Assembly (NCBI RefSeq): GCF_002080415.1
Contig: NZ_CP020474.1
Coordinates: forward strand, 2,741,501-2,805,500
DNA: 64,000 bases
Direction: 5' to 3'
Source: Roseovarius mucosus
GTDB lineage: Bacteria; Pseudomonadota; Alphaproteobacteria; Rhodobacterales; Rhodobacteraceae
Shown: piece by piece, positions 1 through 64,000 of the stretch
Layout: every line of letters starts with the position of its first letter
Numbering within the stretch: the stretch's first letter is position 1
Notes under the pieces: model-generated
Database searches by the model: none
What the model saw: only the letters and a program-made list of their open reading frames with translations
Told to the model about the DNA's origin: nothing
Translations under genes and position numbers: made by a program

Positions 1-266
1 ACCGCGCCGCCTGTGGCGCGCGCCAGCACAGTTTGCGGCAGAAGATCGAGATTGGCGATAGACAAGAGCCAGTCACAGCGTAGATCGCCCAAGCGCTCGG
101 CCAGCCCCGGACCGGGGGGCACGATGCGCAGCCCCTTTGCCTCGGCCCAAGCCGCGACATCCGCGTGGCGGGTGATCACCGCCGCGATGCCATGCCCACG
201 CGCGAGCCAAGCAGTGCCACAGTGCAGGGCAAGGGATTCGTTGCCGATCAAGAGGGCCTGCATCAT
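1..266 (-). CDS. Formyltransferase-like N-terminus of a larger biosynthetic protein (partial)
   Basis: Only the first 88 codons are present; the gene continues past the left edge. The N-terminus (MMQALLIGNESLALHCG) and the following pattern of a Rossmann-like strand, a WLARGH helix and a later CDWLLSIANLDLLP segment resemble the formyltransferase domain that opens some NRPS and luciferase-monooxygenase megaenzymes. Its ATG overlaps the stop of the GT2 gene by 4 bp (ATGA), so it is the last visible gene of the operon containing the polyketide synthase. That context favours a tailoring or NRPS role. Length and downstream domains are unknown. An alternative is a free-standing formyltransferase acting on a nucleotide sugar, which would fit the glycosyltransferases. 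Confidence 0.7.
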   Translation of the reverse strand, partial: MMQALLIGNESLALHCGTAWLARGHGIAAVITRHADVAAWAEAKGLRIVPPGPGLAERLGDLRCDWLLSIANLDLLPQTVLARATGGA

Positions 267-1225
267 GGCTTGATCCTTTTTGGTCTGTTCAGCGCCGCGC
301 CAAGATCGCCCAGCACCAGATCGCGCAGGAAATAGGGTGGGCTGCCTGCGCCCTTGCGGCGCAGAAGCCGCCAGAGCGTGCCAAGCCCGGCCCCCAGCAC
401 ATGCGCCAGCGTGACAAGGGCGAGATAGGCCGCACCGTGGTTCTTGGTGAAATAATAGCGGCGTGAGGCGAACCAATAGGCGGGCACGCGGCCCCATCCC
501 TTCATGCCGGTACTGACCGAGCCGATATGTTCGACCCGGCTGTCGGCGACAAAATCGGTGCGCCAGCCCGCGCGCGCGGCGCGCAGGCACAGGTCGGTTT
601 CCTCGAAATAGAGAAAGAACCGCTCGTCAAAGCCGCCGATTTGATCAAGCACGTCTTGGCGGATCATCAGGCTGGCCCCGGCCAGCCAATCGACGGTTTG
701 TGTGGTCTGGGGCACGGGCAGGGGCACGGTGTGATTGCGCAAAAGGCGGCTGAAGGGGCCGATCCGCGCCGCCCCTTCGAATTCGCCCAAGATCGAGGGA
801 AAGCGAAAGCAGGTGACATGCGCTGCCCCATCGGGGCCGTGGATATAGCTGCCTGCAAGGCCGGTTTTGGGATGGGTTTCCAGATGGTCGAGCAAGGCGG
901 CGATCGCATCCGGGGCGGGAAAGGCATCGGAATTGAGGATATAGACGTAATCAGGCTGGGTGCCGTCGCTAAGACCGGCGCGCATGCCTGCGTTATTGCC
1001 CGCGCCAAAGCCGCCGTTATGCCCGGATTGCACCACGCGCACGCGGTCCCAATCGGCTGTGGCACCCTTCATCGTTTCGAACGAGCCATCGCCGGAATTG
1101 TTGTCGACCAGCACGATTTCGCCGGCAATGCCCTGCATGGCGCGCAGAGCGGCCCCTGCCGCCTTGAGGCTCATGTCGGGTGTGCGCCAGTTGAGCACGA
1201 TTGTAAGGACGCGGGGGGCAGTCAT
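263..1225 (-). CDS. Glycosyltransferase family 2 (rhamnosyltransferase-like)
   Basis: A 320-residue GT-A fold enzyme predicted to transfer a sugar from an activated nucleotide to a cytoplasmic acceptor. Visible motifs are VDNNSGDGS near residue 40, NGGFGAGNN near 70-80 (typical of WbbL-like enzymes), ILNSDAF where the DxD-type metal motif is expected, and the acceptor-side block GGFDERFFLYFEETDLCLRA. The start overlaps the polyketide synthase stop by 4 bp and the end overlaps the next gene by 4 bp, so it is translationally coupled on both sides. Co-transcription with a flippase and a PKS suggests it glycosylates a lipid-linked or polyketide product. Donor and acceptor cannot be read from sequence. 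Confidence 0.9.
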   Translation of the reverse strand: MTAPRVLTIVLNWRTPDMSLKAAGAALRAMQGIAGEIVLVDNNSGDGSFETMKGATADWDRVRVVQSGHNGGFGAGNNAGMRAGLSDGTQPDYVYILNSDAFPAPDAIAALLDHLETHPKTGLAGSYIHGPDGAAHVTCFRFPSILGEFEGAARIGPFSRLLRNHTVPLPVPQTTQTVDWLAGASLMIRQDVLDQIGGFDERFFLYFEETDLCLRAARAGWRTDFVADSRVEHIGSVSTGMKGWGRVPAYWFASRRYYFTKNHGAAYLALVTLAHVLGAGLGTLWRLLRRKGAGSPPYFLRDLVLGDLGAALNRPKRIKP

Positions 1226-4200
1226 TCCGCGGCTTCCCGGTGATCGGGGGCGGCGGGTAGGGATTCGGCTGCCGCGATCACCCGGCGCAGGCGCGCGGCC
1301 AGCACGCGCACATTGGGTTCAAGCACCATGGAGTCATGCGTTCCGGGCACCTCTGTCACCTGCACCTGTGGGGCAAAGCCGGACCAGTCATTGTCAGGCA
1401 GAACATAAGCGCGCTCGCTGCTGACCCACCGCCCGTCCGAGACCTGCCATTTGCCCACCAGCGGCGGGCGGAAGAGATGCAGCGCGCCCGCCCATGGCCG
1501 CACCTGATATTTCGCGATGGCGCGGTAAAAGGCGGCTTCGATGGCGCTGTCGTGGAAGTGATGCGCGTCGGTTTCTGACGCGGGTTTGGGGCGGCGTTTG
1601 GTGATTTCCCACGCCAGCCTGCGTGCCGCCCAACGCAGCGGATAGAGCGGGCCGCCAGCCTTGAGTTCCTGCCCTTGGATCATCAGCCGGTCGCGGCGCG
1701 AGAGGGGGCGGCGCTGTGGCAGCGGCGTGTCGAGCATGACAATGAGCGCCACCTCTTCACCAGCCGCGTGCAGTTGCTGCGCCATTTCATAGGCGGTGAT
1801 ACCACCACCAGAGAAGCCACCCAAGAGATAGGGGCCGTGCGGCTGTATCTGCCGGAGTTCGCCGATCATGTCGGTTGCGGCCTCGGTCAGATCGTCATGC
1901 GGGGCCGCCCCGCCATAAAGGCCGCGTGCCTGAAGGCCGTAGAAGGGCCGATCCTCGCCCAAGAGATGGGCCAGATGCCGCAGGTTCAGCACATTGCCGA
2001 ACATGCCCGCGACAAGGAAGAAGGGGGTTTTCGGCCCGCCTTCGCCCCGGTGCATCGGCACCAGGTGGGTAAAGCGGCGCTGCGGTTCTTGTGGTGCGGG
2101 CGCGTCTTGCCCGGCCTCTTGCGGGCCGATCTGCGCCTCGATGAGGGCGGCACAGGCGCGGATTGTGGGGGCCTCGAACAGGATCGAGATGGGAAGATCG
2201 ACGCGATAGGCCTTGCGGATCATGCCAAAGAGGCGGACGGCGATGAGGGAATGGCCGCCAAGGTCAAAGAAGGAATCCTCGGCGCCGACCTGTTCCAGCC
2301 CCAGAAGGTCAGACCAGAAGCCTGCCAGTCGGGTCTCAATCTCGCCCTCGGGGGCGGTGAAATCACTGTCGAGATCGGGGCGTTCAAAGCGTTGACCGGC
2401 GGTGTCGGGGCCTTCTGCGCCCGCCTCGGCCTGCGCGATAAGCGCGGGCAGGTCGAGCGAGGAGATGAGGATTTGCGGCGCGGGTTGCGCCAAGGCACGG
2501 CGAAAGGCCTCGGCCCCGTCGGCAGGGCGAATCCCTTCGCGCAGGTTATGGCGCAGGCGCTCTTCGGCGGGGCTTGTGGGTGCGCTCTCGGTCTGGCCTT
2601 CGAACCGGACGTCGCTGGCGCGCGGGGCGGTGAGGGTTAGCCCGCCCGCCTGTTTGCGGATGGCAAAATCAGTGATCTCGATCAGCACCTGGCCCGTGGC
2701 ATCGCAAAGCGTGATGTCAAAGCGCGCGGTTTCGTCGCGTGCGCTGTTTTGGGCGGCGTTGCGGACATGAGACCAGACCTCGGCCCCCAAGGGGGCGTGG
2801 ACGCGTAGCGCGCCATAGGACATGGGCACCCAGAGGTCTGCCCCGTCATAGCCCGCAATCAGCCCCATGGCCCAGCCCGTCGCGATATCCATCAGCGCGG
2901 GGTGCAGGAGATAGCCTGCGGCAAGGTCGTGCTGGGCCGGTTCGGGCAGGCGCAGATGCGCCAGACCCTCGCCGGTGCCCAAGCCCATGGCGCGCAGCAC
3001 GCGCCAGCGTGGGCCGAACTCAAGATGCACCTCTTGCGGGGCTGGGAGGGCTGTATCGCCCGCCTCCTGCCAAGTTTCCATACGATTACGTATGGAAGCG
3101 ATGTCCAACGTTGTGGGCGGTTTCAAAGGAAGCAGGCTCAGCCCCGCCTCGGCCAGTGTGACCCAGCCTTGCCGCCCGGCCTGTGCATGATCGCCCTCGA
3201 TCCGGGCGGCATAGCCGGTGTCGTTACGGGTGAGGGTGAGGCGCATGTCGCGGCTGCCACCCTCGGGCATGTCGAAGGCGCGCAGGAACCACAGATCGTG
3301 GATTTCAAACGGGCCATCCTCGCCCTGCGCCCTCAGCGCCTCGGCGAGCAATTCCAGATAGCCGGTGCCGGGCAAGAGCGCCTGACCGGATTTGGTGCGG
3401 TGCTGATCGAACAGCCAAAGCCCGGCGTCATAGCGGGCGTGCAGCACCCGGTTTCCTGTTGCATCATGGCTGGCCTCATGCACCAAGGGGGCCGCAACCG
3501 GCAGGCGCGGGGCGGCGATGGTCTCGCCACGTTGCTGGGCCACCGCTTCGGCGGCCATGCCCACCTCGGACCAGATACCCCAGTTGAGGGCAATCACGCG
3601 GGTTTTGTCGCCGGCGCGGCTCCGGGCATAGGCGTTGAGATAGGCGTTGGCCGCGACGTAATCCACCTGCCCCGCCGGGGCGGTCGCGGTGGAGGAGGAG
3701 GAAAACAGCACCAGCCAGCCGAGTGTGCCGTCTGGAAACACCTCGTCCAACACCTGCGTGCCGTGGATTTTCGGCGTGAACACATCCTCGATTGTGTCGG
3801 GGCTTTTGCTGAGGAGGGGAGCGTCCTTGATCACGCCAGCGGCATGGATCACGCCATGCAGCGTGCCAAAACGCGCCTCGATTTCGGCGCGGGCGGCGTG
3901 CATATCCTCGATATTGCTGACATCGCCTGCCACGACCATGACTTGACCGCCCAAGCCTTCTAGCCGCTCGACCGCAGCGATGCGGCGGGCCAGCGGATCG
4001 CCTGCACCGCGCGTGGCCAGTGTGCGCGGCCAGTCGGCGCGGGGCGGTAGCGGGCTGCGGGCCATGAGCGCGATTTTGGCGGCGGACTGTGTGATGAGAT
4101 CCTCGGCCAAGGTAAGGCCGATGCCGCCAAAGCCGCCGGTAATGAGCACCGTCTGGCCCTGTGACAAAGGGGTTTGAGGGGGCAGGAGGGGGGCCGCGCG

Positions 4201-7200
4201 CCAGCCCGCCTCATAGCGGCGCGCGCCGCGCTGCGCCGCCACATGGCTGCGCGGCGGCTGCATCAGATCCTCGATCACCTGCGTCACCAGCGCCGCGTCG
4301 GTCCCGCGCGCAGGCAGCGCCAGATCAAGGCTTGCTGCTGTCACCCCCGGCAATTCGCGGGGGATCACCCGGAGCGGCCCCATCAGCGTGGCCTTGGCCG
4401 GATCGCGCAATCCCTCGTCGCGGACCTGCGCCGCGCCATTGCTGATCGCCGTGATGTGCAACGGGGTCGAGAGCCCCTCATCCGCCATGGCCTGTGCCAG
4501 AAAGAGCAGGCTGTAGAAGCCTTGTTCCTGCACGCGGTGGAAAAAGCTTGATCCGGGGCGGTGGCGGGCGTCTTGGGTGACAAGCCAGAAATGTGCGATG
4601 CGGGTGGGCGCGCGCCCCTCGGCCATCAGCGCGCGGATCAGCGCGTCATAGCCTTCGCGCCCGCGTTCCGGCGAAAGGGCGTAGCGGCCCGGTGCGAGTG
4701 CGGCAAAGGCATCGCCCGTCGTAACATACGTTACCGTATGCTTTGCGGCCTCCAGCCGTTTGCCGACGGCGGCGGCAAGCCCGGTGTCATCCTCGAAGAT
4801 CAGCCATGTCTCGGGCGGCAATGCGGCCAGATCGGCATCGCTGGCAATTTCGACCTCGGCCAGATGGGGGCGCCAATGGGGCAGATAGCCCCAATCGGTC
4901 AGGTTGTCGCGGCGCGTGGGCCAGGTGTCTTGCTCGGGTTTGCGCGCCTTGCCGGGGGCGATGAAATAGGGTTTGTGCTGAAAGGCGTAAGAGGGCAGCG
5001 GCACACGGGTGCGCCGCGCCTCGCCCCAGATCTGATCCCAGTCTATATCGACGCCCACCGCCCACATCCGCGCCAGCATCGCCATGAAATAAGCATCGTC
5101 GGCAATGTTGTCGTCGGGGTGACGCAGGCTGCCGATGACCTGATTGGCGCTGATCGCGCCATGCGCTTGGGCGAGGGAGCTCAGCGCCTTGCCCGGCCCT
5201 ACCTCGAGAAACACGTGTTTGCCGCCCTCGGCCAGACGCCCCAGACCATCCGCGAAATGCACCGTGTTGCGCAGGTGGGCGACCCAATAGGCGGGGTCTG
5301 TCGCCTCGGCCGCGGTGAGGTAATCGCCGGTGCGGTTGGACAGGATCGGGATTTGGGGTGCGTGCAGGGGGATGGAGTGCAGGTAGTCGCCAAAGCGGCC
5401 CAGGATCGGTTCCAGCATGCGCGAATGCGCGGCGATGTCGATGGGAATGCGGGTGGTTTCGATCCCGTCCCCAGCCAGACGTGCGGCCAGATCATCCAGC
5501 GCTGCCTGTGGGCCAGAGGCCACGCTGAGGCCCGGCGCATTGACGGCGGCAATGTCGAGTGCCTCGCCCAGATAGGGGCGCAGCGCCTCGGCCCCGAGCG
5601 GCACGCTGAGCAATCCGCCCTTGGGGATAGTGTCAAACAACTGCCCGCGCAGATGCACCAGCCCGATGCAATCCTCAAAGCTGAGCACGCCCGCGAGACA
5701 GGCGGCGGTATTCTCGCCCATGGAATGCCCGATGAGGGCGGCGGGGGTTACGCCCCAGCTTTGCCAAAGCTGCGCCAGCGCGTATTCGGTGATCATGATC
5801 AACGGCAATTGCACCGAGGGCTGTTTCAGCCGTTCGGCGGCGGAGGCCATATCGGCGGGCGCAGGCAGCCAGAGCGCGCGGATGTCGTAATCGAGTTTGG
5901 GTTGCAGCACCGCGAGGCCACGATCCATCCATTCGGCAAAGACCGGCTCGGTCTCGTAGAGGTCACGCGCCATGCCGGCATATTGCGCGCCGCCGCCGGG
6001 GAACATGAACACGACATCGGGGGCATTGAGCGCCTCATGGGTGAAGACGCGGCGCGGATCGCCCTTTTCCAGCAGGGTTGCGGCCTCGTCATGGCTGCTT
6101 GCCACGACCACGCGGCGGCGTTCAAAGGCGCGGCGACCTTGCTTGAGCGTCCAGGCGATATCGGCCAGGTCCTGCTCGGGATGGGCGCGCAGATGTGCGG
6201 CAAGGCGGGCAGAGTTTTCCTCCAGCGCCGCTTTGGAGCGGGCAGAGATCACCAGCGGCTGAAACGGCCAATCGCTGGCCTCGGGGGCTGCGCGGGCGGG
6301 CGGTTCTTCCAGAACCACATGGGCATTGGTGCCGCCCACGCCCAGTGAATTCACGCCCGCACGGCGGGGGTGGTCGCGGCGCGGCCAAGCGCTCAGCCGG
6401 TCATTGACCGCAAAGGGGCTGCCGTCAAAGGCAATCGCGGGGTTGGGGGCCTCATAGCCCAAGGAGGGGGGCATTTGCCCGTGATAGACCGCGAGCGTCG
6501 CCTTGATCAGGCTGGCCACACCTGCCGCCGTATCCAAATGGCCGATGTTGGTTTTGACGCTGCCGATGCGGCAGAAATCGACCGCTTGGGTGGTTTCGCG
6601 GAACGCTTGGGTAAGGGCAGCGACCTCGATCGGATCGCCCAGATAGGTGCCGGTGCCGTGGCATTCGACGTAATCGACGGTCTCGGCGGAAATGCCTGCC
6701 ACCGCCTGCGCCTCGGCCACGGCGGCGGCCTGACCGTCGACCGACGGGGCGAGATAGCCCGCCTTGGCTGCGCCGTCATTATTGACGGCAGAGCCCTTGA
6801 TCACGCCCCAGATGTGATCGCCATCGGCTATGGCGTCGCTGAGCCGCCGCAGCACCACGACGCCTGCACCAGAGCCGAACACCGTGCCCTGCGCGCGGTG
6901 GTCAAAGGCGTGGCATTCGCCGTCGGGCGACAGGATCTCGCCCTCTTTGTAAAGATAGCCGCGCCCCTGTGGCATCTCGATGGTGACACCGCCCGCGAGC
7001 GCCATGTCACATTCGCCATTGAGCAGCGATTGCGCCGCCACATGCACCGCGACAAGCGAGGTGGAGCAGGCGGTTTGCAGCCCGAGCGAGGGCCCCTTGA
7101 GATCAAGAATATGGCTGAGCCGGGTGGTCAGGAAATCCTTGTCATTGCCGGTGTGACGCAACAGGAACATGCCGACATCGTCGACCAGATCGCGGTTGGA

Positions 7201-7632
7201 ACAGAGGTTGAAATAGAAATAGCTGCCCAGGCCGCAGCCCGCGAAAACGCCGATGGCGCCGGGGAAATGCTCGGGTGGGTGACCGGCATCCTCAAGCGCC
7301 TCCCATGCCACCTCCAGAAACCGTCGGTGCTGAGGATCAAGGATCGCGGCCTCTTTGGGGCCAAAGCCGAAGAACTCGGCATCGAACATCTCGAATCCGT
7401 CAAGGGGGGCGGCGAAGGGCACGTAATCGGGGCGGCGGAGGGTCTGCGCGCCCTCACCTGCGGCCAGCAACTCGGCCTCGGTCATGCGGCGGATCGCGCG
7501 ATGCCCGGCGCAGAGGTTTTGCCAATACTCCGCCACGTTCCGCGCCCCCGGCAGGTGCGCGGCCATGCCGACAATGGCAATCTCGGTGCCGTCGGGCGAC
7601 GGTTGGGTCATGTCATCCGCCATCAAATCCAC
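1222..7632 (-). CDS. Type I polyketide synthase, KS-AT-KR-DH-ACP-TE, single module
   Basis: A 2136-residue modular synthase. KS spans about 15-445 with Cys189 in TACSTS, His325 in ECHGTGT and His365 in NIGH. AT spans about 540-840 with GHSMGE (Ser637) and an IAAHS motif where malonyl enzymes usually have HAFHS. A KR structural half is at about 905-1150 and the catalytic KR half at about 1160-1355 (TGGFGGIG, Ser/Tyr1325/Asn1329). A DH-like fold at about 1380-1660 has His1411, with one extra residue before the Gly of the usual HxxxGxxxxP, and HPALMD near 1582. ACP Ser1795 lies in LGGHSL. The TE at about 1865-2120 has GFSGG (Ser1941), Asp1968 and His2099. KR before DH is the reverse of the common order. 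The start used is GTG; an in-frame ATG lies at 7623. The terminal TE implies product release here. Confidence 0.95.
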   Translation of the reverse strand: MDLMADDMTQPSPDGTEIAIVGMAAHLPGARNVAEYWQNLCAGHRAIRRMTEAELLAAGEGAQTLRRPDYVPFAAPLDGFEMFDAEFFGFGPKEAAILDPQHRRFLEVAWEALEDAGHPPEHFPGAIGVFAGCGLGSYFYFNLCSNRDLVDDVGMFLLRHTGNDKDFLTTRLSHILDLKGPSLGLQTACSTSLVAVHVAAQSLLNGECDMALAGGVTIEMPQGRGYLYKEGEILSPDGECHAFDHRAQGTVFGSGAGVVVLRRLSDAIADGDHIWGVIKGSAVNNDGAAKAGYLAPSVDGQAAAVAEAQAVAGISAETVDYVECHGTGTYLGDPIEVAALTQAFRETTQAVDFCRIGSVKTNIGHLDTAAGVASLIKATLAVYHGQMPPSLGYEAPNPAIAFDGSPFAVNDRLSAWPRRDHPRRAGVNSLGVGGTNAHVVLEEPPARAAPEASDWPFQPLVISARSKAALEENSARLAAHLRAHPEQDLADIAWTLKQGRRAFERRRVVVASSHDEAATLLEKGDPRRVFTHEALNAPDVVFMFPGGGAQYAGMARDLYETEPVFAEWMDRGLAVLQPKLDYDIRALWLPAPADMASAAERLKQPSVQLPLIMITEYALAQLWQSWGVTPAALIGHSMGENTAACLAGVLSFEDCIGLVHLRGQLFDTIPKGGLLSVPLGAEALRPYLGEALDIAAVNAPGLSVASGPQAALDDLAARLAGDGIETTRIPIDIAAHSRMLEPILGRFGDYLHSIPLHAPQIPILSNRTGDYLTAAEATDPAYWVAHLRNTVHFADGLGRLAEGGKHVFLEVGPGKALSSLAQAHGAISANQVIGSLRHPDDNIADDAYFMAMLARMWAVGVDIDWDQIWGEARRTRVPLPSYAFQHKPYFIAPGKARKPEQDTWPTRRDNLTDWGYLPHWRPHLAEVEIASDADLAALPPETWLIFEDDTGLAAAVGKRLEAAKHTVTYVTTGDAFAALAPGRYALSPERGREGYDALIRALMAEGRAPTRIAHFWLVTQDARHRPGSSFFHRVQEQGFYSLLFLAQAMADEGLSTPLHITAISNGAAQVRDEGLRDPAKATLMGPLRVIPRELPGVTAASLDLALPARGTDAALVTQVIEDLMQPPRSHVAAQRGARRYEAGWRAAPLLPPQTPLSQGQTVLITGGFGGIGLTLAEDLITQSAAKIALMARSPLPPRADWPRTLATRGAGDPLARRIAAVERLEGLGGQVMVVAGDVSNIEDMHAARAEIEARFGTLHGVIHAAGVIKDAPLLSKSPDTIEDVFTPKIHGTQVLDEVFPDGTLGWLVLFSSSSTATAPAGQVDYVAANAYLNAYARSRAGDKTRVIALNWGIWSEVGMAAEAVAQQRGETIAAPRLPVAAPLVHEASHDATGNRVLHARYDAGLWLFDQHRTKSGQALLPGTGYLELLAEALRAQGEDGPFEIHDLWFLRAFDMPEGGSRDMRLTLTRNDTGYAARIEGDHAQAGRQGWVTLAEAGLSLLPLKPPTTLDIASIRNRMETWQEAGDTALPAPQEVHLEFGPRWRVLRAMGLGTGEGLAHLRLPEPAQHDLAAGYLLHPALMDIATGWAMGLIAGYDGADLWVPMSYGALRVHAPLGAEVWSHVRNAAQNSARDETARFDITLCDATGQVLIEITDFAIRKQAGGLTLTAPRASDVRFEGQTESAPTSPAEERLRHNLREGIRPADGAEAFRRALAQPAPQILISSLDLPALIAQAEAGAEGPDTAGQRFERPDLDSDFTAPEGEIETRLAGFWSDLLGLEQVGAEDSFFDLGGHSLIAVRLFGMIRKAYRVDLPISILFEAPTIRACAALIEAQIGPQEAGQDAPAPQEPQRRFTHLVPMHRGEGGPKTPFFLVAGMFGNVLNLRHLAHLLGEDRPFYGLQARGLYGGAAPHDDLTEAATDMIGELRQIQPHGPYLLGGFSGGGITAYEMAQQLHAAGEEVALIVMLDTPLPQRRPLSRRDRLMIQGQELKAGGPLYPLRWAARRLAWEITKRRPKPASETDAHHFHDSAIEAAFYRAIAKYQVRPWAGALHLFRPPLVGKWQVSDGRWVSSERAYVLPDNDWSGFAPQVQVTEVPGTHDSMVLEPNVRVLAARLRRVIAAAESLPAAPDHREAAE

Positions 7633-7715
7633 TGCTCAAATCATATCGGGTGCAGCATCGCCAGACAATGCGACTGTTTTGCGGCAGGCCCTTGGCGATA
7701 ATGGTGTTTTCGCCC

Positions 7716-9083
7716 CTACCAGCCCGATAGCTGCGCCAGATCAGTGAGGGCTGCGCCATTGAGCCATAGCGCCAGCGCCGCCAGCGCCAGCCCTAGCGCT
7801 GTCATGGCGGCGTCATGGACCGGATCCCAGGCCCGCATGTGCCGCGCGAGCCAGATCACCACCGGATAAGCCAGCACCATCGCCGCGCCATAGCCCAAGA
7901 GCGCGCCCATGAGGCCGCCCCATTCGAGACCCAGCAAGAGCGCCAGAATCATCGCCGCCGCCTTGGCCAGCGTCAGGATGAAAAAGCGCCGCGAATCCCC
8001 CGCCGCAAGCGAGGCCTGATCATAGGTCATCACGATGATCTGCGGCAGTTGCATGAGCGCCATCAGCACCACCACCGCGCCCGCCATGGCATAGCGGTCG
8101 TCATACATGATCCCGATCAGCCAGACGCCAAGGAGGGCAAACCCGGCCGACAGCGCCATAAGCCCGCCTGTCACTGCAAAGCGCATGCGCCGCAGTTTGG
8201 CGAAATTGGCGGCGCTCTCGTGGGGGGGGAGTTCGCGGTAGATCGGAATAAGCAGCCGCCAAGTCAGCATATGGCCCAAGAGCATCGGAAAGGAGGCGAG
8301 GAAAAAGCCGATGTTATAGACGCCGAACACATCGAAGCTGAGGTATTTGCCCAAGATCAGCTTGTCCGCCTGATTGAACAGAAACCCGCAAATGGTGCTG
8401 AGGAAAATCCATTTGCCAAAGTGGATGAGTTCCGAGGCGGCCAGCCGTTCCCAGCCCATGCGGTTGCCAGCCCCCGGCAGGAAGAGCCAGAAAAGCACCA
8501 GCGCCACGCCCGCGCTGAGCACGCCCGACACCACCAGCGCCCAGACCGAGTGCCACCACCACGCCAGCGCCACCGCCGCCACGATGCCGGTGATCTGCAC
8601 GGCGAATTCGATGGCGGTGACCCGGCCCCAACGCAGATGCCGTTTGGCGGTATCAAGCGCGGTAGGGTTGAACCCGGTGATCAGGAGCGACAGCCCGGCC
8701 ACTGGCAAAAGCTGCATCAAGAGCGGTTCGTCATAGATCACCGCCACCGGCCAGGCCAAGGCACAGGCCACCAGCCAGAGGCCCGCGCCGCGCAGCACCT
8801 GAATGGTCCATGCCGTGTTGAGAAAGGCGGGATCGTCGCCGCGTTTGCTCTGCATGATGGCAGGGCTTACGCCCACGTCAGAGAATTGCATAAGGCCTTG
8901 GATGATGACCGAGACAATGGCCATCAGGCCGAAGGCCTCGGGGAAGAGAAGGCGGGCAAGGATCAGGTTCGACGCCAGTCGCAGCACCTGCGCGCCGCCA
9001 AATCCCGCGACGGTCAGCGCAGAGGAGCGTAGAGCGCGTGCCAAAAGCCCCTCACCCGTGAATATCGCCTTGACCTGCTGCAT
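7716..9083 (-). CDS. Polysaccharide/oligosaccharide flippase (MOP superfamily, Wzx-like)
   Basis: A polytopic inner-membrane protein of about 455 residues with 12 or more hydrophobic segments. The N-terminal pattern LTVAGFGGAQVLRLASNLIL followed by ARLLFPEAFGLMAI is typical of the polysaccharide transporter family. Such proteins flip lipid-linked saccharides across the inner membrane. I chose the ATG at 9083 because a purine-rich AGAGGGGG sits just upstream; an upstream in-frame start at 9131 would add 16 mostly polar residues. It lies between a GT2 gene and the PKS on the same strand, which suggests that the product assembled by these enzymes is exported. The substrate is not determinable. 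Confidence 0.88.
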   Translation of the reverse strand: MQQVKAIFTGEGLLARALRSSALTVAGFGGAQVLRLASNLILARLLFPEAFGLMAIVSVIIQGLMQFSDVGVSPAIMQSKRGDDPAFLNTAWTIQVLRGAGLWLVACALAWPVAVIYDEPLLMQLLPVAGLSLLITGFNPTALDTAKRHLRWGRVTAIEFAVQITGIVAAVALAWWWHSVWALVVSGVLSAGVALVLFWLFLPGAGNRMGWERLAASELIHFGKWIFLSTICGFLFNQADKLILGKYLSFDVFGVYNIGFFLASFPMLLGHMLTWRLLIPIYRELPPHESAANFAKLRRMRFAVTGGLMALSAGFALLGVWLIGIMYDDRYAMAGAVVVLMALMQLPQIIVMTYDQASLAAGDSRRFFILTLAKAAAMILALLLGLEWGGLMGALLGYGAAMVLAYPVVIWLARHMRAWDPVHDAAMTALGLALAALALWLNGAALTDLAQLSGW

Positions 9084-9161
9084 TTGCCCCCTCTGCCTTT
9101 TGGGTGTTTCTTGTCCGAGATTTGCGGCCATTTGACGGCCTTTGATTGAAATCTCGGGGAT

Positions 9162-10004
9162 TTATCGCCCGCGCGCCCAATCCGTGCCACCCCGCCTTGC
9201 GCGAACGGCCAAGGCCACGGCGACGTAAGCGAGAAAGCCCAGAGGCGCGCGCAGGGCGGCGCGCAGCACCCATCCCGGCCCACTTGGCCGCGCGTCGTCA
9301 TTGGCGAGGAGCGCCGGGTAGTGGCGCGCAATCTCGGCCACGCCCGCATCTTGTCTGCGGCGCACCCGGACGAGTGCGCCGAACCCCTCGACAAGGGGCC
9401 AATCATAGCGCGCGGGCACCGCATGGCGTTCGCGGGGGGTGAATTGCAGCCGGGCAAAGGTGTCGTCCGAGATGATCCCCGGCCAATCGCCCCACCTTGC
9501 GCGGCCTGCGCGGTTCATCGCGAAAAGGCCGCAACCCGGCACGCCGGAGTGGAAAAAGGGCACTTGGCGATAGAAATTGGCATAGAGGCGGCTGAAGCGG
9601 TTTGTGGGGGCGGGGATGACCACCTGACCGCTTGCATAGCGTGGTTCGGGGCGGTCGAGGGCTTTGGCGATCTGGCGCAGGAGCGGGGGCGAGACCATCA
9701 CATCGGCATCAAGATAGGCCAGCACCGCGCCCCGCGCCACGGCCTCGCCCGCGCTGAGCGCGCCGGGTTTGCCGCCCTGCGGCAGGTCGAGCAGGGTGAG
9801 GGACCAGTCGCGCGCCGCTGCGCGGCAGGCCTCGGCCTCGGCCAGGGTGGTATCGCGGCAGCCATTGGCGACCACGATCACCTCGGCCCCGCCCGGCACC
9901 GGGTCTGAGGCAAAGAGGGCGCGCAGGCAGGCGCCGATCATGCCCGCCTCGTTATGGGCGGGGATGATGACGCTGAGCCGGGGTGCGGTTTTGCCTGTCA
10001 ACAA
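9162..10004 (-). CDS. Glycosyltransferase family 2
   Basis: A 280-residue GT-A enzyme. SVIIPAHNEAGMIGACL opens the nucleotide-binding half, VIVVANGCRDTT follows, and AYLDADVMV carries the DxD metal motif near residue 97. A hydrophobic segment near the C-terminus (FLAYVAVALAV) suggests membrane association. It appears to be the first gene of the leftward flippase-PKS-GT2 operon, 78 bp before the flippase. A GT4 gene starts 92 bp away on the other strand, so the promoters of both probably lie in that short gap. The specific sugar is unknown. Confidence 0.88.
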   Translation of the reverse strand: MLTGKTAPRLSVIIPAHNEAGMIGACLRALFASDPVPGGAEVIVVANGCRDTTLAEAEACRAAARDWSLTLLDLPQGGKPGALSAGEAVARGAVLAYLDADVMVSPPLLRQIAKALDRPEPRYASGQVVIPAPTNRFSRLYANFYRQVPFFHSGVPGCGLFAMNRAGRARWGDWPGIISDDTFARLQFTPRERHAVPARYDWPLVEGFGALVRVRRRQDAGVAEIARHYPALLANDDARPSGPGWVLRAALRAPLGFLAYVAVALAVRARRGGTDWARGR

Positions 10005-10096
10005 AGGGTTTCCAAATCCATCGCCCGCGAGCCTGTGCTGAGCCTGCGCGGCATGCTAGAGCTTATCCGACAAAGCGGCGGCAAGCGGAACCGAAA

Positions 10097-11314
10097 ATGC
10101 CTGAACCGATCAATCTTGGCTATCTTGTGCCTCAGTTTCCGGGGCAGACGCATATTTTCTTTTGGCGCGAGATTGCGGATCTGGAGCGGTTGGGGTGTGT
10201 GCCGCATCTATTTAGCACGCGGCCGCCGCCGCCCGGACTTGTCTCGCATGACTGGTCAGACGCTGCGATTGCGCGCACCACCTATCTGGGGCGGCCCACG
10301 CCCGGTCACGCGCTTGCGGGTCTCTTGCGCGCGCCGTGGTCTGCGATCCTGCGCGAAGGGCAGGGGGGCGAATTCCTTAAGGATGTGCTGATCTGCCTGC
10401 CTGCGGCGCGGGCGTTGAGTGCGGCGTGTCGCGCGCGGGGGATTGGCCATGTGCATGCCCATTCCTGCGGGCGTGCCGCGCTGATCTGTGCGCTGGCGCG
10501 GCTGATGGGGGGGCCAAGCTATAGCCTGACGCTGCATGGGGCGCTGTCGGATTATGGCCCCGGTCAGGGGTTCAAGTGGCGGCATGCCAGCTTTGCCACG
10601 ATCATCACCCACAAGCTGATGGCGGAAATGCGCGAGGTCATCGGCCCTGACCTGCCTGTCGACGTGATGGTGCAGCCAATGGGCGTGGATACCGAAGATT
10701 TCAAGCGTGACACGCCCTATCAGCCGCCACGCCCCGGCGCGCCTTTGCGGATTTTTTCCTGTGGGCGATTGCACCGGGTCAAAGGGCATCAGGATTTGCT
10801 GAGCGCCGTGCGATTGTTGCTGGATCGCGGGATTGACGTGCAGTTGGATATTGCGGGCGAGGATGACGCGGGCGGCACGGGCTATCGCGCCGAATTGCAG
10901 GCGCATCTGGAGGCGTTGAATTTAGGTGCGCATGCCCGCCTGCTTGGGGCGATCAGCGGGCCAGAGGTGCGGCGGCACCTTTTGGCGGCGGATGTGTTTG
11001 CGCTGGCCAGTTGGCACGAACCACTGGGCGTGGCCTATATGGAGGCGATGGCCTGCGGCGTGCCGACGATTGGCACGGATGCTGGCGGAGTGCGCGAATT
11101 GATCGATTCGGGCGAGAGTGGCCTATTGGTGCCACCCAAAGCGCCGGAGGTGCTGGCCGATGCGATTGCGGCGCTGGCCGCTGATCCGGACCTCTGCGCG
11201 CGCCTGTCAGAGGCCGGGCGCGCGCGGGTTTTGCACGATTTTCGTTCGTCCCAAGGGGCCGAAACGCTGATCGCGGGCGCGCGCCGGGCCTTGGCGGCTC
11301 AGGGGCGGTTTTGA
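10097..11314 (+). CDS. Glycosyltransferase family 4
   Basis: A 405-residue GT-B retaining glycosyltransferase. The N-terminal acceptor domain starts LGYLVPQFPGQTHIFFWREI. The C-terminal donor domain contains IFSCGRLHRVKGHQDLL and the E-x7-E signature in SWHEPLGVAYMEAMACGVP followed by GTDAGGVRELI. The ATG at 10097 is preferred because the upstream in-frame extension would overlap the divergent GT2 gene. It is divergent from the PKS/flippase operon and probably belongs to the same glycan or glycolipid pathway. The 3' end overlaps the convergent ubiK gene by 16 bp. Capsule or exopolysaccharide assembly independent of the PKS is an alternative role. Confidence 0.88.
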   Translation: MPEPINLGYLVPQFPGQTHIFFWREIADLERLGCVPHLFSTRPPPPGLVSHDWSDAAIARTTYLGRPTPGHALAGLLRAPWSAILREGQGGEFLKDVLICLPAARALSAACRARGIGHVHAHSCGRAALICALARLMGGPSYSLTLHGALSDYGPGQGFKWRHASFATIITHKLMAEMREVIGPDLPVDVMVQPMGVDTEDFKRDTPYQPPRPGAPLRIFSCGRLHRVKGHQDLLSAVRLLLDRGIDVQLDIAGEDDAGGTGYRAELQAHLEALNLGAHARLLGAISGPEVRRHLLAADVFALASWHEPLGVAYMEAMACGVPTIGTDAGGVRELIDSGESGLLVPPKAPEVLADAIAALAADPDLCARLSEAGRARVLHDFRSSQGAETLIAGARRALAAQGRF

Positions 11315-11556
11315 CCGCTGTTTGACTCCATCGCGTCAATCCGCGCCTTGAGCGCTTCGTTTTCTTCGCGCGCCTTCTGAGCCATGGCGCGCACGGCGTC
11401 GAACTCTTCGCGGGTGACGAAATCGCGGTCGGCGAGCCAGCGGTCAATCAGCGATTTCATCGCGGTTTCGGCCTCTGCCCGCGCGCCTTGGGCCACGCCC
11501 ATGGCATTGGTCATCAACTGGCTGAGATCGTCGAGCACTTTGTTACGGGTCTGCAT
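11299..11556 (-). CDS. ubiK: UbiK-like accessory factor (BMFP domain)
   Basis: An 85-residue helical protein of the membrane-fusogenic BMFP family. UbiK helps assemble ubiquinone biosynthesis enzymes in proteobacteria. The N-terminal amphipathic helix ([22 protein letters not shown]) and the C-terminal coiled coil ([25 protein letters not shown], given here only as landmarks) match the family layout, and the length is normal. It is divergent from lgt, a typical alphaproteobacterial neighbourhood. The functional name rests on family membership; older annotation calls it an accessory factor or YqiC. Confidence 0.82.
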
Positions 11557-11651
11557 CGGTTTCTCCGGCGTTACATTTGCTGTCTTATATGTGTTGCCGG
11601 GACCAGATCACAAGGTTGACTTGGCCCAGAGCCAGAGGCACAGAGACGCAT

Positions 11652-12542
11652 ATGCAGGCCATGATCCCCTTTCCCGACATTTCGCCCGAGATCTTTTCGA
11701 TCTCGCTTTTTGGTATGGAGTTTGCGCTGCGCTGGTATGCGCTGGCCTATATCGCGGGTATCGTGATCGGCTGGCGGCTGGTGGTGGCGAGCGTGCGCCG
11801 TCCGGGGCTGTGGCCGGGGGGTGTGGCGCCGATGCGGCCCGAGCAGGTCGAGGACCTGCTGACATGGGTCATTCTGGGGGTCATCCTGGGCGGGCGGCTG
11901 GGCTATGTGCTGTTCTATCAACCGGGCTACTACCTTGCCAATCCCAGCGAGATTTTGGCGGTTTGGCAAGGCGGCATGGCGTTTCACGGTGGCCTTATGG
12001 GCGTGGTGCTGGCGGTGTTGCTGTTTTCGCGCAAGCAGGGGATTGCGTGGCTATCGGTGGCTGATGCGCTCTGCATGGTGACGCCGGTGGGATTGCTGCT
12101 GGGGCGGATCGCGAATTTCATCAATGGCGAATTGTGGGGGCGGGCGACGGACCTGCCGTGGGGTGTGGTTTTTCCCTCGGCGGCGGCGCAGGATTGTGCC
12201 GGGGTTGTCGGGCTTTGCGCGCGCCATCCCTCACAGCTTTATGAGGCGCTGCTTGAGGGGCTGATCCTTGGGGCCGTGCTGTTGTGGCTGGGCTGGCGGC
12301 GCGGCGCGCTGCGGGTTCCCGGCACGCTGACGGGGCTGTTTTTCGCAGGCTATGGTGTGGCGCGGTTCATGGTGGAATTTGTGCGCCAACCCGATGCGCA
12401 GTTTGTGGGTGAAGGCAACCCGCTGGGCTGGGCGCTTCAGCTGGGCGAATTTGGCCTGACCATGGGGCAGATTCTGTCGTTGCCGATGATTGCCTTTGGA
12501 ATTGGCATGGTGCTCTGGGCGCGGCGCGCGCAGGCGGCATGA
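11652..12542 (+). CDS. lgt: Prolipoprotein diacylglyceryl transferase
   Basis: An integral inner-membrane enzyme that transfers diacylglyceryl from phosphatidylglycerol to the lipobox cysteine of prolipoproteins. Landmarks are the N-terminal [14 protein letters not shown], the loop [11 protein letters not shown] with the essential His, and the Lgt signature region [21 protein letters not shown] with Arg, Asn and Glu residues conserved in the family. About 296 residues with seven predicted membrane segments is the usual size. The start [10 protein letters not shown] fits the family N-terminus; earlier in-frame codons would add an atypical leader. The stop overlaps the next ATG by 4 bp, so it heads the lgt-methyltransferase-pgeF operon. 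Confidence 0.96.
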
Positions 12543-13600
12543 GCGGGCTGCGAGCGCATATTCTGGCGCGGATCGCCGAGGCTGGGCCGATGAGCCTTGC
12601 GGATTATATGGCGGCGTGCCTGATGCACCCCGAGTTTGGCTATTACGCAACGCGTGATCCGTTTGGGACAAGGGGCGATTTTATCACCGCGCCTGAAATC
12701 AGCCAGATGTTTGGCGAGTTGCTGGGGCTGTGCCTTGCGCAGGTGTGGCTGGATCAGGGACGGCCGGCGCGGTTTTTGCTGGCCGAGTTGGGGCCGGGGC
12801 GCGGGACGCTGATGGCGGATGTGCTGCGCGCGACGCAGCGCGTGCCGGGGTTTCGCGAGGCTGCCGAGGTGCATCTGGTCGAGGGATCGGCAGTCTTGCG
12901 CGCGGCGCAACGCCGGGCGATTGCGGGCGATGTGATCTGGCATGAGCGGGTTGAGAGCCTGCCGGAGGACCCGCTTTACCTGCTGGCAAATGAGTTTTTC
13001 GATGCGCTGCCGATCCGGCAGTTTCAGCGGTCTGGCGAGGGCTGGCGCGAGCGGGTCGTGGGACAGAGCGCGGGCCAGTTGCTGCTGGGTCTGGGCGGGC
13101 CGGTGGCACCGCCTGCGCTGGCCGAGCGGTTGGCGGACACACGCGAGGGCGATATTGTCGAGACTTGCGGGCCTGCGGCGGCGGTCATGGCAGAGATTGG
13201 CGCGCGGATTGCGGGGCAGGGCGGTGCCGCGCTGATTGTGGATTACGGCGATTGGCGATCACTGGGCGATACGTTTCAGGCGCTCAAGGCGCATCAGCCG
13301 GTTGATCCCTTGGCCGAGCCGGGGGCGGCGGACCTGACCGCGCATGTGGATTTTGAGGCGCTGGCGCTGGCGGCGGCACCTGCGATGCACACGCGATTGA
13401 CGCCGCAAGGGGTGTTTCTGGAGCGGTTGGGGATCGCGGCGCGGGCCGAAGCCTTGGCGCGCAATCTGAGCGGCCCGGCGTTGGAAACGCATCTGGCGGC
13501 ATATCAGCGCTTGACCGGGGCAGAGGAAATGGGGACGCTCTTTAAGGTGATGGGCCTCTATCCCGAGGGGGCCGCACCACCACCCGGATTGGAGCCATGA
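12539..13600 (+). CDS. Class I SAM-dependent methyltransferase, MidA/NDUFAF7 family
   Basis: A 353-residue protein of the family whose mitochondrial member NDUFAF7/MidA methylates an arginine of complex I subunit NDUFS2. The N-terminus ([23 protein letters not shown]), the segment [15 protein letters not shown] and the SAM-binding motif [16 protein letters not shown] near residue 85 are diagnostic. It is coupled to lgt upstream and pgeF downstream by 4-bp overlaps. A complex I role in this bacterium is inferred from homology; an NDUFA12-like gene elsewhere in the window shows that complex I assembly functions are present. Confidence 0.9.
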
Positions 13601-14352
13601 CGCTAGAAATTCTCACTGCTGACAGCCTGGCCCCGCTGCGCCACGGGTTTTTTACCCGCAGGGGCGGTGCGTCTTCGGGCGTGTTTGCTGGCCTCAATTG
13701 TGGCCCCGGTTCGTCGGATCAATCCGAGATCGTGCAGATCAACCGGGCGCGGGTGGCCGAGGCGATGGGGGTGGCCCCGGATCACCTGATCACGGTGCAT
13801 CAGGTGCATTCGGCGGATGTGGTGACAGTCACGGGACCCATGGGGACGCGCCCGCGCGCCGATGCGATGGTGACGGATGTGCCGGGCGTGGCGCTGGCGG
13901 TGCTGACGGCGGATTGCCAGCCGGTGCTGTTTGCCGATGTGGCCAATGGGGTGATCGGCGCGGCGCATGCCGGATGGCGCGGCGCGCTGGATGGTGTGCT
14001 GGAGGCGACGGTTGTCGGCATGGAGGGTCTGGGCGCGGACCGCCGCCGCATCAGGGCCGTTATTGGCCCGTCGATTTCGCAAGCGGCCTATGAGGTGGGA
14101 CCCGAGTTTATCGAGGCGTTTTTGGCAGAGGATTCGGACAATGCCCGGTTTTTTGCCAATGGCGAGGGCGGGCGGTATCAGTTCGATCTGCCGGGCTTTG
14201 GGCTGCACCGGCTGCGGCAGTCTGGCATCGGGCAGGCGGAATGGACGCGGCATTGCACCTATGCCGATCCCGAGCGATTCTATTCCTATCGCCGCACCAC
14301 CCATGCCGGTGAGGCCGATTATGGCCGGCTGATCTCGGTGATCCGTCTCTGA
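13597..14352 (+). CDS. pgeF: Peptidoglycan editing factor PgeF (laccase-like domain)
   Basis: A 251-residue zinc-binding protein of the YfiH/DUF152 family. PgeF removes peptidoglycan precursors that wrongly carry L-Ser in place of L-Ala. The metal-site motifs are all present: HQVHSADVV near 70, LTADCQPVLFAD near 108 and AHAGWRGALDG near 127, and the FYSYRR tail is typical. It is the third gene of the lgt operon and overlaps the methyltransferase by 4 bp. A purine nucleoside phosphorylase side activity is known for related proteins (human FAMIN), so the precise physiological role is not settled by sequence. Confidence 0.93.
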   Translation: MTLEILTADSLAPLRHGFFTRRGGASSGVFAGLNCGPGSSDQSEIVQINRARVAEAMGVAPDHLITVHQVHSADVVTVTGPMGTRPRADAMVTDVPGVALAVLTADCQPVLFADVANGVIGAAHAGWRGALDGVLEATVVGMEGLGADRRRIRAVIGPSISQAAYEVGPEFIEAFLAEDSDNARFFANGEGGRYQFDLPGFGLHRLRQSGIGQAEWTRHCTYADPERFYSYRRTTHAGEADYGRLISVIRL

Positions 14353-14596
14353 TTGGGGCGCAATTTGGGCCGAAATTGTGGGGCTATTCGGGCGGCATCG
14401 GGGATGCCCCAAGATGTCTTTGAAAAATTTTATTTAAATTCAATGGATTGAGATTTGGCTTGGATGGCTTGCATGCCCTGATCTTGTCTGAATTTTCACG
14501 ATTTCCGTCAAACCTTGGCCCCAAACCGGCGGCATAGTTGCTGGTAACGAAACAATGAGCCCCGCAAATTGGGGCCAGAGGCAAGAGGTAAGAGCC

Positions 14597-14728
14597 ATGA
14601 AAGCACGTTGGTTGAAATCGGTTGTGAAGCACAGCAAAGAGGCCGCCGTTGCGCTGCCGTATCAGCGCGGTCAGCGCAAGGTTGCGGTGCGGATCGTGGA
14701 ACTGCCCAAGGCGGTCAAGACGGCCTGA
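14597..14728 (+). CDS. Conserved-looking 43-residue basic protein
   Basis: A short open frame starting MKARWLKSVVKHSKE and ending LPKAVKTA, with a good ribosome-binding sequence (AGAGGTAAGAG) 3-4 bases before the ATG. The product is strongly basic (Lys/Arg rich) with no cysteines or membrane segment. It sits alone in the gap between pgeF and a convergent VOC gene, preceded by about 240 bp without another gene, so it probably has its own promoter. The composition suggests a nucleic-acid or ribosome-associated small protein, but I do not recognise a function. Confidence 0.6.
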   Translation: MKARWLKSVVKHSKEAAVALPYQRGQRKVAVRIVELPKAVKTA

Positions 14729-14732
14729 GCGA

Positions 14733-15146
14733 TCAGGCGCTGCTCTCGGCCCTGTTCGACACCTCGATCAGATTGCCATCGGGATCGCGCAGATAGAGCG
14801 AGCGGATCGGGCCAGTGGCCCCGGAGCGGGGCAAGGGGCCAAGCTCAACCGTTACGCCAAGCGCTGCGAAATGCTGCTGCCAGTCCTCTAGCGGGGTTTC
14901 ACTGAGAAAGCACAGATCGGCGCTGCCGGGTTGGACATGCGACGCCTTGGGATCGAATTCCGCGCGCCATTGATGCAGGTTGATCTTCTGCGCGCCGAAT
15001 TTGAGCGCCCAGCGTGTGCTGCCATCGGCGGGGTGAAACACCTCAGGCGTCATCCCCAGCACATCCCGGTAAAAGGCGCAGGTGGCCGCAATATCCGCCA
15101 CGGTCAGCACAAGATGGTCAAGAGCGGCGAGTGTCGGCTGGGTCAT
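14733..15146 (-). CDS. VOC family protein (glyoxalase/dioxygenase-like)
   Basis: A 137-residue single-module vicinal oxygen chelate protein. Metal-ligand positions are visible as the His of LDHLVLTVAD near residue 11, INLHQ near 58, and the Glu of DPDGNLIEVSN near 130. The FYRDVLGM motif is characteristic of the fold. It most resembles the glyoxalase-domain GLOD5 type, whose substrate is unknown. Its start overlaps the stop of the FAD oxidoreductase by 4 bp, so the two are probably co-transcribed. Confidence 0.85.
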   Translation of the reverse strand: MTQPTLAALDHLVLTVADIAATCAFYRDVLGMTPEVFHPADGSTRWALKFGAQKINLHQWRAEFDPKASHVQPGSADLCFLSETPLEDWQQHFAALGVTVELGPLPRSGATGPIRSLYLRDPDGNLIEVSNRAESSA

Positions 15147-16171
15147 AGGGACGCCTCTGGTTTGAAGTCATCGGGAATACTGTCGATGCCATCGAGCATC
15201 AGATCGGCCATGACCGCGCCCACCTTGGGGGCCATGCCAAAGCCGATTTTAAAGCCGCCATTCGCAACAAATTCGCCCGGTCGGAAGGGATGCGCGCCCA
15301 GCATTGGTGCGCGTGACCGCGAGCGCGGGCGCACCCCGGCCCAACGCGCGATCACGGGCGCACCCGCCAAGGCAGGCACCGCTGCCACGGCTTGTGCGAT
15401 GACATCGTCAAGCTGGGCATCGGTGCTGGTGGGATCATCATAATTGCGCTCTGAGGTGGAGCCGACGGCAGTTGTGCCATCCTCATGCGGCACGATATGC
15501 ACCTGATTGGCGAAAATTTGCGGCTGGTTGCGGGCGTCAAAGGCCAAAAGCGCGCCTTGCCCCTTAACCCCGTTGCCAACCGAGCGGGTATGCGCGGCGC
15601 TGAGCGCCTCGAGACCCGCGATGCCGGTGGCCCAGAGAATGCGACCCGTCATGGGGCCTTCGGTCACAACCTCGGCACCGCGCGCGTGCAGGGCGGCGAC
15701 AAGGGCGGTGCAGGCCTGACGGGGATGCAGGCGCGCGGTGAGCGTGTCATGGATGATCTGGCCGGTGTCTGTTTCTGGGCACCACGGGCCGCTGGCGGGG
15801 ATGATGCGCCATTCAGCCTGCCCCTGCCAGAGGGTTGCGGCGTTCTGGCTGCGCTCTTGCGCCAAGGCAAGGGCTGCGGCATCGGCGATGGGTTGCAGGC
15901 GGCCAAGGCTGGCATAACCGGGGGAGAGGTTCGAGACCTCGGCCACCTCGGCCCAGAACCCCGCGGCCATAAGCAGACTGTCGAGTTGAAACGCCTTTTT
16001 GCTATTCCAAAGCTCGGGCACATGCGGGGCCATGGCACCGACAATACCGCCCGACGCACCCGCGCCGGGGCCATGCGGGTCGATGACGCGCACACGTGCG
16101 CCGCGCCGCGCGCAAGACCACGCCACCGACAGGCCAAAGATGCCCGCGCCCATTACCGTGATGTCAACCAT
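15143..16171 (-). CDS. FAD-dependent oxidoreductase (DAO/glycine oxidase fold)
   Basis: A 342-residue flavoenzyme with the dinucleotide motif VMGAGIFGLSVAW at residues 6-18, ASGGIVGAMAPH after the second strand, and the C-terminal block GVRPRSRSRAPMLGAHP followed by ANGGFKIGFGMAP, which is typical of the D-amino-acid oxidase superfamily. The ATG at 16171 puts the dinucleotide fold directly at the N-terminus. It is divergent from mnmD with only 64 bp between. The oxidase half of bifunctional MnmC belongs to the same fold, so it might supply the MnmC1 activity (cmnm5U to nm5U), but a DadA- or ThiO-like amine oxidase is equally possible on sequence alone. Confidence 0.85.
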   Translation of the reverse strand: MVDITVMGAGIFGLSVAWSCARRGARVRVIDPHGPGAGASGGIVGAMAPHVPELWNSKKAFQLDSLLMAAGFWAEVAEVSNLSPGYASLGRLQPIADAAALALAQERSQNAATLWQGQAEWRIIPASGPWCPETDTGQIIHDTLTARLHPRQACTALVAALHARGAEVVTEGPMTGRILWATGIAGLEALSAAHTRSVGNGVKGQGALLAFDARNQPQIFANQVHIVPHEDGTTAVGSTSERNYDDPTSTDAQLDDVIAQAVAAVPALAGAPVIARWAGVRPRSRSRAPMLGAHPFRPGEFVANGGFKIGFGMAPKVGAVMADLMLDGIDSIPDDFKPEASL

Positions 16172-16235
16172 TGCCAATCCTTTGCCGTCGCGCGATGGTC
16201 GCGCGCGTTTTCGCCATGCTTTAGAGGATCGTACC

Positions 16236-16913
16236 ATGCAGGACCAGACCGCAGACCTGATCTGGCGTGAGGGTGAGGTGCCGGTATCGGTGCGGTTCGA
16301 TGATCCCTATTTCAGTCTCGACAATGGGTTGGCGGAAACACGGCATGTGTTTCTGGGGGGCAATGACCTGCCAGCGCGGTTTCGCGACGGGTTTCACATT
16401 GCGGAATTGGGGTTTGGCACCGGGCTGAACCTTTTGACCAGTTTGGTGGCGTGGCGGGCGGCGGGCGTATCCGGGCGTTTGCACTTTACCAGTTTCGAGG
16501 CCTATCCGATGGCCCCGCAAGACATGCGCCGCGCGCAAGCCCGCTTTGCGGAACTGGCGGGGGTCGCGGCGGAACTGGCCCCGCATTGGCAGGGGCAGGC
16601 ACAGCGGATCAGCCTGCCGGACCTGGAGTTTACCCTGATTGCAGGCGATGCGCGCGAGACGCTAAAGGCTTGGCCGGGCAGGGCGGATGCCTGGTTTCTT
16701 GATGGGTTTTCCCCCGCCAAGAACCCCGAACTGTGGCAGCCAGAGTTGATGGCCGAGGTGGCGCGGCATACAGCGCCAAAGGGCACGGCGGCCACCTACA
16801 CGGCGGCGGGCTTTGTGCGCAGGGGGCTTGAGGCGGCTGGGTTTTGTGTTACGCGGGATCAGGGATATGGCCGCAAGCGGCATATGACCACGGCCCGGAA
16901 AGACCACCCATGA
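16236..16913 (+). CDS. mnmD: tRNA (5-methylaminomethyl-2-thiouridine)(34)-methyltransferase MnmD
   Basis: A 225-residue SAM-dependent methyltransferase equal to the MnmC2 half of bifunctional MnmC. It completes mnm5(s2)U34 in tRNA anticodons. Diagnostic features are FDDPYFSLDNGLAETRHVFLGGNDLPARF near the N-terminus, FHIAELGFGTGLN as SAM motif I, SFEAYP, and the catalytic-side WFLDGFSPAKNPELW. An AGAGGA sequence precedes this ATG. It lacks the C-terminal FAD domain of MnmC, and a separate FAD oxidoreductase of the same superfamily is divergent next to it. Confidence 0.93.
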   Translation: MQDQTADLIWREGEVPVSVRFDDPYFSLDNGLAETRHVFLGGNDLPARFRDGFHIAELGFGTGLNLLTSLVAWRAAGVSGRLHFTSFEAYPMAPQDMRRAQARFAELAGVAAELAPHWQGQAQRISLPDLEFTLIAGDARETLKAWPGRADAWFLDGFSPAKNPELWQPELMAEVARHTAPKGTAATYTAAGFVRRGLEAAGFCVTRDQGYGRKRHMTTARKDHP

Positions 16914-16923
16914 AAGACCGCTC

Positions 16924-17790
16924 GTGACAGTTCAAAACACCCGCTTGGGCATCTGGTTGATGGTGCTGACCACGGTCATCTTTGCCGCGCAGGACGGCAT
17001 TTCCCGCCACCTAGCCGAGAATTACAACGTGCTGATGGTGGTGATGATCCGGTTCTGGTTCTTTGCCGCCTTTGTGATGGTGATCGCCGCGCGCAAGGCG
17101 GGGGGCCTTCGGGCCGCGGCCACCACATCGCAGCCCTTGATGCAGGGGTTTCGCGCCGTGCTGTTGGTGGCGGAAATCTGCGTGATGGTCTATGGCTTTA
17201 CCCTTCTGGGGCTGATCGAGGTGCATGCGGTCTTTGCCTGCTATCCGCTGTTGATTGCCGCGCTTTCGGGTCCGGTTCTGGGCGAACGAGTGGGCTGGCG
17301 GCGGTGGTTGGCGATTGCGGTCGGGTTCATCGGCGTGCTGATCATTCTGGAGCCGGGGCTGGGCGTGATCGACCCCAAGGCGATTGTGCCTTTTATCGCC
17401 GCTTTGATGTTTGCGCTCTACGGGCTTTTGACGCGCTATGTGGCGCGCAAGGACACGGCGGCCACGAGTTTTTTCTGGACCGGGACAGTCGGGTCGGTTG
17501 CCATGACGCTGGCAGGGATCTGGTTCTGGGAACCGATGACGTCGGATGCCTGGGCGTGGATGATCACGCTCTGCATCACCGGGGCGGCGGGGCATTACAC
17601 GCTGATCAAATGCTACGAAGTGGCAGAGGCCAGCGCGGTGCAACCCTTTGCCTATCTGCAACTTTTCTTTGTGACGGGCATCGGGATTTTCATCTTTGGT
17701 GAAACGATTGCGCTGAACGTGGCCTTGGGCGGCGCGCTGGTGGTTGGCGCGGGTCTGTTTACGCTGTGGCGTCAGCGCAAGGTGGGGTGA
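16924..17790 (+). CDS. DMT-superfamily transporter (EamA domains)
   Basis: A 288-residue inner-membrane protein with about ten hydrophobic helices in two EamA repeats, a layout typical of drug/metabolite exporters of amino acids or other small molecules. The inferred start is GTG, 10 bp after mnmD; the ATG overlapping the mnmD stop reads only five codons in another frame. The QPFAYLQLFFVTGIGIFIFGE region is the usual second-repeat signature. Translation is likely coupled to mnmD. A strong hairpin with a T-rich tail follows it. The substrate is unknown. Confidence 0.88.
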   Translation: MTVQNTRLGIWLMVLTTVIFAAQDGISRHLAENYNVLMVVMIRFWFFAAFVMVIAARKAGGLRAAATTSQPLMQGFRAVLLVAEICVMVYGFTLLGLIEVHAVFACYPLLIAALSGPVLGERVGWRRWLAIAVGFIGVLIILEPGLGVIDPKAIVPFIAALMFALYGLLTRYVARKDTAATSFFWTGTVGSVAMTLAGIWFWEPMTSDAWAWMITLCITGAAGHYTLIKCYEVAEASAVQPFAYLQLFFVTGIGIFIFGETIALNVALGGALVVGAGLFTLWRQRKVG

Positions 17791-17840
17791 GGCGGGGCGC
17801 TGGGGTTACTGGCCATTTGCTGCAATTTTCATCGGCTTTG

Positions 17841-17869
17841 CCCCCTGAGTGTTTCAGGGGGTTCTTTTT
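17841..17869 (+). terminator. Rho-independent terminator after the DMT transporter
   Basis: Stem CCCCCTGA / TTCAGGGGG (one G-T pair) with a GTGT loop, immediately followed by TTCTTTTT. It separates the mnmD-DMT unit from preT. Confidence 0.85.
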
Positions 17870-17880
17870 CGCGCGGCGAT

Positions 17881-17904
17881 AAATTTTACCAATTGATAAA
17901 ATTT
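17881..17904. promoter_or_regulatory. 24-bp near-perfect palindrome upstream of preT (candidate operator)
   Basis: The arms AAATTTTA and TAAAATTT flank a CAATTG-centred core. The whole 24 bp is palindromic except for one mismatched pair. It ends about 47 bp before the preT start, a normal place for a repressor or activator site. It has some likeness to RutR-type pyrimidine operators (TTGACC...GGTCAA), but the flanking AT arms differ, so the regulator is not identified. Confidence 0.55.
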
Positions 17905-17951
17905 CGAATCGTGGAATACTGATCCTCAGCCATCCATGACCGGAGACAGCC

Positions 17952-19280
17952 ATGAGAGACCGCCAACTCGCCCCCGGTATCGTCGCAGGCCGGCTTGATC
18001 CCGCCGCCTTGCAGGGCAATTTCACCGATTTGCATCCCCCCCTTGATGATCACGAGGCGCTGGTGGCGGCGGATCGCTGTTATTTCTGCCATGACGCGCC
18101 CTGCATCACCGCTTGCCCCACCTCGATCGACATCCCGCTCTTTATCCGGCAGATCGCCACCGGCACGCCCGAGGCGGCGGCCAAAACGATCCTGAGCCAG
18201 AATATCCTGGGCGGCATGTGCGCCCGCGTTTGCCCCACAGAGACCCTCTGTGAAGAGGCCTGCGTGCGGGAGGCGGCCGAGGGGCAGCCGGTGCTGATCG
18301 GGCGGTTGCAGCGCTATGCGACGGATACCGTGATGGACCAAGGCGTGCATCCCTTTACCCGTGCTGCGCCGACGGGACGGCGGGTGGCGGTGGTGGGGGC
18401 AGGGCCTGCGGGGCTGGCCTGCGCGCACCGGCTGGCGATGAAAGGCCATGATGTCACGCTCTACGATGGGCGCGACAAGCCCGGCGGTCTTAATGAATTT
18501 GGCATCGCCGCTTACAAGAGCACCGACAGTTTCGCCGCGCGCGAGGTTGACTGGCTGATGCAGATTGGTGGGATCACGCTGGCCACCGGGCAGCGTCTGG
18601 GGCGCGAGATGACGCTGGCGGAATTGCAGGAAGATCACGACGCGGTGTTCCTTGGGATTGGTCTGGGCGGGGTCAATGCGCTGGGGCTGAGCGGCGAGGA
18701 CCGCGAGGGCATGCGCGATGCGGTGGATTTCATTGCCGCTTTGCGGCAGGCCGAGGATCTGAGCGATTTGCCGGTGGGCCGCGATGTGGTGGTGATCGGG
18801 GGCGGCATGACGGCGGTGGATGCCGCTGTGCAGGCCAAACTTTTGGGCGCGCTCAATGTCACGCTGGTTTATCGGCGGGGGCGCGACCGGATGAACGCCA
18901 GCCGCTATGAACAGGATCTTGCGGCCTCCAAAGGTGTGCGGATCGTGACCAATGCCACGCCCATCGCGGTGCATGGCAATGGTGCGGTGCGCGAGGTTGA
19001 GTTTGAGTATTCCGACGACGATCTCAGGCCCACGGGCGAACGGTTCCGGCTTGCTGCTGATCAAGTGTTCAAGGCGATTGGTCAGACGCTTGAGGGGGCC
19101 GATTTGCCCGCGCTCGACGGGCGCAAGATCGCCGTTTCAGGCCCCGGGCGTACCTCCCTGCCCGGGGTCTGGGCGGGGGGCGATTGCGCGGCGGGGGGCG
19201 ATGACCTGACCGTGACGGCAGTGGCCCAAGGGCGCGACGCTGCCGAAGACATCCACGCAACCTTGATGCCGGAGGGCTGA
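17952..19280 (+). CDS. preT: NAD-dependent dihydropyrimidine dehydrogenase, subunit PreT
   Basis: A 442-residue flavoprotein subunit related to the glutamate synthase small subunit. With PreA it reduces uracil and thymine with NADH or the reverse. Two N-terminal Cys clusters for Fe-S centres (CYFCHDAPCITACPTSID near 50; GGMCARVCPTETLCEEAC near 95) are followed by the FAD motif VVGAGPAGLACAHRLA near 145 and an NAD motif VVIGGGMTAVDAA near 285. Its stop lies just before the preA start, so the subunits are co-translated. The first-codon choice fits the family N-terminus. A palindromic operator candidate lies directly upstream. Confidence 0.92.
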   Translation: MRDRQLAPGIVAGRLDPAALQGNFTDLHPPLDDHEALVAADRCYFCHDAPCITACPTSIDIPLFIRQIATGTPEAAAKTILSQNILGGMCARVCPTETLCEEACVREAAEGQPVLIGRLQRYATDTVMDQGVHPFTRAAPTGRRVAVVGAGPAGLACAHRLAMKGHDVTLYDGRDKPGGLNEFGIAAYKSTDSFAAREVDWLMQIGGITLATGQRLGREMTLAELQEDHDAVFLGIGLGGVNALGLSGEDREGMRDAVDFIAALRQAEDLSDLPVGRDVVVIGGGMTAVDAAVQAKLLGALNVTLVYRRGRDRMNASRYEQDLAASKGVRIVTNATPIAVHGNGAVREVEFEYSDDDLRPTGERFRLAADQVFKAIGQTLEGADLPALDGRKIAVSGPGRTSLPGVWAGGDCAAGGDDLTVTAVAQGRDAAEDIHATLMPEG

Positions 19281-19283
19281 GCC

Positions 19284-20588
19284 ATGGCGGATCTGACAAC
19301 CAACTTTATCGGTATCACATCGCCCAACCCGTTCTGGCTGGCCTCCGCGCCGCCGACGGACAAGGAATATAACGTCCGCCGCGCGTTCGAGGCGGGTTGG
19401 GGCGGTGTTGTCTGGAAGACATTGGGCGAGGCGGGGCCGCCCGTGGTGAACGTCAACGGGCCACGCTATGGGGCGATTTACGGCGCGGATCGGCGGCTTC
19501 TGGGGCTCAACAATATCGAGTTGATCACGGATCGCCCGCTGGAAGTGAACCTGGAAGAGATGCGCCGGGTCAAGCGCGACTGGCCCGACCGGGCGCTGAT
19601 TGCGAGCCTGATGGTGCCGGTCAATGAGGACGCCTGGCGCGAGATATTGCACCGGGTCGAGGATACGGGATGTGATGGTGTGGAGCTGAATTTTGGCTGT
19701 CCGCATGGCATGAGCGAGCGCGGCATGGGCAGCGCGGTGGGGCAGGTGCCCGAATATGTGGGGCAGGTGGCGCATTGGTGCAAGAAACACTCGAACCTGC
19801 CGGTGATCGTGAAGCTTACCCCCAATATCACCGATATCCGCAAACCCGCGCAGGCCGCCAAGGACGGCGGCGCGGATGCCGTAAGCCTGATCAACACGAT
19901 CAATTCGATCACGAGCGTCGATCTTGATCTCTTTGCGCCTGAGCCCACGATTGACGGGCGGGGCGCGCATGGCGGCTACTGCGGGCCTGCGGTGAAGCCC
20001 ATCGCGCTGAATATGGTGGCCGAGATTGCGCGCGATCCCGCCACGGCGGGCCTGCCGATCAGCGGTATTGGAGGCGTCACCACTTGGCGTGATGCGGCAG
20101 AATTCATGGCGCTGGGGGCGGGCAATGTGCAGGTCTGCACGGCGGCCATGACCTATGGGTTCAAGATCGTGCAGGAAATGATCTCGGGCCTGTCGCAATA
20201 TATGGATGACAAGGGCTTTACCTCTGTTGACCAATTGGTTGGGCGCGCCGTGCCCAATGTGGTCAACTGGAAGGATCTGAACCTCAATTACGTGACCAAG
20301 GCCAGGATCAATCAGGATGACTGCATCAAATGTGGGCGCTGCTATGCCGCCTGCGAAGATACTAGCCATCAGGCCATTGCGATGTCCGAGGATCGGGTCT
20401 TTACCGTCAAGGATGACGAGTGCGTCGCCTGCAACCTCTGCGTCAATGTCTGCCCGATTGAGGGATGCATCACGATGGAACGGATGGCGGCGGGCATGGT
20501 CGATCCGCGCACCGGCGAGGTGGTGCAGGACGAGTATGCCAACTGGACAACCCATCCCAATAATCCGGGGCGCTGCGCGGCGGAGTAA
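19284..20588 (+). CDS. preA: NAD-dependent dihydropyrimidine dehydrogenase, subunit PreA
   Basis: A 434-residue FMN and Fe-S subunit. The N-terminal DHOD-like TIM barrel begins FIGITSPNPFWLASAPPTDK, has the substrate-pocket ELNFGCPHGMSERGMG near 135 and GIGGVTTWRDAAEFMALGA near 265. The C-terminal ferredoxin domain has two [4Fe-4S] motifs, CIKCGRCYAACEDTSH and CVACNLCVNVCP. A GGAGGG ribosome-binding site precedes the ATG. Together with preT it forms the first step of reductive pyrimidine catabolism; dihydropyrimidinase and beta-ureidopropionase are not in this window. Confidence 0.94.
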   Translation: MADLTTNFIGITSPNPFWLASAPPTDKEYNVRRAFEAGWGGVVWKTLGEAGPPVVNVNGPRYGAIYGADRRLLGLNNIELITDRPLEVNLEEMRRVKRDWPDRALIASLMVPVNEDAWREILHRVEDTGCDGVELNFGCPHGMSERGMGSAVGQVPEYVGQVAHWCKKHSNLPVIVKLTPNITDIRKPAQAAKDGGADAVSLINTINSITSVDLDLFAPEPTIDGRGAHGGYCGPAVKPIALNMVAEIARDPATAGLPISGIGGVTTWRDAAEFMALGAGNVQVCTAAMTYGFKIVQEMISGLSQYMDDKGFTSVDQLVGRAVPNVVNWKDLNLNYVTKARINQDDCIKCGRCYAACEDTSHQAIAMSEDRVFTVKDDECVACNLCVNVCPIEGCITMERMAAGMVDPRTGEVVQDEYANWTTHPNNPGRCAAE

Positions 20589-20592
20589 AGGA

Positions 20593-21315
20593 TTAAAGTA
20601 ATCCACCGGTAAGCGGTGCCGCGCTATCGCGTGCCGCGTGCCGGGCGGCACGGCGATAAAGGTAGCGTGGCCAAGCCGCCGCAAGCGAGGTGTGCCCTGA
20701 GCCCTGCATGATCCGTGATACACCGGACGGATAGACTGCGCCTGCGCGCAGATGCGTGTGCCAATGGCTTTGAATGAGAAACTCGACCGGGCGGTCGAAG
20801 ATTTCGGTCAGGTGCAGAAGGTGGGCGGCGGCATCCTGTCCAACCATCTGCACCGGGCTGCGTGGGGCGTTGACCACCGGCAGGCAAAGCACGCAACCGC
20901 CGTTGGTGTCGATCACGCGCGCAGGCCCGCGCACAGCTTGGGGCTGGAAGGCGATATACCCTAGATCGTCGATATGGTCGCGCGCCAGATCGCGCGCTCT
21001 TGCAAAGATTTGGGGGTCAAGGGCGGCATCCTCGTCGAAGATCAGCCCATAATCGAGACCCTGTCGGACAATCTCGGCCCAGATTTGCCGATGGCTGAGA
21101 AAGCGGGCAATCTCGGGGGTGGTCAGCGTGAACGGATAGAGCGGGGCAAAGAGCCCCGCCCCGACCGTGGCCGAAAGCACCGTAGAGGAAAGCACAGAGG
21201 CCTCAACCTCGGGCCAGAGGTCGCCCTCTAGCCCGCAGGTGTTGAGCGTATCGCGCGCCCGCTCGCGTCGCGTGGCGTCGCGCGCGCCGTGCAGGGCAAA
21301 GGCGCGCCCCGCCAT
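20593..21315 (-). CDS. Glycosyltransferase family 25-like protein
   Basis: About 240 residues with the family 25 layout. There is an N-terminal region with LNTCGLEGDLWPEVEAS, the GxxGCxxSH-equivalent region PEIARFLSHRQIWAEIV, and the acidic metal motif GLIFDEDAAL near residue 110 (the ED-D of this family), then LGYIAFQPQ and GCVLCLPVVNA. Family 25 enzymes usually add galactose or a related sugar to lipooligosaccharide. The start at 21315 avoids a long overlap and places the gene just after the aldehyde dehydrogenase. It converges on preA with only a few bases between the stops. The assignment is by pattern; the acceptor is unknown. Confidence 0.72.
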   Translation of the reverse strand: MAGRAFALHGARDATRRERARDTLNTCGLEGDLWPEVEASVLSSTVLSATVGAGLFAPLYPFTLTTPEIARFLSHRQIWAEIVRQGLDYGLIFDEDAALDPQIFARARDLARDHIDDLGYIAFQPQAVRGPARVIDTNGGCVLCLPVVNAPRSPVQMVGQDAAAHLLHLTEIFDRPVEFLIQSHWHTHLRAGAVYPSGVSRIMQGSGHTSLAAAWPRYLYRRAARHAARDSAAPLTGGLL

Positions 21316-21319
21316 AGGC

Positions 21320-22762
21320 TCAGGCGCCGGGGGTCCAGCCCGAGACGGATTTGACCTCGAGGAAATCCTCGATGCCCCATTTGCCGCCTTCGCGCCCATG
21401 GCCCGATTGTTTCATCCCGCCAAAGGGCGAGCCTGCACCGCGCGACTGGCCGTTCATTTCCACCATGCCCGAGCGCAGGGCGCGCGCCAGCCGGTTGGCC
21501 CGCGCCGGATCACCGGTCTGCACATAGTTGGTGAGGCCATAGGGCGTGTCATTGGCGATACGGATGCCGTCCTCTTCAGTATCAAAAGGGATGATCGACA
21601 GGACCGGGCCAAAGATTTCCTCGCGCGCGATGGTCATCTCGTTGGTGACATCGGCAAAGACCGTGGGTTTCACGTAAAAGCCCCGGTTGAGCCCGTCGGG
21701 CCGCCCGGTGCCGCCCGCAACCAGCCGCGCGCCTTCGTCGATACCCTGCTGGATGAGGTCTTGGATCTTGTTGAACTGCACCTCGTTGACCACGGGGCCG
21801 ATGTGGCGACCGGCCTCGTTGGCGGGGCCCACGGGGATGGCATTCGCGGTTTCGGCGGCAATCTCGACCGCTTGGTCGTAAATCTCGCGCTGCACCAGCA
21901 TCCGGGTGGGCGCGTTGCAGGATTGGCCGGTGTTGTTCATGCAGCGGATCACGCCGCGCTTGACCGCCTTGTCATCGGCATCGGCAAAGATCAGGTTGGC
22001 GCCTTTGCCGCCCAGCTCAAGGCTTACGCGCTTGAGCGTGTCGGCGGCGGATTTGGAGATGATGCGCCCGGCGCGCGACGAGCCGGTAAAGCTGATCATG
22101 TCCACATCGGGATGCGCGGTCAGTTGGCTGCCCACGCCCACACCATCGCCGTTGACGAGGTTGAAGACGCCTTTGGGCAGGCCTGCGGCATCAACGATTT
22201 CGGCAAAGATCACGGCGTTGAGCGGCGATTCCTCAGAGGGTTTCAGGATCATGGTGCAACCCGCGACCAGACCCGCGATCACCTTGAGGGTGACCTGATT
22301 CATCGGCCAGTTCCACGGCGTGATCATGCCGACAACGCCCACCGCCTCGTGGATGATCCGGTCATTGGGGGCGTGATCGCCAAGCGGTTCGTCAAAGGCA
22401 AAGTCGCGCGCGGCCGCGATGAAATTGGCGATATGCCAGCTTCCGGCACCGACCTGTTGTTCGCGGGCCATGTCGATGGGCGCGCCCATCTCGAGGCTGA
22501 TGGCCTGTGCCATATCCTCGGCGCGGGCCTTGTAGGCCTCTAGAATTTTCTCTGCAAAAGCAATGCGTTCTGCCGCTGGCGTAGCCATCCACGCCGGGAA
22601 GGCCGCTTTGGCTGCGGCGACGGCGGCGTCGGTATCGGCCTGACCGCCCAAAGAGATCACCGCGCAGGGCTCTTCGGTCGAGGGATTGATGACCTTGTGA
22701 TCTTTTGCCGCGAGGGGGTTGACCCACGCGCCATTGATGTAGAACTGACGTTTCTCGATCAT
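21320..22762 (-). CDS. NAD(P)-dependent aldehyde dehydrogenase family protein
   Basis: A 480-residue cytoplasmic ALDH that oxidises an aldehyde to its acid. It has PWNWPMN (oxyanion Asn) near 150, FTGSSRAGR as the cofactor motif, VSLELGGKGANL with the general-base Glu near 250, and NNTGQSCNAPTRML with the nucleophile Cys near 285. The full-length family size and all catalytic residues suggest an active enzyme. It is divergent from a peroxiredoxin gene, and a GT25 gene follows on the same strand. The substrate cannot be assigned; the sequence is closest in style to broad-specificity DhaS/betaine-aldehyde-type enzymes. Confidence 0.93.
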   Translation of the reverse strand: MIEKRQFYINGAWVNPLAAKDHKVINPSTEEPCAVISLGGQADTDAAVAAAKAAFPAWMATPAAERIAFAEKILEAYKARAEDMAQAISLEMGAPIDMAREQQVGAGSWHIANFIAAARDFAFDEPLGDHAPNDRIIHEAVGVVGMITPWNWPMNQVTLKVIAGLVAGCTMILKPSEESPLNAVIFAEIVDAAGLPKGVFNLVNGDGVGVGSQLTAHPDVDMISFTGSSRAGRIISKSAADTLKRVSLELGGKGANLIFADADDKAVKRGVIRCMNNTGQSCNAPTRMLVQREIYDQAVEIAAETANAIPVGPANEAGRHIGPVVNEVQFNKIQDLIQQGIDEGARLVAGGTGRPDGLNRGFYVKPTVFADVTNEMTIAREEIFGPVLSIIPFDTEEDGIRIANDTPYGLTNYVQTGDPARANRLARALRSGMVEMNGQSRGAGSPFGGMKQSGHGREGGKWGIEDFLEVKSVSGWTPGA

Positions 22763-22843
22763 GGTATTGACCTCCAGTGATTTGGCGGCACTCTGTCAGG
22801 GGTAATGCCGGGCTGCAAGGTTTGAAATAGGGCGCTTTGGGGC

Positions 22844-22857
22844 AATTTGATCAAATT
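22844..22857. promoter_or_regulatory. 14-bp perfect palindrome between aldehyde dehydrogenase and peroxiredoxin
   Basis: AATTTGATCAAATT is a perfect palindrome about 37 bp before the peroxiredoxin start, within the 132-bp divergent gap. It could be an operator shared by the two genes or part of an AT-rich promoter element. No regulator is identified. Confidence 0.35.
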
Positions 22858-22894
22858 TCTGCACCCCAAGGCGGAAATCAGGAAAGGATAGGCT

Positions 22895-23548
22895 ATGGGC
22901 CTTCGAATCAATGATGTGATCCCCAATCTGACGGTGGAAACCGATCTGGGTACGATTTCACTGCATGAGTGGATTGGCGACAGCTGGGCGATTCTGTTTT
23001 CTCACCCCAAGGATTTTACCCCCGTTTGCACCACCGAGTTTGGCGCTGTGGCGCGCTTGGCCGAGGAATGGGAGAAGCGCGGCTGCAAGGTGATCGGCGT
23101 CTCGGTCGATGGGGTTGAGGACCATCGCAAGTGGAAGGGCGATATTGAAAAGGTTGCTGGCAGTGCGGCGGGATTCCCGATTATCGCCGATGCGGGGCTT
23201 GTGGTGTCCAAGGCCTTCGACATGCTGCCCGCCGAGGCCTATTTGCCCGACGGGCGCACGCCCAACGACAGCGCCACGGTGCGCTCGGTCTTTATCATCG
23301 GGCCGGACAAGCAGTTGAAACTGAGCATGACCTATCCGATGACCGTGGGGCGCAATTTCGCAGAAGTTCTGCGCGCGCTTGATGCGCTGCAAACCACATC
23401 GCGCAATGGCGTGGCGACACCGGCGGATTGGACAGTGGGGCAGGACGTGATCATCCCGGCCAGCCTGAGCGATGCCGATGCCGAAGCAAAGTTTGGCAGC
23501 TTTGAGAAGGTGTTGCCGTATCTGCGCAAGACCAGCTTGAAGGGGTAG
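22895..23548 (+). CDS. 1-Cys peroxiredoxin (Prx6-type)
   Basis: A 217-residue cytosolic peroxidase that reduces H2O2 and organic hydroperoxides. The peroxidatic Cys45 lies in HPKDFTPVCTTEFG. The only other cysteine seen is Cys67 in KRGCKV, and no C-terminal resolving cysteine follows, which fits the 1-Cys class. The C-terminal region (VPTPADW-like ATPADWTVGQDVIIPASL) is typical of Prx6 proteins. A GGAAAGGAT stretch lies upstream of the ATG. It is divergent from the aldehyde dehydrogenase; both could be part of a detoxification response. Confidence 0.93.
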   Translation: MGLRINDVIPNLTVETDLGTISLHEWIGDSWAILFSHPKDFTPVCTTEFGAVARLAEEWEKRGCKVIGVSVDGVEDHRKWKGDIEKVAGSAAGFPIIADAGLVVSKAFDMLPAEAYLPDGRTPNDSATVRSVFIIGPDKQLKLSMTYPMTVGRNFAEVLRALDALQTTSRNGVATPADWTVGQDVIIPASLSDADAEAKFGSFEKVLPYLRKTSLKG

Positions 23549-23584
23549 GTTGGCTCTGAGGAAGGCTTTGACACCGCGCGAGGA

Positions 23585-23724
23585 GCCGCGCGGTTGCTGG
23601 GCCGGGGACTAGCGAAGCAACAGCCTTGGCTGCCACTTTATGCCAGCCAAGGCTATGCGACCCGTCAGTGATACGCTTGCTCTCCAAATCGCTAGGCCGC
23701 GGGACGGCCCAGCGATCGCGCGGC
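23585..23724. repeat. 140-bp long imperfect inverted repeat (structured RNA or palindromic mobile element)
   Basis: The 20 bases at 23585-23604 pair along their whole length with 23705-23724; 18 are Watson-Crick and two are G-U wobbles if read as plus-strand RNA. Inside, 23609-23615 pairs with 23689-23695, 23616-23620 with 23677-23681, and 23622-23632 forms a perfect 11-bp hairpin with 23644-23654. No T-tract follows, so it is not a simple terminator. It fills the convergent gap between the peroxiredoxin and Hen1-like genes. A dispersed palindromic (MITE/REP-like) element is the main alternative to a noncoding RNA. Confidence 0.6.
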
Positions 23725-23787
23725 GGCGCGTACCGCGCCTTGATCCCGCGCGTGGGTGATTGGGGCTGCCGTTTGCTTGCATCGCCC

Positions 23788-24420
23788 TTACCCCAGTGGC
23801 GCAAACACCGCCATCTGGCTTGCTCCGCCCAAGGCGGGGTGGGCCTCTCCTATGGCGTGGCAGGTGACCGTGTAGCCGTGGCGTGCCGCCACGCCTTCGG
23901 CCCAGCCTGCGAACCGCGCGCGATCCCATTCGAAATGATGCCCCGGATGGCGAAAGCGGTGGCTGGGCACGCCCAGCACCGGGTTGAATTCGGCGTTGGG
24001 CGTGGTCACGATCACATGGCCGGGGCGCATATCGGCAAAGAGCGCGCGTTCCAGCCGATTGAGATCACCAAGCGGCAGATGTTCGATGGTTTCCACAAGA
24101 CAAGCGCAGTCATAGCCGCGCAAATTGGGGTGGGCCACGGTCATGGATGCCTGCGCCAGTTGCACCTTGGCGCGTGTCTCGGGGGGCAGGTCCGCCAGAC
24201 GCGCCTGTGCTGCGCGCAGCGAGGGTAGATCAATGTCGATGCCGGTCAGGCGGGTGAGGCCGGGCAAAAGCGCCAGACGTAGCAAAAGATCGCCCGCGCC
24301 GCAGCCCAGATCAAGGAGCGTGCGCGCGCCGGTCTTGGTCACGGCGGTCTCTACTGCCTGAAGGCGGGCATCATGCAAAGCGGTGGTCACAACGGGCCTC
24401 TGTGGGTTGGCACGGGTCAT
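23788..24420 (-). CDS. Hen1-like SAM-dependent methyltransferase domain protein
   Basis: About 210 residues equal to the methyltransferase domain of Hen1, the enzyme that 2'-O-methylates RNA 3' ends. SAM motif I is LLDLGCGAGDLLLRL near 36-50 and GIDID follows. The Hen1 metal-binding set is visible: Glu110 and Glu113-His114 in VETIEHL, VTTPNAEFN at 138-146, and RHPGHHFEWDR at 157-167 with His161 as the expected fourth ligand. The N-terminal half of bacterial two-domain Hen1 and the partner Pnkp are absent. The start is uncertain: ATG codons at 24435 and 24480 would add 5 or 20 residues. Small-molecule O-methyltransferase activity is the alternative. Confidence 0.75.
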   Translation of the reverse strand: MTRANPQRPVVTTALHDARLQAVETAVTKTGARTLLDLGCGAGDLLLRLALLPGLTRLTGIDIDLPSLRAAQARLADLPPETRAKVQLAQASMTVAHPNLRGYDCACLVETIEHLPLGDLNRLERALFADMRPGHVIVTTPNAEFNPVLGVPSHRFRHPGHHFEWDRARFAGWAEGVAARHGYTVTCHAIGEAHPALGGASQMAVFAPLG

Positions 24421-24534
24421 GGGCCGCTGTGCCATGCGCGCGGCGCAAAGGCCAGAGCCGTGCCGCCCCCCAAGCCCCATGGACAGGCCGAACCTATTTG
24501 CCTAAGCCTTGCTGTCAGACAGAGCGAGGATGCC

Positions 24535-25569
24535 ATGGCGCGGCGCAAACCCTTTGACATCGGCGGTGTAACGGTCGCAGCGGGCACGCGGGCGCGGGTG
24601 GATATCCCTGTAAGCACGCTGTCCAATCACACGCCGGTCAATCTTTCGGTCGAGGTGATCCATGGGCGGCGGGCGGGGCCGGTGCTGTTTGTCTCGGCGG
24701 CGATCCACGGCGATGAGGTGATCGGGGTCGAAATCATGCGCCGCCTGCTCAAGGCGGCACCGCTGGCCTCGATGGCAGGAACGCTGATGGCGGTGCCGAT
24801 TGTCAACACCTTCGGCTTTCTCAATCACAAGCGCTATCTGCCCGACCGGCGCGATCTGAACCGGGTGTTTCCGGGGGTAAGCGAAGGCTCGATGGCGTCG
24901 CAACTGGCGTATATTTTCATGGATCAGGTGGTGCGGCGTGCGGATGTGGGCATTGACCTGCATTCGGCGGCCATTCACCGCACCAACCTGCCGCAAATCC
25001 GGCTGACGCCGGGCAACACGCGGCTGGAAGAGCTGGGTCGTGCCTTTGGCGCGCCGGTGATGATGGAGTCAAAGCTGCGCGACGGATCGTTGCGGATGGC
25101 CGCGGAACAGGCAGGGGTGGACGTGCTGCTCTACGAGGGGGGCGAGGGGCTCCGGTTTGACGAATTCGCGGCGCGGGCGGGGGTGAGCGGTATCCTGCGG
25201 GTGATGCAGCATCTGGGCATGATCGGTGCCAAGGGTGTGCCGCGTGCGCGCGGTGTGCCGATCCGGGCGGCGCGCTCGCGTTGGTATCGTGCGCCGCGCG
25301 GCGGGCTGTTTCGCGGCTATCTGGCGGTGGGTGATGCGGTGCAGCCGGGCACGGTGCTGGGCGCGGTGGCCAATGCCTTTGGCGATGTCGAGACCGAGGT
25401 GGTGGCGGATGTGACCGGCATCATCATCGGGCGTACCAACCTGCCAGTGGTTTATGAGGGTGATGCGCTGTGCCATGTGGCGGAAACGCCGCGTGCCGAA
25501 GCGGCGGCGGGGGGCATCAGCGCCCATCTCGAGGCGGCGGCGCTCTTTGACGAGGATGAGATCATCTGA
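24535..25569 (+). CDS. Succinylglutamate desuccinylase/aspartoacylase-like zinc hydrolase
   Basis: A 344-residue M14-fold amidohydrolase. Zinc ligands are in SAAIHGDEVIG (His, Glu) near residue 60 and DLHSAAIHR (His) near 145. The C-terminal beta domain (RAPRGGLFRGYLAVGDAVQPG) is typical of AstE-like N-deacylases. The ATG follows AGCGAGGA. These enzymes remove acyl groups from amino acids or ectoine derivatives; the true substrate here is unknown. It is divergent from the Hen1-like gene and followed by a hairpin without a T-tract. Confidence 0.86.
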   Translation: MARRKPFDIGGVTVAAGTRARVDIPVSTLSNHTPVNLSVEVIHGRRAGPVLFVSAAIHGDEVIGVEIMRRLLKAAPLASMAGTLMAVPIVNTFGFLNHKRYLPDRRDLNRVFPGVSEGSMASQLAYIFMDQVVRRADVGIDLHSAAIHRTNLPQIRLTPGNTRLEELGRAFGAPVMMESKLRDGSLRMAAEQAGVDVLLYEGGEGLRFDEFAARAGVSGILRVMQHLGMIGAKGVPRARGVPIRAARSRWYRAPRGGLFRGYLAVGDAVQPGTVLGAVANAFGDVETEVVADVTGIIIGRTNLPVVYEGDALCHVAETPRAEAAAGGISAHLEAAALFDEDEII

Positions 25570-25573
25570 GCGG

Positions 25574-25626
25574 CACCGCCGCGTTGCTGGGCGGCGGTGG
25601 AATTGAGTATTTGCACCAAGAAGAAG
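25574..25626. repeat. GC hairpin followed by a GAGTATTT...CCAAGAAGAAG tail
   Basis: Perfect 9-bp stem CACCGCCGC / GCGGCGGTG with an 8-base loop at 25574-25599, then GAGTATTT and CCAAGAAGAAG at 25605-25626. It lies between the convergent aspartoacylase-like and LOG-family genes and may end transcription. The tail resembles an intergenic sequence I recall from other Rhodobacteraceae, but I cannot confirm that here. Confidence 0.45.
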
Positions 25627-25647
25627 CGGAAAGGCGTTTTGGGCCGC

Positions 25648-26463
25648 TCAGCCTTGGGGCCAGTCGTTGATGATCTGCATCGCCTCATCCGCCGTTTCAA
25701 CGAATTGGAAGAGATCGAGATCCTCGGCGCTGATTGTGCCCGCCTCGGACAGCGCCTCCCAGTTGATGATGGATTGCCAGAAGGTGGCCCCAAAGAGCAG
25801 GAACGGCACGCGCTTCATCCGGTCGGTCTGAATAAGGGTCAGCGCCTCGAACATCTCGTCGAGCGTGCCAAAGCCGCCGGGAAAGACGCAGATGGCACGG
25901 GCGCGCATCAGGAAATGCATCTTGCGGATGGCGAAGTAGTGAAAGTTGAAGCACAGGCCGGGGGTGACATATTCGTTCGGGGCCTGTTCATGTGGCAAGA
26001 CGATATTAAGGCCGATTGAGGCCCCGCCCGCATCCGCAGCACCACGATTGCCCGCCTCCATCACGCCCGGACCGCCGCCCGTGGCAATCACATAGTCGCG
26101 CCCATCGCTGGCCATGGATTTTTCGGTCATCAGCCGCGCGAATTTGCGCGCCTCGTCGTAATAGCGCGAGAGATCGGCGAGCGTTTTGGTGCGGGCCGTG
26201 TCCTTTTGCGACGGTTCGGGAATGCGCGCGCCGCCAAAGAGCACGACGGTGCTCTGGATGCCGCGCTCGTTCAGGATCATCTCGGGCTTCAAGAGTTCGA
26301 GTTGCAGGCGCACGGGACGCAATTCGTCGCGGCACATGAAATCGGGATCGGCAAAGGCCAGACGATAGGCAGGCGCACGGGTCTGGGGCGTGTCCGGCAC
26401 CTGTTCAGCGGTGGAACGGTCGGAGCCGGCATCGCGGAATTGGCTGAGGCGGTCGTCTTTCAT
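25648..26463 (-). CDS. LOG family protein (TIGR00730-type Rossmann fold)
   Basis: A 271-residue protein with the LOG signature PGGFGTLDEMFEALT near 195 and the nucleotide-binding pattern VIATGGGPGVMEAGNRGA near 125. LOG proteins include the cytokinin-activating phosphoribohydrolases and the nucleotide 5'-monophosphate nucleosidases such as PpnN. The N-terminal 60-residue extension makes it longer than plant LOG (about 215) and closer to bacterial long forms. Activity on AMP-like nucleotides is likely; cytokinin production cannot be inferred. It is on its own, divergent from a serine/threonine dehydratase. Confidence 0.88.
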   Translation of the reverse strand: MKDDRLSQFRDAGSDRSTAEQVPDTPQTRAPAYRLAFADPDFMCRDELRPVRLQLELLKPEMILNERGIQSTVVLFGGARIPEPSQKDTARTKTLADLSRYYDEARKFARLMTEKSMASDGRDYVIATGGGPGVMEAGNRGAADAGGASIGLNIVLPHEQAPNEYVTPGLCFNFHYFAIRKMHFLMRARAICVFPGGFGTLDEMFEALTLIQTDRMKRVPFLLFGATFWQSIINWEALSEAGTISAEDLDLFQFVETADEAMQIINDWPQG

Positions 26464-26543
26464 CGCGGGCGATCCTTGCTTGGGTCTTTGAGTTCAGGAG
26501 TATAGGGTTTGACCCATCAAGAAAAGGCAAAGAGGTGCAAGCG

Positions 26544-27458
26544 ATGGCGTGGCAGGGATGTATTGGAGAGGCGGGCCAGCGCATTGTTGCGCATGTGCGG
26601 CGCACGCCGGTGATGCAGGCGGAGATTGGTGGATATTCTGTGGCGCTCAAGCTGGAGCAGATGCAGCATACCGGCAGTTTCAAGGCGCGCGGCGCGTTCA
26701 ACACGCTCTTGCAGGCGACCGTGCCGGAGGCGGGGATTGTTGCGGCCTCTGGCGGCAATCACGGGGCGGCGGTGGCCTATGCGGCGGCGCGGTTGGGCCA
26801 CCGCGCGCGGATCTCCGTGCCCGAGATCGCTGGACCGGCCAAGATTGCGCTCATCCGCGCCCAAGGGGCCGATTTGCAGGTGGTGCCCGGGGCCTATGCC
26901 GAAGCGGCGGCGCGCGCCGCTGAATGGCAGGCGGCGACAGGGGCAATGCAGGTGCATCCCTATGACGCCGAGGCGACCGTGGCCGGACAAGGCACGGTGA
27001 TGGCGGAATGGGAGGATCAGGGACTGGACGCGGACACGGTGCTGATTGCCGTGGGCGGTGGCGGGCTGATTGCCGGGGCTTTGGGCTGGCTTGAGGGGCG
27101 TCGCCGGGTGGTGGCGGTCGAGCCAGAGACCTCTTGCGCGCTGCATGCCGCGCTGGCGGCGGGCGCGCCCGTTGATGTCGAGGTGTCGGGGGTGGCGGCC
27201 AATGCGCTGGGGGCGCGGCGGATTGGAGGCCTGTGCTATGGTCTGGCCGAGGCGCAGGGCGTGGCCAGTGTGCTGGTGAGCGACGCGGCAATTCTTGAGG
27301 CGCAGGCGCTTTTGTGGCGGGAGGTGCGGCAGTTGGTGGAACCGGCGGGGGCCACGGCGCTGGCGGCGCTTTTGTCGGGCGCTTATCGGCCTGCGGCGGG
27401 GGAGCGGGTGGCGGTTCTGATCTGTGGTGGCAATATCGCGCCTGACCCGCTGGCATAA
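26544..27458 (+). CDS. PLP-dependent serine/threonine dehydratase family protein
   Basis: A 304-residue fold-type II PLP enzyme. The Schiff-base lysine lies in GSFKARGAFN near 50, and SGGNHGAAVAYAA near 75 and the glycine-rich phosphate loop VGGGGLIAG near 175 are canonical. It lacks a C-terminal ACT domain, so it resembles catabolic dehydratases or serine racemase rather than IlvA. I prefer the ATG at 26544, 8 bases after AAAGAGG, to a GTG at 26535. It converges on the creatinase gene. Substrate specificity (Ser, Thr or hydroxyaspartate) is undetermined. Confidence 0.86.
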   Translation: MAWQGCIGEAGQRIVAHVRRTPVMQAEIGGYSVALKLEQMQHTGSFKARGAFNTLLQATVPEAGIVAASGGNHGAAVAYAAARLGHRARISVPEIAGPAKIALIRAQGADLQVVPGAYAEAAARAAEWQAATGAMQVHPYDAEATVAGQGTVMAEWEDQGLDADTVLIAVGGGGLIAGALGWLEGRRRVVAVEPETSCALHAALAAGAPVDVEVSGVAANALGARRIGGLCYGLAEAQGVASVLVSDAAILEAQALLWREVRQLVEPAGATALAALLSGAYRPAAGERVAVLICGGNIAPDPLA

Positions 27459-27589
27459 CCGGGAACGATCATGGCGCGCGACCCGGACAGGAGCGCCATG
27501 GCGGGCCGGTCTGCAAGCGCCAAGGCGGCCAGCGTCATAAGGACACTGGCCGCCGCAATCACGATTTCAATCGCGTCCCGCAAGGGCGT

Positions 27590-28807
27590 TTAGCCTTTGC
27601 CGACGATGTTATGTTCAGGTCCGAAGGGGAAGCCGGTGATATTCTCGGCACCTTCTTCGCCGATGACCAGAATGTCATGCTCGCGGTAGCCACCGGCACC
27701 GGGCTGGCCTTCGGGGATCATCACCATCGGTTCCATCGACACGACCATGCCGGGTTTCAGCACGGTGTCGATATCCTCGCGCAGTTCCACGCCCGCCTCA
27801 CGGCCATAATAGTGGCTGAGCACGCCAAAGCTGTGGCCATATCCGAAAGAGCGGTATTTCAGCAGGTCCCATTCGCGATACATCTCGTTCAGCTCAATCG
27901 CGATATCCATGCAGCGCGCGCCGGGTTTCATCAACTCCAGCCCGCGGCGATGCACGGCGACGTTTTTCTCCCAGATGTCGAGGCTGGCGTCATCGACGTG
28001 ATCGCAAAAAAGCGTGCGTTCGAGCGCGGTGTAATAGCCAAAGATCATCGGAAAGGTGTTGAGGCTGAGGATATCGCCCGATTGCACCACGCGGTTGGTC
28101 ACGGGGTTATGCGCGCCATCGGTGTTGATGCCCGACTGGAACCATGTCCAGGTGTCCATCAGTTCGACAAAGGGGAAGGATTTGGCAATCTCGCGGATCA
28201 TCGCATTTGTGCCCGCAATCGCCACTTCGTGTTCGGGCACGCCTGCCTTGACAGCGCCCGCCACGGCATAGCCCCCCACGTCGCAAATGCGCGCGCCTTC
28301 GGTGATGAGCTTGATTTCCTCGGCGGATTTGATGGTGCGCATCCACATCGAGGGTTGGCTCACGTCCACCAATTCGACGCCGGGCAGGGCATCCTGCAAA
28401 AGCTGGCGATAATCGAGCGAAACATGGTCAAACTCGATGCCGACGCGGCGGGCACCCTTGGTCAGGCCCTGCACCGCGCGGTAGAAATTGTCGCGCCGCC
28501 AGTCGGTATAGGTGACATTGCTGCCGAATGTCCGCCGCCAGGGCTGGCCGCCGTCGATGCCTGCGGAAATGGTCGTGGCGTTCTTTTGGTCAATGACCAT
28601 GCCATATTTGCGACCGAAATAGCAGTAGAGCCAGCCTGAGTAATAGTTAATGCAGTGATAGGACGTGAAGAGCGCCGCATCGACGTTGTTATCGGCCATC
28701 CAGACGCGCAATTCGTTCTGGCGGCGGGCCATTTCATTGTCGGAAAAGGGCGAAAACTCCTTTTCGCCGTTGTGCCATTCCGTGACGTGCAACATGTCGT
28801 CAAGCAT
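27590..28807 (-). CDS. Creatinase (creatine amidinohydrolase)
   Basis: A 405-residue enzyme of the M24 pita-bread fold that hydrolyses creatine to sarcosine and urea. Comparison from memory with Pseudomonas creatinase shows the catalytic set, mostly shifted by one: Phe64, Arg66, His233 in NTDGAHNPV, Glu263 in ALERTLF, His325 in GYGHSFG, Arg336 in YYGREAG, Glu359 in SMEPM and His377 in YREHDIL. It therefore looks like true creatinase rather than a generic M24 aminopeptidase. The segment DTWTWFQSGINTDGAHNP is nearly invariant in the family. An AGGAGAGA site precedes the ATG. It lies downstream of a LysR gene on the same strand and beside a divergent creatininase and an ABC importer. Confidence 0.93.
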   Translation of the reverse strand: MLDDMLHVTEWHNGEKEFSPFSDNEMARRQNELRVWMADNNVDAALFTSYHCINYYSGWLYCYFGRKYGMVIDQKNATTISAGIDGGQPWRRTFGSNVTYTDWRRDNFYRAVQGLTKGARRVGIEFDHVSLDYRQLLQDALPGVELVDVSQPSMWMRTIKSAEEIKLITEGARICDVGGYAVAGAVKAGVPEHEVAIAGTNAMIREIAKSFPFVELMDTWTWFQSGINTDGAHNPVTNRVVQSGDILSLNTFPMIFGYYTALERTLFCDHVDDASLDIWEKNVAVHRRGLELMKPGARCMDIAIELNEMYREWDLLKYRSFGYGHSFGVLSHYYGREAGVELREDIDTVLKPGMVVSMEPMVMIPEGQPGAGGYREHDILVIGEEGAENITGFPFGPEHNIVGKG

Positions 28808-28909
28808 TTGGGTCTCTCCTCACTGGCTTGGATGTTTATCCGCTACCAGCAAAGAGGCTCTGCAAGAAATTAATAGGTTTGATCTGAGAATAAGAAAATG
28901 AAATGTAAG

Positions 28910-29800
28910 CTAGCTGCGCGCATGCGTTGGTTTGCGGAACGCGCTGACCCCTTCGGTGATCTGTTCGATCAGTTTCAGCGCTGCGTCAGAGGCTTTGATA
29001 TGTTTGTAAAAGAGGCCGACATGCAGATTGGCGAGCGGTGGGAATCCCTCTTTGGGTGACAGCACGCGCATGCCGGGCAGGAGCGTTTTCTTGGTCAGCG
29101 CCGTCACGCCCATCCCATCCAGCACCGCGTTTTGCACGGCTGTGATGCCAGGGCTCTCAAAGCAGATGCGCCATTCGCGCCCCTCGGTGTTCAGCGCGTC
29201 GATCATCCGTTTGCGATAGAAGCAGCCCTTGGGGTGGGCAATGATTTGCACCGGCTTGTCGAGCGAGAATTGATAGTCGCGCCCGCAGACCCAGAATGGG
29301 CGCTCGGACCAGTAGAGCGAGACATAGGGCGCGGGCATCGTATCGGTGATGGCGATGGCAAGGTCCAATTCATCGACATGCAGCTGGCTGAGGATATTGC
29401 GGCTCCAGTCGCAGCGGATGTCGAATGTCACCTCGGGATTGGCGCGGGCGAAATCGGCGATGATGCGCTGAAAATATCCAATCGCGTAATCGGTGGGCAA
29501 ACCCACCCGCAGCGTGCCCATGAATTGAGCCTCGTGCAGGTTGGCAACCGCACGATCATTCAGGCGCAACATCTCGCGGGCATAGCCGATAAGGGCGTGC
29601 CCCTGCGGTGTCAGCTCTAGAACCTTGCCCTTGTGATGCAAGAGTTTGGCGCCCACTAAATCTTCCAAACGTTTGATTTGCAGGGAAATCGCGGGCTGCG
29701 TGCGGCCCAGAACCTGACCGGTTTCGGTGTAGTTGCCAAGGTCTACTACCGTCACAAACGTGCGGATCAGGTCGGTTTGCAGATTGACGAAATGGCGCAT
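28910..29800 (-). CDS. LysR-family transcriptional regulator of the creatinine locus
   Basis: A 296-residue LysR protein. The N-terminal winged HTH reads LIRTFVTVVDLGNYTETGQVLGRTQPAISLQIKRLE (landmark only), and the effector domain begins TLRVGLPTDYAIG. It lies between creatinase (same strand, 109 bp downstream) and creatininase (divergent, 94 bp away), with an ATTCAT-N11-ATGAAT inverted repeat in the divergent gap. The likely role is sensing creatine, creatinine or a product and controlling both units. The effector is inferred from location only. Confidence 0.88.
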   Translation of the reverse strand: MRHFVNLQTDLIRTFVTVVDLGNYTETGQVLGRTQPAISLQIKRLEDLVGAKLLHHKGKVLELTPQGHALIGYAREMLRLNDRAVANLHEAQFMGTLRVGLPTDYAIGYFQRIIADFARANPEVTFDIRCDWSRNILSQLHVDELDLAIAITDTMPAPYVSLYWSERPFWVCGRDYQFSLDKPVQIIAHPKGCFYRKRMIDALNTEGREWRICFESPGITAVQNAVLDGMGVTALTKKTLLPGMRVLSPKEGFPPLANLHVGLFYKHIKASDAALKLIEQITEGVSAFRKPTHARS

Positions 29801-29814
29801 GATTAAGAATCCTT

Positions 29815-29837
29815 ATTCATGCATTGTTACTATGAAT
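29815..29837. promoter_or_regulatory. ATTCAT-N11-ATGAAT inverted repeat, candidate LysR box
   Basis: A perfect 6-bp inverted repeat with an 11-base spacer, the T-N11-A geometry of LysR recognition sites. It lies 15 bp upstream of the LysR start and about 60 bp upstream of the creatininase start, where autoregulation and divergent activation would be expected. Confidence 0.55.
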
Positions 29838-29894
29838 TTTGCGCATGAGGCAAGCTGTTCTAGGGTCCCTCAATCCGAGAGAAAAGGGGATGAC

Positions 29895-30695
29895 ATGGCC
29901 CAAGATACGGTTTTTGCAGCAGAATTAGCCTGGCCCGAGTATCAGCGCCGGGTCGCGCGTGGCGGGGTGCCGATTCTCATCCCGCTTGGGTCGATGGAGC
30001 AGCATGGCCATCACATGCCGATGCATGTCGATGTGCTGTTGCCCACCGAATTTGCGCGCCGCGCGGCGGTTGAGGTGGGCGGGCTGGTCGCGCCACCCTT
30101 TACATATGGGTATAAATCGCAGCAGAAATCCGGCGGTGGCAATTTCTTTCCGGGCACCACCAGCCTTGATGGCGCGAGCCTTGTGAATGCGCTCAAGGAT
30201 GTGATCCGCGAGTTTGCGCGCCACGGCAACCGTCAGATCTGCATCGTGAATGGTCATTTCGAGAATTCGTGGTTCATTGCCGAGGGGATCGACCTTGCTC
30301 TGCGCGAATTGGGCTGGTCGGGCATCCATGACACCAAGGTCGTGGTGCTGTCCTACTGGGATTTTGTCGATCAGGCGGCGATTGCCAAGCTATACCCCGA
30401 GGGGTTTCTGGGCTGGGATATCGAGCATGGCGGGGTGCTGGAAACCTCGCTCATGCTGCGGCTCTATCCAGACCTTGTATCGCTGGAGCGCGCGGTGGAT
30501 CACGCGCCAGCGAGTTTTCCGCCCTACGATGTCTATCCGCCGCATCCCGAGTGGACGCCCGCAAGCGGCACGCTGTCCTCGCCCAAGAATGCCACGGCGG
30601 AAAAGGGCGACATCCTGATTGATGTCTGCACGCGCGGCATCGTCGCGGCGCTGCGCACCGAGTTTGCAACGCGCGACCGCGTGGCGGCTGAGTGA
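29895..30695 (+). CDS. Creatininase (creatinine amidohydrolase)
   Basis: A 266-residue enzyme interconverting creatinine and creatine. The binuclear metal ligands of Pseudomonas creatininase (Glu34, His36, Asp45, His120, Glu122) appear one residue later: Glu35 and His37 in SMEQHGHH, Asp46 in MHVDVLLP, His121 and Glu123 in NGHFEN. The active-site loop GWDIEHGG includes Trp174 and His178. The extended match YGYKSQQKSGGGN-FPGTTSLDGA separates it from other creatininase-family amidases such as MftE-type proteins. AAAGGGGA precedes the ATG. It heads a rightward operon with an ABC importer and a GlxA-type regulator. Confidence 0.93.
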   Translation: MAQDTVFAAELAWPEYQRRVARGGVPILIPLGSMEQHGHHMPMHVDVLLPTEFARRAAVEVGGLVAPPFTYGYKSQQKSGGGNFFPGTTSLDGASLVNALKDVIREFARHGNRQICIVNGHFENSWFIAEGIDLALRELGWSGIHDTKVVVLSYWDFVDQAAIAKLYPEGFLGWDIEHGGVLETSLMLRLYPDLVSLERAVDHAPASFPPYDVYPPHPEWTPASGTLSSPKNATAEKGDILIDVCTRGIVAALRTEFATRDRVAAE

Positions 30696-30741
30696 CGAGA
30701 TTGAAAATTAAAAACAAATGCATGCCAACAAGGAGACCACA

Positions 30742-31854
30742 ATGACCCTGAGAACCCCCACCCGCCGCCACCTCTTGAAAATGACCGCAGGCGCGGCGCT
30801 GGCCACGCCGTTCCTGTCGATCCGGGCGTCGGCGCAGACCGTCAACCTGTCGATGCTGGCTTGGTATGGCCATGCAGAGCCTGACATCGTTGGCGCGTTC
30901 GAAGAAGAGAACAACGTCAAATTCACGCCGAAATACTATACCGGCGGTGACAATATGCTGGGCCTGATCGCGCAATCCCCGGCGGGCACCTATGATGTGA
31001 TCCTGTCGGATGCTGAATATGTGCAGCAGTTGAACGCGGCGGGCTATATCGAGGCGCTCGATGCCGCCGATTACGCCTTTGATGATTTTTACCCCGAGTT
31101 CCAGAAATTCCCCGGCCATTGGCAGGATGACACGCTCTACTCCGTGATCACGCGCTTTGGGTTTCTGGGGGTGGCGCATAACACCGATGTGCTGAGCGAA
31201 AAGGACGCGGCCAGCTATGCGGTGTTCTCGGACGCCCGCGTGACCGGCAAGCTGGGGCATTTCGACTGGCATTTGCCCAACCTCGGGCAACTGAGCCTCT
31301 CGGCGGGCAATGGGTCTGCCTATGACATCGACGACGCAGGCTGGGACAAGGTGCAAGAGGCCACAATGGCGCTGCGCGGGCAGGTCGGCGGGTTCTTTGA
31401 CTATGGCGGCACCTTCTCGTCGCTCAATGATGGGCAGATGGTGGCCTTTGCCGGGATTGGTGACTGGATTACCGGCGTGTTGGAAAAGAACGGTGCCAAG
31501 GTCCGCACCACCATTCCCGAAGAGGGCGGGTTGCAGTGGACCGAGTCGTTTTCGATTGGCAAGGGCACGCAGAATTACGACATGGCGCGCAAGTGGATTC
31601 AGTGGATCACCTCAGCCGAGGGGCAAGCAAAATCCGCCGATATGGCCGCCTATCCCGCGCTCATCCCCAACAAGAAAGGCTGGGAGGTGCTGAATGCCAC
31701 CAACCCCGCCGAGGCCAAGCGGCAGAATATGGTGCTGGGCCAGCATAACGCGATGGACATGATCCGCGAAGGGCGTATCCAGTATCGCCAATTGCCTGTG
31801 CAACAAAGCCTAGAGGACTGGAACGACTTCTGGTCCGACTACAAGGGCGCCTGA
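30742..31854 (+). CDS. ABC transporter substrate-binding protein (spermidine/putrescine PotD-like)
   Basis: A 370-residue periplasmic binding protein. The N-terminus has a twin-arginine-like signal (TRRHLLKMTAGAALATPFLS) with cleavage probably after ASA near residue 33. The mature part (LSMLAWYGHAEPDIVGAFEEEN) follows the PotD/family 1 polyamine-binding layout with YDVILSDAEYVQQL. AAGGAGACC precedes the ATG. It lies directly after creatininase and before two permeases and an ATPase. The inferred ligand is creatinine, creatine or a related guanidino compound, because polyamine-type binding pockets accept cations; this is not proven by sequence. Confidence 0.88.
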   Translation: MTLRTPTRRHLLKMTAGAALATPFLSIRASAQTVNLSMLAWYGHAEPDIVGAFEEENNVKFTPKYYTGGDNMLGLIAQSPAGTYDVILSDAEYVQQLNAAGYIEALDAADYAFDDFYPEFQKFPGHWQDDTLYSVITRFGFLGVAHNTDVLSEKDAASYAVFSDARVTGKLGHFDWHLPNLGQLSLSAGNGSAYDIDDAGWDKVQEATMALRGQVGGFFDYGGTFSSLNDGQMVAFAGIGDWITGVLEKNGAKVRTTIPEEGGLQWTESFSIGKGTQNYDMARKWIQWITSAEGQAKSADMAAYPALIPNKKGWEVLNATNPAEAKRQNMVLGQHNAMDMIREGRIQYRQLPVQQSLEDWNDFWSDYKGA

Positions 31855-31927
31855 CAGGGGCTTGGCCGGGGTCTCTTCTCCCCAGACCCCGGCCCCTCTG
31901 TTCTTGCCTCTGAGAAAGCCGCATTCC

Positions 31928-32770
31928 ATGACCCGACCCAGCCTATTCTCTCTCACCCTGTCGCTGCCCCTTTTGATCTGGCAGTTGGCGTTCTTTGCGG
32001 TGCCGCTGCTTTTCCTGATCGCCATCAGCTTTTGGACGGTGCGCAATTTCCAGATGATGCCGGATCTGAATTTCGGCAATTGGGAACGTATCCTGACGCG
32101 CGGCACCTTTTGGGATGCCTATGCGCGCACCGCTCTTCTGGCCACGGCAAGCGCGGTTCTGACCAGCGCCATCGCCTTCCCGGCGGCCTATGCGATTTCA
32201 TTCAAGCTGTCGGAGCGGGTCAAGCAATGGGTGATTTTCGTGCTGATCATCCCGTTCTTCACCAGCTATCTGGTGCGTATCTATGCGCTACAGGTGTTCC
32301 TGTCGGATGGGGGCATCATCAATGCCGCGCTGGGGATGCTGGGGGTTGGGCCCTTTGGCATGCTCAACACCACGTTCGGGACGCTGGTGGGCATGGTCAC
32401 GCTCTGTCTGCCGCTGGTGATCCTGTTGCAGGTTTTCAGCCTCAATTTCGTCAATCGCGATTTTGTCGAGGCGGCGCATAATCTGCGCTGCGGGCGGCTG
32501 CGCACGGTGTTTTCGGTGATCGTGCCATCGGCGCGCGTTGGCCTTGTGATTGCGGCACTCTTTGCCTTTATCCTGTCGTTTGGCGATTTCATCAGCCCGC
32601 TTTATCTGGGTGGGGGCAATCCGCCAACGCTGTCGATCCTGATCACCGATATCACCAAATCCGGGCAGCAATGGCCGCGCGCTGCCGTGGTCGCGTTGAT
32701 GATGATCGGCACGCTGCTGACCGTGGCCTTTGCCGCCATCACCTATGCCTATAAGGAGCGCGGCAAATGA
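31928..32770 (+). CDS. ABC transporter permease (PotB-like)
   Basis: A 280-residue inner-membrane permease with six hydrophobic helices. The cytoplasmic coupling loop reads EAAHNLRCGRLRTVFSVIVPSARVG near residue 180, the EAA motif of binding-protein-dependent importers. Its stop overlaps the next permease by 4 bp. It partners with the following permease, the PotA-like ATPase and the upstream binding protein, forming a complete polyamine/opine/phosphonate-type importer in the creatinine locus. Confidence 0.9.
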   Translation: MTRPSLFSLTLSLPLLIWQLAFFAVPLLFLIAISFWTVRNFQMMPDLNFGNWERILTRGTFWDAYARTALLATASAVLTSAIAFPAAYAISFKLSERVKQWVIFVLIIPFFTSYLVRIYALQVFLSDGGIINAALGMLGVGPFGMLNTTFGTLVGMVTLCLPLVILLQVFSLNFVNRDFVEAAHNLRCGRLRTVFSVIVPSARVGLVIAALFAFILSFGDFISPLYLGGGNPPTLSILITDITKSGQQWPRAAVVALMMIGTLLTVAFAAITYAYKERGK

Positions 32771-33567
32771 CCGGCAATGACAATCGCCTGATCAATGGCG
32801 CCTTGAAACTGCATATCGCGGTTTGTGTCCTCTTCATCTTTGCGCCGATCCTTGGCAGCTTCGTCTTTTCGCTCAATTCCGACCGGTTCCCGTCGCTGCC
32901 CTTGGGGCATTTCTCGACCGAGTGGTATCGGCTGATCTGGGAAGATCCGTTTGTCTGGGCCGGGTTCCTGAACACGGTGGTCGTGGGGTTGATCGTGGCG
33001 GTGATTGCCACGGTGCTGGGATTTGGCGGGGCCTATACAGATTTTCGCTACAACTTCTTTGGCAAGAACGTCTATCTCGCGCTCGCGCTTTTGCCACCGA
33101 CCATTCCGGTGGTGATCATGGGGCTGGCGATGCTGGCGTTCCTGTCGCGCGTCAATCTGTCGGGCAGTGCGATTTCCATCATCATCGCACATGGGGTGAT
33201 GTGCAGCCCCTTTGCCATGGCGATCATCCGCCTACGTCTGTCGCAGATGGACCCGGATCTAGAGGCGGCATCGTGGAACCTTGGGGGCAATGAATGGGCG
33301 ACGCTGCGCCATGTCATCATTCCTTTTACCAAGCCCGCGATCTTTGCCGCGCTCTTCATTACCATGGCGGTGTCGTTTGATGAATTCGCGGTGGCGTGGT
33401 TCGTCTCGGGCCTCAATGAAACGCTGCCGGTGAAAATTCTGGGCTTTCTTCAGGGGCAGGTCAGCCCGCGGATCAATGCCATCGGCTCGCTCGCCTTTCT
33501 CAGCTCGATCACACTTATCATTCTGGCGCAGATGCTGTTGCGCAATTCGACAAAGGACAAGCCATGA
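32767..33567 (+). CDS. ABC transporter permease (PotC-like)
   Basis: The second membrane subunit, 266 residues, six predicted helices. The EAA loop is DLEAASWNLGGNEWATLRHVI near 165. The family-typical stretch VVIMGLAMLAFLSRVNLSG precedes it. Coupled by 4-bp overlaps to the permease upstream and the ATPase downstream, so the importer subunits should be made in fixed ratio. Confidence 0.9.
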   Translation: MTGNDNRLINGALKLHIAVCVLFIFAPILGSFVFSLNSDRFPSLPLGHFSTEWYRLIWEDPFVWAGFLNTVVVGLIVAVIATVLGFGGAYTDFRYNFFGKNVYLALALLPPTIPVVIMGLAMLAFLSRVNLSGSAISIIIAHGVMCSPFAMAIIRLRLSQMDPDLEAASWNLGGNEWATLRHVIIPFTKPAIFAALFITMAVSFDEFAVAWFVSGLNETLPVKILGFLQGQVSPRINAIGSLAFLSSITLIILAQMLLRNSTKDKP

Positions 33568-34670
33568 ACATGCAAACCCCTGTGAAATCCGACGCCATTG
33601 TCAGGCTGGAAGGTGTGGTCAAAAGGTTTGGCGAGTTCACCGCCGTGGAACGCGCGGATTTCGAGATCGGACGCGGCGAGTTTCTGGCGATCATGGGCTC
33701 GTCGGGCTGTGGCAAGACCACGACGCTGCGGATGCTGGCGGGGCTCGAGGACCCGAGCGAGGGCAATATCTATCTCGACGGGGCGCGGGTAAACGGCAAG
33801 GCAACATGGGACCGCGATACGCCGATGGTCTGGCAGAGCCTTGCGCTGTTTCCGTTTCTGACCGTGCAGGAGAACGTCGAATTCAGCCTCAAGATGCGCG
33901 GTGTGGGCAAGGCGGAGCGCGCGCAACGGGCGCGCAAATGGCTGGACAAGATGCAGATCCTTGAATTCGCGGATCGCAATATCTCGCAATTGTCGGGCGG
34001 GCAGCGGCAGCGGGTTGCCTTGGCGCGCGCGCTGGTGACAGAGCCGAAAATCCTGCTGCTGGACGAGCCGCTTTCGGCGCTCGATGCGCATCTCAAGGTG
34101 CGGATGCAGGCGGTTCTGTCCAATCTGCAAAAAGATCTGGGCATCACCTTTGTCTATGTCACCCATTCCATGTCCGAGGCGTTTTCCATGGCCGACCGCG
34201 TGGTGATCATGAGCCGGGGCAAGATCGAACAGATCGGCACGCCGCAGGAAATCTATCATGCGCCGCGCAATCGGTTCGTGGCGGAATTCCTGGGCTCGGC
34301 CAATATCTTTACCGGCAAGCTGGTCGAGAAAACGGGCGATCTGTGGCAGGTCGAGACGGCGCATGGGCGATTTGCGGTCAAAGCGCCTCAAACCCCTGCA
34401 AAATCCGTGGGCGATACGCTGTCTTTTGTCGTCAGCGCCGAAAAGATGCAGATCAGCGCGGCAGATGCGGGCGTGCCGGGTATTCGCGCGCGGGTGGTCG
34501 GCGAAGAGTTTGTCGGTGCCTCGGCGATTGTCTTTCTTGAGACGGATGCAGGAGAGGAGTTGAAGGTGCAGAAAAGTCATGGTGAACTGGCATCCATTGA
34601 TCTGCATTCAGGAAGCCCCCTGACCCTGCATTGGGAGCCCGAAGCCTGTCATGTCCTTCCCGGAGAATGA
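33564..34670 (+). CDS. ABC transporter ATP-binding protein (PotA-like)
   Basis: A 368-residue ATPase with every consensus element: Walker A GSSGCGKTT near 50, signature LSGGQRQR near 145, Walker B LLLDEPLSALD near 165, and the H-loop YVTHSMSEA near 200. A C-terminal TOBE-like regulatory domain follows from about 290. Since only one ATPase gene is present, a homodimer is expected, in contrast with the two-gene ATPase of the glycerol importer in this window. It overlaps the GlxA-type regulator by 20 bp. Confidence 0.92.
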   Translation: MNMQTPVKSDAIVRLEGVVKRFGEFTAVERADFEIGRGEFLAIMGSSGCGKTTTLRMLAGLEDPSEGNIYLDGARVNGKATWDRDTPMVWQSLALFPFLTVQENVEFSLKMRGVGKAERAQRARKWLDKMQILEFADRNISQLSGGQRQRVALARALVTEPKILLLDEPLSALDAHLKVRMQAVLSNLQKDLGITFVYVTHSMSEAFSMADRVVIMSRGKIEQIGTPQEIYHAPRNRFVAEFLGSANIFTGKLVEKTGDLWQVETAHGRFAVKAPQTPAKSVGDTLSFVVSAEKMQISAADAGVPGIRARVVGEEFVGASAIVFLETDAGEELKVQKSHGELASIDLHSGSPLTLHWEPEACHVLPGE

Positions 34671-35679
34671 CGCCCATATCACACGCAAGGCGATTGTGCC
34701 GCAGGGGGCGGCATTCTTTGCCATAGAGACCACCAAACCTGCCCGGCATTTTGCCTTTCACCTGCTGCCGGATTTCACGCTGCTGGCGTTCAGCGCGGCG
34801 CTTGATCCGCTGCGAATTGCCAATCAACTGGCGCAACGCCCGCTCTATCGCTGGACCGTCACCTCTCAGGATGGGGGGCCGGTGGTCAGCTCTTGCGCCA
34901 TGTCGGTGAATGTCGATCAGTCGTTGGGGGCGTTTGCGCGTGAAACCGATCTTGTGGTTTGTGGCGGCACCGTGCGCACGGGCACGGGCAGCAAGGACCT
35001 GCTGGCGCTGCTGCGTCAGCATGCGCGCTTTGGTGGGCGCGTGGGGGGCATTTGCACCGGGGCGATTTCGCTGGCGCAGGCGGGGCTGCTCGAGGGGCGG
35101 CGTGCAACGCTGCATTGGGAAAACCAGCCTGCGTTTCGCGAGAAATTCCCCGAGGTCGAGGTGACGGGCAATACCTTTGAGGTGGATGGCGGGATTTTCA
35201 CCTGCGGTGGCGGGGTGGGTGCCACCGATATGATGCTGGAAATGATCGAGGCCGATTATGGCCGGCCCTTTGCCGATGTGGTGGCCGATATGTGCCTCTA
35301 TAGCCAACGCCGGGCCGAGCGCAGCCCGCAGCGCGCCTCGATCAGCAATGCGCTGGATAGCCGCAATCCGCTGTTGGTGCGGGCGATCAAGGTGATGCAG
35401 ACCAATATCGAAACGCCGGTCAGCATGGATGAATTGGCCGATGCGGCGGGCTGTTCGCGCCGCCAGATGGAGCGGCTTTTCGTGAAATATCTGCGAAAGA
35501 CGCCCTATCGCTTTTTCCGCGATCTGCGGCTGGATCATGGCCGCAGCCTGTTGCGCGAGACCGACCTGAGCGTGACCGAGATTGCCATGGCCTCGGGCTT
35601 TGCCTCGCCCATGGTGTTCATCAAGACATTCCGCAGCCGCTTTGGCCATTCGCCGGGGCAGTATCGGCGCGCGGGCTGA
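34651..35679 (+). CDS. GlxA-type regulator (GATase1-like domain plus AraC HTH)
   Basis: A 342-residue regulator. The N-terminal DJ-1/GATase1-like domain runs from about 30 to 210 (LLAFSAALDPLRIAN, GGICTGAISLAQAGLLEG with a Cys at the elbow). The C-terminal AraC DNA-binding domain has AAGCSRRQMERLFVKYLRKTP and LSVTEIAMASGFASPMVFIKTF. Proteins of this architecture include GbdR, SouR and CahR of Pseudomonas, which control betaine, sarcosine and creatine use. Its overlap with the ABC ATPase gene makes a role in the creatinine/creatine locus likely, with creatine or sarcosine as the candidate effector. Confidence 0.9.
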   Translation: MSFPENDAHITRKAIVPQGAAFFAIETTKPARHFAFHLLPDFTLLAFSAALDPLRIANQLAQRPLYRWTVTSQDGGPVVSSCAMSVNVDQSLGAFARETDLVVCGGTVRTGTGSKDLLALLRQHARFGGRVGGICTGAISLAQAGLLEGRRATLHWENQPAFREKFPEVEVTGNTFEVDGGIFTCGGGVGATDMMLEMIEADYGRPFADVVADMCLYSQRRAERSPQRASISNALDSRNPLLVRAIKVMQTNIETPVSMDELADAAGCSRRQMERLFVKYLRKTPYRFFRDLRLDHGRSLLRETDLSVTEIAMASGFASPMVFIKTFRSRFGHSPGQYRRAG

Positions 35680-35749
35680 GTGCGACAGCGCTTGTCGCCG
35701 GGCGGTTGATGTTGTCAATTGAGGCGACTGACAGCAAAGGGCCGGTGAT

Positions 35750-36985
35750 ATGGATATGAATTTGGGAATGCGCCCCGAGATGCGCGCGCTTTTGGCGCGG
35801 GTGTCGGCCATGGTGCGCGACGAGATCATGCCGCTTGAGGCCGCGTATCACGCTGAGATCGGCAAAGGGGATCGCTGGGGCTATACCTCCCGGCAGGCCG
35901 AGATTCTGGAAGGGCTCAAGGCGCGTGCCAAGGCGGCGGGGCTGTGGAATTTCTGGCTGACTGACAGCGCGCGGGGCTTTGGCCTGACCACGGTCGAATA
36001 TGCCTATTTCGCCGAGGAGATGGGCAAGACCCCGATGGGGGCCGAGGTGTTCAACTGCAACGCCCCCGACACCGGCAATATGGAGGTGTTCGAGCGTTAT
36101 GGCACCGAGGCGATGAAGGCCGCATGGCTGGCCCCGCTCTTGGAGGGGGAGATTCGCAGCGCGTATCTCATGACAGAGCCGGATGTTGCGAGTTCTGACG
36201 CCACCAATATCGCCATGTCCTGTGTGCGCGACGGGGATCACTATGTGCTGAATGGCCAGAAATGGTGGGCCACGGGGGCCGGTGATCCGCGCTGCAAGGT
36301 CTATATCGTGATGGTCAAAACCGGCGGCGATGACCTGCCCAAGCATCAGCGCCATTCGATGATTGTCGTCCCTGCCGATACGCCCGGTATCGAGAAACTG
36401 CGCCCGATGCAGGTTTACGGCCATGACGACGCGCCCCATGGGCATATGCATTTCAACTTTGCGGATGTGCGGGTGCCTGCGGAAAACCTGCTCTTGGGTG
36501 AAGGGCGCGGGTTTGAGATTGCGCAAGGGCGGCTTGGACCGGGGCGTATTCACCACTGCATGCGCGCGATCGGGCAGGCCGAGGCGGCGCTCGAGATGAT
36601 GTGCAAACGCAGCCTTGCGCGCGAGGCCTTTGGCAAGCCGCTGGCGCAATTGGGCGCGAATTACGACATCATCGCAGAATCTAGGATCGAGATCGAACAG
36701 GCGCGTTTGCTCTGCCTCAAGGCCGCGTGGATGATGGATCAGGGCGACGCGCGCGCCGCCGCCCCTTGGATCAGCCAGATCAAGGTGGTGGCCCCGCGCG
36801 TGGCACTCAAGGTGATCGACGAGGCGGTGCAGATGTTCGGCGCGCAGGGCATCTCGCAGGATGTGCCGCTGGCGGCGATGTGGACCCATTTGCGCACCCT
36901 GCGTCTGGCCGACGGCCCCGACGCGGTGCATCGCAGACAAGTGGCGCGGGCAGAGTTGCGCAAGCACACGCAGGAAAAGGTCTGA
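35750..36985 (+). CDS. Acyl-CoA dehydrogenase family protein (ACAD10/11-like)
   Basis: A 411-residue FAD enzyme. The middle-domain signature AYLMTEPDVASSDATNIAMS near 145, NGQKWWATGA near 180 and the C-terminal helical domain with LAREAFGKPLAQLG and QMFGAQGISQDVPLA follow the ACAD11-like subgroup. It should oxidise an acyl-CoA to the enoyl-CoA and pass electrons to ETF. It follows the GlxA-type regulator on the same strand after 70 bp, so it may be in the same transcription unit, but no biochemical link to creatine is evident. Confidence 0.9.
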   Translation: MDMNLGMRPEMRALLARVSAMVRDEIMPLEAAYHAEIGKGDRWGYTSRQAEILEGLKARAKAAGLWNFWLTDSARGFGLTTVEYAYFAEEMGKTPMGAEVFNCNAPDTGNMEVFERYGTEAMKAAWLAPLLEGEIRSAYLMTEPDVASSDATNIAMSCVRDGDHYVLNGQKWWATGAGDPRCKVYIVMVKTGGDDLPKHQRHSMIVVPADTPGIEKLRPMQVYGHDDAPHGHMHFNFADVRVPAENLLLGEGRGFEIAQGRLGPGRIHHCMRAIGQAEAALEMMCKRSLAREAFGKPLAQLGANYDIIAESRIEIEQARLLCLKAAWMMDQGDARAAAPWISQIKVVAPRVALKVIDEAVQMFGAQGISQDVPLAAMWTHLRTLRLADGPDAVHRRQVARAELRKHTQEKV

Positions 36986-37006
36986 TTGGGTGACGGTCGC
37001 GCGGTT

Positions 37007-37345
37007 TTAGGGTTTGGGCGCGCAGAACAATTCGTAGACGACTTCGAGCACCTTGCGAGGCCGGTCATCGGCGAGGCTGTAATAGATGGTCTTGCCGTCA
37101 CGCCGGGCGGTCACCAGCCCCTCAAGGCGCAAGCGTGATAACTGCTGCGACACCGCAGCCTGACGCGCCGAGAGCAAGGTTTCCAACTCGGTCACGGACC
37201 GCTCACCAGACACCAGATGGCAGAGAATCATCAACCGCCCCTCATGGCTTATGGCCTTGAGGAAATTGGCGGCGGTGGTCGCATTTTCGACCATGCGATC
37301 CATTTCGGCGGCGTCGAGCGTGTCATCGAGAATGGGAAGCGGCAT
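37007..37345 (-). CDS. ArsR-family repressor, BigR/SqrR-like
   Basis: A 112-residue winged-helix repressor. The recognition helix is in SARQAAVSQQLSRLRLEGLV near 60-78 and the beta wing in RRDGKTIYYSL. It lacks the ELCVCD metal box of ArsR/SmtB. It has exactly two cysteines, Cys42 (MILCHL) and Cys108 (ELFCAP), the positions of the pair in BigR and close to SqrR, which respond to persulfide or sulfane sulfur. The ATG follows AGGATCCTAG. It converges on the acyl-CoA dehydrogenase gene; no sulfur-oxidation gene is next to it, so its targets are elsewhere or unknown. Confidence 0.82.
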   Translation of the reverse strand: MPLPILDDTLDAAEMDRMVENATTAANFLKAISHEGRLMILCHLVSGERSVTELETLLSARQAAVSQQLSRLRLEGLVTARRDGKTIYYSLADDRPRKVLEVVYELFCAPKP

Positions 37346-37505
37346 TTTTCTAGGATCCTGATGCTGATTTGGGTGTATCTAGGTCGTTTTTGCCGGATGT
37401 GCAAAACTTGGCCGCATTTGCGCGCGAAAAAGTGAGCAGATGTGGCGCGCAAAGCGCCATCGCTCAGGGGCTCTGCTACAAAATCGAGCGATGCCCTTGC
37501 AGCCC

Positions 37506-37532
37506 CTTGGGCGCAACACTAAGACTCCTTTA
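37506..37532 (+). promoter_or_regulatory. Candidate sigma-32 (RpoH) promoter of clpP
   Basis: CTTG, 17 bases, then CCTTTA resembles the alphaproteobacterial RpoH pattern CTTG-N17-CYTAT. It lies about 75 bp before the clpP start in a 262-bp gap otherwise without a gene. The -10 match is imperfect. Confidence 0.3.
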
Positions 37533-37607
37533 GGAACTGACCGGCTATGGTCGGAGTGATTGACAAAGCCTGACGGCAACGGTCGGGCGCAGGACAGGCG
37601 GGCTGTA

Positions 37608-38240
37608 ATGAAAGACCCTATGGACATCTACATGAACACCCTCGTGCCGATGGTGGTCGAACAGACCAGCCGGGGCGAGCGGGCGTATGATATTTTCTCG
37701 CGCCTGCTTAAAGAGCGGATCATTTTTCTGAGCGGCCCGGTGCATGACGGCATGTCAAGCCTGATCGTGGCACAGCTCTTGCATCTTGAGGCGGAGAATC
37801 CGTCCAAGGAAATCAGCATGTACATCAACAGCCCCGGCGGGGTCGTGACCTCGGGACTGTCGATTTATGATACGATGCAATACATCAAGCCCAAGGTCAG
37901 CACGCTGGTCGTGGGTCAGGCGGCCAGCATGGGCAGTCTGTTGTTGACCGCCGGCGAGCCGGGGATGCGTTTCTCGCTGCCCAATAGCCGCGTCATGGTG
38001 CACCAGCCCTCGGGCGGGTATCAGGGGCAGGCGACCGATATCATGATCCATGCGCGCGAGACGCAAAAGCTCAAGGATCGGTTGAACGAGATTTATGTCA
38101 AGCACACCGGCCAGACCCTGAAAAAGGTCGAAGAGGCGCTGGAGCGCGACAATTTCATGTCCCCCGAAGAGGCCAAGGCCTGGGGCTTGATCGACGAGAT
38201 CGTGGCCAATCGCGACAAGGGCGACGAAGCCGCGAAGTAA
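37608..38240 (+). CDS. clpP: ATP-dependent Clp protease proteolytic subunit
   Basis: A 210-residue serine peptidase that forms the tetradecameric chamber served by ClpX or ClpA. The catalytic Ser107 is in GQAASMGS, His132 in MVHQPSGG and the Asp in the later helix of the triad region; INSPGG marks the oxyanion strand. [19 protein letters not shown] is the family N-terminus; a second Met four codons later is possible. clpX follows after 146 bp with a hairpin between. The upstream gap holds a heat-shock-like promoter candidate. Confidence 0.96.
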
Positions 38241-38246
38241 ACGTGA

Positions 38247-38275
38247 TCCGGCCCAACGGCGGGCCGGATATTTTC
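38247..38275 (+). terminator. Hairpin with short T-run between clpP and clpX
   Basis: Perfect 8-bp stem TCCGGCCC / GGGCCGGA with a 6-base loop, followed by TATTTTC. It may attenuate read-through so that clpX depends partly on its own promoter in the remaining 110 bp. Confidence 0.6.
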
Positions 38276-38386
38276 GGATTGTGGTGCCATACGGCCTGAC
38301 TTAAGCTGAAGGGTAGCACAGATCACAGACGAGGCCCCGCGCGGGGCGCATGCACGGCAGACGGCGCAGGGCCCGAAAGGTACGGA

Positions 38387-39655
38387 ATGGCGAATAACTC
38401 AGGCGGCGACAGCAAGAACACGCTCTATTGCAGCTTTTGCGGCAAAAGCCAGCATGAGGTGCGCAAACTGATCGCAGGGCCGACCGTGTTCATCTGTGAT
38501 GAATGTGTCGAACTCTGCATGGATATCATCCGCGAAGAGACCAAGACCGCCGGTATCAAGTCGAGTGAGGGGATTCCCGCACCGCGCGATATCTGCAAGG
38601 TGCTGGATGATTACGTGATCGGTCAGGCGCGCGCCAAAAAGGTTCTGTCTGTGGCGGTGCATAACCACTACAAACGGCTGAACAATTCCGGCAAGAGCGA
38701 TATCGAACTCAGCAAATCCAACATCCTACTGATCGGCCCCACGGGCTGCGGCAAGACCTTGCTGGCGCAGACCTTGGCGCGAATCCTCGATGTGCCCTTT
38801 ACCATGGCCGATGCCACGACCTTGACCGAGGCTGGTTATGTCGGCGAGGATGTCGAGAATATCATTCTCAAGCTGCTCCAGTCGTCCGAATATAATGTCG
38901 AGCGCGCGCAGCGTGGCATCGTCTATATCGACGAGGTTGATAAGATCACCCGCAAGTCCGAGAATCCCTCGATCACGCGCGACGTGTCGGGCGAAGGCGT
39001 GCAACAGGCGCTCTTGAAGCTGATGGAGGGCACAGTGGCCGCCGTGCCCCCACAGGGCGGGCGCAAGCATCCGCAGCAGGAATTCCTGCAAGTGGACACG
39101 ACAAACATCCTCTTCATCTGCGGCGGCGCCTTTGCCGGTCTGGACAAGATCATCGCGCAACGGGGCAAGGGCAGCGCCATGGGCTTTGGGGCTGATGTGC
39201 GTGATAATGACGCGCGCGGCGTCGGCGAGATCTTTACCGATCTCGAGCCGGAGGACCTGCTCAAGTTTGGCCTTATCCCTGAATTCGTGGGCCGTTTGCC
39301 GGTGATCGCAACGCTGGAAGACCTCGACGAAGAGGCGCTTGTGACGATCCTGACCCAGCCCAAGAACGCACTGGTCAAGCAGTATCAGCGCCTGTTTGAG
39401 TTGGAAGGTGCGCAGCTGAGCTTTACCGAGGACGCGCTCAAAGCTGTGGCAAAGCGTGCCATTGCCCGTAAGACGGGCGCGCGCGGTCTGCGCTCGATTC
39501 TCGAAGATATCTTGCTCGACACGATGTTTGAATTGCCGAGCATGTCCCATGTCGAGGAAGTTGTGGTCAACGAAGAGGCGGTCAATTCCGATGCCGCGCC
39601 TTTGGTCATCTACGCCGAAAGCAAGGGCAAGAAGGAAGGCGCCAGCGCGGGCTGA
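38387..39655 (+). CDS. clpX: ATP-dependent Clp protease ATPase subunit ClpX
   Basis: A 422-residue AAA+ unfoldase. The N-terminal zinc-binding domain has [11 protein letters not shown] and [10 protein letters not shown]. Walker A is [16 protein letters not shown] near 120, Walker [10 protein letters not shown] near 185, pore-loop GYVGED near 150, and the ClpP-docking IGF-type loop lies in the AMGFGADV region near 268. The C-terminal domain with [17 protein letters not shown] carries sensor 2. Size and motifs are normal. A strong terminator follows, so clpX ends the transcription unit. Confidence 0.97.
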
Positions 39656-39687
39656 TCCCGCCCGCCGTGCCGACCCAAAATCGAATC

Positions 39688-39721
39688 AAAAAGCCCGCAA
39701 CAGTCGTGTTGCGGGCTTTTT
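39688..39721 (+). terminator. Rho-independent terminator after clpX
   Basis: GCCCGCAACA / TGTTGCGGGC, a perfect 10-bp stem with a GTCG loop, preceded by an A-run and followed by TTTTTG. It could act in both directions. Confidence 0.93.
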
Positions 39722-39814
39722 GTTGGGGCCCCTGTCCTGTCATGCGGTGTTGCGGGCACTGGACCTTCGCCATCAAATCCGCCATATCGGGATTGAATGA
39801 TGTCGGAGGGTCGA

Positions 39815-40198
39815 ATGGGCATTCTCAACACCTTGCTGCGCGCCGTTACTTGGTGGAACGGGCAGACACTCAATACGCAGCTCTACACTTGGCGCAATGG
39901 CGTCAGGGTGGGTGAGGATGCGCAGGGCAATGTGTTTTACCGCACCCGCGACGACAAGCGCCGCTGGGTAATCTTCAATGGCGAGGCCGAGGCAAGCCGC
40001 GTTGATCCCGATTGGCACGGTTGGCTGCATCATACCTATAAAGAGCCGCCGACCGACAAACCACTTGCCCATAAGCCTTGGGAAAAGCCGCATAGCGAGA
40101 ATCTGACCGGCACGCCGCTGGCCTATGCACCCGCAGGGTCGATCCGCCGCGCAGCGCCCGCAGAGCGGCGCGATTACGAGGCATGGTCACCGGAATAG
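39815..40198 (+). CDS. NADH:ubiquinone oxidoreductase NDUFA12-like subunit
   Basis: A 127-residue homologue of the mitochondrial complex I supernumerary subunit NDUFA12 (B17.2). The family pattern is clear: [19 protein letters not shown] near 30, [25 protein letters not shown] near 55-78, and a C-terminal Pro-rich tail. GGAGGG lies just before this ATG, which I prefer to one six codons upstream. It sits between clpX and an mlaD-type gene, an arrangement common in alphaproteobacteria, and is absent from gammaproteobacterial complex I. Confidence 0.93.
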
Positions 40199-40208
40199 GG
40201 ACAGGAAA

Positions 40209-40670
40209 ATGTCTGAGAGTAAAGCCGAGGTTCTGGTTGGCGGCGTGGTTCTGGCTGTCGCAGTCGGATTTTTGATCTATGCGGGCAAGACCACCGGCAT
40301 GACCACGGGCAGCGCGCGTGAATATCAACTGAGCGCCAGCTTCCGCAGCGCTGATGGCGTCAGCGTGGGCACCGATGTGCGTCTGGCTGGGGTCAAGGTT
40401 GGCCGGGTCACGCAGATCGCGCTTGACCCGGAAACCTACCGCGCCAAGACGACCTTTACCGTGCAAGAAGGCATCAACGTGCCCGATGACAGCGCTGTCG
40501 CGATTTCCTCTGAGGGGCTGTTGGGGGGCAATTACGTTGAAATCATGCCGGGCGGCTCGCCCTTTGCTGTTGAACCGGGCTCTGAGATCGAATTCACCCA
40601 AGGGTCGGTCAGCCTTGTATCTCTGCTGATGAAATTCGTCTCGGGCGGCGAGGGAGAGACGGCGCAATGA
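40209..40670 (+). CDS. mlaD: Outer membrane lipid asymmetry protein MlaD (MCE domain)
   Basis: A 153-residue single-pass periplasmic protein. One N-terminal membrane helix (VLVGGVVLAVAVGFLIYAG) is followed by an MCE domain with FRSADGVSVGTDVRLAGVKVG and the pore-side SSEGLLGGNYVEIMPGG. MlaD forms the hexameric ring of the Mla phospholipid transporter; the MlaE/F/B genes are not in this window. It overlaps the DUF2155 gene by 4 bp. ACAGGAAA precedes the ATG. Confidence 0.9.
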   Translation: MSESKAEVLVGGVVLAVAVGFLIYAGKTTGMTTGSAREYQLSASFRSADGVSVGTDVRLAGVKVGRVTQIALDPETYRAKTTFTVQEGINVPDDSAVAISSEGLLGGNYVEIMPGGSPFAVEPGSEIEFTQGSVSLVSLLMKFVSGGEGETAQ

Positions 40671-41026
40671 GAGCGCTCTGGCTCGCTCTTATGCTCTGTC
40701 TAGGCGCGGGCGTGGGAACGGCGCAGGAAGTGGCGGCAGTTGCGCAAGGCGCGTTGTTGCGTGGCCTCGACAAGATCAACGGCAGCGCACAGGATCTGGA
40801 ACTGGCCAACGGGCAATCGGGCGTGTTTGGCTCGCTCGACGTGGTCTTGGGCGAGTGCCGGTATCCCCAAGACGACCCGGCCGCAGACGCCTATGCCTAT
40901 CTGACAATTTCCGAACAGGCGGGTGGCGCGGTGATCTTTTCCGGCTGGATGCTGGCCTCTTCTCCGGCGCTGAATGCGTTGGAACATCCGCGCTATGACA
41001 TCTGGGTCCTGCGCTGCAAGATCTGA
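40667..41026 (+). CDS. DUF2155 domain-containing exported protein
   Basis: A 119-residue protein with a signal peptide (MRALWLALMLCLGAGVGTA, then QEV). The mature domain contains LRGLDKINGSAQDLELANGQ, LGECRYP and FSGWMLASSPALNALEHPRYDIWVLRC, the conserved landmarks of this alphaproteobacterial family of unknown function. Translation is coupled to mlaD. Two cysteines (CRYP and the C-terminal VLRC) could form a disulfide. It overlaps the convergent aat gene by 34 bp. Confidence 0.87.
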   Translation: MRALWLALMLCLGAGVGTAQEVAAVAQGALLRGLDKINGSAQDLELANGQSGVFGSLDVVLGECRYPQDDPAADAYAYLTISEQAGGAVIFSGWMLASSPALNALEHPRYDIWVLRCKI

Positions 41027-41634
41027 CGCGGATCAGGATCGAACGCAGGGCGGGTGATATCCGCCTCCTCCTCCATCGCATCCTCCAAAAGCGCGCGATA
41101 TTGCGTGCGCGGAATTTCCAACGCACCTAGCCGCCCCAGATGCGGCGTGATGAACTGTGTATCGAACAGGCGAAATCCACAGAGGGCAAGATGGTCGGTC
41201 AAATGTGCGAGGGCGAGTTTCGACGCGTCGGTGCGCCGTGAAAACATGCTCTCGCCAAAAAAGGCCGCGCCAAGCGCCACGCCATAGACCCCGCCAACCA
41301 AGTGCCCCTCTTGCCAGATTTCCAGCGAATGACCATAGCCCTGACGATGCAGTGCCATATAGGCGCGGTGGATTGGCGGGCTGATCCACGTATCGGCGCG
41401 GTCGGCGCAACCGCGCAGCACCGCCTCGAAATCACGGTCAAGCGTGGCCTCATAGCGGCCTTGCCGCATCCGGCGCGCCAGCGACCGTGAAATGTGGAAC
41501 CCATCAAGCGGCAGAATCCCCCGGCGGTGCGGATCAACCCAGAACACCTCGGGATCGTCGCGGCGTTCCGACATGGGAAACACACCAGAGGCATAGGCCT
41601 GAAGCAAGAGAGCGGGGGTCAGGGGTGTTGTCAT
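40993..41634 (-). CDS. aat: Leucyl/phenylalanyl-tRNA-protein transferase
   Basis: A 213-residue enzyme that adds Leu or Phe to N-terminal Arg or Lys of proteins, marking them for ClpAP (N-end rule). Typical motifs are LLQAYASGVFPMS near the N-terminus, WVDPHRRGILPLDGFHISRSL, TWISPPIHRAYMALHRQGYGHSLEIWQ, GGVYGVALGAAFFGESMFSR and the C-terminal FDTQFITPHLGRLGA. The length matches the alphaproteobacterial form. It converges on DUF2155 and is divergent from a methyltransferase-like gene. Confidence 0.95.
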   Translation of the reverse strand: MTTPLTPALLLQAYASGVFPMSERRDDPEVFWVDPHRRGILPLDGFHISRSLARRMRQGRYEATLDRDFEAVLRGCADRADTWISPPIHRAYMALHRQGYGHSLEIWQEGHLVGGVYGVALGAAFFGESMFSRRTDASKLALAHLTDHLALCGFRLFDTQFITPHLGRLGALEIPRTQYRALLEDAMEEEADITRPAFDPDPRQILQRRTQMS

Positions 41635-41725
41635 GGGCCTGCGTACTGAACCAAATCGCGCTTAAGGGTTTGCTATCTTTTGTCATGTTACAAGACCAAA
41701 GGCGATACAGGCTGATGGGTGTGTG

Positions 41726-42412
41726 ATGACGATCATGGGGTATGGGTTCAAACGGCAGGCGGACGATGACAAAACCGGCGGCTTGAACCGGGCGCAGGCG
41801 CGGCATGCGCTGTTGGTGGATAGCTATCGCCATGCGATTGCCGATTCGACGGTGATGCTGATCGGGGCTGGCGATGGGGCATGGTGCTATGCGTTGGCGG
41901 CGGCGGGGGCCTTGCAGGTGGTGGGGATCGAAACGGATGCCACCATGGTCGAGCGGTTTGGCCGGCTGCCTGATGTCGGATTGCGCGAGCGGATTGATCT
42001 GCGCTGTGCCGATCCGGTCGAGGAAATCCGATCAGAGGTGCGGGCCGGGCGGCAATATGATGTGATTGTGCTTTTTGATCTCTTGGAAAAGGTGGCCGAC
42101 CTGCATGATCTTTTTGAATTGATCCGGGATCTGCACCCGCGCCTCGTGGTGGTGGATGGCCGATTTGTAGATACCGAAGATCCTGTTCTGTGGATTGACC
42201 GCACGCGCGAGGCGGTGGCAGGGCGCGCGCGCCCGGCGCTTGTGCCGGGGCGGGGGGCGGTTGCCATGGTGGCCTATGATACCGGCTTTGATCTTGATTG
42301 GATCGACTGGTCCGTGCTCGACCCAGAGGTGCGGATCGGGCTGGAAGATTACTATGTCACAGGGCTGGGAATGCGCGCGAGTTTCACCCTGACCCCGGAA
42401 ATCACAGCCTGA
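41726..42412 (+). CDS. Class I SAM-binding methyltransferase-like protein
   Basis: A 228-residue protein with a Rossmann-like SAM motif I (VMLIGAGDGAWCYALAAAG) near residue 40, the acidic strand-2 residue in VVGIETDATMVERFG, CADPVEEI, and YDVIVLFDLLEKVADLHDLFELI where catalytic motif IV would be. The C-terminal third (WIDRTREAVAGRARPALVPGRGAVAMVAYD) is not familiar. The first codon may be this ATG, an adjacent GTG, or an ATG three codons later. It is divergent from aat. Activity and substrate are unknown. Confidence 0.7.
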   Translation: MTIMGYGFKRQADDDKTGGLNRAQARHALLVDSYRHAIADSTVMLIGAGDGAWCYALAAAGALQVVGIETDATMVERFGRLPDVGLRERIDLRCADPVEEIRSEVRAGRQYDVIVLFDLLEKVADLHDLFELIRDLHPRLVVVDGRFVDTEDPVLWIDRTREAVAGRARPALVPGRGAVAMVAYDTGFDLDWIDWSVLDPEVRIGLEDYYVTGLGMRASFTLTPEITA

Positions 42413-42439
42413 CGGCGCGTGGTGATTCCTCGTCCACAC

Positions 42440-42871
42440 TCAGATCGGGATCATCGTGCCGGTGAGCAGGGCAATATGGGTCTCAACCCCATCCTGCAGC
42501 GCATAGACATCCGCCTGCACGATCACAAGGCGACGCCCGGGCTTGATCACCCTGCCACGAGCAATCAGGCGCTCTCCTTGCGCTGGGGCGAGCAGGTTGA
42601 TTTTCATCTCGGTGGTCAGCACCTCGGCCCCGTCGGGCATCAGGCTGAGCGCGGCATAGCCCGCCGCACTGTCGCCAATGGCAAAGGTCAGACCGGCATG
42701 GCCAAAGCCGTGTTGTTGCCGGCTGCCGGGCAGAATGGGGGCCTCGATCACCGTGGCCCCGTCAGAAAGGGCCACAAGACGCGCGCCCAAGGTGGTCATC
42801 ATCGCCTGCGCCGCAAAGCTGCGGCGAATTTTCTGTTCAATGTCAGGGGACATTTTCCGAGGCTTTCCCAT
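42440..42871 (-). CDS. PaaI-family thioesterase (hotdog fold)
   Basis: A 143-residue single hotdog-domain protein. Landmarks are FGHAGLTFAIGDSAAGYAALSLMP, with the active-site-bearing helix, and EMKINLLAPAQGERLIARGRVIKPGRRLVIVQADVY, the central strands. Members hydrolyse phenylacetyl- or other acyl-CoAs. It is isolated, converging on the methyltransferase-like gene and divergent from the LytTR gene. The substrate is not determinable. Confidence 0.86.
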   Translation of the reverse strand: MGKPRKMSPDIEQKIRRSFAAQAMMTTLGARLVALSDGATVIEAPILPGSRQQHGFGHAGLTFAIGDSAAGYAALSLMPDGAEVLTTEMKINLLAPAQGERLIARGRVIKPGRRLVIVQADVYALQDGVETHIALLTGTMIPI

Positions 42872-42943
42872 TGTTTATGATGTCACGTTACGTTGACAGT
42901 AAATTGAACCACTCTGGCGACGTTAGGTTGGACTAGAGCAATC

Positions 42944-43810
42944 ATGCTGATAAATGCATATGAAATGGGAACGGACAAGGGTGGCACGTTGAACTGGTCT
43001 GATCTGCGCCTGCATTTTGTGGATACGTTTTCACTGCTGTTCTCGTCCGTGACATTCTATGTTTGGACGGCCACATTGGGCTTTGCGGTTCTGGCCGGCC
43101 CGTTCGGAAGCTATGATACAATGAGCTGGCCGATCCGCACCGCCTATTGGGCTGCGGTCATCACGGCGGCCATCCTGGTTGGCTTTGCTGCCCGGGCGAC
43201 CATGCGGGCGCTCTTGGGGGGGCGGCATCCGGCGCTTTTCGATCTTGGCGCAAGTTTTCTTGTCGGCATCGCCCTTGGTCCGTTGATCTGGTTTCTGCGC
43301 GGCTGGATGGACCCGATTTTGGCGCATGAGGATCTGAACCCGATCAAGATTACCCTCAACAGTTTTCTGATTGCCTGCGGGGTTTTTGTTGTGCGGCGGC
43401 AAATCGGTGCCGAGGCGCCGACCAGCTATTGGTCGCAGCCTGCGCCCAAGCCGGAGACGCCGGCGCAAACCCGGTTGCATCGGCGGCTGTCCTGCCCGCC
43501 TTTTGCCGAAATACACCGTCTGTCCGCCAATAACCATTATGTCGAGGTGGCAACCAGCGATGGTATCGAAACGCTGCGCTTGCGCCTTGTCGATGCGATC
43601 GAAGAGATGGAGCCGGTTGCGGGCATTTGCACCCATCGGTCGCACTGGGTTGCTTTTGCTGCCATCAGCGGCACCGAGCGCGAGAGCGGTGGCAAGATAT
43701 TCCTGCTGCTCAAGAATGGCGATCGCGTGCCAGTCAGCCGAAAATACCGCCCCAACCTCGAGGCGGCGGGGGTGATCGACAGTCTCGATGCGGTGTTTCA
43801 GGCGCGATAA
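42944..43810 (+). CDS. Membrane-bound LytTR-family DNA-binding protein
   Basis: A 288-residue protein with four predicted membrane helices in the first 150 residues (YVWTATLGFAVLAGPFG, YWAAVITAAILVGFAA, FLVGIALGPLIWFL, SFLIACGVFVV) and a cytosolic LytTR DNA-binding domain from about 185 (EIHRLSANNHYVEVAT, CTHRSHWVA, LKNGDRVPVSRKY). There is no receiver domain and no sensor kinase next to it, so signal input probably comes through the membrane part. A second Met seven codons downstream is an alternative start. It overlaps the convergent pdeM by a few bases. Confidence 0.86.
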   Translation: MLINAYEMGTDKGGTLNWSDLRLHFVDTFSLLFSSVTFYVWTATLGFAVLAGPFGSYDTMSWPIRTAYWAAVITAAILVGFAARATMRALLGGRHPALFDLGASFLVGIALGPLIWFLRGWMDPILAHEDLNPIKITLNSFLIACGVFVVRRQIGAEAPTSYWSQPAPKPETPAQTRLHRRLSCPPFAEIHRLSANNHYVEVATSDGIETLRLRLVDAIEEMEPVAGICTHRSHWVAFAAISGTERESGGKIFLLLKNGDRVPVSRKYRPNLEAAGVIDSLDAVFQAR

Positions 43811-44475
43811 GTGCCGCGGGGCATGGGCACCGCATGGGCCATGGCCCCGGTCAGCACCGCCACCGCATCCCGCCGCATCAGCCCGGTAAGCACCGGATCG
43901 TCAGACCAAAGACCGCCGGTATAGGTGCCAAACGCGGGCAGAATGATCCGGTCGCTGTCGATCAAAAAGGCGGGGCGGCTCAGGCTGCGGCCCTTGAGGG
44001 CCAGCCGCACCTTGGGGTGATAATGCCCCGAGATTTCACCGCTGTGCCCCGCGCGGGCGATATGGCGAAACAAGAGCGGCGGCACCGGCAGTTCGGCCAT
44101 ATGTGCCCCGCCAAGGTCAATCGGACCCGGATCGTGATTGCCCTCGATCCAGACCCATCGTCGCCCCGCCTGCAATTTGGCGATCCACAGCTTTTCCGCC
44201 TCGGGCAGATGCATGGCGGCGGCGCTGTCATCGAAACTGTCACCGAGGCAGATCACCGTTGCCGCCCCAGTGCGGCGCAGATCGCTTTCGAGCCGGGTCA
44301 GCGTGTCGCGGGTTTCATAGGGGGGCAGGGGCGGTTCGCCAAGGCGCGCACGCCGTAGCGCCTTGCCCAAATGCAGGTCCGAGACACACAGCAAATTGCG
44401 CGCCTCCCAATACAGCGCACCCGAGGGCAAGGCCGTCAACGCCGTTCCAGCGAGGGTGAATCCGTAACCGTTCAT
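43798..44475 (-). CDS. pdeM: Ligase-associated DNA damage response endonuclease PdeM
   Basis: A 225-residue calcineurin-like metallophosphoesterase with the full motif set: CVSDLHLGKALRRARLG near 35, CLGDSFDD near 78, IEGNHDPG near 105 and SGHYHPKVRL near 150. The N-terminus MNGYGFTLAG fits family members. In many bacteria this protein is encoded with an ATP-dependent DNA ligase, a beta-CASP exonuclease and an Lhr-type helicase. Here only the helicase accompanies it, 43 bp upstream on the same strand. Confidence 0.9.
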   Translation of the reverse strand: MNGYGFTLAGTALTALPSGALYWEARNLLCVSDLHLGKALRRARLGEPPLPPYETRDTLTRLESDLRRTGAATVICLGDSFDDSAAAMHLPEAEKLWIAKLQAGRRWVWIEGNHDPGPIDLGGAHMAELPVPPLLFRHIARAGHSGEISGHYHPKVRLALKGRSLSRPAFLIDSDRIILPAFGTYTGGLWSDDPVLTGLMRRDAVAVLTGAMAHAVPMPRGTYRA

Positions 44476-44518
44476 GCGGCATTGGTGCCGCTTTGCCGAT
44501 GAAATGGCAAGACCGTGC

Positions 44519-46927
44519 TCAGGGTGCAAGACCCGCCGCCGCCAAGAGCCGCGCGCTTTCTTCGGCCAAAAGCCGCTCTTGCGCGGCCCCCTCCACTGGC
44601 ATGCGTCCCGCTTCAAGGAAGAGTGGCGCCGCAAGCGGGCTGACCCGTGCCAGCCGCCGCAGGGTGATGCGTCCTGCAACGCGCGCCAGCATCTCTTCGA
44701 TGCGGCCAAAGTCCACCAGCCCGCGCATCGCCTCTTGTCGGGTAATATCGAGCAAAAGATGGTTTGGGTCGTATTTCACCAGCGTGTCATAAAGAATATC
44801 CGACGAGAGCGTCGCCTGCCGCCCGTTCTTGCGCGCGCCGGGGGTGTTGCGCTGAATAAGCCCGGCAATCGTGGCCGAGGCGCGAAAAGTGCGCTTCATC
44901 ACCGCATTGGACATAAGCCAGCTTTCCAGCCCTTCGCGCAGCGCATCGGGGGCAAAGAGGGGGGCCGCATCCGTCACCGGCTCCAGCCCCCAGATCAGCG
45001 TGGCGTAATCGGTGGCAACGAAACCCAGCGGCGCAAGGCCCGTCTCCTCCATCCGTTTTGTCACCAAAAGGCCCAGTGTCTGCATCGCGTTGCGCCCGGC
45101 AAAGCCGTAGATGCACAGATGTTCGCGCCCGTCATGGGCAAAGCTTTCGATCAGCAGGCTGTCAGGTTCCGGCATTTGCGACACCTGCCGTTGCAGGTGC
45201 AGCCAATCGCGCACCGGGGTGGGCAAATCCGGCCAATCGGGGGCCCCGAGCATGTGCAGGATACGTTCTGACAACTGCGTCGAGGTGGCGAATTTGGTGC
45301 CCATATAGGTGGCAATCTTGGGCTTGCGGCCGGGATCACGGCTGACCTCAACCACCATTTCACGCAGCGATTCAAAGCGCACGATCTGCCCGCCGATCAG
45401 GAATGTATCGCCGGGGGTGAGAGTGGCGGCAAAGCCCTCTTCGATTTCCCCCAAGGGTTTGCCGCCGCGCGTCCGCCGCATCCGCACCTTGAGCGTGTCT
45501 GTGTCCTGAATGGTGCCGATATTCATACGAATAAGCCGGGCAGAGCGCGGATCACGCAACTGCCAGAGGCCATCGGTGCGCTGTTGCAGGCGCTGCCATT
45601 GGTCATAGGCCCGGAGCGCATAGCCCCCCGTGGCGCAGAATTCGAGACAGGCGTCGAACTCGGCACGCGTCAGCTGCGCATAGGCCCCGGCCCCGATCAC
45701 TTCGGCAAAGAGCACATCCGCCTCGAACGGCCCCGCACAGGCGCGGATCAGGATATGCTGGCACAGCACATCGCGTGGCCCCGGCCCGCGCGCCTCGCCA
45801 TCCAGATCGCGGGCGCGCACGGCCTCAAGGGCTGCGCGGCATTCCACCACCTCGAACCGGTTGGCAGGCACCAGACGCGCCTTGGACGGGGCATTGTAGC
45901 GGTGATTGGCCCGCCCGATCCGCTGCACAAGGCGTTTGACATTCTTGGGCGCGCCCACCTGAATGACAAGATCGACATCGCCCCAATCCAGCCCCAGATC
46001 GAGACTGCCGGTGCAAACCACGGCGCGCAGATCGCCGCGCACCATCGCCGCCTCGACCCGCTCGCGCTGCACCCGGTCAAGGCTGCCGTGATGAATGCCG
46101 ATGGGCAGCGCGTCGTCATTGGCAAGCCAGAGGTTGTGAAAGAAAATCTCGGCCTGCGCGCGGGTGTTGTGGAAAATCAGCGTCGTCTTGTGCTGTCGCA
46201 CCGCATCCAGCACGGCGGGAATGGCATAGGCGGCACCGCCCCCGGCCCAAGGGGGCGGCTCCGTGGTCTCCAACATGGCGATATCTGGTTCCGGCCCCGG
46301 ATCGGCCATGAGGATCGCGCAATCTGACCTGCCCTGCGCCATGTAGCGCGCGAGGGCAGGCGGGTCCTCGACCGTGGCCGACAGGCCCACGCGCCGCATG
46401 TCGGGGCAGAGCGCCTGAAGCCGGGTCAGCGCCAGCATGAGCTGATCGCCGCGCTTGCTCTCGGCCAAGGCATGCACCTCGTCGATCACAACGCGCTTCA
46501 GGCCTGCAAAAATGCGCGGCGCATCCTCGTAAGAGGTCAGCAGCGCAAGGCTCTCGGGTGTGGTCAACAGGATATGGGGCGGGTCGGCGCGTTGGCGGCG
46601 CTTGGTATGGGCAGAGGTGTCGCCGGTGCGATCCTCGATCCGGATGGGCAGGCCCATTTCTGTCACAGGCGTGGTCAGGTTGCGCCGAATATCCGCCGCG
46701 AGCGCCTTGAGCGGCGAGATATAAAGCGTGTGCAGCCCGGCGTGATCGCCTGTTGCCAAATCCGCCAAGGATGGCAGAAACCCCGCCAGCGTCTTGCCCC
46801 CGCCTGTGGGGGCGATAAGCAGCGTCGCAGGATCATCCGCCCGCGCCAGCATCTCCGCCTGATGCGGGTGAAGCTGCCAGTTGCGGGCAGAAAACCACGT
46901 GGCAAGAGGGGCGGGAAGGGCGCACAT
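44519..46927 (-). CDS. Ligase-associated DNA damage response DEXH-box helicase (Lhr family)
   Basis: An 802-residue superfamily 2 helicase. Motif I is LLIAPTGGGKTLAG near 38, motif II VIDEVHALAESKRG near 150, motif III LSATVEDP near 185, and motif VI QRIGRANHRYNAPSKARL near 335. The C-terminal winged-helix and Lhr-specific domains fill the second half. Lhr-type enzymes are 3'-5' translocases acting in DNA repair. It is co-oriented with pdeM, but the companion ligase and exonuclease are not here. The short gap to pdeM suggests co-transcription. Confidence 0.93.
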   Translation of the reverse strand: MCALPAPLATWFSARNWQLHPHQAEMLARADDPATLLIAPTGGGKTLAGFLPSLADLATGDHAGLHTLYISPLKALAADIRRNLTTPVTEMGLPIRIEDRTGDTSAHTKRRQRADPPHILLTTPESLALLTSYEDAPRIFAGLKRVVIDEVHALAESKRGDQLMLALTRLQALCPDMRRVGLSATVEDPPALARYMAQGRSDCAILMADPGPEPDIAMLETTEPPPWAGGGAAYAIPAVLDAVRQHKTTLIFHNTRAQAEIFFHNLWLANDDALPIGIHHGSLDRVQRERVEAAMVRGDLRAVVCTGSLDLGLDWGDVDLVIQVGAPKNVKRLVQRIGRANHRYNAPSKARLVPANRFEVVECRAALEAVRARDLDGEARGPGPRDVLCQHILIRACAGPFEADVLFAEVIGAGAYAQLTRAEFDACLEFCATGGYALRAYDQWQRLQQRTDGLWQLRDPRSARLIRMNIGTIQDTDTLKVRMRRTRGGKPLGEIEEGFAATLTPGDTFLIGGQIVRFESLREMVVEVSRDPGRKPKIATYMGTKFATSTQLSERILHMLGAPDWPDLPTPVRDWLHLQRQVSQMPEPDSLLIESFAHDGREHLCIYGFAGRNAMQTLGLLVTKRMEETGLAPLGFVATDYATLIWGLEPVTDAAPLFAPDALREGLESWLMSNAVMKRTFRASATIAGLIQRNTPGARKNGRQATLSSDILYDTLVKYDPNHLLLDITRQEAMRGLVDFGRIEEMLARVAGRITLRRLARVSPLAAPLFLEAGRMPVEGAAQERLLAEESARLLAAAGLAP

Positions 46928-46971
46928 GACGCCCTATCTAGCGGTGGGCTGCGGCAAAGCAAAGCGGCCTG

Positions 46972-47673
46972 CTAGAGCGCCGCCTGCGCCGCCAGCCTTG
47001 CCGTGATCAGCCCCATGACCCGCGCAATCCCCGCCTCGGGACAATGCCCGGTCAGCCCTGCCGCGGCCTCGGCCAGACTGGTATCCTCGGCGGCCCGTGC
47101 AACGCTGGCCAGAAACTGTGCCGCATAGCTTAGGATGTCGGGCGTGCGATCATGGCTCAGCAGGTTTTGCACATGGTCAAGATCGTCGCGGTACGCCAGC
47201 GGATCGGGATGGATCACCTCGGCCTGCACCGCATAGGGGCCAAGGGGCCGCCGGTCGGCGGGCACATGGCGCAGCACCTCTTGCTGAAAGATGCCAAGGC
47301 TCGCCACCGGCTTGAGCAACAGCCCATCGGCCCCGGCCATGCGCGCCCGCGCCTCGGCCCCGGCATCGCCGCTGGTCGCGAGGATCACCCCCACACGGGG
47401 CAATGCGCGGGCAAGCTCGGCAATCAGATCCTCGCCGCGCCCATCGGGCAGGCCCAGATCAACGATCACCACCGACGGGCGGTAGACCTGCAAATGCCGC
47501 CGCGCCGAGGTCAGGCAATCGGCGCGCCGGATGCGTGCGCCGCTGCGCAGACACATCAGGCGCAGCGCCTCTGAGGCAAAGCGGCTATCCTCGACCGCCA
47601 GAACGGTCATGCCCAAAAGCGGGCGTTGGGCGTTGGGGGTGCGCGGGCGCGCAAGGCTGTCAAGATCGGTCAT
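46972..47673 (-). CDS. Orphan response regulator (receiver domain plus uncharacterised helical C-terminus)
   Basis: About 233 residues. The receiver domain (residues 20-140) has the acidic pair in AVEDSRFASEALRL, the phospho-acceptor Asp in VVIVDLGLPDGRGEDL, and the Lys of LLLKPVASLG. The C-terminal 90 residues (HVQNLLSHDRTPDILSYAAQFLASVARAAED onward; landmark only) are helical with no recognisable DNA-binding or enzymatic motif and could be an HPt-like or protein-binding module. AGAAGGA supports the chosen ATG. No histidine kinase is adjacent. Confidence 0.84.
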   Translation of the reverse strand: MTDLDSLARPRTPNAQRPLLGMTVLAVEDSRFASEALRLMCLRSGARIRRADCLTSARRHLQVYRPSVVIVDLGLPDGRGEDLIAELARALPRVGVILATSGDAGAEARARMAGADGLLLKPVASLGIFQQEVLRHVPADRRPLGPYAVQAEVIHPDPLAYRDDLDHVQNLLSHDRTPDILSYAAQFLASVARAAEDTSLAEAAAGLTGHCPEAGIARVMGLITARLAAQAAL

Positions 47674-47820
47674 CGGGCGCATCCTTCTGTCACGACATCC
47701 CCGCAGCATGGCCCGATTGTGGTGAACGCAAGGTTAATGCGCGGGTTGCGTCCCCCTGTCGCTTGTCAGTTCCTGCGTTCATCCCCATAACAGGGAAAAT
47801 TCATGCGAAAGGATTGCCCC

Positions 47821-48225
47821 ATGATCGGACGCCTCAATCATGTTGCCATCGCCGTGCCGGACCTTACCGCCGCCGCCGATCAGTATCGCCATGCGCTTGG
47901 CGCGAAAGTGGGCGCGCCGCAGGACGAGCCGGATCATGGCGTGACCGTCGTCTTCATCGAATTGCCCAATACCAAGATCGAATTGCTCTATCCCTTGGGC
48001 GAAAACAGCCCGATCCAAGGGTTTTTGGATAAGAACCCCTCGGGCGGGATTCACCATGTCTGCTATGAGGTCGAGGACATCATTGCCGCGCGTGACCATC
48101 TGAAATCCACCGGCGCGCGGGTGCTGGGCAGCGGAGAGCCCAAGATCGGCGCGCATGGCAAGCCGGTGCTCTTTCTGCACCCCAAGGATTTCAACGGCTG
48201 CCTCGTGGAACTGGAGCAGGTCTGA
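47821..48225 (+). CDS. mce: Methylmalonyl-CoA epimerase
   Basis: A 134-residue VOC-fold epimerase that interconverts (S)- and (R)-methylmalonyl-CoA in propionate metabolism. Metal ligands are in LNHVAIAVPDL (His), HHVCYEVEDI (His) and CLVELEQV (Glu). GAPQDEPDHGVTVVFIELPNTKIELL and FLHPKDFNG are family signatures. The ATG preceded by AAAGGA is preferred to one six codons upstream. It overlaps the DUF1467 gene by one base, an association common in alphaproteobacteria. Confidence 0.94.
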   Translation: MIGRLNHVAIAVPDLTAAADQYRHALGAKVGAPQDEPDHGVTVVFIELPNTKIELLYPLGENSPIQGFLDKNPSGGIHHVCYEVEDIIAARDHLKSTGARVLGSGEPKIGAHGKPVLFLHPKDFNGCLVELEQV

Positions 48226-48509
48226 TGGGCGTTACCTCGGCCATCGTGCTCTTTGCTGTGATCTGGTTCATGACGTTTTTCGTCGTGCTGCCGATCCGCA
48301 TTCAGACCCAAGGGGATCTGGGTCAGATCGTCCCCGGCACCCATGCGGGATCACCCGAACATCACCACCTCAAGAAAAAGGCGTGGATCACCACCGGCAT
48401 CGCCATCGTGCTGTGGATCATTATCGGTGGCACGATCATTTCGGGAATGATCACGGTGCGCGATCTGGATATGTTCAACCGGATGGCCCCACCCGCCGCG
48501 CCTGAGTAG
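48225..48509 (+). CDS. DUF1467 family membrane protein
   Basis: A 94-residue protein with two membrane helices (AIVLFAVIWFMTFFVVLPI and ITTGIAIVLWIIIGGTIIS) and the conserved loop QGDLGQIVPGTHAGSPEHHHLKKKAWITT between them (landmark only). Its ATG overlaps the mce stop. The family is alphaproteobacterial and of unknown function. It overlaps the convergent EI24 gene by 35 bp. Confidence 0.88.
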   Translation: MGVTSAIVLFAVIWFMTFFVVLPIRIQTQGDLGQIVPGTHAGSPEHHHLKKKAWITTGIAIVLWIIIGGTIISGMITVRDLDMFNRMAPPAAPE

Positions 48510-49182
48510 CGTGGAAGATATGGGTAAAGGTGGCCGCGCCCACGATCGGAATAAGCAGGTTCACCAGCGGTATTGAAAGCGGCATCGCCATCAAGACACC
48601 AGCCGCCCAAATGGTCAGACGATGTTTCTTTCGCAATGTCTTGGCCCCCGCGCGCCCGACCCGGCGCATGGCGACAAGTTGGAAATATTCCATCCCGAGC
48701 AGATAGCCGTTCAAGCCCCAAAAGATGAAAAGCGCAAAGGGCGTGAAAAGCGCGTAGAGAAACAGCGCCACAATATTCGCACCGATGATGACGCCCAAAA
48801 AGTTGATCGTGTCGCGCAGCGCCTCACCAAAGGGCACGATGCTGGCTGGGGGCAGGTGCGGATAATGCCGGTCCTCCACCGCCTGCGCCACAGTATCGAG
48901 AAACATCGAGGTGATGGCAGAGGCGACCGGCACCATCAGGAATACCGACAGAACGATCATCAGCAGGAACGACGCGCCGCTCAAAAGATCGCCCAGCCAT
49001 GTCACCTCGCCGAGCAGTGGCAGGGTGGTGCTGTCGCCCACAGCCACCTGAATGAGCCAGAGCACACCAGCATAGGCCGCGATCAGCAGGGCCAGCGTCA
49101 GACCCACTCCCAAGAACAGCACCTTGCGAAAGCGCGGGTCGCCGATCTGACCCAAAGCCTTGAAGAAACTGGCGAAAATCAT
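48475..49182 (-). CDS. EI24-domain (CysZ-like) membrane protein
   Basis: A 235-residue inner-membrane protein with the EI24/CysZ pattern: FASFFKALGQIGDPRFRKVLFLGVGLTLAL at the N-terminus, PLLGEVTWLGDLLSG, the long helix LLMIVLSVFLMVPVASAITSMFLDTVAQAVEDRHYP and GMEYFQLVAMRR (all landmarks). CysZ is a sulfate channel, but many alphaproteobacterial members lack sulfate-assimilation context, as here. The ATG at 49182 gives an ATGA overlap with the nitroreductase stop; an upstream TTG is less likely. Confidence 0.85.
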   Translation of the reverse strand: MIFASFFKALGQIGDPRFRKVLFLGVGLTLALLIAAYAGVLWLIQVAVGDSTTLPLLGEVTWLGDLLSGASFLLMIVLSVFLMVPVASAITSMFLDTVAQAVEDRHYPHLPPASIVPFGEALRDTINFLGVIIGANIVALFLYALFTPFALFIFWGLNGYLLGMEYFQLVAMRRVGRAGAKTLRKKHRLTIWAAGVLMAMPLSIPLVNLLIPIVGAATFTHIFHATQARRVGPSG

Positions 49183-49757
49183 TCCGAAATCCAAGTGGTG
49201 ATGGTGTCGATGTCTGGGCGCGGTCGCTCGGGCGGGGCGGCCCCTTCGGTGCCGATATGGAGAAAACCGGCGATACGCTCGTGTTCGGTCAGCCCAAGGG
49301 CGGTCTGCGCGAAACCCCGGTCATGGCTGGGCCAACCGCTCAGCCAATTGGCCCCCCAACCTGCGGCAAGGGCAGCATTCAAGAGGCTAAGACAGACGCA
49401 GGCCGCCGAATAGGTCTGTTCGATCGCCGGAATCTTGTCCGAGGGTTTCGGGCTCTCGATCACGGCAACCGCCAGATGCGCATCGGCGAATTGCGTCTCG
49501 GCCTTGGCGATATCCTCGGGGGATTTGCCCAGCCGCGCGCCTGCTTCGGCCACCAGCCCCGCCAGCCGCACGAGGGCCGCGCGTTCCAGCACGATCAGGC
49601 GCCACGGCTCCAGCTTGCCGTGGTCGGGCACGCGGGTGGCTGCGGCCAAGAGCGGGCGCAGGGCGTCGCTGTCGGGCACCGGCAGCCCCAGCGTCTTGGC
49701 TGGGCGCGAGCGGCGCGACAGCAGAAAATCAAGGGCGGCGGGATTGGGCGTGGGCAT
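49179..49757 (-). CDS. Nitroreductase family protein (YdjA-like)
   Basis: A 192-residue FMN oxidoreductase. The FMN-phosphate residues are in LLSRRSRPAKTLG near 15, and the family pattern continues with AAATRVPDHGKLEPWRLIVL near 45 and LLNAALAAGWGANWLSGWP near 125, as in YdjA-type minimal nitroreductases. AGGAGAAAG precedes the ATG. It is coupled to the EI24 gene. Physiological substrate unknown. Confidence 0.9.
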   Translation of the reverse strand: MPTPNPAALDFLLSRRSRPAKTLGLPVPDSDALRPLLAAATRVPDHGKLEPWRLIVLERAALVRLAGLVAEAGARLGKSPEDIAKAETQFADAHLAVAVIESPKPSDKIPAIEQTYSAACVCLSLLNAALAAGWGANWLSGWPSHDRGFAQTALGLTEHERIAGFLHIGTEGAAPPERPRPDIDTITTWISE

Positions 49758-49870
49758 CGGTGTCTTTCTCCTGCAAGGCCCCCCACATGTCGGCAAGCGC
49801 GCGCCCGGGGTCAAGCCCCGATGCTGCAAATCCTCTTGGACAGGCTCAAGCCAGCCGCTATTGCGGTGCC

Positions 49871-50125
49871 ATGGACATCCCCGACCTCAGCGCATTGGCC
49901 CAGCCCGGCACCACCCTTACCCTGCGGGTCACGCCCAAGGCCGCGCGCAATCGCATCGTTGCAGAGGATGACGTGCTGCGGGTCTATGTCACCACCGTGC
50001 CCGAGGATGGCAAGGCCAATGCCGCCGTTCAAAAACTCTTGGCCAAGGCGCTGGGCGTGCCAAAATCGCGCCTGACCCTGCTGCGCCGTCACACCAGCCG
50101 GGACAAGGTGTTTCAGGTCGACTGA
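49871..50125 (+). CDS. DUF167 (YggU) family protein
   Basis: An 84-residue protein with the family core LTLRVTPKAARNRIV, VYVTTVPEDGKANAAVQKLLAKALGVPKSRLTLLRRHTSRDKVFQV (landmark only). The function is unknown; the fold is small alpha/beta. The in-frame upstream extension lacks family similarity, so I start at MDIPDL. It overlaps the convergent glpR by 13 bp. Confidence 0.88.
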   Translation: MDIPDLSALAQPGTTLTLRVTPKAARNRIVAEDDVLRVYVTTVPEDGKANAAVQKLLAKALGVPKSRLTLLRRHTSRDKVFQVD

Positions 50126-50898
50126 CGCTTGCCCGGCATGCCCGCCACCTGCACCCGTGTTCCCCAACCAATACAGTTTTCAGCCAGAGGTGCCGGCAAG
50201 GGGCGGTCGGTAAAGACCTGATCGACATCGCGAATAGACCCAAGCCGCACCGGCGCACTGCGCTGGAATTTTGAGTGATCGGCGACCAGAAACACCTCGC
50301 GCGAGCGGTTGAGCAGGGTCTGGCCCACCACCACCTCTTGAATGTCGAAATCGAGCATGTCGCCGTCCTCGTCCAGCGCGGAACATCCCAGGATCGCGTA
50401 ATCGAACTTGAAATTCTCGATGGTGCGCGCGGTCAGATTGCCGACCAAGCCATTGTCGGATCGCCTGAGCGCGCCGCCTGCCACGACAATCTCGCAATCC
50501 TTGTTGGTCAGCAGGATTTGCGCCACGTTCATATTGTTGGTGACGACCATGAGGTTGCGATGATCCATCAATTCGCGCGCCACCGCTTCGGTCGTGGTGC
50601 CGATGTCCAGAAAGACCGAGGCATTATGTGGAATAGCCGCCGCACAGGCGCGGCCAATTGCGGCCTTGGCAGGCTCATTGAGGCGGCGGCGTTCCTCGTA
50701 CAGGATATTGGACACGCCAGACGGCAGGATTGCGCCGCCATGCACGCGCTCCAGCTTGCCCGCATTGGCAAGTTCGGTCAGGTCGCGGCGGATGGTTTGA
50801 ACGGTGACATCAAAGCGTTCTGCGAGATCCTCGACCGTAACCTTGCCTTCGGCGCGGGCAATTTCGAGAATGTCGGGTTGGCGAAAGCTCTGGGACAT
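50113..50898 (-). CDS. glpR: DeoR/GlpR-family repressor of the glycerol regulon
   Basis: A 261-residue regulator. The N-terminal HTH reads VTVEDLAERFDVTVQTIRRDL near 25-45, with RVHGGA after it. The effector domain has FLDIGTTTEAVARELM and NGLVGNLTARTIENFKFD, the sugar-phosphate-isomerase-like fold that binds glycerol 3-phosphate in GlpR. It is divergent from glpD across a 289-bp gap that carries several TTCGTTT-type repeats, likely its operators. An ATG much further upstream is excluded because that region is the regulatory gap. Confidence 0.9.
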   Translation of the reverse strand: MSQSFRQPDILEIARAEGKVTVEDLAERFDVTVQTIRRDLTELANAGKLERVHGGAILPSGVSNILYEERRRLNEPAKAAIGRACAAAIPHNASVFLDIGTTTEAVARELMDHRNLMVVTNNMNVAQILLTNKDCEIVVAGGALRRSDNGLVGNLTARTIENFKFDYAILGCSALDEDGDMLDFDIQEVVVGQTLLNRSREVFLVADHSKFQRSAPVRLGSIRDVDQVFTDRPLPAPLAENCIGWGTRVQVAGMPGKRQST

Positions 50899-50920
50899 GG
50901 CGGGCCTTGATCGGTTACAG

Positions 50921-51160
50921 GTTCGATTATGTTCGTTTTGGGGATCTCTGCAAGCAAAGCCTCCGCCGCGCTGCGGCATGGCGGACGAATCGACAGCCCG
51001 GATCGCCTGCTGGCGCGGTGTTGGGTGGCAAAATCCGTTCGTTCGCCCGTTGAAGTGAGGTGGGTTTGGAAAATTATTGAATAAAATCAATAGGTGTATT
51101 TTAAAAAGAAACAAAACGAACATTCATTCTTGACCGATGTGGTTAAAAAATGGTTCGTTT
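50921..51160. promoter_or_regulatory. glpR-glpD intergenic control region with TTCGTTT/AAACGAA repeats
   Basis: GTTCGATTAT and GTTCGTTTTG form a 10-bp direct repeat at 50921-50940, 25 bp before glpR. AAACGAA at 51114-51120 and TTCGTTT at 51154-51160 form an inverted pair just upstream of glpD. DeoR-type repressors bind such repeated TTCG-containing elements, so these are the expected GlpR operators. The AT-rich stretch around 51070-51110 probably contains the glpD promoter. Confidence 0.5.
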
Positions 51161-51187
51161 GCGCTCATCTTACGGTGGGAGGGGTGC

Positions 51188-52798
51188 GTGTCGCAGGGCC
51201 GCGGGAACACAGTGATCGACCTGTTCGTCATCGGCGGCGGCATCAACGGCTGTGGCATCGCCCGTGATGCGGCGGGGCGTGGATTGCGGGTCGAACTGGC
51301 CGAGATGAACGATCTCGCTTGGGCCACGTCAAGCGCGTCGACCAAGCTTTTCCATGGCGGCCTGCGCTATCTCGAGTATTTCGAAATCCGGCTGGTGCGC
51401 GAGGCGCTGATCGAGCGCGAAACGCTGCTGCGTGCGATGCCGCATATCAGCTGGCCCATGCGCTTTGTTCTGCCCTACCACCGCGATATGCGGTTCGAGG
51501 GCGAAACGCCGACCTCTCGCATCCTCAATCTGGTCATGCCATGGATGAAGGGGCGGCGGCCCGCTTGGCTGATCCGTCTGGGGCTGTTTCTCTACGATCA
51601 TCTTGGGGGCCGGAAAATCCTGCCCGCGACCTCTACGCTTGATCTGCGCAAGACGCCCGAGGGCGCGCCGCTCAAGGACAAGTTCACCCGCGCCTATGAA
51701 TATTCCGACTGCTGGATCGAGGATAGCCGCCTTGTCGTGCTCAATGCACGCGATGCTTCGGCGCGTGGTGCCCGCATCCGCACCCGCACCCGCGTGCAAT
51801 CAGCCGAGCGTGCGGGCGATCTGTGGCAGGTAACGCTCAAGGATCAGGAAACCGGTATCACCGAGGTGGTGCAGGCACGCGCGCTGGTCAATGCCGCCGG
51901 ACCTTGGGTCAAGGATGTGATCTCGGGCACGCTGCGCCTTAATTCTGCCGAGGGGGTGCGGCTGGTGCGTGGCAGCCATATCGTGACGCACCGCCTGTTT
52001 GACCATGACAAATGCTATTTCTTTCAGGGCACCGATGGGCGGATCATCTTTGCCATCCCCTATGAGGGGGATTTCACCCTGATCGGCACCACCGATGCCG
52101 AACATGGGCAGGCCGATAGCCGCCCGGAATGCACACCGGAAGAGGCTGAGTATCTCTGCCGCTTTGCATCCGAGTATTTCCAGACGCCCGTGACACGCGC
52201 CGATATCGTCTGGACCTATTCGGGCGTGCGCCCGCTTTATGACGACGGGGCCAAATCCGCCACCGCCGCCACCCGCGACTATGTGCTGACATTGGCCGAG
52301 GGGCCGGGCGCGCCGCTTTTGAACATCTTTGGCGGCAAGATCACCACCTACCGCAAATTGGCCGAGGCAGCGCTGGCCAAACTGCGGCCCTTCTTTCCAG
52401 AGGCGGGCGCGGATTGGACCGCAGGCGTCGCCCTGCCGGGGGGTAATTTCCCCGTTGACGGGTTTGACTCGCTGACAGAGAGTCTGCACCGGGCCTATCC
52501 GTTTCTGACGGCGGCAGGGGCGCGCCGCTTGGTGCGCGCCTATGGCACCGAGGCGCAGGATATTCTGGGCCAAGCGCGCGAAGCAGCCGATCTTGGCCCC
52601 GATTTCGGGGCCGGTTTGACCGGGGCCGAGGTGCGTTGGCAGATGGACCATGAATACGCCCGAACGGCGGCGGATGTGGTCTGGCGGCGCACCCGTCTGG
52701 GCCTCAAGATGACCGAGGCGCAGATTGCAGCGCTCGACGACTGGATGCAGCACGAGCGCGGCCTTGATCGGGCTGCCCCCGTGGCTGCCAAGGGATAA
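51188..52798 (+). CDS. glpD: Glycerol-3-phosphate dehydrogenase
   Basis: A 536-residue membrane-associated FAD enzyme oxidising glycerol 3-phosphate to dihydroxyacetone phosphate with electrons to quinone. FAD motif DLFVIGGGINGCGIARDAAGRG lies at the N-terminus (landmark), and SSASTKLFHGGLRYLEYFEIRLV, VNAAGPWV and FGGKITTYRKLAE are family signatures. I use the GTG start preceded by GGGAGGGG; an in-frame ATG 17 codons earlier lacks a good site. It is the first gene of the operon running to glpK. Confidence 0.94.
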   Translation: MSQGRGNTVIDLFVIGGGINGCGIARDAAGRGLRVELAEMNDLAWATSSASTKLFHGGLRYLEYFEIRLVREALIERETLLRAMPHISWPMRFVLPYHRDMRFEGETPTSRILNLVMPWMKGRRPAWLIRLGLFLYDHLGGRKILPATSTLDLRKTPEGAPLKDKFTRAYEYSDCWIEDSRLVVLNARDASARGARIRTRTRVQSAERAGDLWQVTLKDQETGITEVVQARALVNAAGPWVKDVISGTLRLNSAEGVRLVRGSHIVTHRLFDHDKCYFFQGTDGRIIFAIPYEGDFTLIGTTDAEHGQADSRPECTPEEAEYLCRFASEYFQTPVTRADIVWTYSGVRPLYDDGAKSATAATRDYVLTLAEGPGAPLLNIFGGKITTYRKLAEAALAKLRPFFPEAGADWTAGVALPGGNFPVDGFDSLTESLHRAYPFLTAAGARRLVRAYGTEAQDILGQAREAADLGPDFGAGLTGAEVRWQMDHEYARTAADVVWRRTRLGLKMTEAQIAALDDWMQHERGLDRAAPVAAKG

Positions 52799-52814
52799 CG
52801 GAGGGATCGACCGC

Positions 52815-53903
52815 ATGGCGCTGACACTCAAGGGGGTATCGAAACGTGTGAACGGGCAGGTGCATATTCACCCGACCGATCTCACGCTCGAGGCTGGCAC
52901 GATGAACGTGCTTCTGGGCCCGACCCTCTCGGGGAAAACCTCGCTCATGCGCTTGATGGCGGGGCTTGATGTGCCTGCAACAGGCCGCATTCTGTGGAAC
53001 GGCGCGGATGTGACGGGGATGCGCGTGCAGGATCGCCGCGTGGCCATGGTCTATCAGCAATTCATCAACTACCCGTCGATGACCGTCTACGACAACATCG
53101 CCTCGCCCCTGCGCCTGATGGGCAAATCCAGCGCCGAAATCGACGCAGCGGTCAAGAAAACCGCCGACCTCATGCAATTGTCCCCGATGCTGGCGCGCAA
53201 ACCGCTAGAGCTGTCCGGCGGCCAGCAACAGCGCTGCGCGCTGGCCCGCGCGCTGGTCAAAGAGGCGGGGCTGGTGCTGCTGGATGAGCCGCTGGCAAAT
53301 CTTGATTACAAGCTGCGCGAGGAATTGCGCGCGGAGATTCCCAAGATTTTCGAGGCTGCTGGCAGCATCTTTGTCTATGCCACAACCGAGCCGGAAGAGG
53401 CGCTGCTTTTGGGCGGCAATACCGCAACCCTGTGGGAGGGGCGTGTCACGCAGTTCGGCCCCACGCCGCTGGTCTACCGCCAACCGCGCGATGCCACGAC
53501 CGCGCGCGTCTTTAGCGATCCGCCGATGAATTTCCTCAGCGTCACCAAGACCGGCAACCGCATCCTCTTTGGCGATGGGCAATCGGCCGAGGCGCTGGGC
53601 AGCATGGCCGCTCTGGCGGACGGCACCTATACGGCGGGTTTCCGGCCCAATCATCTGGAACTTGATCGGCATACCGCCGATGCGCTGACCTTTGACACAC
53701 GCCTCAACGTGACCGAGATCACCGGGTCAGAAACCTTTGTGCATCTGGATCACCATGGCGAGCGCTGGGTGGGTCTTATCCACGGGGTGCGCGATCTGAA
53801 ACTGGGGGCGGCGTTGCGGGTCTATCTTGATCCGTCGCATGTCTATGTATTCGGGGCAGATGGCGCGCTGGTCGCACCCGCGCCCTATGCCGAGGCGGCG
53901 TGA
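52815..53903 (+). CDS. glpS: Glycerol ABC transporter ATPase GlpS (H-loop His missing)
   Basis: A 362-residue ATPase matching GlpS of the GlpSTPQUV glycerol importer of rhizobia. Walker A is GPTLSGKTS at 35-43, signature LSGGQQQR at 133-140, Walker B LVLLDEP at 153-159 with Glu158, D-loop LANLD. The switch histidine is replaced: the expected YVTHD is YATTE, with Thr191 in the His position. A C-terminal MalK-type regulatory domain follows. It is presumed to pair with GlpT, whose defects are complementary. The start follows GGAGGGAT closely, 16 bp after glpD. Confidence 0.9.
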   Translation: MALTLKGVSKRVNGQVHIHPTDLTLEAGTMNVLLGPTLSGKTSLMRLMAGLDVPATGRILWNGADVTGMRVQDRRVAMVYQQFINYPSMTVYDNIASPLRLMGKSSAEIDAAVKKTADLMQLSPMLARKPLELSGGQQQRCALARALVKEAGLVLLDEPLANLDYKLREELRAEIPKIFEAAGSIFVYATTEPEEALLLGGNTATLWEGRVTQFGPTPLVYRQPRDATTARVFSDPPMNFLSVTKTGNRILFGDGQSAEALGSMAALADGTYTAGFRPNHLELDRHTADALTFDTRLNVTEITGSETFVHLDHHGERWVGLIHGVRDLKLGAALRVYLDPSHVYVFGADGALVAPAPYAEAA

Positions 53904-53912
53904 GGGGGAACC

Positions 53913-55007
53913 ATGGCCAAGATCACGCTTGATAATCTCGCGCATAGCTACCTCTCGCGCCCCGCGTCCGAGGCGGATTTCGCGCTCAAGGAACTCAATC
54001 ACGTCTGGGGCGATGGCGAGGCTTACGCGCTCTTGGGGGCGTCAGGCTGTGGCAAGTCCACGCTGCTCAACATCATTTCAGGCCTCTTGCGCCCTAGCCA
54101 AGGCCGTATCCTCTTCAACGATCAGGACGTCACCGATCAGGCCACCGCCGCGCGCAACATTGCGCAGGTGTTCCAGTTTCCGGTGGTCTATGACACCATG
54201 ACCGTGCGCGACAATCTCGCGTTTCCGCTGCGCAATCGCGGGGCAGAGGCGTCTTATATCGCCGAGCGGGTTCAAACCATCGCCCGCATGATCGGGATGG
54301 AGGCAGAGCTAGGCCGCAAGGCGCGCGGCCTTACAGCAGATGCCAAGCAGAAAATCAGCCTTGGGCGCGGCATGGTGCGCGAAGACGTCAACGCGCTTCT
54401 CTTCGATGAACCGCTGACGGTGATCGACCCGCATATGAAATGGGAACTCAGAACGCAGCTCAAGGCGCTGCATCACGAGTTTGGCCATACGATGATCTAC
54501 GTCACCCACGATCAGACCGAGGCGCTGACCTTTGCCGACAAGGTGGTGGTCATGCATGACGGTCGAGTCGTGCAGATGGGCACCCCACAGGAACTCTTTG
54601 AGCGGCCAGAACATACATTCGTGGGCTATTTCATCGGCTCGCCGGGCATGAACCTGCTCGACGCGCAGGTGATGGGCAACAAGGCCGTGGTGCAGGGCGT
54701 CGAAATCCCGCTGGGTGCCGACTATGCCCGCCCCACAGGCCGGGTGCAAATCGGTGTGCGGCCGGAATTCGTGCGTCTGACGGCGGGGCCTGATGGCCTG
54801 CCAGTGACCGTGCGGCGGATCGAGGATGTGGGCCGTCACAAGATCGTCCGCTGCGAATTGGCCGGGGTTCAGATCAACGCCATTGCCGCCGAGGGCGCGC
54901 TGATTTCACCCGAAATGACGCGCCTCACCTTTGATCCGGCGGCGATCAACGTCTATGCCGATGACTGGCGCGTCACGCCGAAATCTCAGGCGCAGGAGGC
55001 CGCGTGA
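53913..55007 (+). CDS. glpT: Glycerol ABC transporter ATPase GlpT (LSGGQ signature degenerate)
   Basis: A 364-residue ATPase. Walker A GASGCGKST at 42-50, Walker B LLFDEP with Glu166 and the H-loop YVTHDQTEA with His199 are consensus. The signature is not: where LSGGQ is expected the sequence is LTADAKQK at 140-147, and the D-loop reads LTVID. It complements GlpS, which has a consensus signature but no H-loop His. A C-terminal OB/TOBE domain follows. The name follows the rhizobial ABC system; it is unrelated to the MFS G3P antiporter also called GlpT. Confidence 0.9.
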   Translation: MAKITLDNLAHSYLSRPASEADFALKELNHVWGDGEAYALLGASGCGKSTLLNIISGLLRPSQGRILFNDQDVTDQATAARNIAQVFQFPVVYDTMTVRDNLAFPLRNRGAEASYIAERVQTIARMIGMEAELGRKARGLTADAKQKISLGRGMVREDVNALLFDEPLTVIDPHMKWELRTQLKALHHEFGHTMIYVTHDQTEALTFADKVVVMHDGRVVQMGTPQELFERPEHTFVGYFIGSPGMNLLDAQVMGNKAVVQGVEIPLGADYARPTGRVQIGVRPEFVRLTAGPDGLPVTVRRIEDVGRHKIVRCELAGVQINAIAAEGALISPEMTRLTFDPAAINVYADDWRVTPKSQAQEAA

Positions 55008-55879
55008 TGGAGAAGACCGTCAATCAAAAGGCATGGTTCCTTGTCCTGCCTGTGCTGATCCTCGTGGCGTTCTCTGCCGTGATCCCGCTGATGACCGTGG
55101 TCAACTATTCGGTGCAGGATACCTTTGGAAACAACCAGTTCTTCTGGGCGGGGCTGGAGTGGTTCGAAGAAATGCTCGCCTCGGAACGCATGTGGGACGC
55201 GCTGCAACGGCAGGCGATCTTTTCCGCGATCATCCTTGCCATCGAGGTGCCGCTGGGCATTCTGGTGGCGCTCAATATGCCCAAGCGCGGCATCTGGGTG
55301 TCGGTCTGCCTTGTGCTCATGTCCTTGCCGCTCTTGATCCCGTGGAACGTGGTGGGCACCATTTGGCAAATCTTTGGCCGGGTCGATATCGGCCTCTTGG
55401 GGCATACGCTGGCGGCGCTGGGGGTGGACTATAACTATACTCAGGATGCGGTGGATGCTTGGGTGACGCTGATCGTGATGGATGTCTGGCACTGGACATC
55501 GCTGGTCGCCCTTCTGGCCTATGCCGGGCTGCAATCTATCCCCGACGCCTATTATCAGGCCGCCAAGATTGATCAGGCCAGCCGCTGGGCCGTGTTCCGC
55601 TATATCGAATTGCCCAAGATGACGGGGGTGCTGATGATCGCCATCCTCCTGCGCTTCATGGACAGTTTCATGATCTATACCGAGCCTTTCGTGGTCACGG
55701 GCGGCGGTCCGGGCAATGCCACGACGTTCCTCTCCATCGACCTCGTGAAAATGGCGCTCGGGCAGTTCGACCTCGGCCCAGCCGCCGCCTTTTCGATCAT
55801 GTATTTCCTCGTGATCCTGCTGATTTCATGGGTGTTTTACACCGTCATGGTCAATCTCGACAAACGGGAGGGCAAGTGA
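55007..55879 (+). CDS. glpP: Glycerol ABC transporter permease GlpP
   Basis: A 290-residue permease with six hydrophobic helices. The EAA-type coupling loop is YYQAAKIDQASRWAVFRYIELPKMTG near 185 (landmark). It belongs to the carbohydrate-uptake MalF-like group. The ATG overlaps the GlpT stop. It forms the membrane channel with GlpQ. Confidence 0.9.
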   Translation: MEKTVNQKAWFLVLPVLILVAFSAVIPLMTVVNYSVQDTFGNNQFFWAGLEWFEEMLASERMWDALQRQAIFSAIILAIEVPLGILVALNMPKRGIWVSVCLVLMSLPLLIPWNVVGTIWQIFGRVDIGLLGHTLAALGVDYNYTQDAVDAWVTLIVMDVWHWTSLVALLAYAGLQSIPDAYYQAAKIDQASRWAVFRYIELPKMTGVLMIAILLRFMDSFMIYTEPFVVTGGGPGNATTFLSIDLVKMALGQFDLGPAAAFSIMYFLVILLISWVFYTVMVNLDKREGK

Positions 55880-56721
55880 TGGCCGATCTGACCGCGACCC
55901 GCAGCACCACACGTGGCCTTGCCCTGCCGCGCGTCAACGTGGTGATGGTGCTTTACCTCGTGTTCCTGCTCTTGCCGATCTATTGGCTCGTGAACATGAG
56001 CTTCAAGACCAACGACGAGATCCTTGGCACCTTCTCGCTCTGGCCGCAGAGCCCGACGCTGGCGAATTATGCCACCATCCTCACCGATGCCAGCTGGTAT
56101 ATGGGCTATGTCAATTCGCTGATCTATGTGGTGATGAACACGGTTCTGTCGATTGCCGTGGCCCTGCCTGCCGCCTATGCGTTCTCGCGCTATAGTTTCT
56201 TGGGCGACAAACATCTCTTCTTCTGGCTTTTGACCAATCGGATGGCTCCGCCTGCGGTCTTTGCGCTGCCGTTCTTTCAGCTTTATTCAAGCGTGGGGTT
56301 GTTTGACACGCATATCGCCGTGGCGCTGGCGCATTGCCTCTTCAACGTGCCGCTGGCCGTGTGGATTCTAGAGGGGTTCATGCGCGGCGTCCCCAAAGAG
56401 ATCGACGAGACCGCCTATATCGACGGCTATTCCTTTGGGCGGTTTTTCGTCAAGATTTTCATGCCGTTGATTGCATCGGGCGTTGGGGTGGCCGCGTTCT
56501 TCTGCTTCATGTTCTCATGGGTGGAATTGCTCTTGTCCCGCACGCTGACCAGCGTCGATGCCAAGCCCATCGCCGCCACCATGACGCGCACGGTGTCGGC
56601 AAGCGGTCTCGATTGGGGCGTGCTCGCGGCGGCAGGGGTGCTCACCATCGTGCCGGGCGCGCTCGTGATCTATTTCGTGCGGAACTACATCGCCAAGGGC
56701 TTCGCCCTAGGCCGCGTCTGA
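55879..56721 (+). CDS. glpQ: Glycerol ABC transporter permease GlpQ
   Basis: A 280-residue MalG-like permease with six helices; the EAA loop is EIDETAYIDGYSFGRFFVKIFMP near 175. The start ATG overlaps the GlpP stop by one base. The name follows the GlpSTPQUV nomenclature and is not the periplasmic phosphodiesterase of enterobacteria. RTVSASGLDWGVLAAAGVLTIVPGALVIYFVRNYIAKGF is the family-typical C-terminus (landmark). Confidence 0.9.
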   Translation: MADLTATRSTTRGLALPRVNVVMVLYLVFLLLPIYWLVNMSFKTNDEILGTFSLWPQSPTLANYATILTDASWYMGYVNSLIYVVMNTVLSIAVALPAAYAFSRYSFLGDKHLFFWLLTNRMAPPAVFALPFFQLYSSVGLFDTHIAVALAHCLFNVPLAVWILEGFMRGVPKEIDETAYIDGYSFGRFFVKIFMPLIASGVGVAAFFCFMFSWVELLLSRTLTSVDAKPIAATMTRTVSASGLDWGVLAAAGVLTIVPGALVIYFVRNYIAKGFALGRV

Positions 56722-56734
56722 GGGAGGACTAAAC

Positions 56735-57007
56735 ATGGACTGGATGGCTTGGACACTCCCCACCGCGATCTTCTTCGGGGTCATCGCGGCGCTGCTCATC
56801 ACCTTCACGGTGCTGGCGATCAAATTCCCCGAAACCCCGCGTGTTGGCATCCTCAGGATCGAGACGACGCGCGGCGATCGTCTTTTCATCACGCTTCTCG
56901 GCTCGGCCTTTCTCAACCTGGCCTGGCTCGGAATTGTCGGCGCGAACCAGCCTTATGCGCTGATCCTCTGCCTGATCTATGCCGCGGCGGTGTTTCGCTG
57001 GGTTTAG
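56735..57007 (+). CDS. glpU: DUF2160 small membrane protein GlpU
   Basis: A 90-residue protein with three hydrophobic helices (PTAIFFGVIAALLITFTVLAI, LFITLLGSAFLNLAWLGIV, YALILCLIYAAAVFRWV). It occupies the glpU position between permeases and binding protein in the rhizobial operon. GGGAGGAC precedes the ATG. It may be an accessory subunit of the importer; no motif gives a mechanism. Confidence 0.85.
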   Translation: MDWMAWTLPTAIFFGVIAALLITFTVLAIKFPETPRVGILRIETTRGDRLFITLLGSAFLNLAWLGIVGANQPYALILCLIYAAAVFRWV

Positions 57008-57050
57008 ACCGGGATCAATCACCAACAAAGTTCACCTAGGGAGGGAAACC

Positions 57051-58769
57051 ATGAACTTTCGAATGAAAACAACCACCGCGCTGGTGTCGCTGGGCCTGAT
57101 GGCCTCGCCTGCCTTCGCCGATATGGAGGCGGCAAAGGCGTTTCTTGATGCGGAAATCGGCGATCTGTCGTCGCTTACCCGCGCCGAGCAAGAGGCGGAA
57201 ATGCAGTGGTTCATCGACGCCGCTCAGCCCTTTTCCGGCATGGAAATCAAGGTTGTGTCGGAAACCATCGACACGCATAGCTACGAATCCAAGGTGCTGG
57301 CACCCGCCTTTACCGCCATCACCGGCATCAAGGTCACGCATGACCTCATCGGCGAAGGCGATGTGGTCGAAAAACTGCAAACCCAGATGCAGTCGGGCGA
57401 GAATATCTATGACGGCTATGTCAACGACAGTGACCTTATCGGCACCCATTGGCGGTATCAGCAGGTGCGCAACCTGACCGACTGGATGGCAGGCGAGGGC
57501 GCGGATGTGACCAGCCCGACGCTCGATATCGACGATTTCGTGGGCCTGTCGTTCACCACCGGCCCCGATGGCAAGGTCTATCAACTGCCAACCCAGCAAT
57601 TCGCTAACCTTTACTGGTTCCGCTACGATTGGTTCAACGACGACAAGAACAAGGCCGATTTCAAAGAGAAATACGGCTATGATCTGGGCGTTCCGGTCAA
57701 TTGGTCGGCCTATGAGGATATCGCCGAATTCTTTACCGGCCGTGACCTCAGCCATTTGGGCGTCGAGGGCGAAGTCTTTGGCAACATGGACTATGGCAAG
57801 AAAGACCCCAGCCTTGGCTGGCGCTATACCGACGCGTGGATGTCCATGGCCGGGATGGGCGACAAGGGTGAACCCAACGGCCTGCCGGTCGATGAATGGG
57901 GCATCCGTGTGAATGAAAATTCGCAGCCTGTGGGGTCCTGTGTCGCGCGTGGCGGTGCCACCAACAGTCCTGCGGCGGTCTATGCCGTCACCAAGGCGAT
58001 TGAGTGGCTTCAGAAATACTCGCCCCCTGCCGCCGCTGGCATGACCTTCTCTGAGGCGGGCCCAATCCCCGCGCAGGGCAACGTTGCGCAACAGATGTTC
58101 TGGTACACCGCCTTTACCGCAGCCTCGGTGAAACCCGACCTGCCGGTGATGAACGAAGACGGCACGCCGAAATGGCGCATGGCCCCCAGCCCACATGGCG
58201 TTTATTGGGAAGAGGGCATGAAAGTGGGCTATCAGGATGCCGGTAGCTGGACCCTGATGCAATCCACCCCCGTCGACCGTGCCAAAGCGGCGTGGCTCTA
58301 TGCGCAGTTCGTGACCTCGAAAACCGTGGATGTGAAAAAGGCCCACACCGGCCTCACCTTCATCCGCGAGTCGACGATCCAGCACGACAGCTTTACCGAG
58401 CGCGCCGACAAGCTGGGCGGCCTTGTGGAATTCTACCGCTCACCCGCGCGCGTTCAGTGGTCGCCCACCGGCACCAACGTGCCCGACTATCCGAAACTGG
58501 CACAGCTTTGGTGGCAGAATATCGGCGATGCCATGTCGGGTGCCAAAACCCCGCAAGAGGCGCTTGATGCGCTCTGCGCGGATCAAGAGCGCGTGCTTGA
58601 GCGGCTTGAGCGCGCTGGCATCCAAGGCGACATCGGCCCGAAACTCAACGAGGAAATGGACCCCGAGCATTGGCTGAGCCAGCCCGGTGCCCCCAAGGCC
58701 AAACTTGAGAACGAAGACGAAGAGCCGGTCACCATCGCCTATGACGAGTTGATCAAGTCCTGGCAGTAA
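57051..58769 (+). CDS. glpV: Glycerol ABC transporter substrate-binding protein GlpV
   Basis: A 572-residue periplasmic binding protein, larger than typical sugar-binding proteins but the usual size for GlpV. The signal peptide is MNFRMKTTTALVSLGLMASP with cleavage after AFA. Landmarks are LVNWSAYEDIAEFFTGRD-like sugar-binding loops near 220 and a Trp/Tyr-rich pocket (WMSMAGMGDKGEPNGLPVDEWG). GGGAGGGAAACC precedes the ATG. The ligand is inferred to be glycerol from the operon. Confidence 0.9.
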   Translation: MNFRMKTTTALVSLGLMASPAFADMEAAKAFLDAEIGDLSSLTRAEQEAEMQWFIDAAQPFSGMEIKVVSETIDTHSYESKVLAPAFTAITGIKVTHDLIGEGDVVEKLQTQMQSGENIYDGYVNDSDLIGTHWRYQQVRNLTDWMAGEGADVTSPTLDIDDFVGLSFTTGPDGKVYQLPTQQFANLYWFRYDWFNDDKNKADFKEKYGYDLGVPVNWSAYEDIAEFFTGRDLSHLGVEGEVFGNMDYGKKDPSLGWRYTDAWMSMAGMGDKGEPNGLPVDEWGIRVNENSQPVGSCVARGGATNSPAAVYAVTKAIEWLQKYSPPAAAGMTFSEAGPIPAQGNVAQQMFWYTAFTAASVKPDLPVMNEDGTPKWRMAPSPHGVYWEEGMKVGYQDAGSWTLMQSTPVDRAKAAWLYAQFVTSKTVDVKKAHTGLTFIRESTIQHDSFTERADKLGGLVEFYRSPARVQWSPTGTNVPDYPKLAQLWWQNIGDAMSGAKTPQEALDALCADQERVLERLERAGIQGDIGPKLNEEMDPEHWLSQPGAPKAKLENEDEEPVTIAYDELIKSWQ

Positions 58770-58781
58770 GTGAAATGCATC

Positions 58782-58802
58782 GGGGCGCGTGCCGCGCGCC
58801 CC
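58782..58802 (+). terminator. GC-rich hairpin after glpV (possible attenuator)
   Basis: GGGGCGCG / CGCGCCCC, a perfect 8-bp stem with a 5-base loop, followed by GGACCTTTCC rather than a clean T-tract. It may lower glpK expression relative to the importer or stabilise the upstream mRNA. Confidence 0.45.
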
Positions 58803-58811
58803 GGACCTTTC

Positions 58812-58878
58812 CGTCATCCTCGGGTCAAGCCTGAGGATGACGGGGTAGGGCGATCCTAGGGTCAAGCCCGAGGATGAC
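58812..58878. repeat. Two tandem copies of a REP-like palindrome (GTCATCCTCGGG...GAGGATGAC)
   Basis: The first copy (58812-58842) has arms CGTCATCCTC and GAGGATGACG around GGGTCAAGCCT. The second (58852-58878) has GATCCTAGGGTCAAGCCCGA then GGATGAC and is less symmetrical. Such GATCCTCGGG-type palindromes are common in intergenic DNA of Rhodobacteraceae. They lie between glpV and glpK and argue against a glpK start at 58874, which would fall inside the repeat. Confidence 0.7.
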
Positions 58879-58903
58879 CACTCAAACCTACGGACCCACT
58901 CTC

Positions 58904-60391
58904 ATGACCCATATCCTCGCTATCGACCAAGGCACCACGTCGAGTCGCGCGATCCTGTTCGATGCGCAGATGCGCATCACGGCCACGGCACAAGAGGAAT
59001 TCGCCCAGCATTTTCCGCAATCGGGCTGGGTCGAGCATGACGCGAATGATCTGTGGTCGACCACAGCGGGCACCTGCCGCGCGGTGATCGAAAAGGCCGG
59101 GCTGACCGGGGCCGACATCGCCGCCATCGGCATCACCAATCAACGCGAGACAACGGTGGTCTGGGATCGCCACACCGGGCAGGCCATTCACCGCGCGATT
59201 GTCTGGCAAGACCGGCGCACAGCAGAGTATTGCGCCGAATTGCGCGCCGCAGGCAACGAACCGATGGTGGCCGGGCGCACCGGGCTTTTGCTTGATCCTT
59301 ATTTTTCCGGAACAAAACTGCGCTGGATTCTCGATCATGTCGAGGGCGCGCGCGCCCGCGCCCAAGCGGGCGATCTGCTTTTTGGTACCGTCGATAGCTA
59401 TCTTATCTGGAAACTCACCGGCGGTCGCGTGCACGCAACCGACGCCACAAATGCCGCGCGCACCCTGCTTTACGATATCCGCAAAGGGCGCTGGAGCGCA
59501 ACGATCTGCGATCTCTTGGGCATCCCGATGCAAATGCTGCCTCAGGTGCGCGACAGCGCCGATGACTATGGCCACACCCGCGCCGATCTCTTTGGCCGCG
59601 AAATCCCCATTCGCGGTGTGGCGGGCGATCAGCAGGCGGCCACTGTGGGGCAGGCGTGCTTCAAGCCGGGGATGCTCAAATCCACCTATGGCACCGGCTG
59701 TTTTGCACTGCTCAACACGGGCGATACGCCGGTTGTCTCGCAAAACCGGCTGCTCACCACCATTGCCTATCAATTGGATGGCAAGCCGACCTATGCGCTC
59801 GAAGGCTCGATCTTTGTCGCGGGGGCCGTGGTGCAATGGCTGCGCGACGGGCTCAAGATGATCCGCCACGCCAGTGAAACGCAGCCCCTCGCCGAACAGG
59901 CCGACCCCAATCAAACAGTCGTTCTGGTGCCTGCGTTTACCGGGCTTGGCGCGCCCTATTGGCGGCCTGACTGTCGGGGGGCGATCTTTGGGCTTACCCG
60001 CAGCACCGGGCCTGCGGAACTGGCCCGTGCGGCGCTGGAAAGCGTGGGGTTCCAGACCCGCGATCTCTTGCGGGCGATGCGCGATGATTGGGCCGGGCAC
60101 GGGGCCGATGCGGTATTGCGGGTGGATGGCGGAATGAGCGCGTCTGACTGGGCCATGCAGTTCCTGTCAGACATTATCGACGCGCCTGTGGATCGTCCGC
60201 AAGTGCTGGAAACCACCGCGCTTGGGGCGGCTTGGCTGGCGGGGATGCAGATCGGTCTATACCCCGATCAGGCCGGATTTGCCGATACTTGGGCATTGGA
60301 ACAGCAGTTTCTGCCAAAGATGTCGACCGAGCTGCGCACCGCCAAGGTTGAGGGTTGGACACGCGCGGTTTCGGCCACACTCGCCTTTTAG
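58904..60391 (+). CDS. glpK: Glycerol kinase
   Basis: A 495-residue FGGY kinase forming glycerol 3-phosphate. Phosphate-1 motif [15 protein letters not shown] is at the N-terminus, WQDRRT and [15 protein letters not shown] follow, adenosine-motif [13 protein letters not shown] is near 265 and [15 protein letters not shown] near 410. The length is normal. It lacks an obvious ribosome-binding site close to the ATG. It is separated from glpV by a hairpin and REP-like repeats, so expression may differ from the importer. It completes glycerol uptake, phosphorylation and oxidation with glpD. Confidence 0.95.
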
Positions 60392-60528
60392 TTGTTCTAA
60401 CCTTCTGCTCAGGTTACAGTCTTTCACGAGAGATTTTACTCTCGTGACACGTCTCATATTGTGATCAAGGCCGCCAAAGACTAGGTTCTCGACAAAGGAA
60501 TGTATTTCCTGTTTCCCAAGGAGTTGCC

Positions 60529-61758
60529 ATGACCGCCCCGGTCAGCGTCATTGTCCCGGCCAGAAACGAGGCGCAAACCATTGCCCGCGTCGTGTCGGTG
60601 CTTGCGGATATGCCGGATGTGGGCGAGGTCGTGGTGGTCGACAACGGCTCGACCGATGCGACGGCAGAATTGGCGCGCGGGGCGGGTGCGACAGTTATCT
60701 CAGAGACACAAACCGGCATGGGCCACGCGGTGCGCGCAGGTGTCTCCGCCGCCCGCCATGACTGGGTGATGAAGGTCGATGCCGATCTCGACAGGTTCGA
60801 CACTGATCTGTTTGCTCAGATGCCCGCTGCCCGCGGCCCCGGTGTGGGCTTGATCAAGGGGGCGTGGCACGACCCCGCCGATAACATGCCGATGACCCGC
60901 CTTTTGGTGCGGCCGGCCCTGCATCAGATGTTTCCGGGCTTGTCGCATCTGCGCGCACCCAATTCCGGGCTCTATGTCTTTGATCGGTCTCTGATCGCCT
61001 ACAACGGTCTCGCGACTGATTACGCGGTCGATCTTGATATCATGCTGCGGGTGCATGCGGCGGGGTATGACGTGGCCGAGGTGGATATTGGCCGCATCGT
61101 CCACGACACCCGTGATGTCACGCATTACAATGGCATGGCTGAACAGATCTTTGCCTTTTTCCTCAGCCGTCAGCCCCGGATGCTGACCCGCGAGATGGTT
61201 GTTCTGGCGCAGGACGGTGCGCAGGTGATCCATCACGCGCTGGGGACCATTGGCCACCGGCTTGCAGCAGGGGTGCGCGTCACGGTCTATCTTGAGGATA
61301 TGAACGCTCTTGGGTCGCGCGTGCTGCACGAACTGCTTGGGGCCTATCCCACCGTCCGGGTGCTGCCGCTTGACGACAGGTCTGCATTCTCTGCCCATGC
61401 CAATGCCACCGGGCTGTGTGTGCTGGCCCCCTATCCCCGCGCAGGCGGGGGATCGGCCCTGTCAGAGGCGGTTGCTCTGTTTGAGGCGAACCATGATCAC
61501 CTGCCCGGCGCTGTCTGGTTGATGCCAGTCCATGACGCCGGACGCGAGATCACTGGCTTTGCACCCGATATGCTGCCTGAGGTGGCGGATGGGCTGGCGC
61601 TCAAGCAAGCCGCGCTTGGTGCGTTGGGGGTCTCTATTCCGCCGCTTGCCGGTCTCGCCCGCGAACTTTTTCAGAGCTATGCCTCCCTGCCTGATGCCCT
61701 GCGTCCCGCCTATGGGTCGCTTGCCGGGCACCGTCACCCTTCGGTCGGGAATTTCTGA
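60529..61758 (+). CDS. GpgS-like (GT2/GT81) glycosyltransferase with unrecognised C-terminal extension
   Basis: A 409-residue protein. Residues 1-235 form a GT-A domain: SVIVPARNEAQTIARVV, VVVDNGSTDAT, DxD in KVDADLDRFD near 82, GVGLIKGAWHDPADNMPMTRLL, PNSGLYVFDRSL and DYAVDLDIMLRVHAAGYDVAEVDIGRIVHD. The spacing of the last blocks resembles glucosyl-3-phosphoglycerate synthase. Residues 240-409 (VRVTVYLEDMNALGSRVLHEL onward) have no motif I know. AAGGAG precedes the ATG. It lies 137 bp after glpK and ends at a terminator. An acceptor such as 3-phosphoglycerate is plausible but not shown. Confidence 0.75.
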   Translation: MTAPVSVIVPARNEAQTIARVVSVLADMPDVGEVVVVDNGSTDATAELARGAGATVISETQTGMGHAVRAGVSAARHDWVMKVDADLDRFDTDLFAQMPAARGPGVGLIKGAWHDPADNMPMTRLLVRPALHQMFPGLSHLRAPNSGLYVFDRSLIAYNGLATDYAVDLDIMLRVHAAGYDVAEVDIGRIVHDTRDVTHYNGMAEQIFAFFLSRQPRMLTREMVVLAQDGAQVIHHALGTIGHRLAAGVRVTVYLEDMNALGSRVLHELLGAYPTVRVLPLDDRSAFSAHANATGLCVLAPYPRAGGGSALSEAVALFEANHDHLPGAVWLMPVHDAGREITGFAPDMLPEVADGLALKQAALGALGVSIPPLAGLARELFQSYASLPDALRPAYGSLAGHRHPSVGNF

Positions 61759-61786
61759 CAGCCGATCTTGCCTGCCGAAAAAGTGC

Positions 61787-61814
61787 AAAACGCCCCGTGA
61801 CAATCGGGGCGTTT
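61787..61814. terminator. Bidirectional terminator between the glycosyltransferase and DMT genes
   Basis: AAAACGCCCCG / CGGGGCGTTT with a TGACAAT loop: an A-run before the stem and a T-run after it, between convergent genes. Confidence 0.85.
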
Positions 61815-61830
61815 GCCTTTGAGCCCGTCC

Positions 61831-62877
61831 TCAGACCCCTTTGAAGTTTACCGCGCCCTCATGTTCCAGCGCGCGCTCCTGCGCCTGCTTGCGCATCGTG
61901 TCATCCTCGCGACGGCGGCGGCGCAGGCGGCCATACTGGCCGATGCCCACCGCCAAAAGGATGATTGCGCCGCCGGGGATCAGCCCCGGTCCGGGGTCTT
62001 CGCCCAGCATCACCATCGCGATCAGAATTGCCGCCAGCGGCGAAAATGACGTGGCCAATGACACATCACCCGAGCGCGCATATTTAAGCCCGAACGCCCA
62101 GGCGAATTGCCCGCCCATGATCACCACCACCGCATAGATCCAAACCCATTGCCAGACCACCGGATCAAACACATCCTGAAAATGGTTCGGACCAAACAGG
62201 TATAGGGCCACAAAGAAATAGACCGTCGTGCCCACCGCCGTGCGGTAGATCGCGAAAATCCCCATAGGAATGTCGCGCAGACCTGTGCGGGCAATCAAAG
62301 TCGAGGCAATATAGGACAGCGTCGCCAAAAGCGCGCCAATCTCGCCCTTGCCAAGGTTGAGCGATGTGCCCTCACTGTTCATCAGGATCATCACCGCCGC
62401 CCCGCAAAGCGCCACCAGACCGGCAACAAAGGCCCAAGGCTCGAACTCCTCGCGCAAGACCAGCCAGGCCGCCAGCAAAAAAAGTGGCGGTTCGATCCGG
62501 CCCATCAACACAACATTCGTGACCGTGGTATGCTCCAGCGCGTAAAAGAACAGCCCCGGTGTCAAAGCGGAAGAAAAGAACGCCGAAAGCGTCAGGATCG
62601 CCCAGTTTTTCCGTGTCAGCGCGCGCAGGTTCTCAAAAGTCCAGTCGCGCCAGAACATGAAAACCATCGGCACCATCGACATGAGCGAGCCGACAAACAG
62701 CAGGTTGCAATAGGTGATGACATTGCGCCCCATCACGAGGTTCTGTGATCCGATATCGGCCAACAGCGAGACGAGGGAATTTGACGAAGCATAGATCAAC
62801 ACCGCCACCCAAGCGAGCGTGGCACCCATCATGACCTTGGAGGCATCGGGAACAATCTGTGTGCTGGCGTTAGTCAT
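61831..62877 (-). CDS. DMT-superfamily transporter (EamA domains)
   Basis: A 348-residue membrane protein with ten predicted helices in two EamA repeats; SSALTPGLFFYALEHTTVTNVVLMGRIEPPLFLLAAWLVLREE marks the end of the first repeat (landmark) and SLATSFSPLAAILIAMVMLGEDP the second. The charged C-terminal tail (LRRRRREDDTMRKQAQERALEHEG) is cytosolic. AGGAGCG precedes this ATG; an upstream start would add 27 atypical residues. The substrate is unknown. Confidence 0.87.
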   Translation of the reverse strand: MTNASTQIVPDASKVMMGATLAWVAVLIYASSNSLVSLLADIGSQNLVMGRNVITYCNLLFVGSLMSMVPMVFMFWRDWTFENLRALTRKNWAILTLSAFFSSALTPGLFFYALEHTTVTNVVLMGRIEPPLFLLAAWLVLREEFEPWAFVAGLVALCGAAVMILMNSEGTSLNLGKGEIGALLATLSYIASTLIARTGLRDIPMGIFAIYRTAVGTTVYFFVALYLFGPNHFQDVFDPVVWQWVWIYAVVVIMGGQFAWAFGLKYARSGDVSLATSFSPLAAILIAMVMLGEDPGPGLIPGGAIILLAVGIGQYGRLRRRRREDDTMRKQAQERALEHEGAVNFKGV

Positions 62878-63045
62878 GGCGCGCTCCTGAACCGTGATAC
62901 CGAAACCTGACTTTACCTTGCGCCCTAACCGTGATTGGTGCAATCCACGCCCGCGCACAGATGGTCACGTTCCTCTGATGGCCGCGAAATATTGTTTCAA
63001 CGACGGCGCGCGGGTCACGCTTGCGTGGGAAACGGTGAAAATTCT

Positions 63046-63068
63046 CGTGATTTCTGTTGTAAATCACG
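63046..63068. promoter_or_regulatory. Perfect 8-bp inverted repeat upstream of the methyltransferase-like gene
   Basis: CGTGATTT, 7 bases, AAATCACG. It ends about 64 bp before the start codon in a 255-bp divergent gap. The geometry suits a dimeric regulator. No regulator gene is adjacent. Confidence 0.5.
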
Positions 63069-63132
63069 GCGCGGGAGGCAAGTTTGCGCACCATCGGGCC
63101 ATGTGCCCCCCTGATCCCCAAGGGACATTTCC

Positions 63133-64000
63133 ATGACCGCCCCCTCTGATACGCCTACCTCCGGCTTTGTCACCATCTTTGACGACACCTATGATCAGCC
63201 CGATTGTCGGGCCTATTTCCGCATGATGGACCGGCTGGGCTATCGCAACCAACATCACGCGGTTGCGGGGTTTCGGGCCGGCCTGGCGGAAATGATGCGC
63301 CTGCGTGGTCTTGAGCAGGCAAGGATCGTTGATTTCGCCAGCAGCTATGGCATCGTTTCCGCACTCATGGCCCATGAGCTGAGCCTCGAACAGGTGTTTG
63401 CCCGCTACCGTCAGCCGGTGTTCGACAGCGCGTCTTCCGCAGAGGTGATTGATTTGGATCGCGGCTGGCTGTCGGGGCTGCGCCGCCCTGCGCCCGCATT
63501 GCATGTCACCGGCATTGACGTGATGCCCAACGCGGTTGCCTATGGGCGCGCGGTTGGCCTCTTTCAATCCGGCTTTGTCGAGGATCTGGAACGTGCAGAA
63601 CCATCCGAGGGGCTTGGCCGGGAACTGGCGCGCTGTGACATGATCGTTGAATGCGGCTCTGTTGCCCAGCTTATGCCCCGCGCGCTCGACCGGATGCTGG
63701 CGGCTTGCGGCCCGGTCAAGCCTTGGGTCATGACGTCGCCCATCCGGGGCAACGAGCGGCCCGAGGCAACAGAGGTGCTGCGCGCCCACGGTCTTGTGGT
63801 TGAACGTCTGCCGATCCCGGCCTTTATCCACCGCCGATTTGAAAGCCCCGAGGAACAGGCCCGTGCCATCGCCAATGCGCAGGCCGCAGGGCATGACACC
63901 GAAGGCGTGGAAACCACCGGTCACTTCCACGCGCAGATCCTTCTGGCGCGTCCCGAGGCAGAATGTACCGACCCCGCCGACTGGTCGATGCCCCTAGACG
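63133..64000 (+). CDS. Class I SAM-dependent methyltransferase-like protein (partial, runs off right edge)
   Basis: The reading frame is open from this ATG to the window end, 289 codons. FASSYGIVSALMAHE near 68 is where SAM motif I would be, but it has DFASSYGIVS in place of the usual DLGCGxG. VTGIDVMPNAVAYGRAVGL near 140 resembles the acidic strand-2 region and CDMIVECGSVAQLMPRALDRML resembles motif IV. The first 60 residues (FDDTYDQPDCRAYFRMMDRLGYRNQHHA) are distinctive. Function and full length are unknown. It is divergent from the DMT gene with an inverted repeat upstream. Confidence 0.65.
   Translation, partial: MTAPSDTPTSGFVTIFDDTYDQPDCRAYFRMMDRLGYRNQHHAVAGFRAGLAEMMRLRGLEQARIVDFASSYGIVSALMAHELSLEQVFARYRQPVFDSASSAEVIDLDRGWLSGLRRPAPALHVTGIDVMPNAVAYGRAVGLFQSGFVEDLERAEPSEGLGRELARCDMIVECGSVAQLMPRALDRMLAACGPVKPWVMTSPIRGNERPEATEVLRAHGLVVERLPIPAFIHRRFESPEEQARAIANAQAAGHDTEGVETTGHFHAQILLARPEAECTDPADWSMPLD

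Follow-up and report, generated by a model that had tools for sequence, protein, structure and literature searches.

In the MalK homodimer the two ATP sites are equal, and the question whether each cycle of a type I importer requires two hydrolysis events has mostly been discussed on the basis of MalFGK2, in which one gene gives both sites and single-site mutants require mixed complexes. The exporters TAP, TM287/288, TmrAB and BmrCD combine one consensus site with one degenerate site, the defects being split between the subunits. Exporter sites of this degenerate kind have been amply documented (PMC7756269, available in part), and the loss of the catalytic Walker B glutamate at the degenerate site is given as an exporter hallmark in the accessible sections of PMC7544095. 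Among importers, the fused ATPases RbsA (ribose) and NupO (guanosine) each contain one degenerate site, according to the available text of PMC11466899, and the two-ATPase importer DppD/DppF of E. coli has been modelled as hydrolysing two ATP (PMC12136057, accessible in part). With respect to glycerol, a locus of Rhizobium leguminosarum VF39 has been tied to the use of this compound (Ding et al. 2012, as cited in the part of PMC7912956 at hand); the same text writes the locus glpSTPQUV and reports that derepression of a relative in Cupriavidus increases zinc and cadmium resistance. An asymmetry of the ATP sites of the glycerol importer is not mentioned in the sections of PMC7912956 available to us, and no report of asymmetry in the GlpS/GlpT family was found in the literature searched, which consisted largely of open papers, some of them accessible in part.

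The window considered here, a stretch of 64,000 nucleotides from Roseovarius mucosus (contig NZ_CP020474.1), contains such a locus (Table 1). The genes follow the order glpD-S-T-P-Q-DUF2160-V-K with a divergent glpR, and the reading frames of GlpS and GlpT are intact and adjacent. Two ATPases, two permeases, a DUF2160 protein and a binding protein are found together in a glpR/glpD/glpK locus, which corresponds to the GlpSTPQUV-type gene set, and from this context we infer that the substrate of the importer is glycerol. A plasmid of R. leguminosarum WSM1325 displays the identical order glpD-S-T-P-Q-DUF2160-V-glpK with glpR next to glpD, on the same strand, whereas glpR of the window is divergent; its GlpS is 58% identical to that of the window and both its ATPases exhibit the pattern of motifs described below. 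In the window, the stop of glpT overlaps the start of glpP (55001-55012, GTGATGG) and a possible glpQ start at 55879 overlaps the stop of glpP, both overlaps pointing to coupled translation.

Table 1. Genes and sequence motifs of the glp locus, in positions of the window; counts refer to the set of orthologous loci described in the text.
Feature	Position	Strand	Remarks
glpR, DeoR/GlpR-type repressor	50113..50898	-	DeoRC + HTH_DeoR; match from residue 76; start = Met76 of longest ORF
glpD, glycerol-3-phosphate dehydrogenase	51137..52798 (longest ORF; family match from 51215)	+	NCBIfam PRK12266 above cut-off
glpS, MalK-type ATPase, intact LSGGQ, degenerate cis motifs	52815..53903	+	ORF + translation; ABC_tran, weak TOBE_2
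GlpS A-loop position, Val12	52848..52850	+	aromatic residue lost in 162/163
GlpS Walker A, GPTLSGKTS	52917..52943	+	not ABC consensus in 158/163
GlpS Arg46, MalK Arg47 position	52950..52952	+	R 156, K 6, Q 1 (n=163)
GlpS signature LSGGQ (residues 133-137), intact, trans part of site 1	53211..53225	+	163/163
GlpS Walker B, Asp157-Glu158, kept	53283..53288	+	163/163
GlpS H-loop, Thr191 where His expected	53385..53387	+	Thr 158, Ser 5, His 0 (n=163)
glpT, MalK-type ATPase, intact cis motifs, degenerate signature and D-loop	53913..55007	+	intact ORF; MalK-like NBD, OB_MalK
GlpT A-loop, Tyr13	53949..53951	+	Tyr in 163/163
GlpT Walker A, GASGCGKST (residues 42-50), consensus, cis part of site 1	54036..54062	+	163/163
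GlpT Asn53, MalK Arg47 position	54069..54071	+	Asn 162, Ser 1 (n=163)
GlpT signature LTADAKQ (residues 140-146), replacing LSGGQ	54330..54350	+	LSGG 0/163
GlpT Walker B, Asp165-Glu166	54405..54410	+	163/163
GlpT D-loop TVID (residues 169-172)	54417..54428	+	TVID in 163/163
GlpT H-loop, His199	54507..54509	+	163/163
glpP, permease	55004..55879 (GTG start listed; ATG at 55007 possible)	+	BPD_transp_1
GlpP EAA loop QAAKIDQAS, without EAA glutamate	55556-55582	+	Gln in 162/162 loci with residues there
glpQ, permease	55879..56721 (probable ATG start inside longer ORF from 55828)	+	BPD_transp_1
GlpQ EAA loop ETAYIDGYS, glutamate kept	56407-56433	+	Glu in 162/162
DUF2160 small membrane protein (GlpU position)	56735..57007	+	PF09928 3e-35
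glpV, candidate glycerol-binding protein	57051..58769 (start taken = Met25 of longest ORF)	+	SBP_bac_1
glpK, glycerol kinase	58874..60391 (longest ORF; family match from near 58907)	+	NCBIfam glycerol_kin above cut-off

According to the nature of their domains, the proteins display a CUT1/MalK-type architecture, which consists of a MalK-like nucleotide-binding domain (NBD) with a C-terminal OB/TOBE domain, BPD_transp_1 permeases and an SBP_bac_1 binding protein. The OB_MalK domain was found in GlpT only and the TOBE_2 match of GlpS is weak. For both ATPases the best-scoring NCBIfam model is UgpC (PRK11650), whose cut-off of 432 bits is missed by GlpS (236.2 bits) as well as by GlpT (277.9 bits), and both proteins remain below the cut-off of every model among the best 25. 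The solved structures nearest to them in sequence belong to MalK-like ATPases of sugar importers, e.g., MalK, SugC and AlgS. Compared to MalFGK2 and to CUT1 systems of the UgpC type, the permeases and the binding protein are of like type, but the ATPases consist of two subunits with complementary defects and the EAA pair is asymmetric.

Each composite ATP site was described by seven elements, five of them in cis (A-loop aromatic residue, Walker A, Q-loop Gln, Walker B DE, H-loop His) and two in trans (LSGG, D-loop). Site 1 associates the cis elements of GlpT with the trans elements of GlpS, and site 2 the cis elements of GlpS with the trans elements of GlpT. A preliminary description of this DNA had assigned correct residue numbers to LSGGQ, Walker B and Thr191 of GlpS and to Walker A, LTADAKQ, Walker B, the D-loop and His199 of GlpT. 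It had, however, considered the Walker A of GlpS as consensus, which is not the case: GPTLSGKTS fits a generic P-loop with Leu at the second Gly of GxxGxGK. It had also missed the loss of the A-loop aromatic residue in GlpS and the asymmetry of the membrane arms. The impairment it proposed for the second site is borne out but was understated, five elements deviating rather than two or three, and the Walker A and A-loop corrections strengthen the idea since the two changes concern one and the same composite site. All seven motifs are present in the PotA-like ATPase of the window, which is fully consensus, as had been claimed.

Orthologues came from two sources: a search by GlpS similarity, which gave 581 relatives of which 80 loci were kept, and a set of 398 genomes of Pseudomonadota, in which PF09928 is present in 85, including the genome of the window. 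After the removal of two duplicates, 163 distinct GlpS/GlpT pairs were retained, 82 picked by the DUF2160 domain, 80 picked otherwise, and the window itself. The two genes adjoin on one strand in all 164 fetched loci and in the window, with 3' ends 888-1157 bases apart. All seven elements of site 1 occur in 163/163 pairs, which upholds the earlier claim that the site made of the GlpT Walker A and His and the GlpS LSGGQ is fully consensus. Site 2 possesses two of the seven elements in 157 pairs and three in the remaining 6; taken one by one, its elements are kept in 1 (A-loop), 5 (ABC-consensus Walker A), 163 (Q-loop Gln Q81), 163 (DE) and none (His, LSGG and D-loop alike) of the 163 pairs. Two equivalent consensus sites, as in the CUT1/MalK type, were encountered in none of these pairs, site 2 having 2-3/7 elements in 163/163, and, assuming a heterodimer, one consensus and one degenerate composite site are a fixed feature of the family. 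Retention at random of His in GlpS or LSGGQ in GlpT, which the preliminary description regarded as fatal to its idea, was observed in 0/163 pairs. Given that His is absent from every GlpS and LSGG from every GlpT, with a complete site 1 in each pair, the pattern of complementary defects is not due to chance. Among the best 120 of about 8000 scored database relatives of the GlpT type, LSGG similarly occurs in 0/120 and His in 120/120.

The degenerate positions differ in their variability. In GlpS, the H-loop residue (0.20 bits) and the A-loop residue (0.63) lie below the column median of 1.31, and the GKT columns of Walker A, invariant in 163/163, have zero entropy; positions 2, 4, 5 and 9 of the same motif are variable (0.71-1.48 bits), position 4 being occupied by L, S, Q, G, T or N. 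Across the 163 orthologues, the GlpT signature varies around LTADxKQ, with variable positions 2 and 5 (0.97 and 1.59 bits), and zero entropy is found for its K and Q as well as for the D-loop TVID. The identity matrices of GlpS and GlpT correlate at 0.961, with 0/500 permutations as high, but this co-phylogeny was set aside as proof of a complex since any two genes of one operon would correlate. Three records (L071, L076, L021), with the names Arcobacter (66% identity) and Enemella (78%) among them, contain a GlpS close to those of the Rhodobacteraceae, as a result of either gene transfer or misbinned or contaminated assemblies. A plasmid variant from Aliiroseovarius (L224, 5124-11143) has a binding-protein gene ahead of glpS and neither glpD nor glpK in the stretch, and its GlpS contains Ser instead of Thr at the H-loop.

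It is quite probable, as far as motifs allow one to judge, that the ATPase under GlpP/GlpQ is an obligate GlpS:GlpT heterodimer, which hydrolyses ATP at one site and binds nucleotide at the other. The dimer would close on two nucleotides, hydrolysis occurring solely at site 1, where the A-loop, Walker A, Q-loop, Walker B and His199 of GlpT face the LSGGQ and D-loop of GlpS. Site 2, built up from the cis elements of GlpS and the LTADAKQ/TVID motifs of GlpT, would hold its nucleotide without turnover as a non-hydrolysing hinge or glue, and one hydrolysis event per cycle would drive import. Nucleotide binding at site 2 is expected because GKT and DE are invariant in GlpS. With respect to the exporters cited above, GlpST would represent an importer with a binding protein, and its degenerate site differs in keeping the Walker B Glu, so that the exporter hallmark is absent (DE in 163/163 GlpS), and in having Thr/Ser at the H-loop together with a changed A-loop and D-loop. 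To the view that a degenerate site is unusual for Type I importers it must be added that such sites have already been noted in the fused-NBD importers RbsA and NupO (PMC11466899, in its accessible part). These differ from GlpS/GlpT, which are separate MalK-type subunits keeping the Walker A Lys; in RbsA/NupO the NBDs are fused and the second Walker A is devoid of Lys.

The Walker B Glu, Q-loop Gln and GKT of GlpS, retained in 163/163 at variance with typical degenerate exporter sites, make a residual hydrolysis at site 2 possible. ATP could accordingly be hydrolysed at both composite sites, with a slow turnover at site 2 that follows a non-standard route and relies on the retained Walker B glutamate, a proposal to which the invariance of D157-E158 and Q81 (163/163) and the zero entropy of the GKT columns lend some weight; it is nevertheless unlikely, as the H-loop His, LSGG and a consensus D-loop are absent from site 2 in 163/163 pairs and the A-loop aromatic residue in 162/163, the H-loop being described as important for hydrolysis in the sections of PMC7756269 at hand. 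That GlpS and GlpT each act as homodimers, or also serve other permeases as MsmX does, seems very improbable despite the existence of multitask MalK-type ATPases (PMC7658222, available in part): by element count a GlpS dimer would have no A-loop, Walker A or His, and a GlpT dimer no signature or D-loop, so that neither homodimer contains a full site and a 7/7 site arises solely in the S:T pair, and the two genes are same-strand neighbours in 164/164 loci and in the window.

The controls consisted of 23 MalK-type ATPases (14 from the same genome and 9 from other fetched loci) scored as homodimers, 15 other ABC proteins having been dropped. Seven of seven elements were counted in 22 of the 23, and six in the remaining one (L175, with ISGG). 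In a further CUT1 operon of this genome (L184/L228), where two ATPase genes accompany a dihydroxyacetone kinase, both composite sites reach 7/7; this one case indicates that two ATPase genes alone do not bring asymmetry, and the idea that two-ATPase importers are asymmetric as such was discarded. In this operon (L228, 4099-15199; own genome C1:2916098-2927198), the two consensus ATPases and the dihydroxyacetone kinase precede genes for G6PD and an Edd/IlvD-family dehydratase.

The asymmetry extends to the membrane arms. The EAA glutamate presumably pairs with Arg47 of MalK; a literature search for this contact found nothing. At the MalK Arg47 position, R/K occurs in 162/163 GlpS and Arg is absent from 163/163 GlpT, the control ATPases having Arg in 20/23, Met in 2 and Lys in 1. 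The EAA Glu, missing in GlpP and kept in GlpQ, is found in both permeases of 11/11 CUT1-like control operons (L063, the second operon of L139, L165-L170, L228, L235 and L236), six of which (L165-L170) are orthologues of one another. It is also absent from one or both permeases in L202, L244 and L245, and its loss can therefore not be regarded as unique, the contrast holding with respect to the CUT1-like control operons. Since Arg and Glu are both absent from the GlpT-GlpP pair and both kept in the GlpS-GlpQ pair, GlpT may dock on GlpP and GlpS on GlpQ, a part of the proposal that is held more weakly than the heterodimer itself.

A cousin type of operon, with the order alcohol dehydrogenase-SBP-P-Q-N1-N2, occurs on plasmids of Ponticoccus (L222), Streptomyces (L229) and Tabrizicola (L232), all three annotated, and the N1-N2 pair itself and permease relatives were identified by BLASTP in unannotated Streptomyces (L230) and Ensifer (L231) loci. 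In the three annotated loci (L222 1520-10075, L229 587-9170, L232 289-9080), the alcohol dehydrogenase is of the Zn type and a sigma-54 or GAF/Fis-type regulator is present as well, while the annotation of their stretches lists no glp gene; the substrate is perhaps a short alcohol or polyol. N1 of L222 shares 38-41% identity with two GlpS, and N2 shares 48-53% with two GlpT. In 5/5 N1-N2 pairs, site 1 has 7/7 elements and site 2 two or three of 7, the MalK Arg47 position is Arg in N1 and Asn in N2, and the EAA Glu is absent from P and kept in Q. The best 120 of about 8000 scored N1 relatives have LSGGQ in 120/120, His in 0/120, an A-loop aromatic residue in none (2 gapped), a consensus Walker A in 9 and Arg at the MalK Arg47 position in 120/120, whereas the best 120 of about 8000 scored N2 relatives have LSGG in 0/120, His in 120/120 and Asn at that position in 119/120, one being devoid of the A-loop Tyr and one having TTID.

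In a tree built without the motif columns, GlpS with N1 and GlpT with N2 are each joined at an SH-aLRT of 100; this tree of 89 rows comes from a quick search, was rooted at the midpoint, includes several long branches and drew a warning for one long control row next to the GlpT branch. From this grouping and the shared defects, the asymmetry most likely arose before the split of the Glp and cousin systems. The cousin system with the same pattern extends to the Actinomycetota (Streptomyces), and the asymmetric pattern is, on the evidence of these motifs, wider than glycerol import. Glycerol was rejected as the cause of the asymmetry, the three annotated cousin operons adjoining an alcohol dehydrogenase with no glp gene annotated there. 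A mere drift of motifs after a relaxed requirement, leaving an asymmetry devoid of function, could account for the variability of GlpS Walker A position 4 and of GlpT signature positions 2 and 5 but is hardly credible in view of the invariant TVID and signature K-Q of GlpT, the restriction of the GlpS H-loop to Thr/Ser, and a pattern common to a cousin system at about 38-53% identity that reaches the Actinomycetota.

A relative of the DUF2160 protein was identified in 162/163 loci, the exception (L028) ending soon after glpT at a contig edge, and a literature search found no paper naming DUF2160. The protein may be a true third membrane subunit. A shorter paralogue occurs in L165-L170 (e.g., L165 7953-8195); the operon of L165, whose gene content was read, consists of an SBP, two permeases, an alcohol dehydrogenase, one consensus ATPase, a HAD protein and an FGGY kinase, suggesting that a small DUF2160-like subunit is common to polyol importers. 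Since this partial paralogue lies beside a single consensus ATPase and BLASTP (E up to 1e-3) found no relative of the window protein in the five cousin loci (L231 starting inside a permease gene), the DUF2160 protein is unlikely to be the cause of the ATPase split.

Returning to the obligate GlpS:GlpT heterodimer, a broader proposal can be formulated, with about an even chance of being right. GlpST and its cousins would belong to an ancient branch of MalK-type importers, distributed in Pseudomonadota and Actinomycetota and devoted to at least two substrates, whose obligate asymmetry would run from the ATP sites through to the coupling helices. The GlpT-GlpP arm would contain the only hydrolysing Walker site and have lost the Arg/Glu contact, the GlpS-GlpQ arm would keep this contact and only lend its LSGGQ, and one ATP would be hydrolysed per substrate. 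If so, the single-site design of exporters would also exist in MalK-type binding-protein-dependent importers, and nature would provide an importer in which two distinct genes encode the ATPases and one site is intact, so that each site could be mutated alone and the ATP cost per substrate measured.
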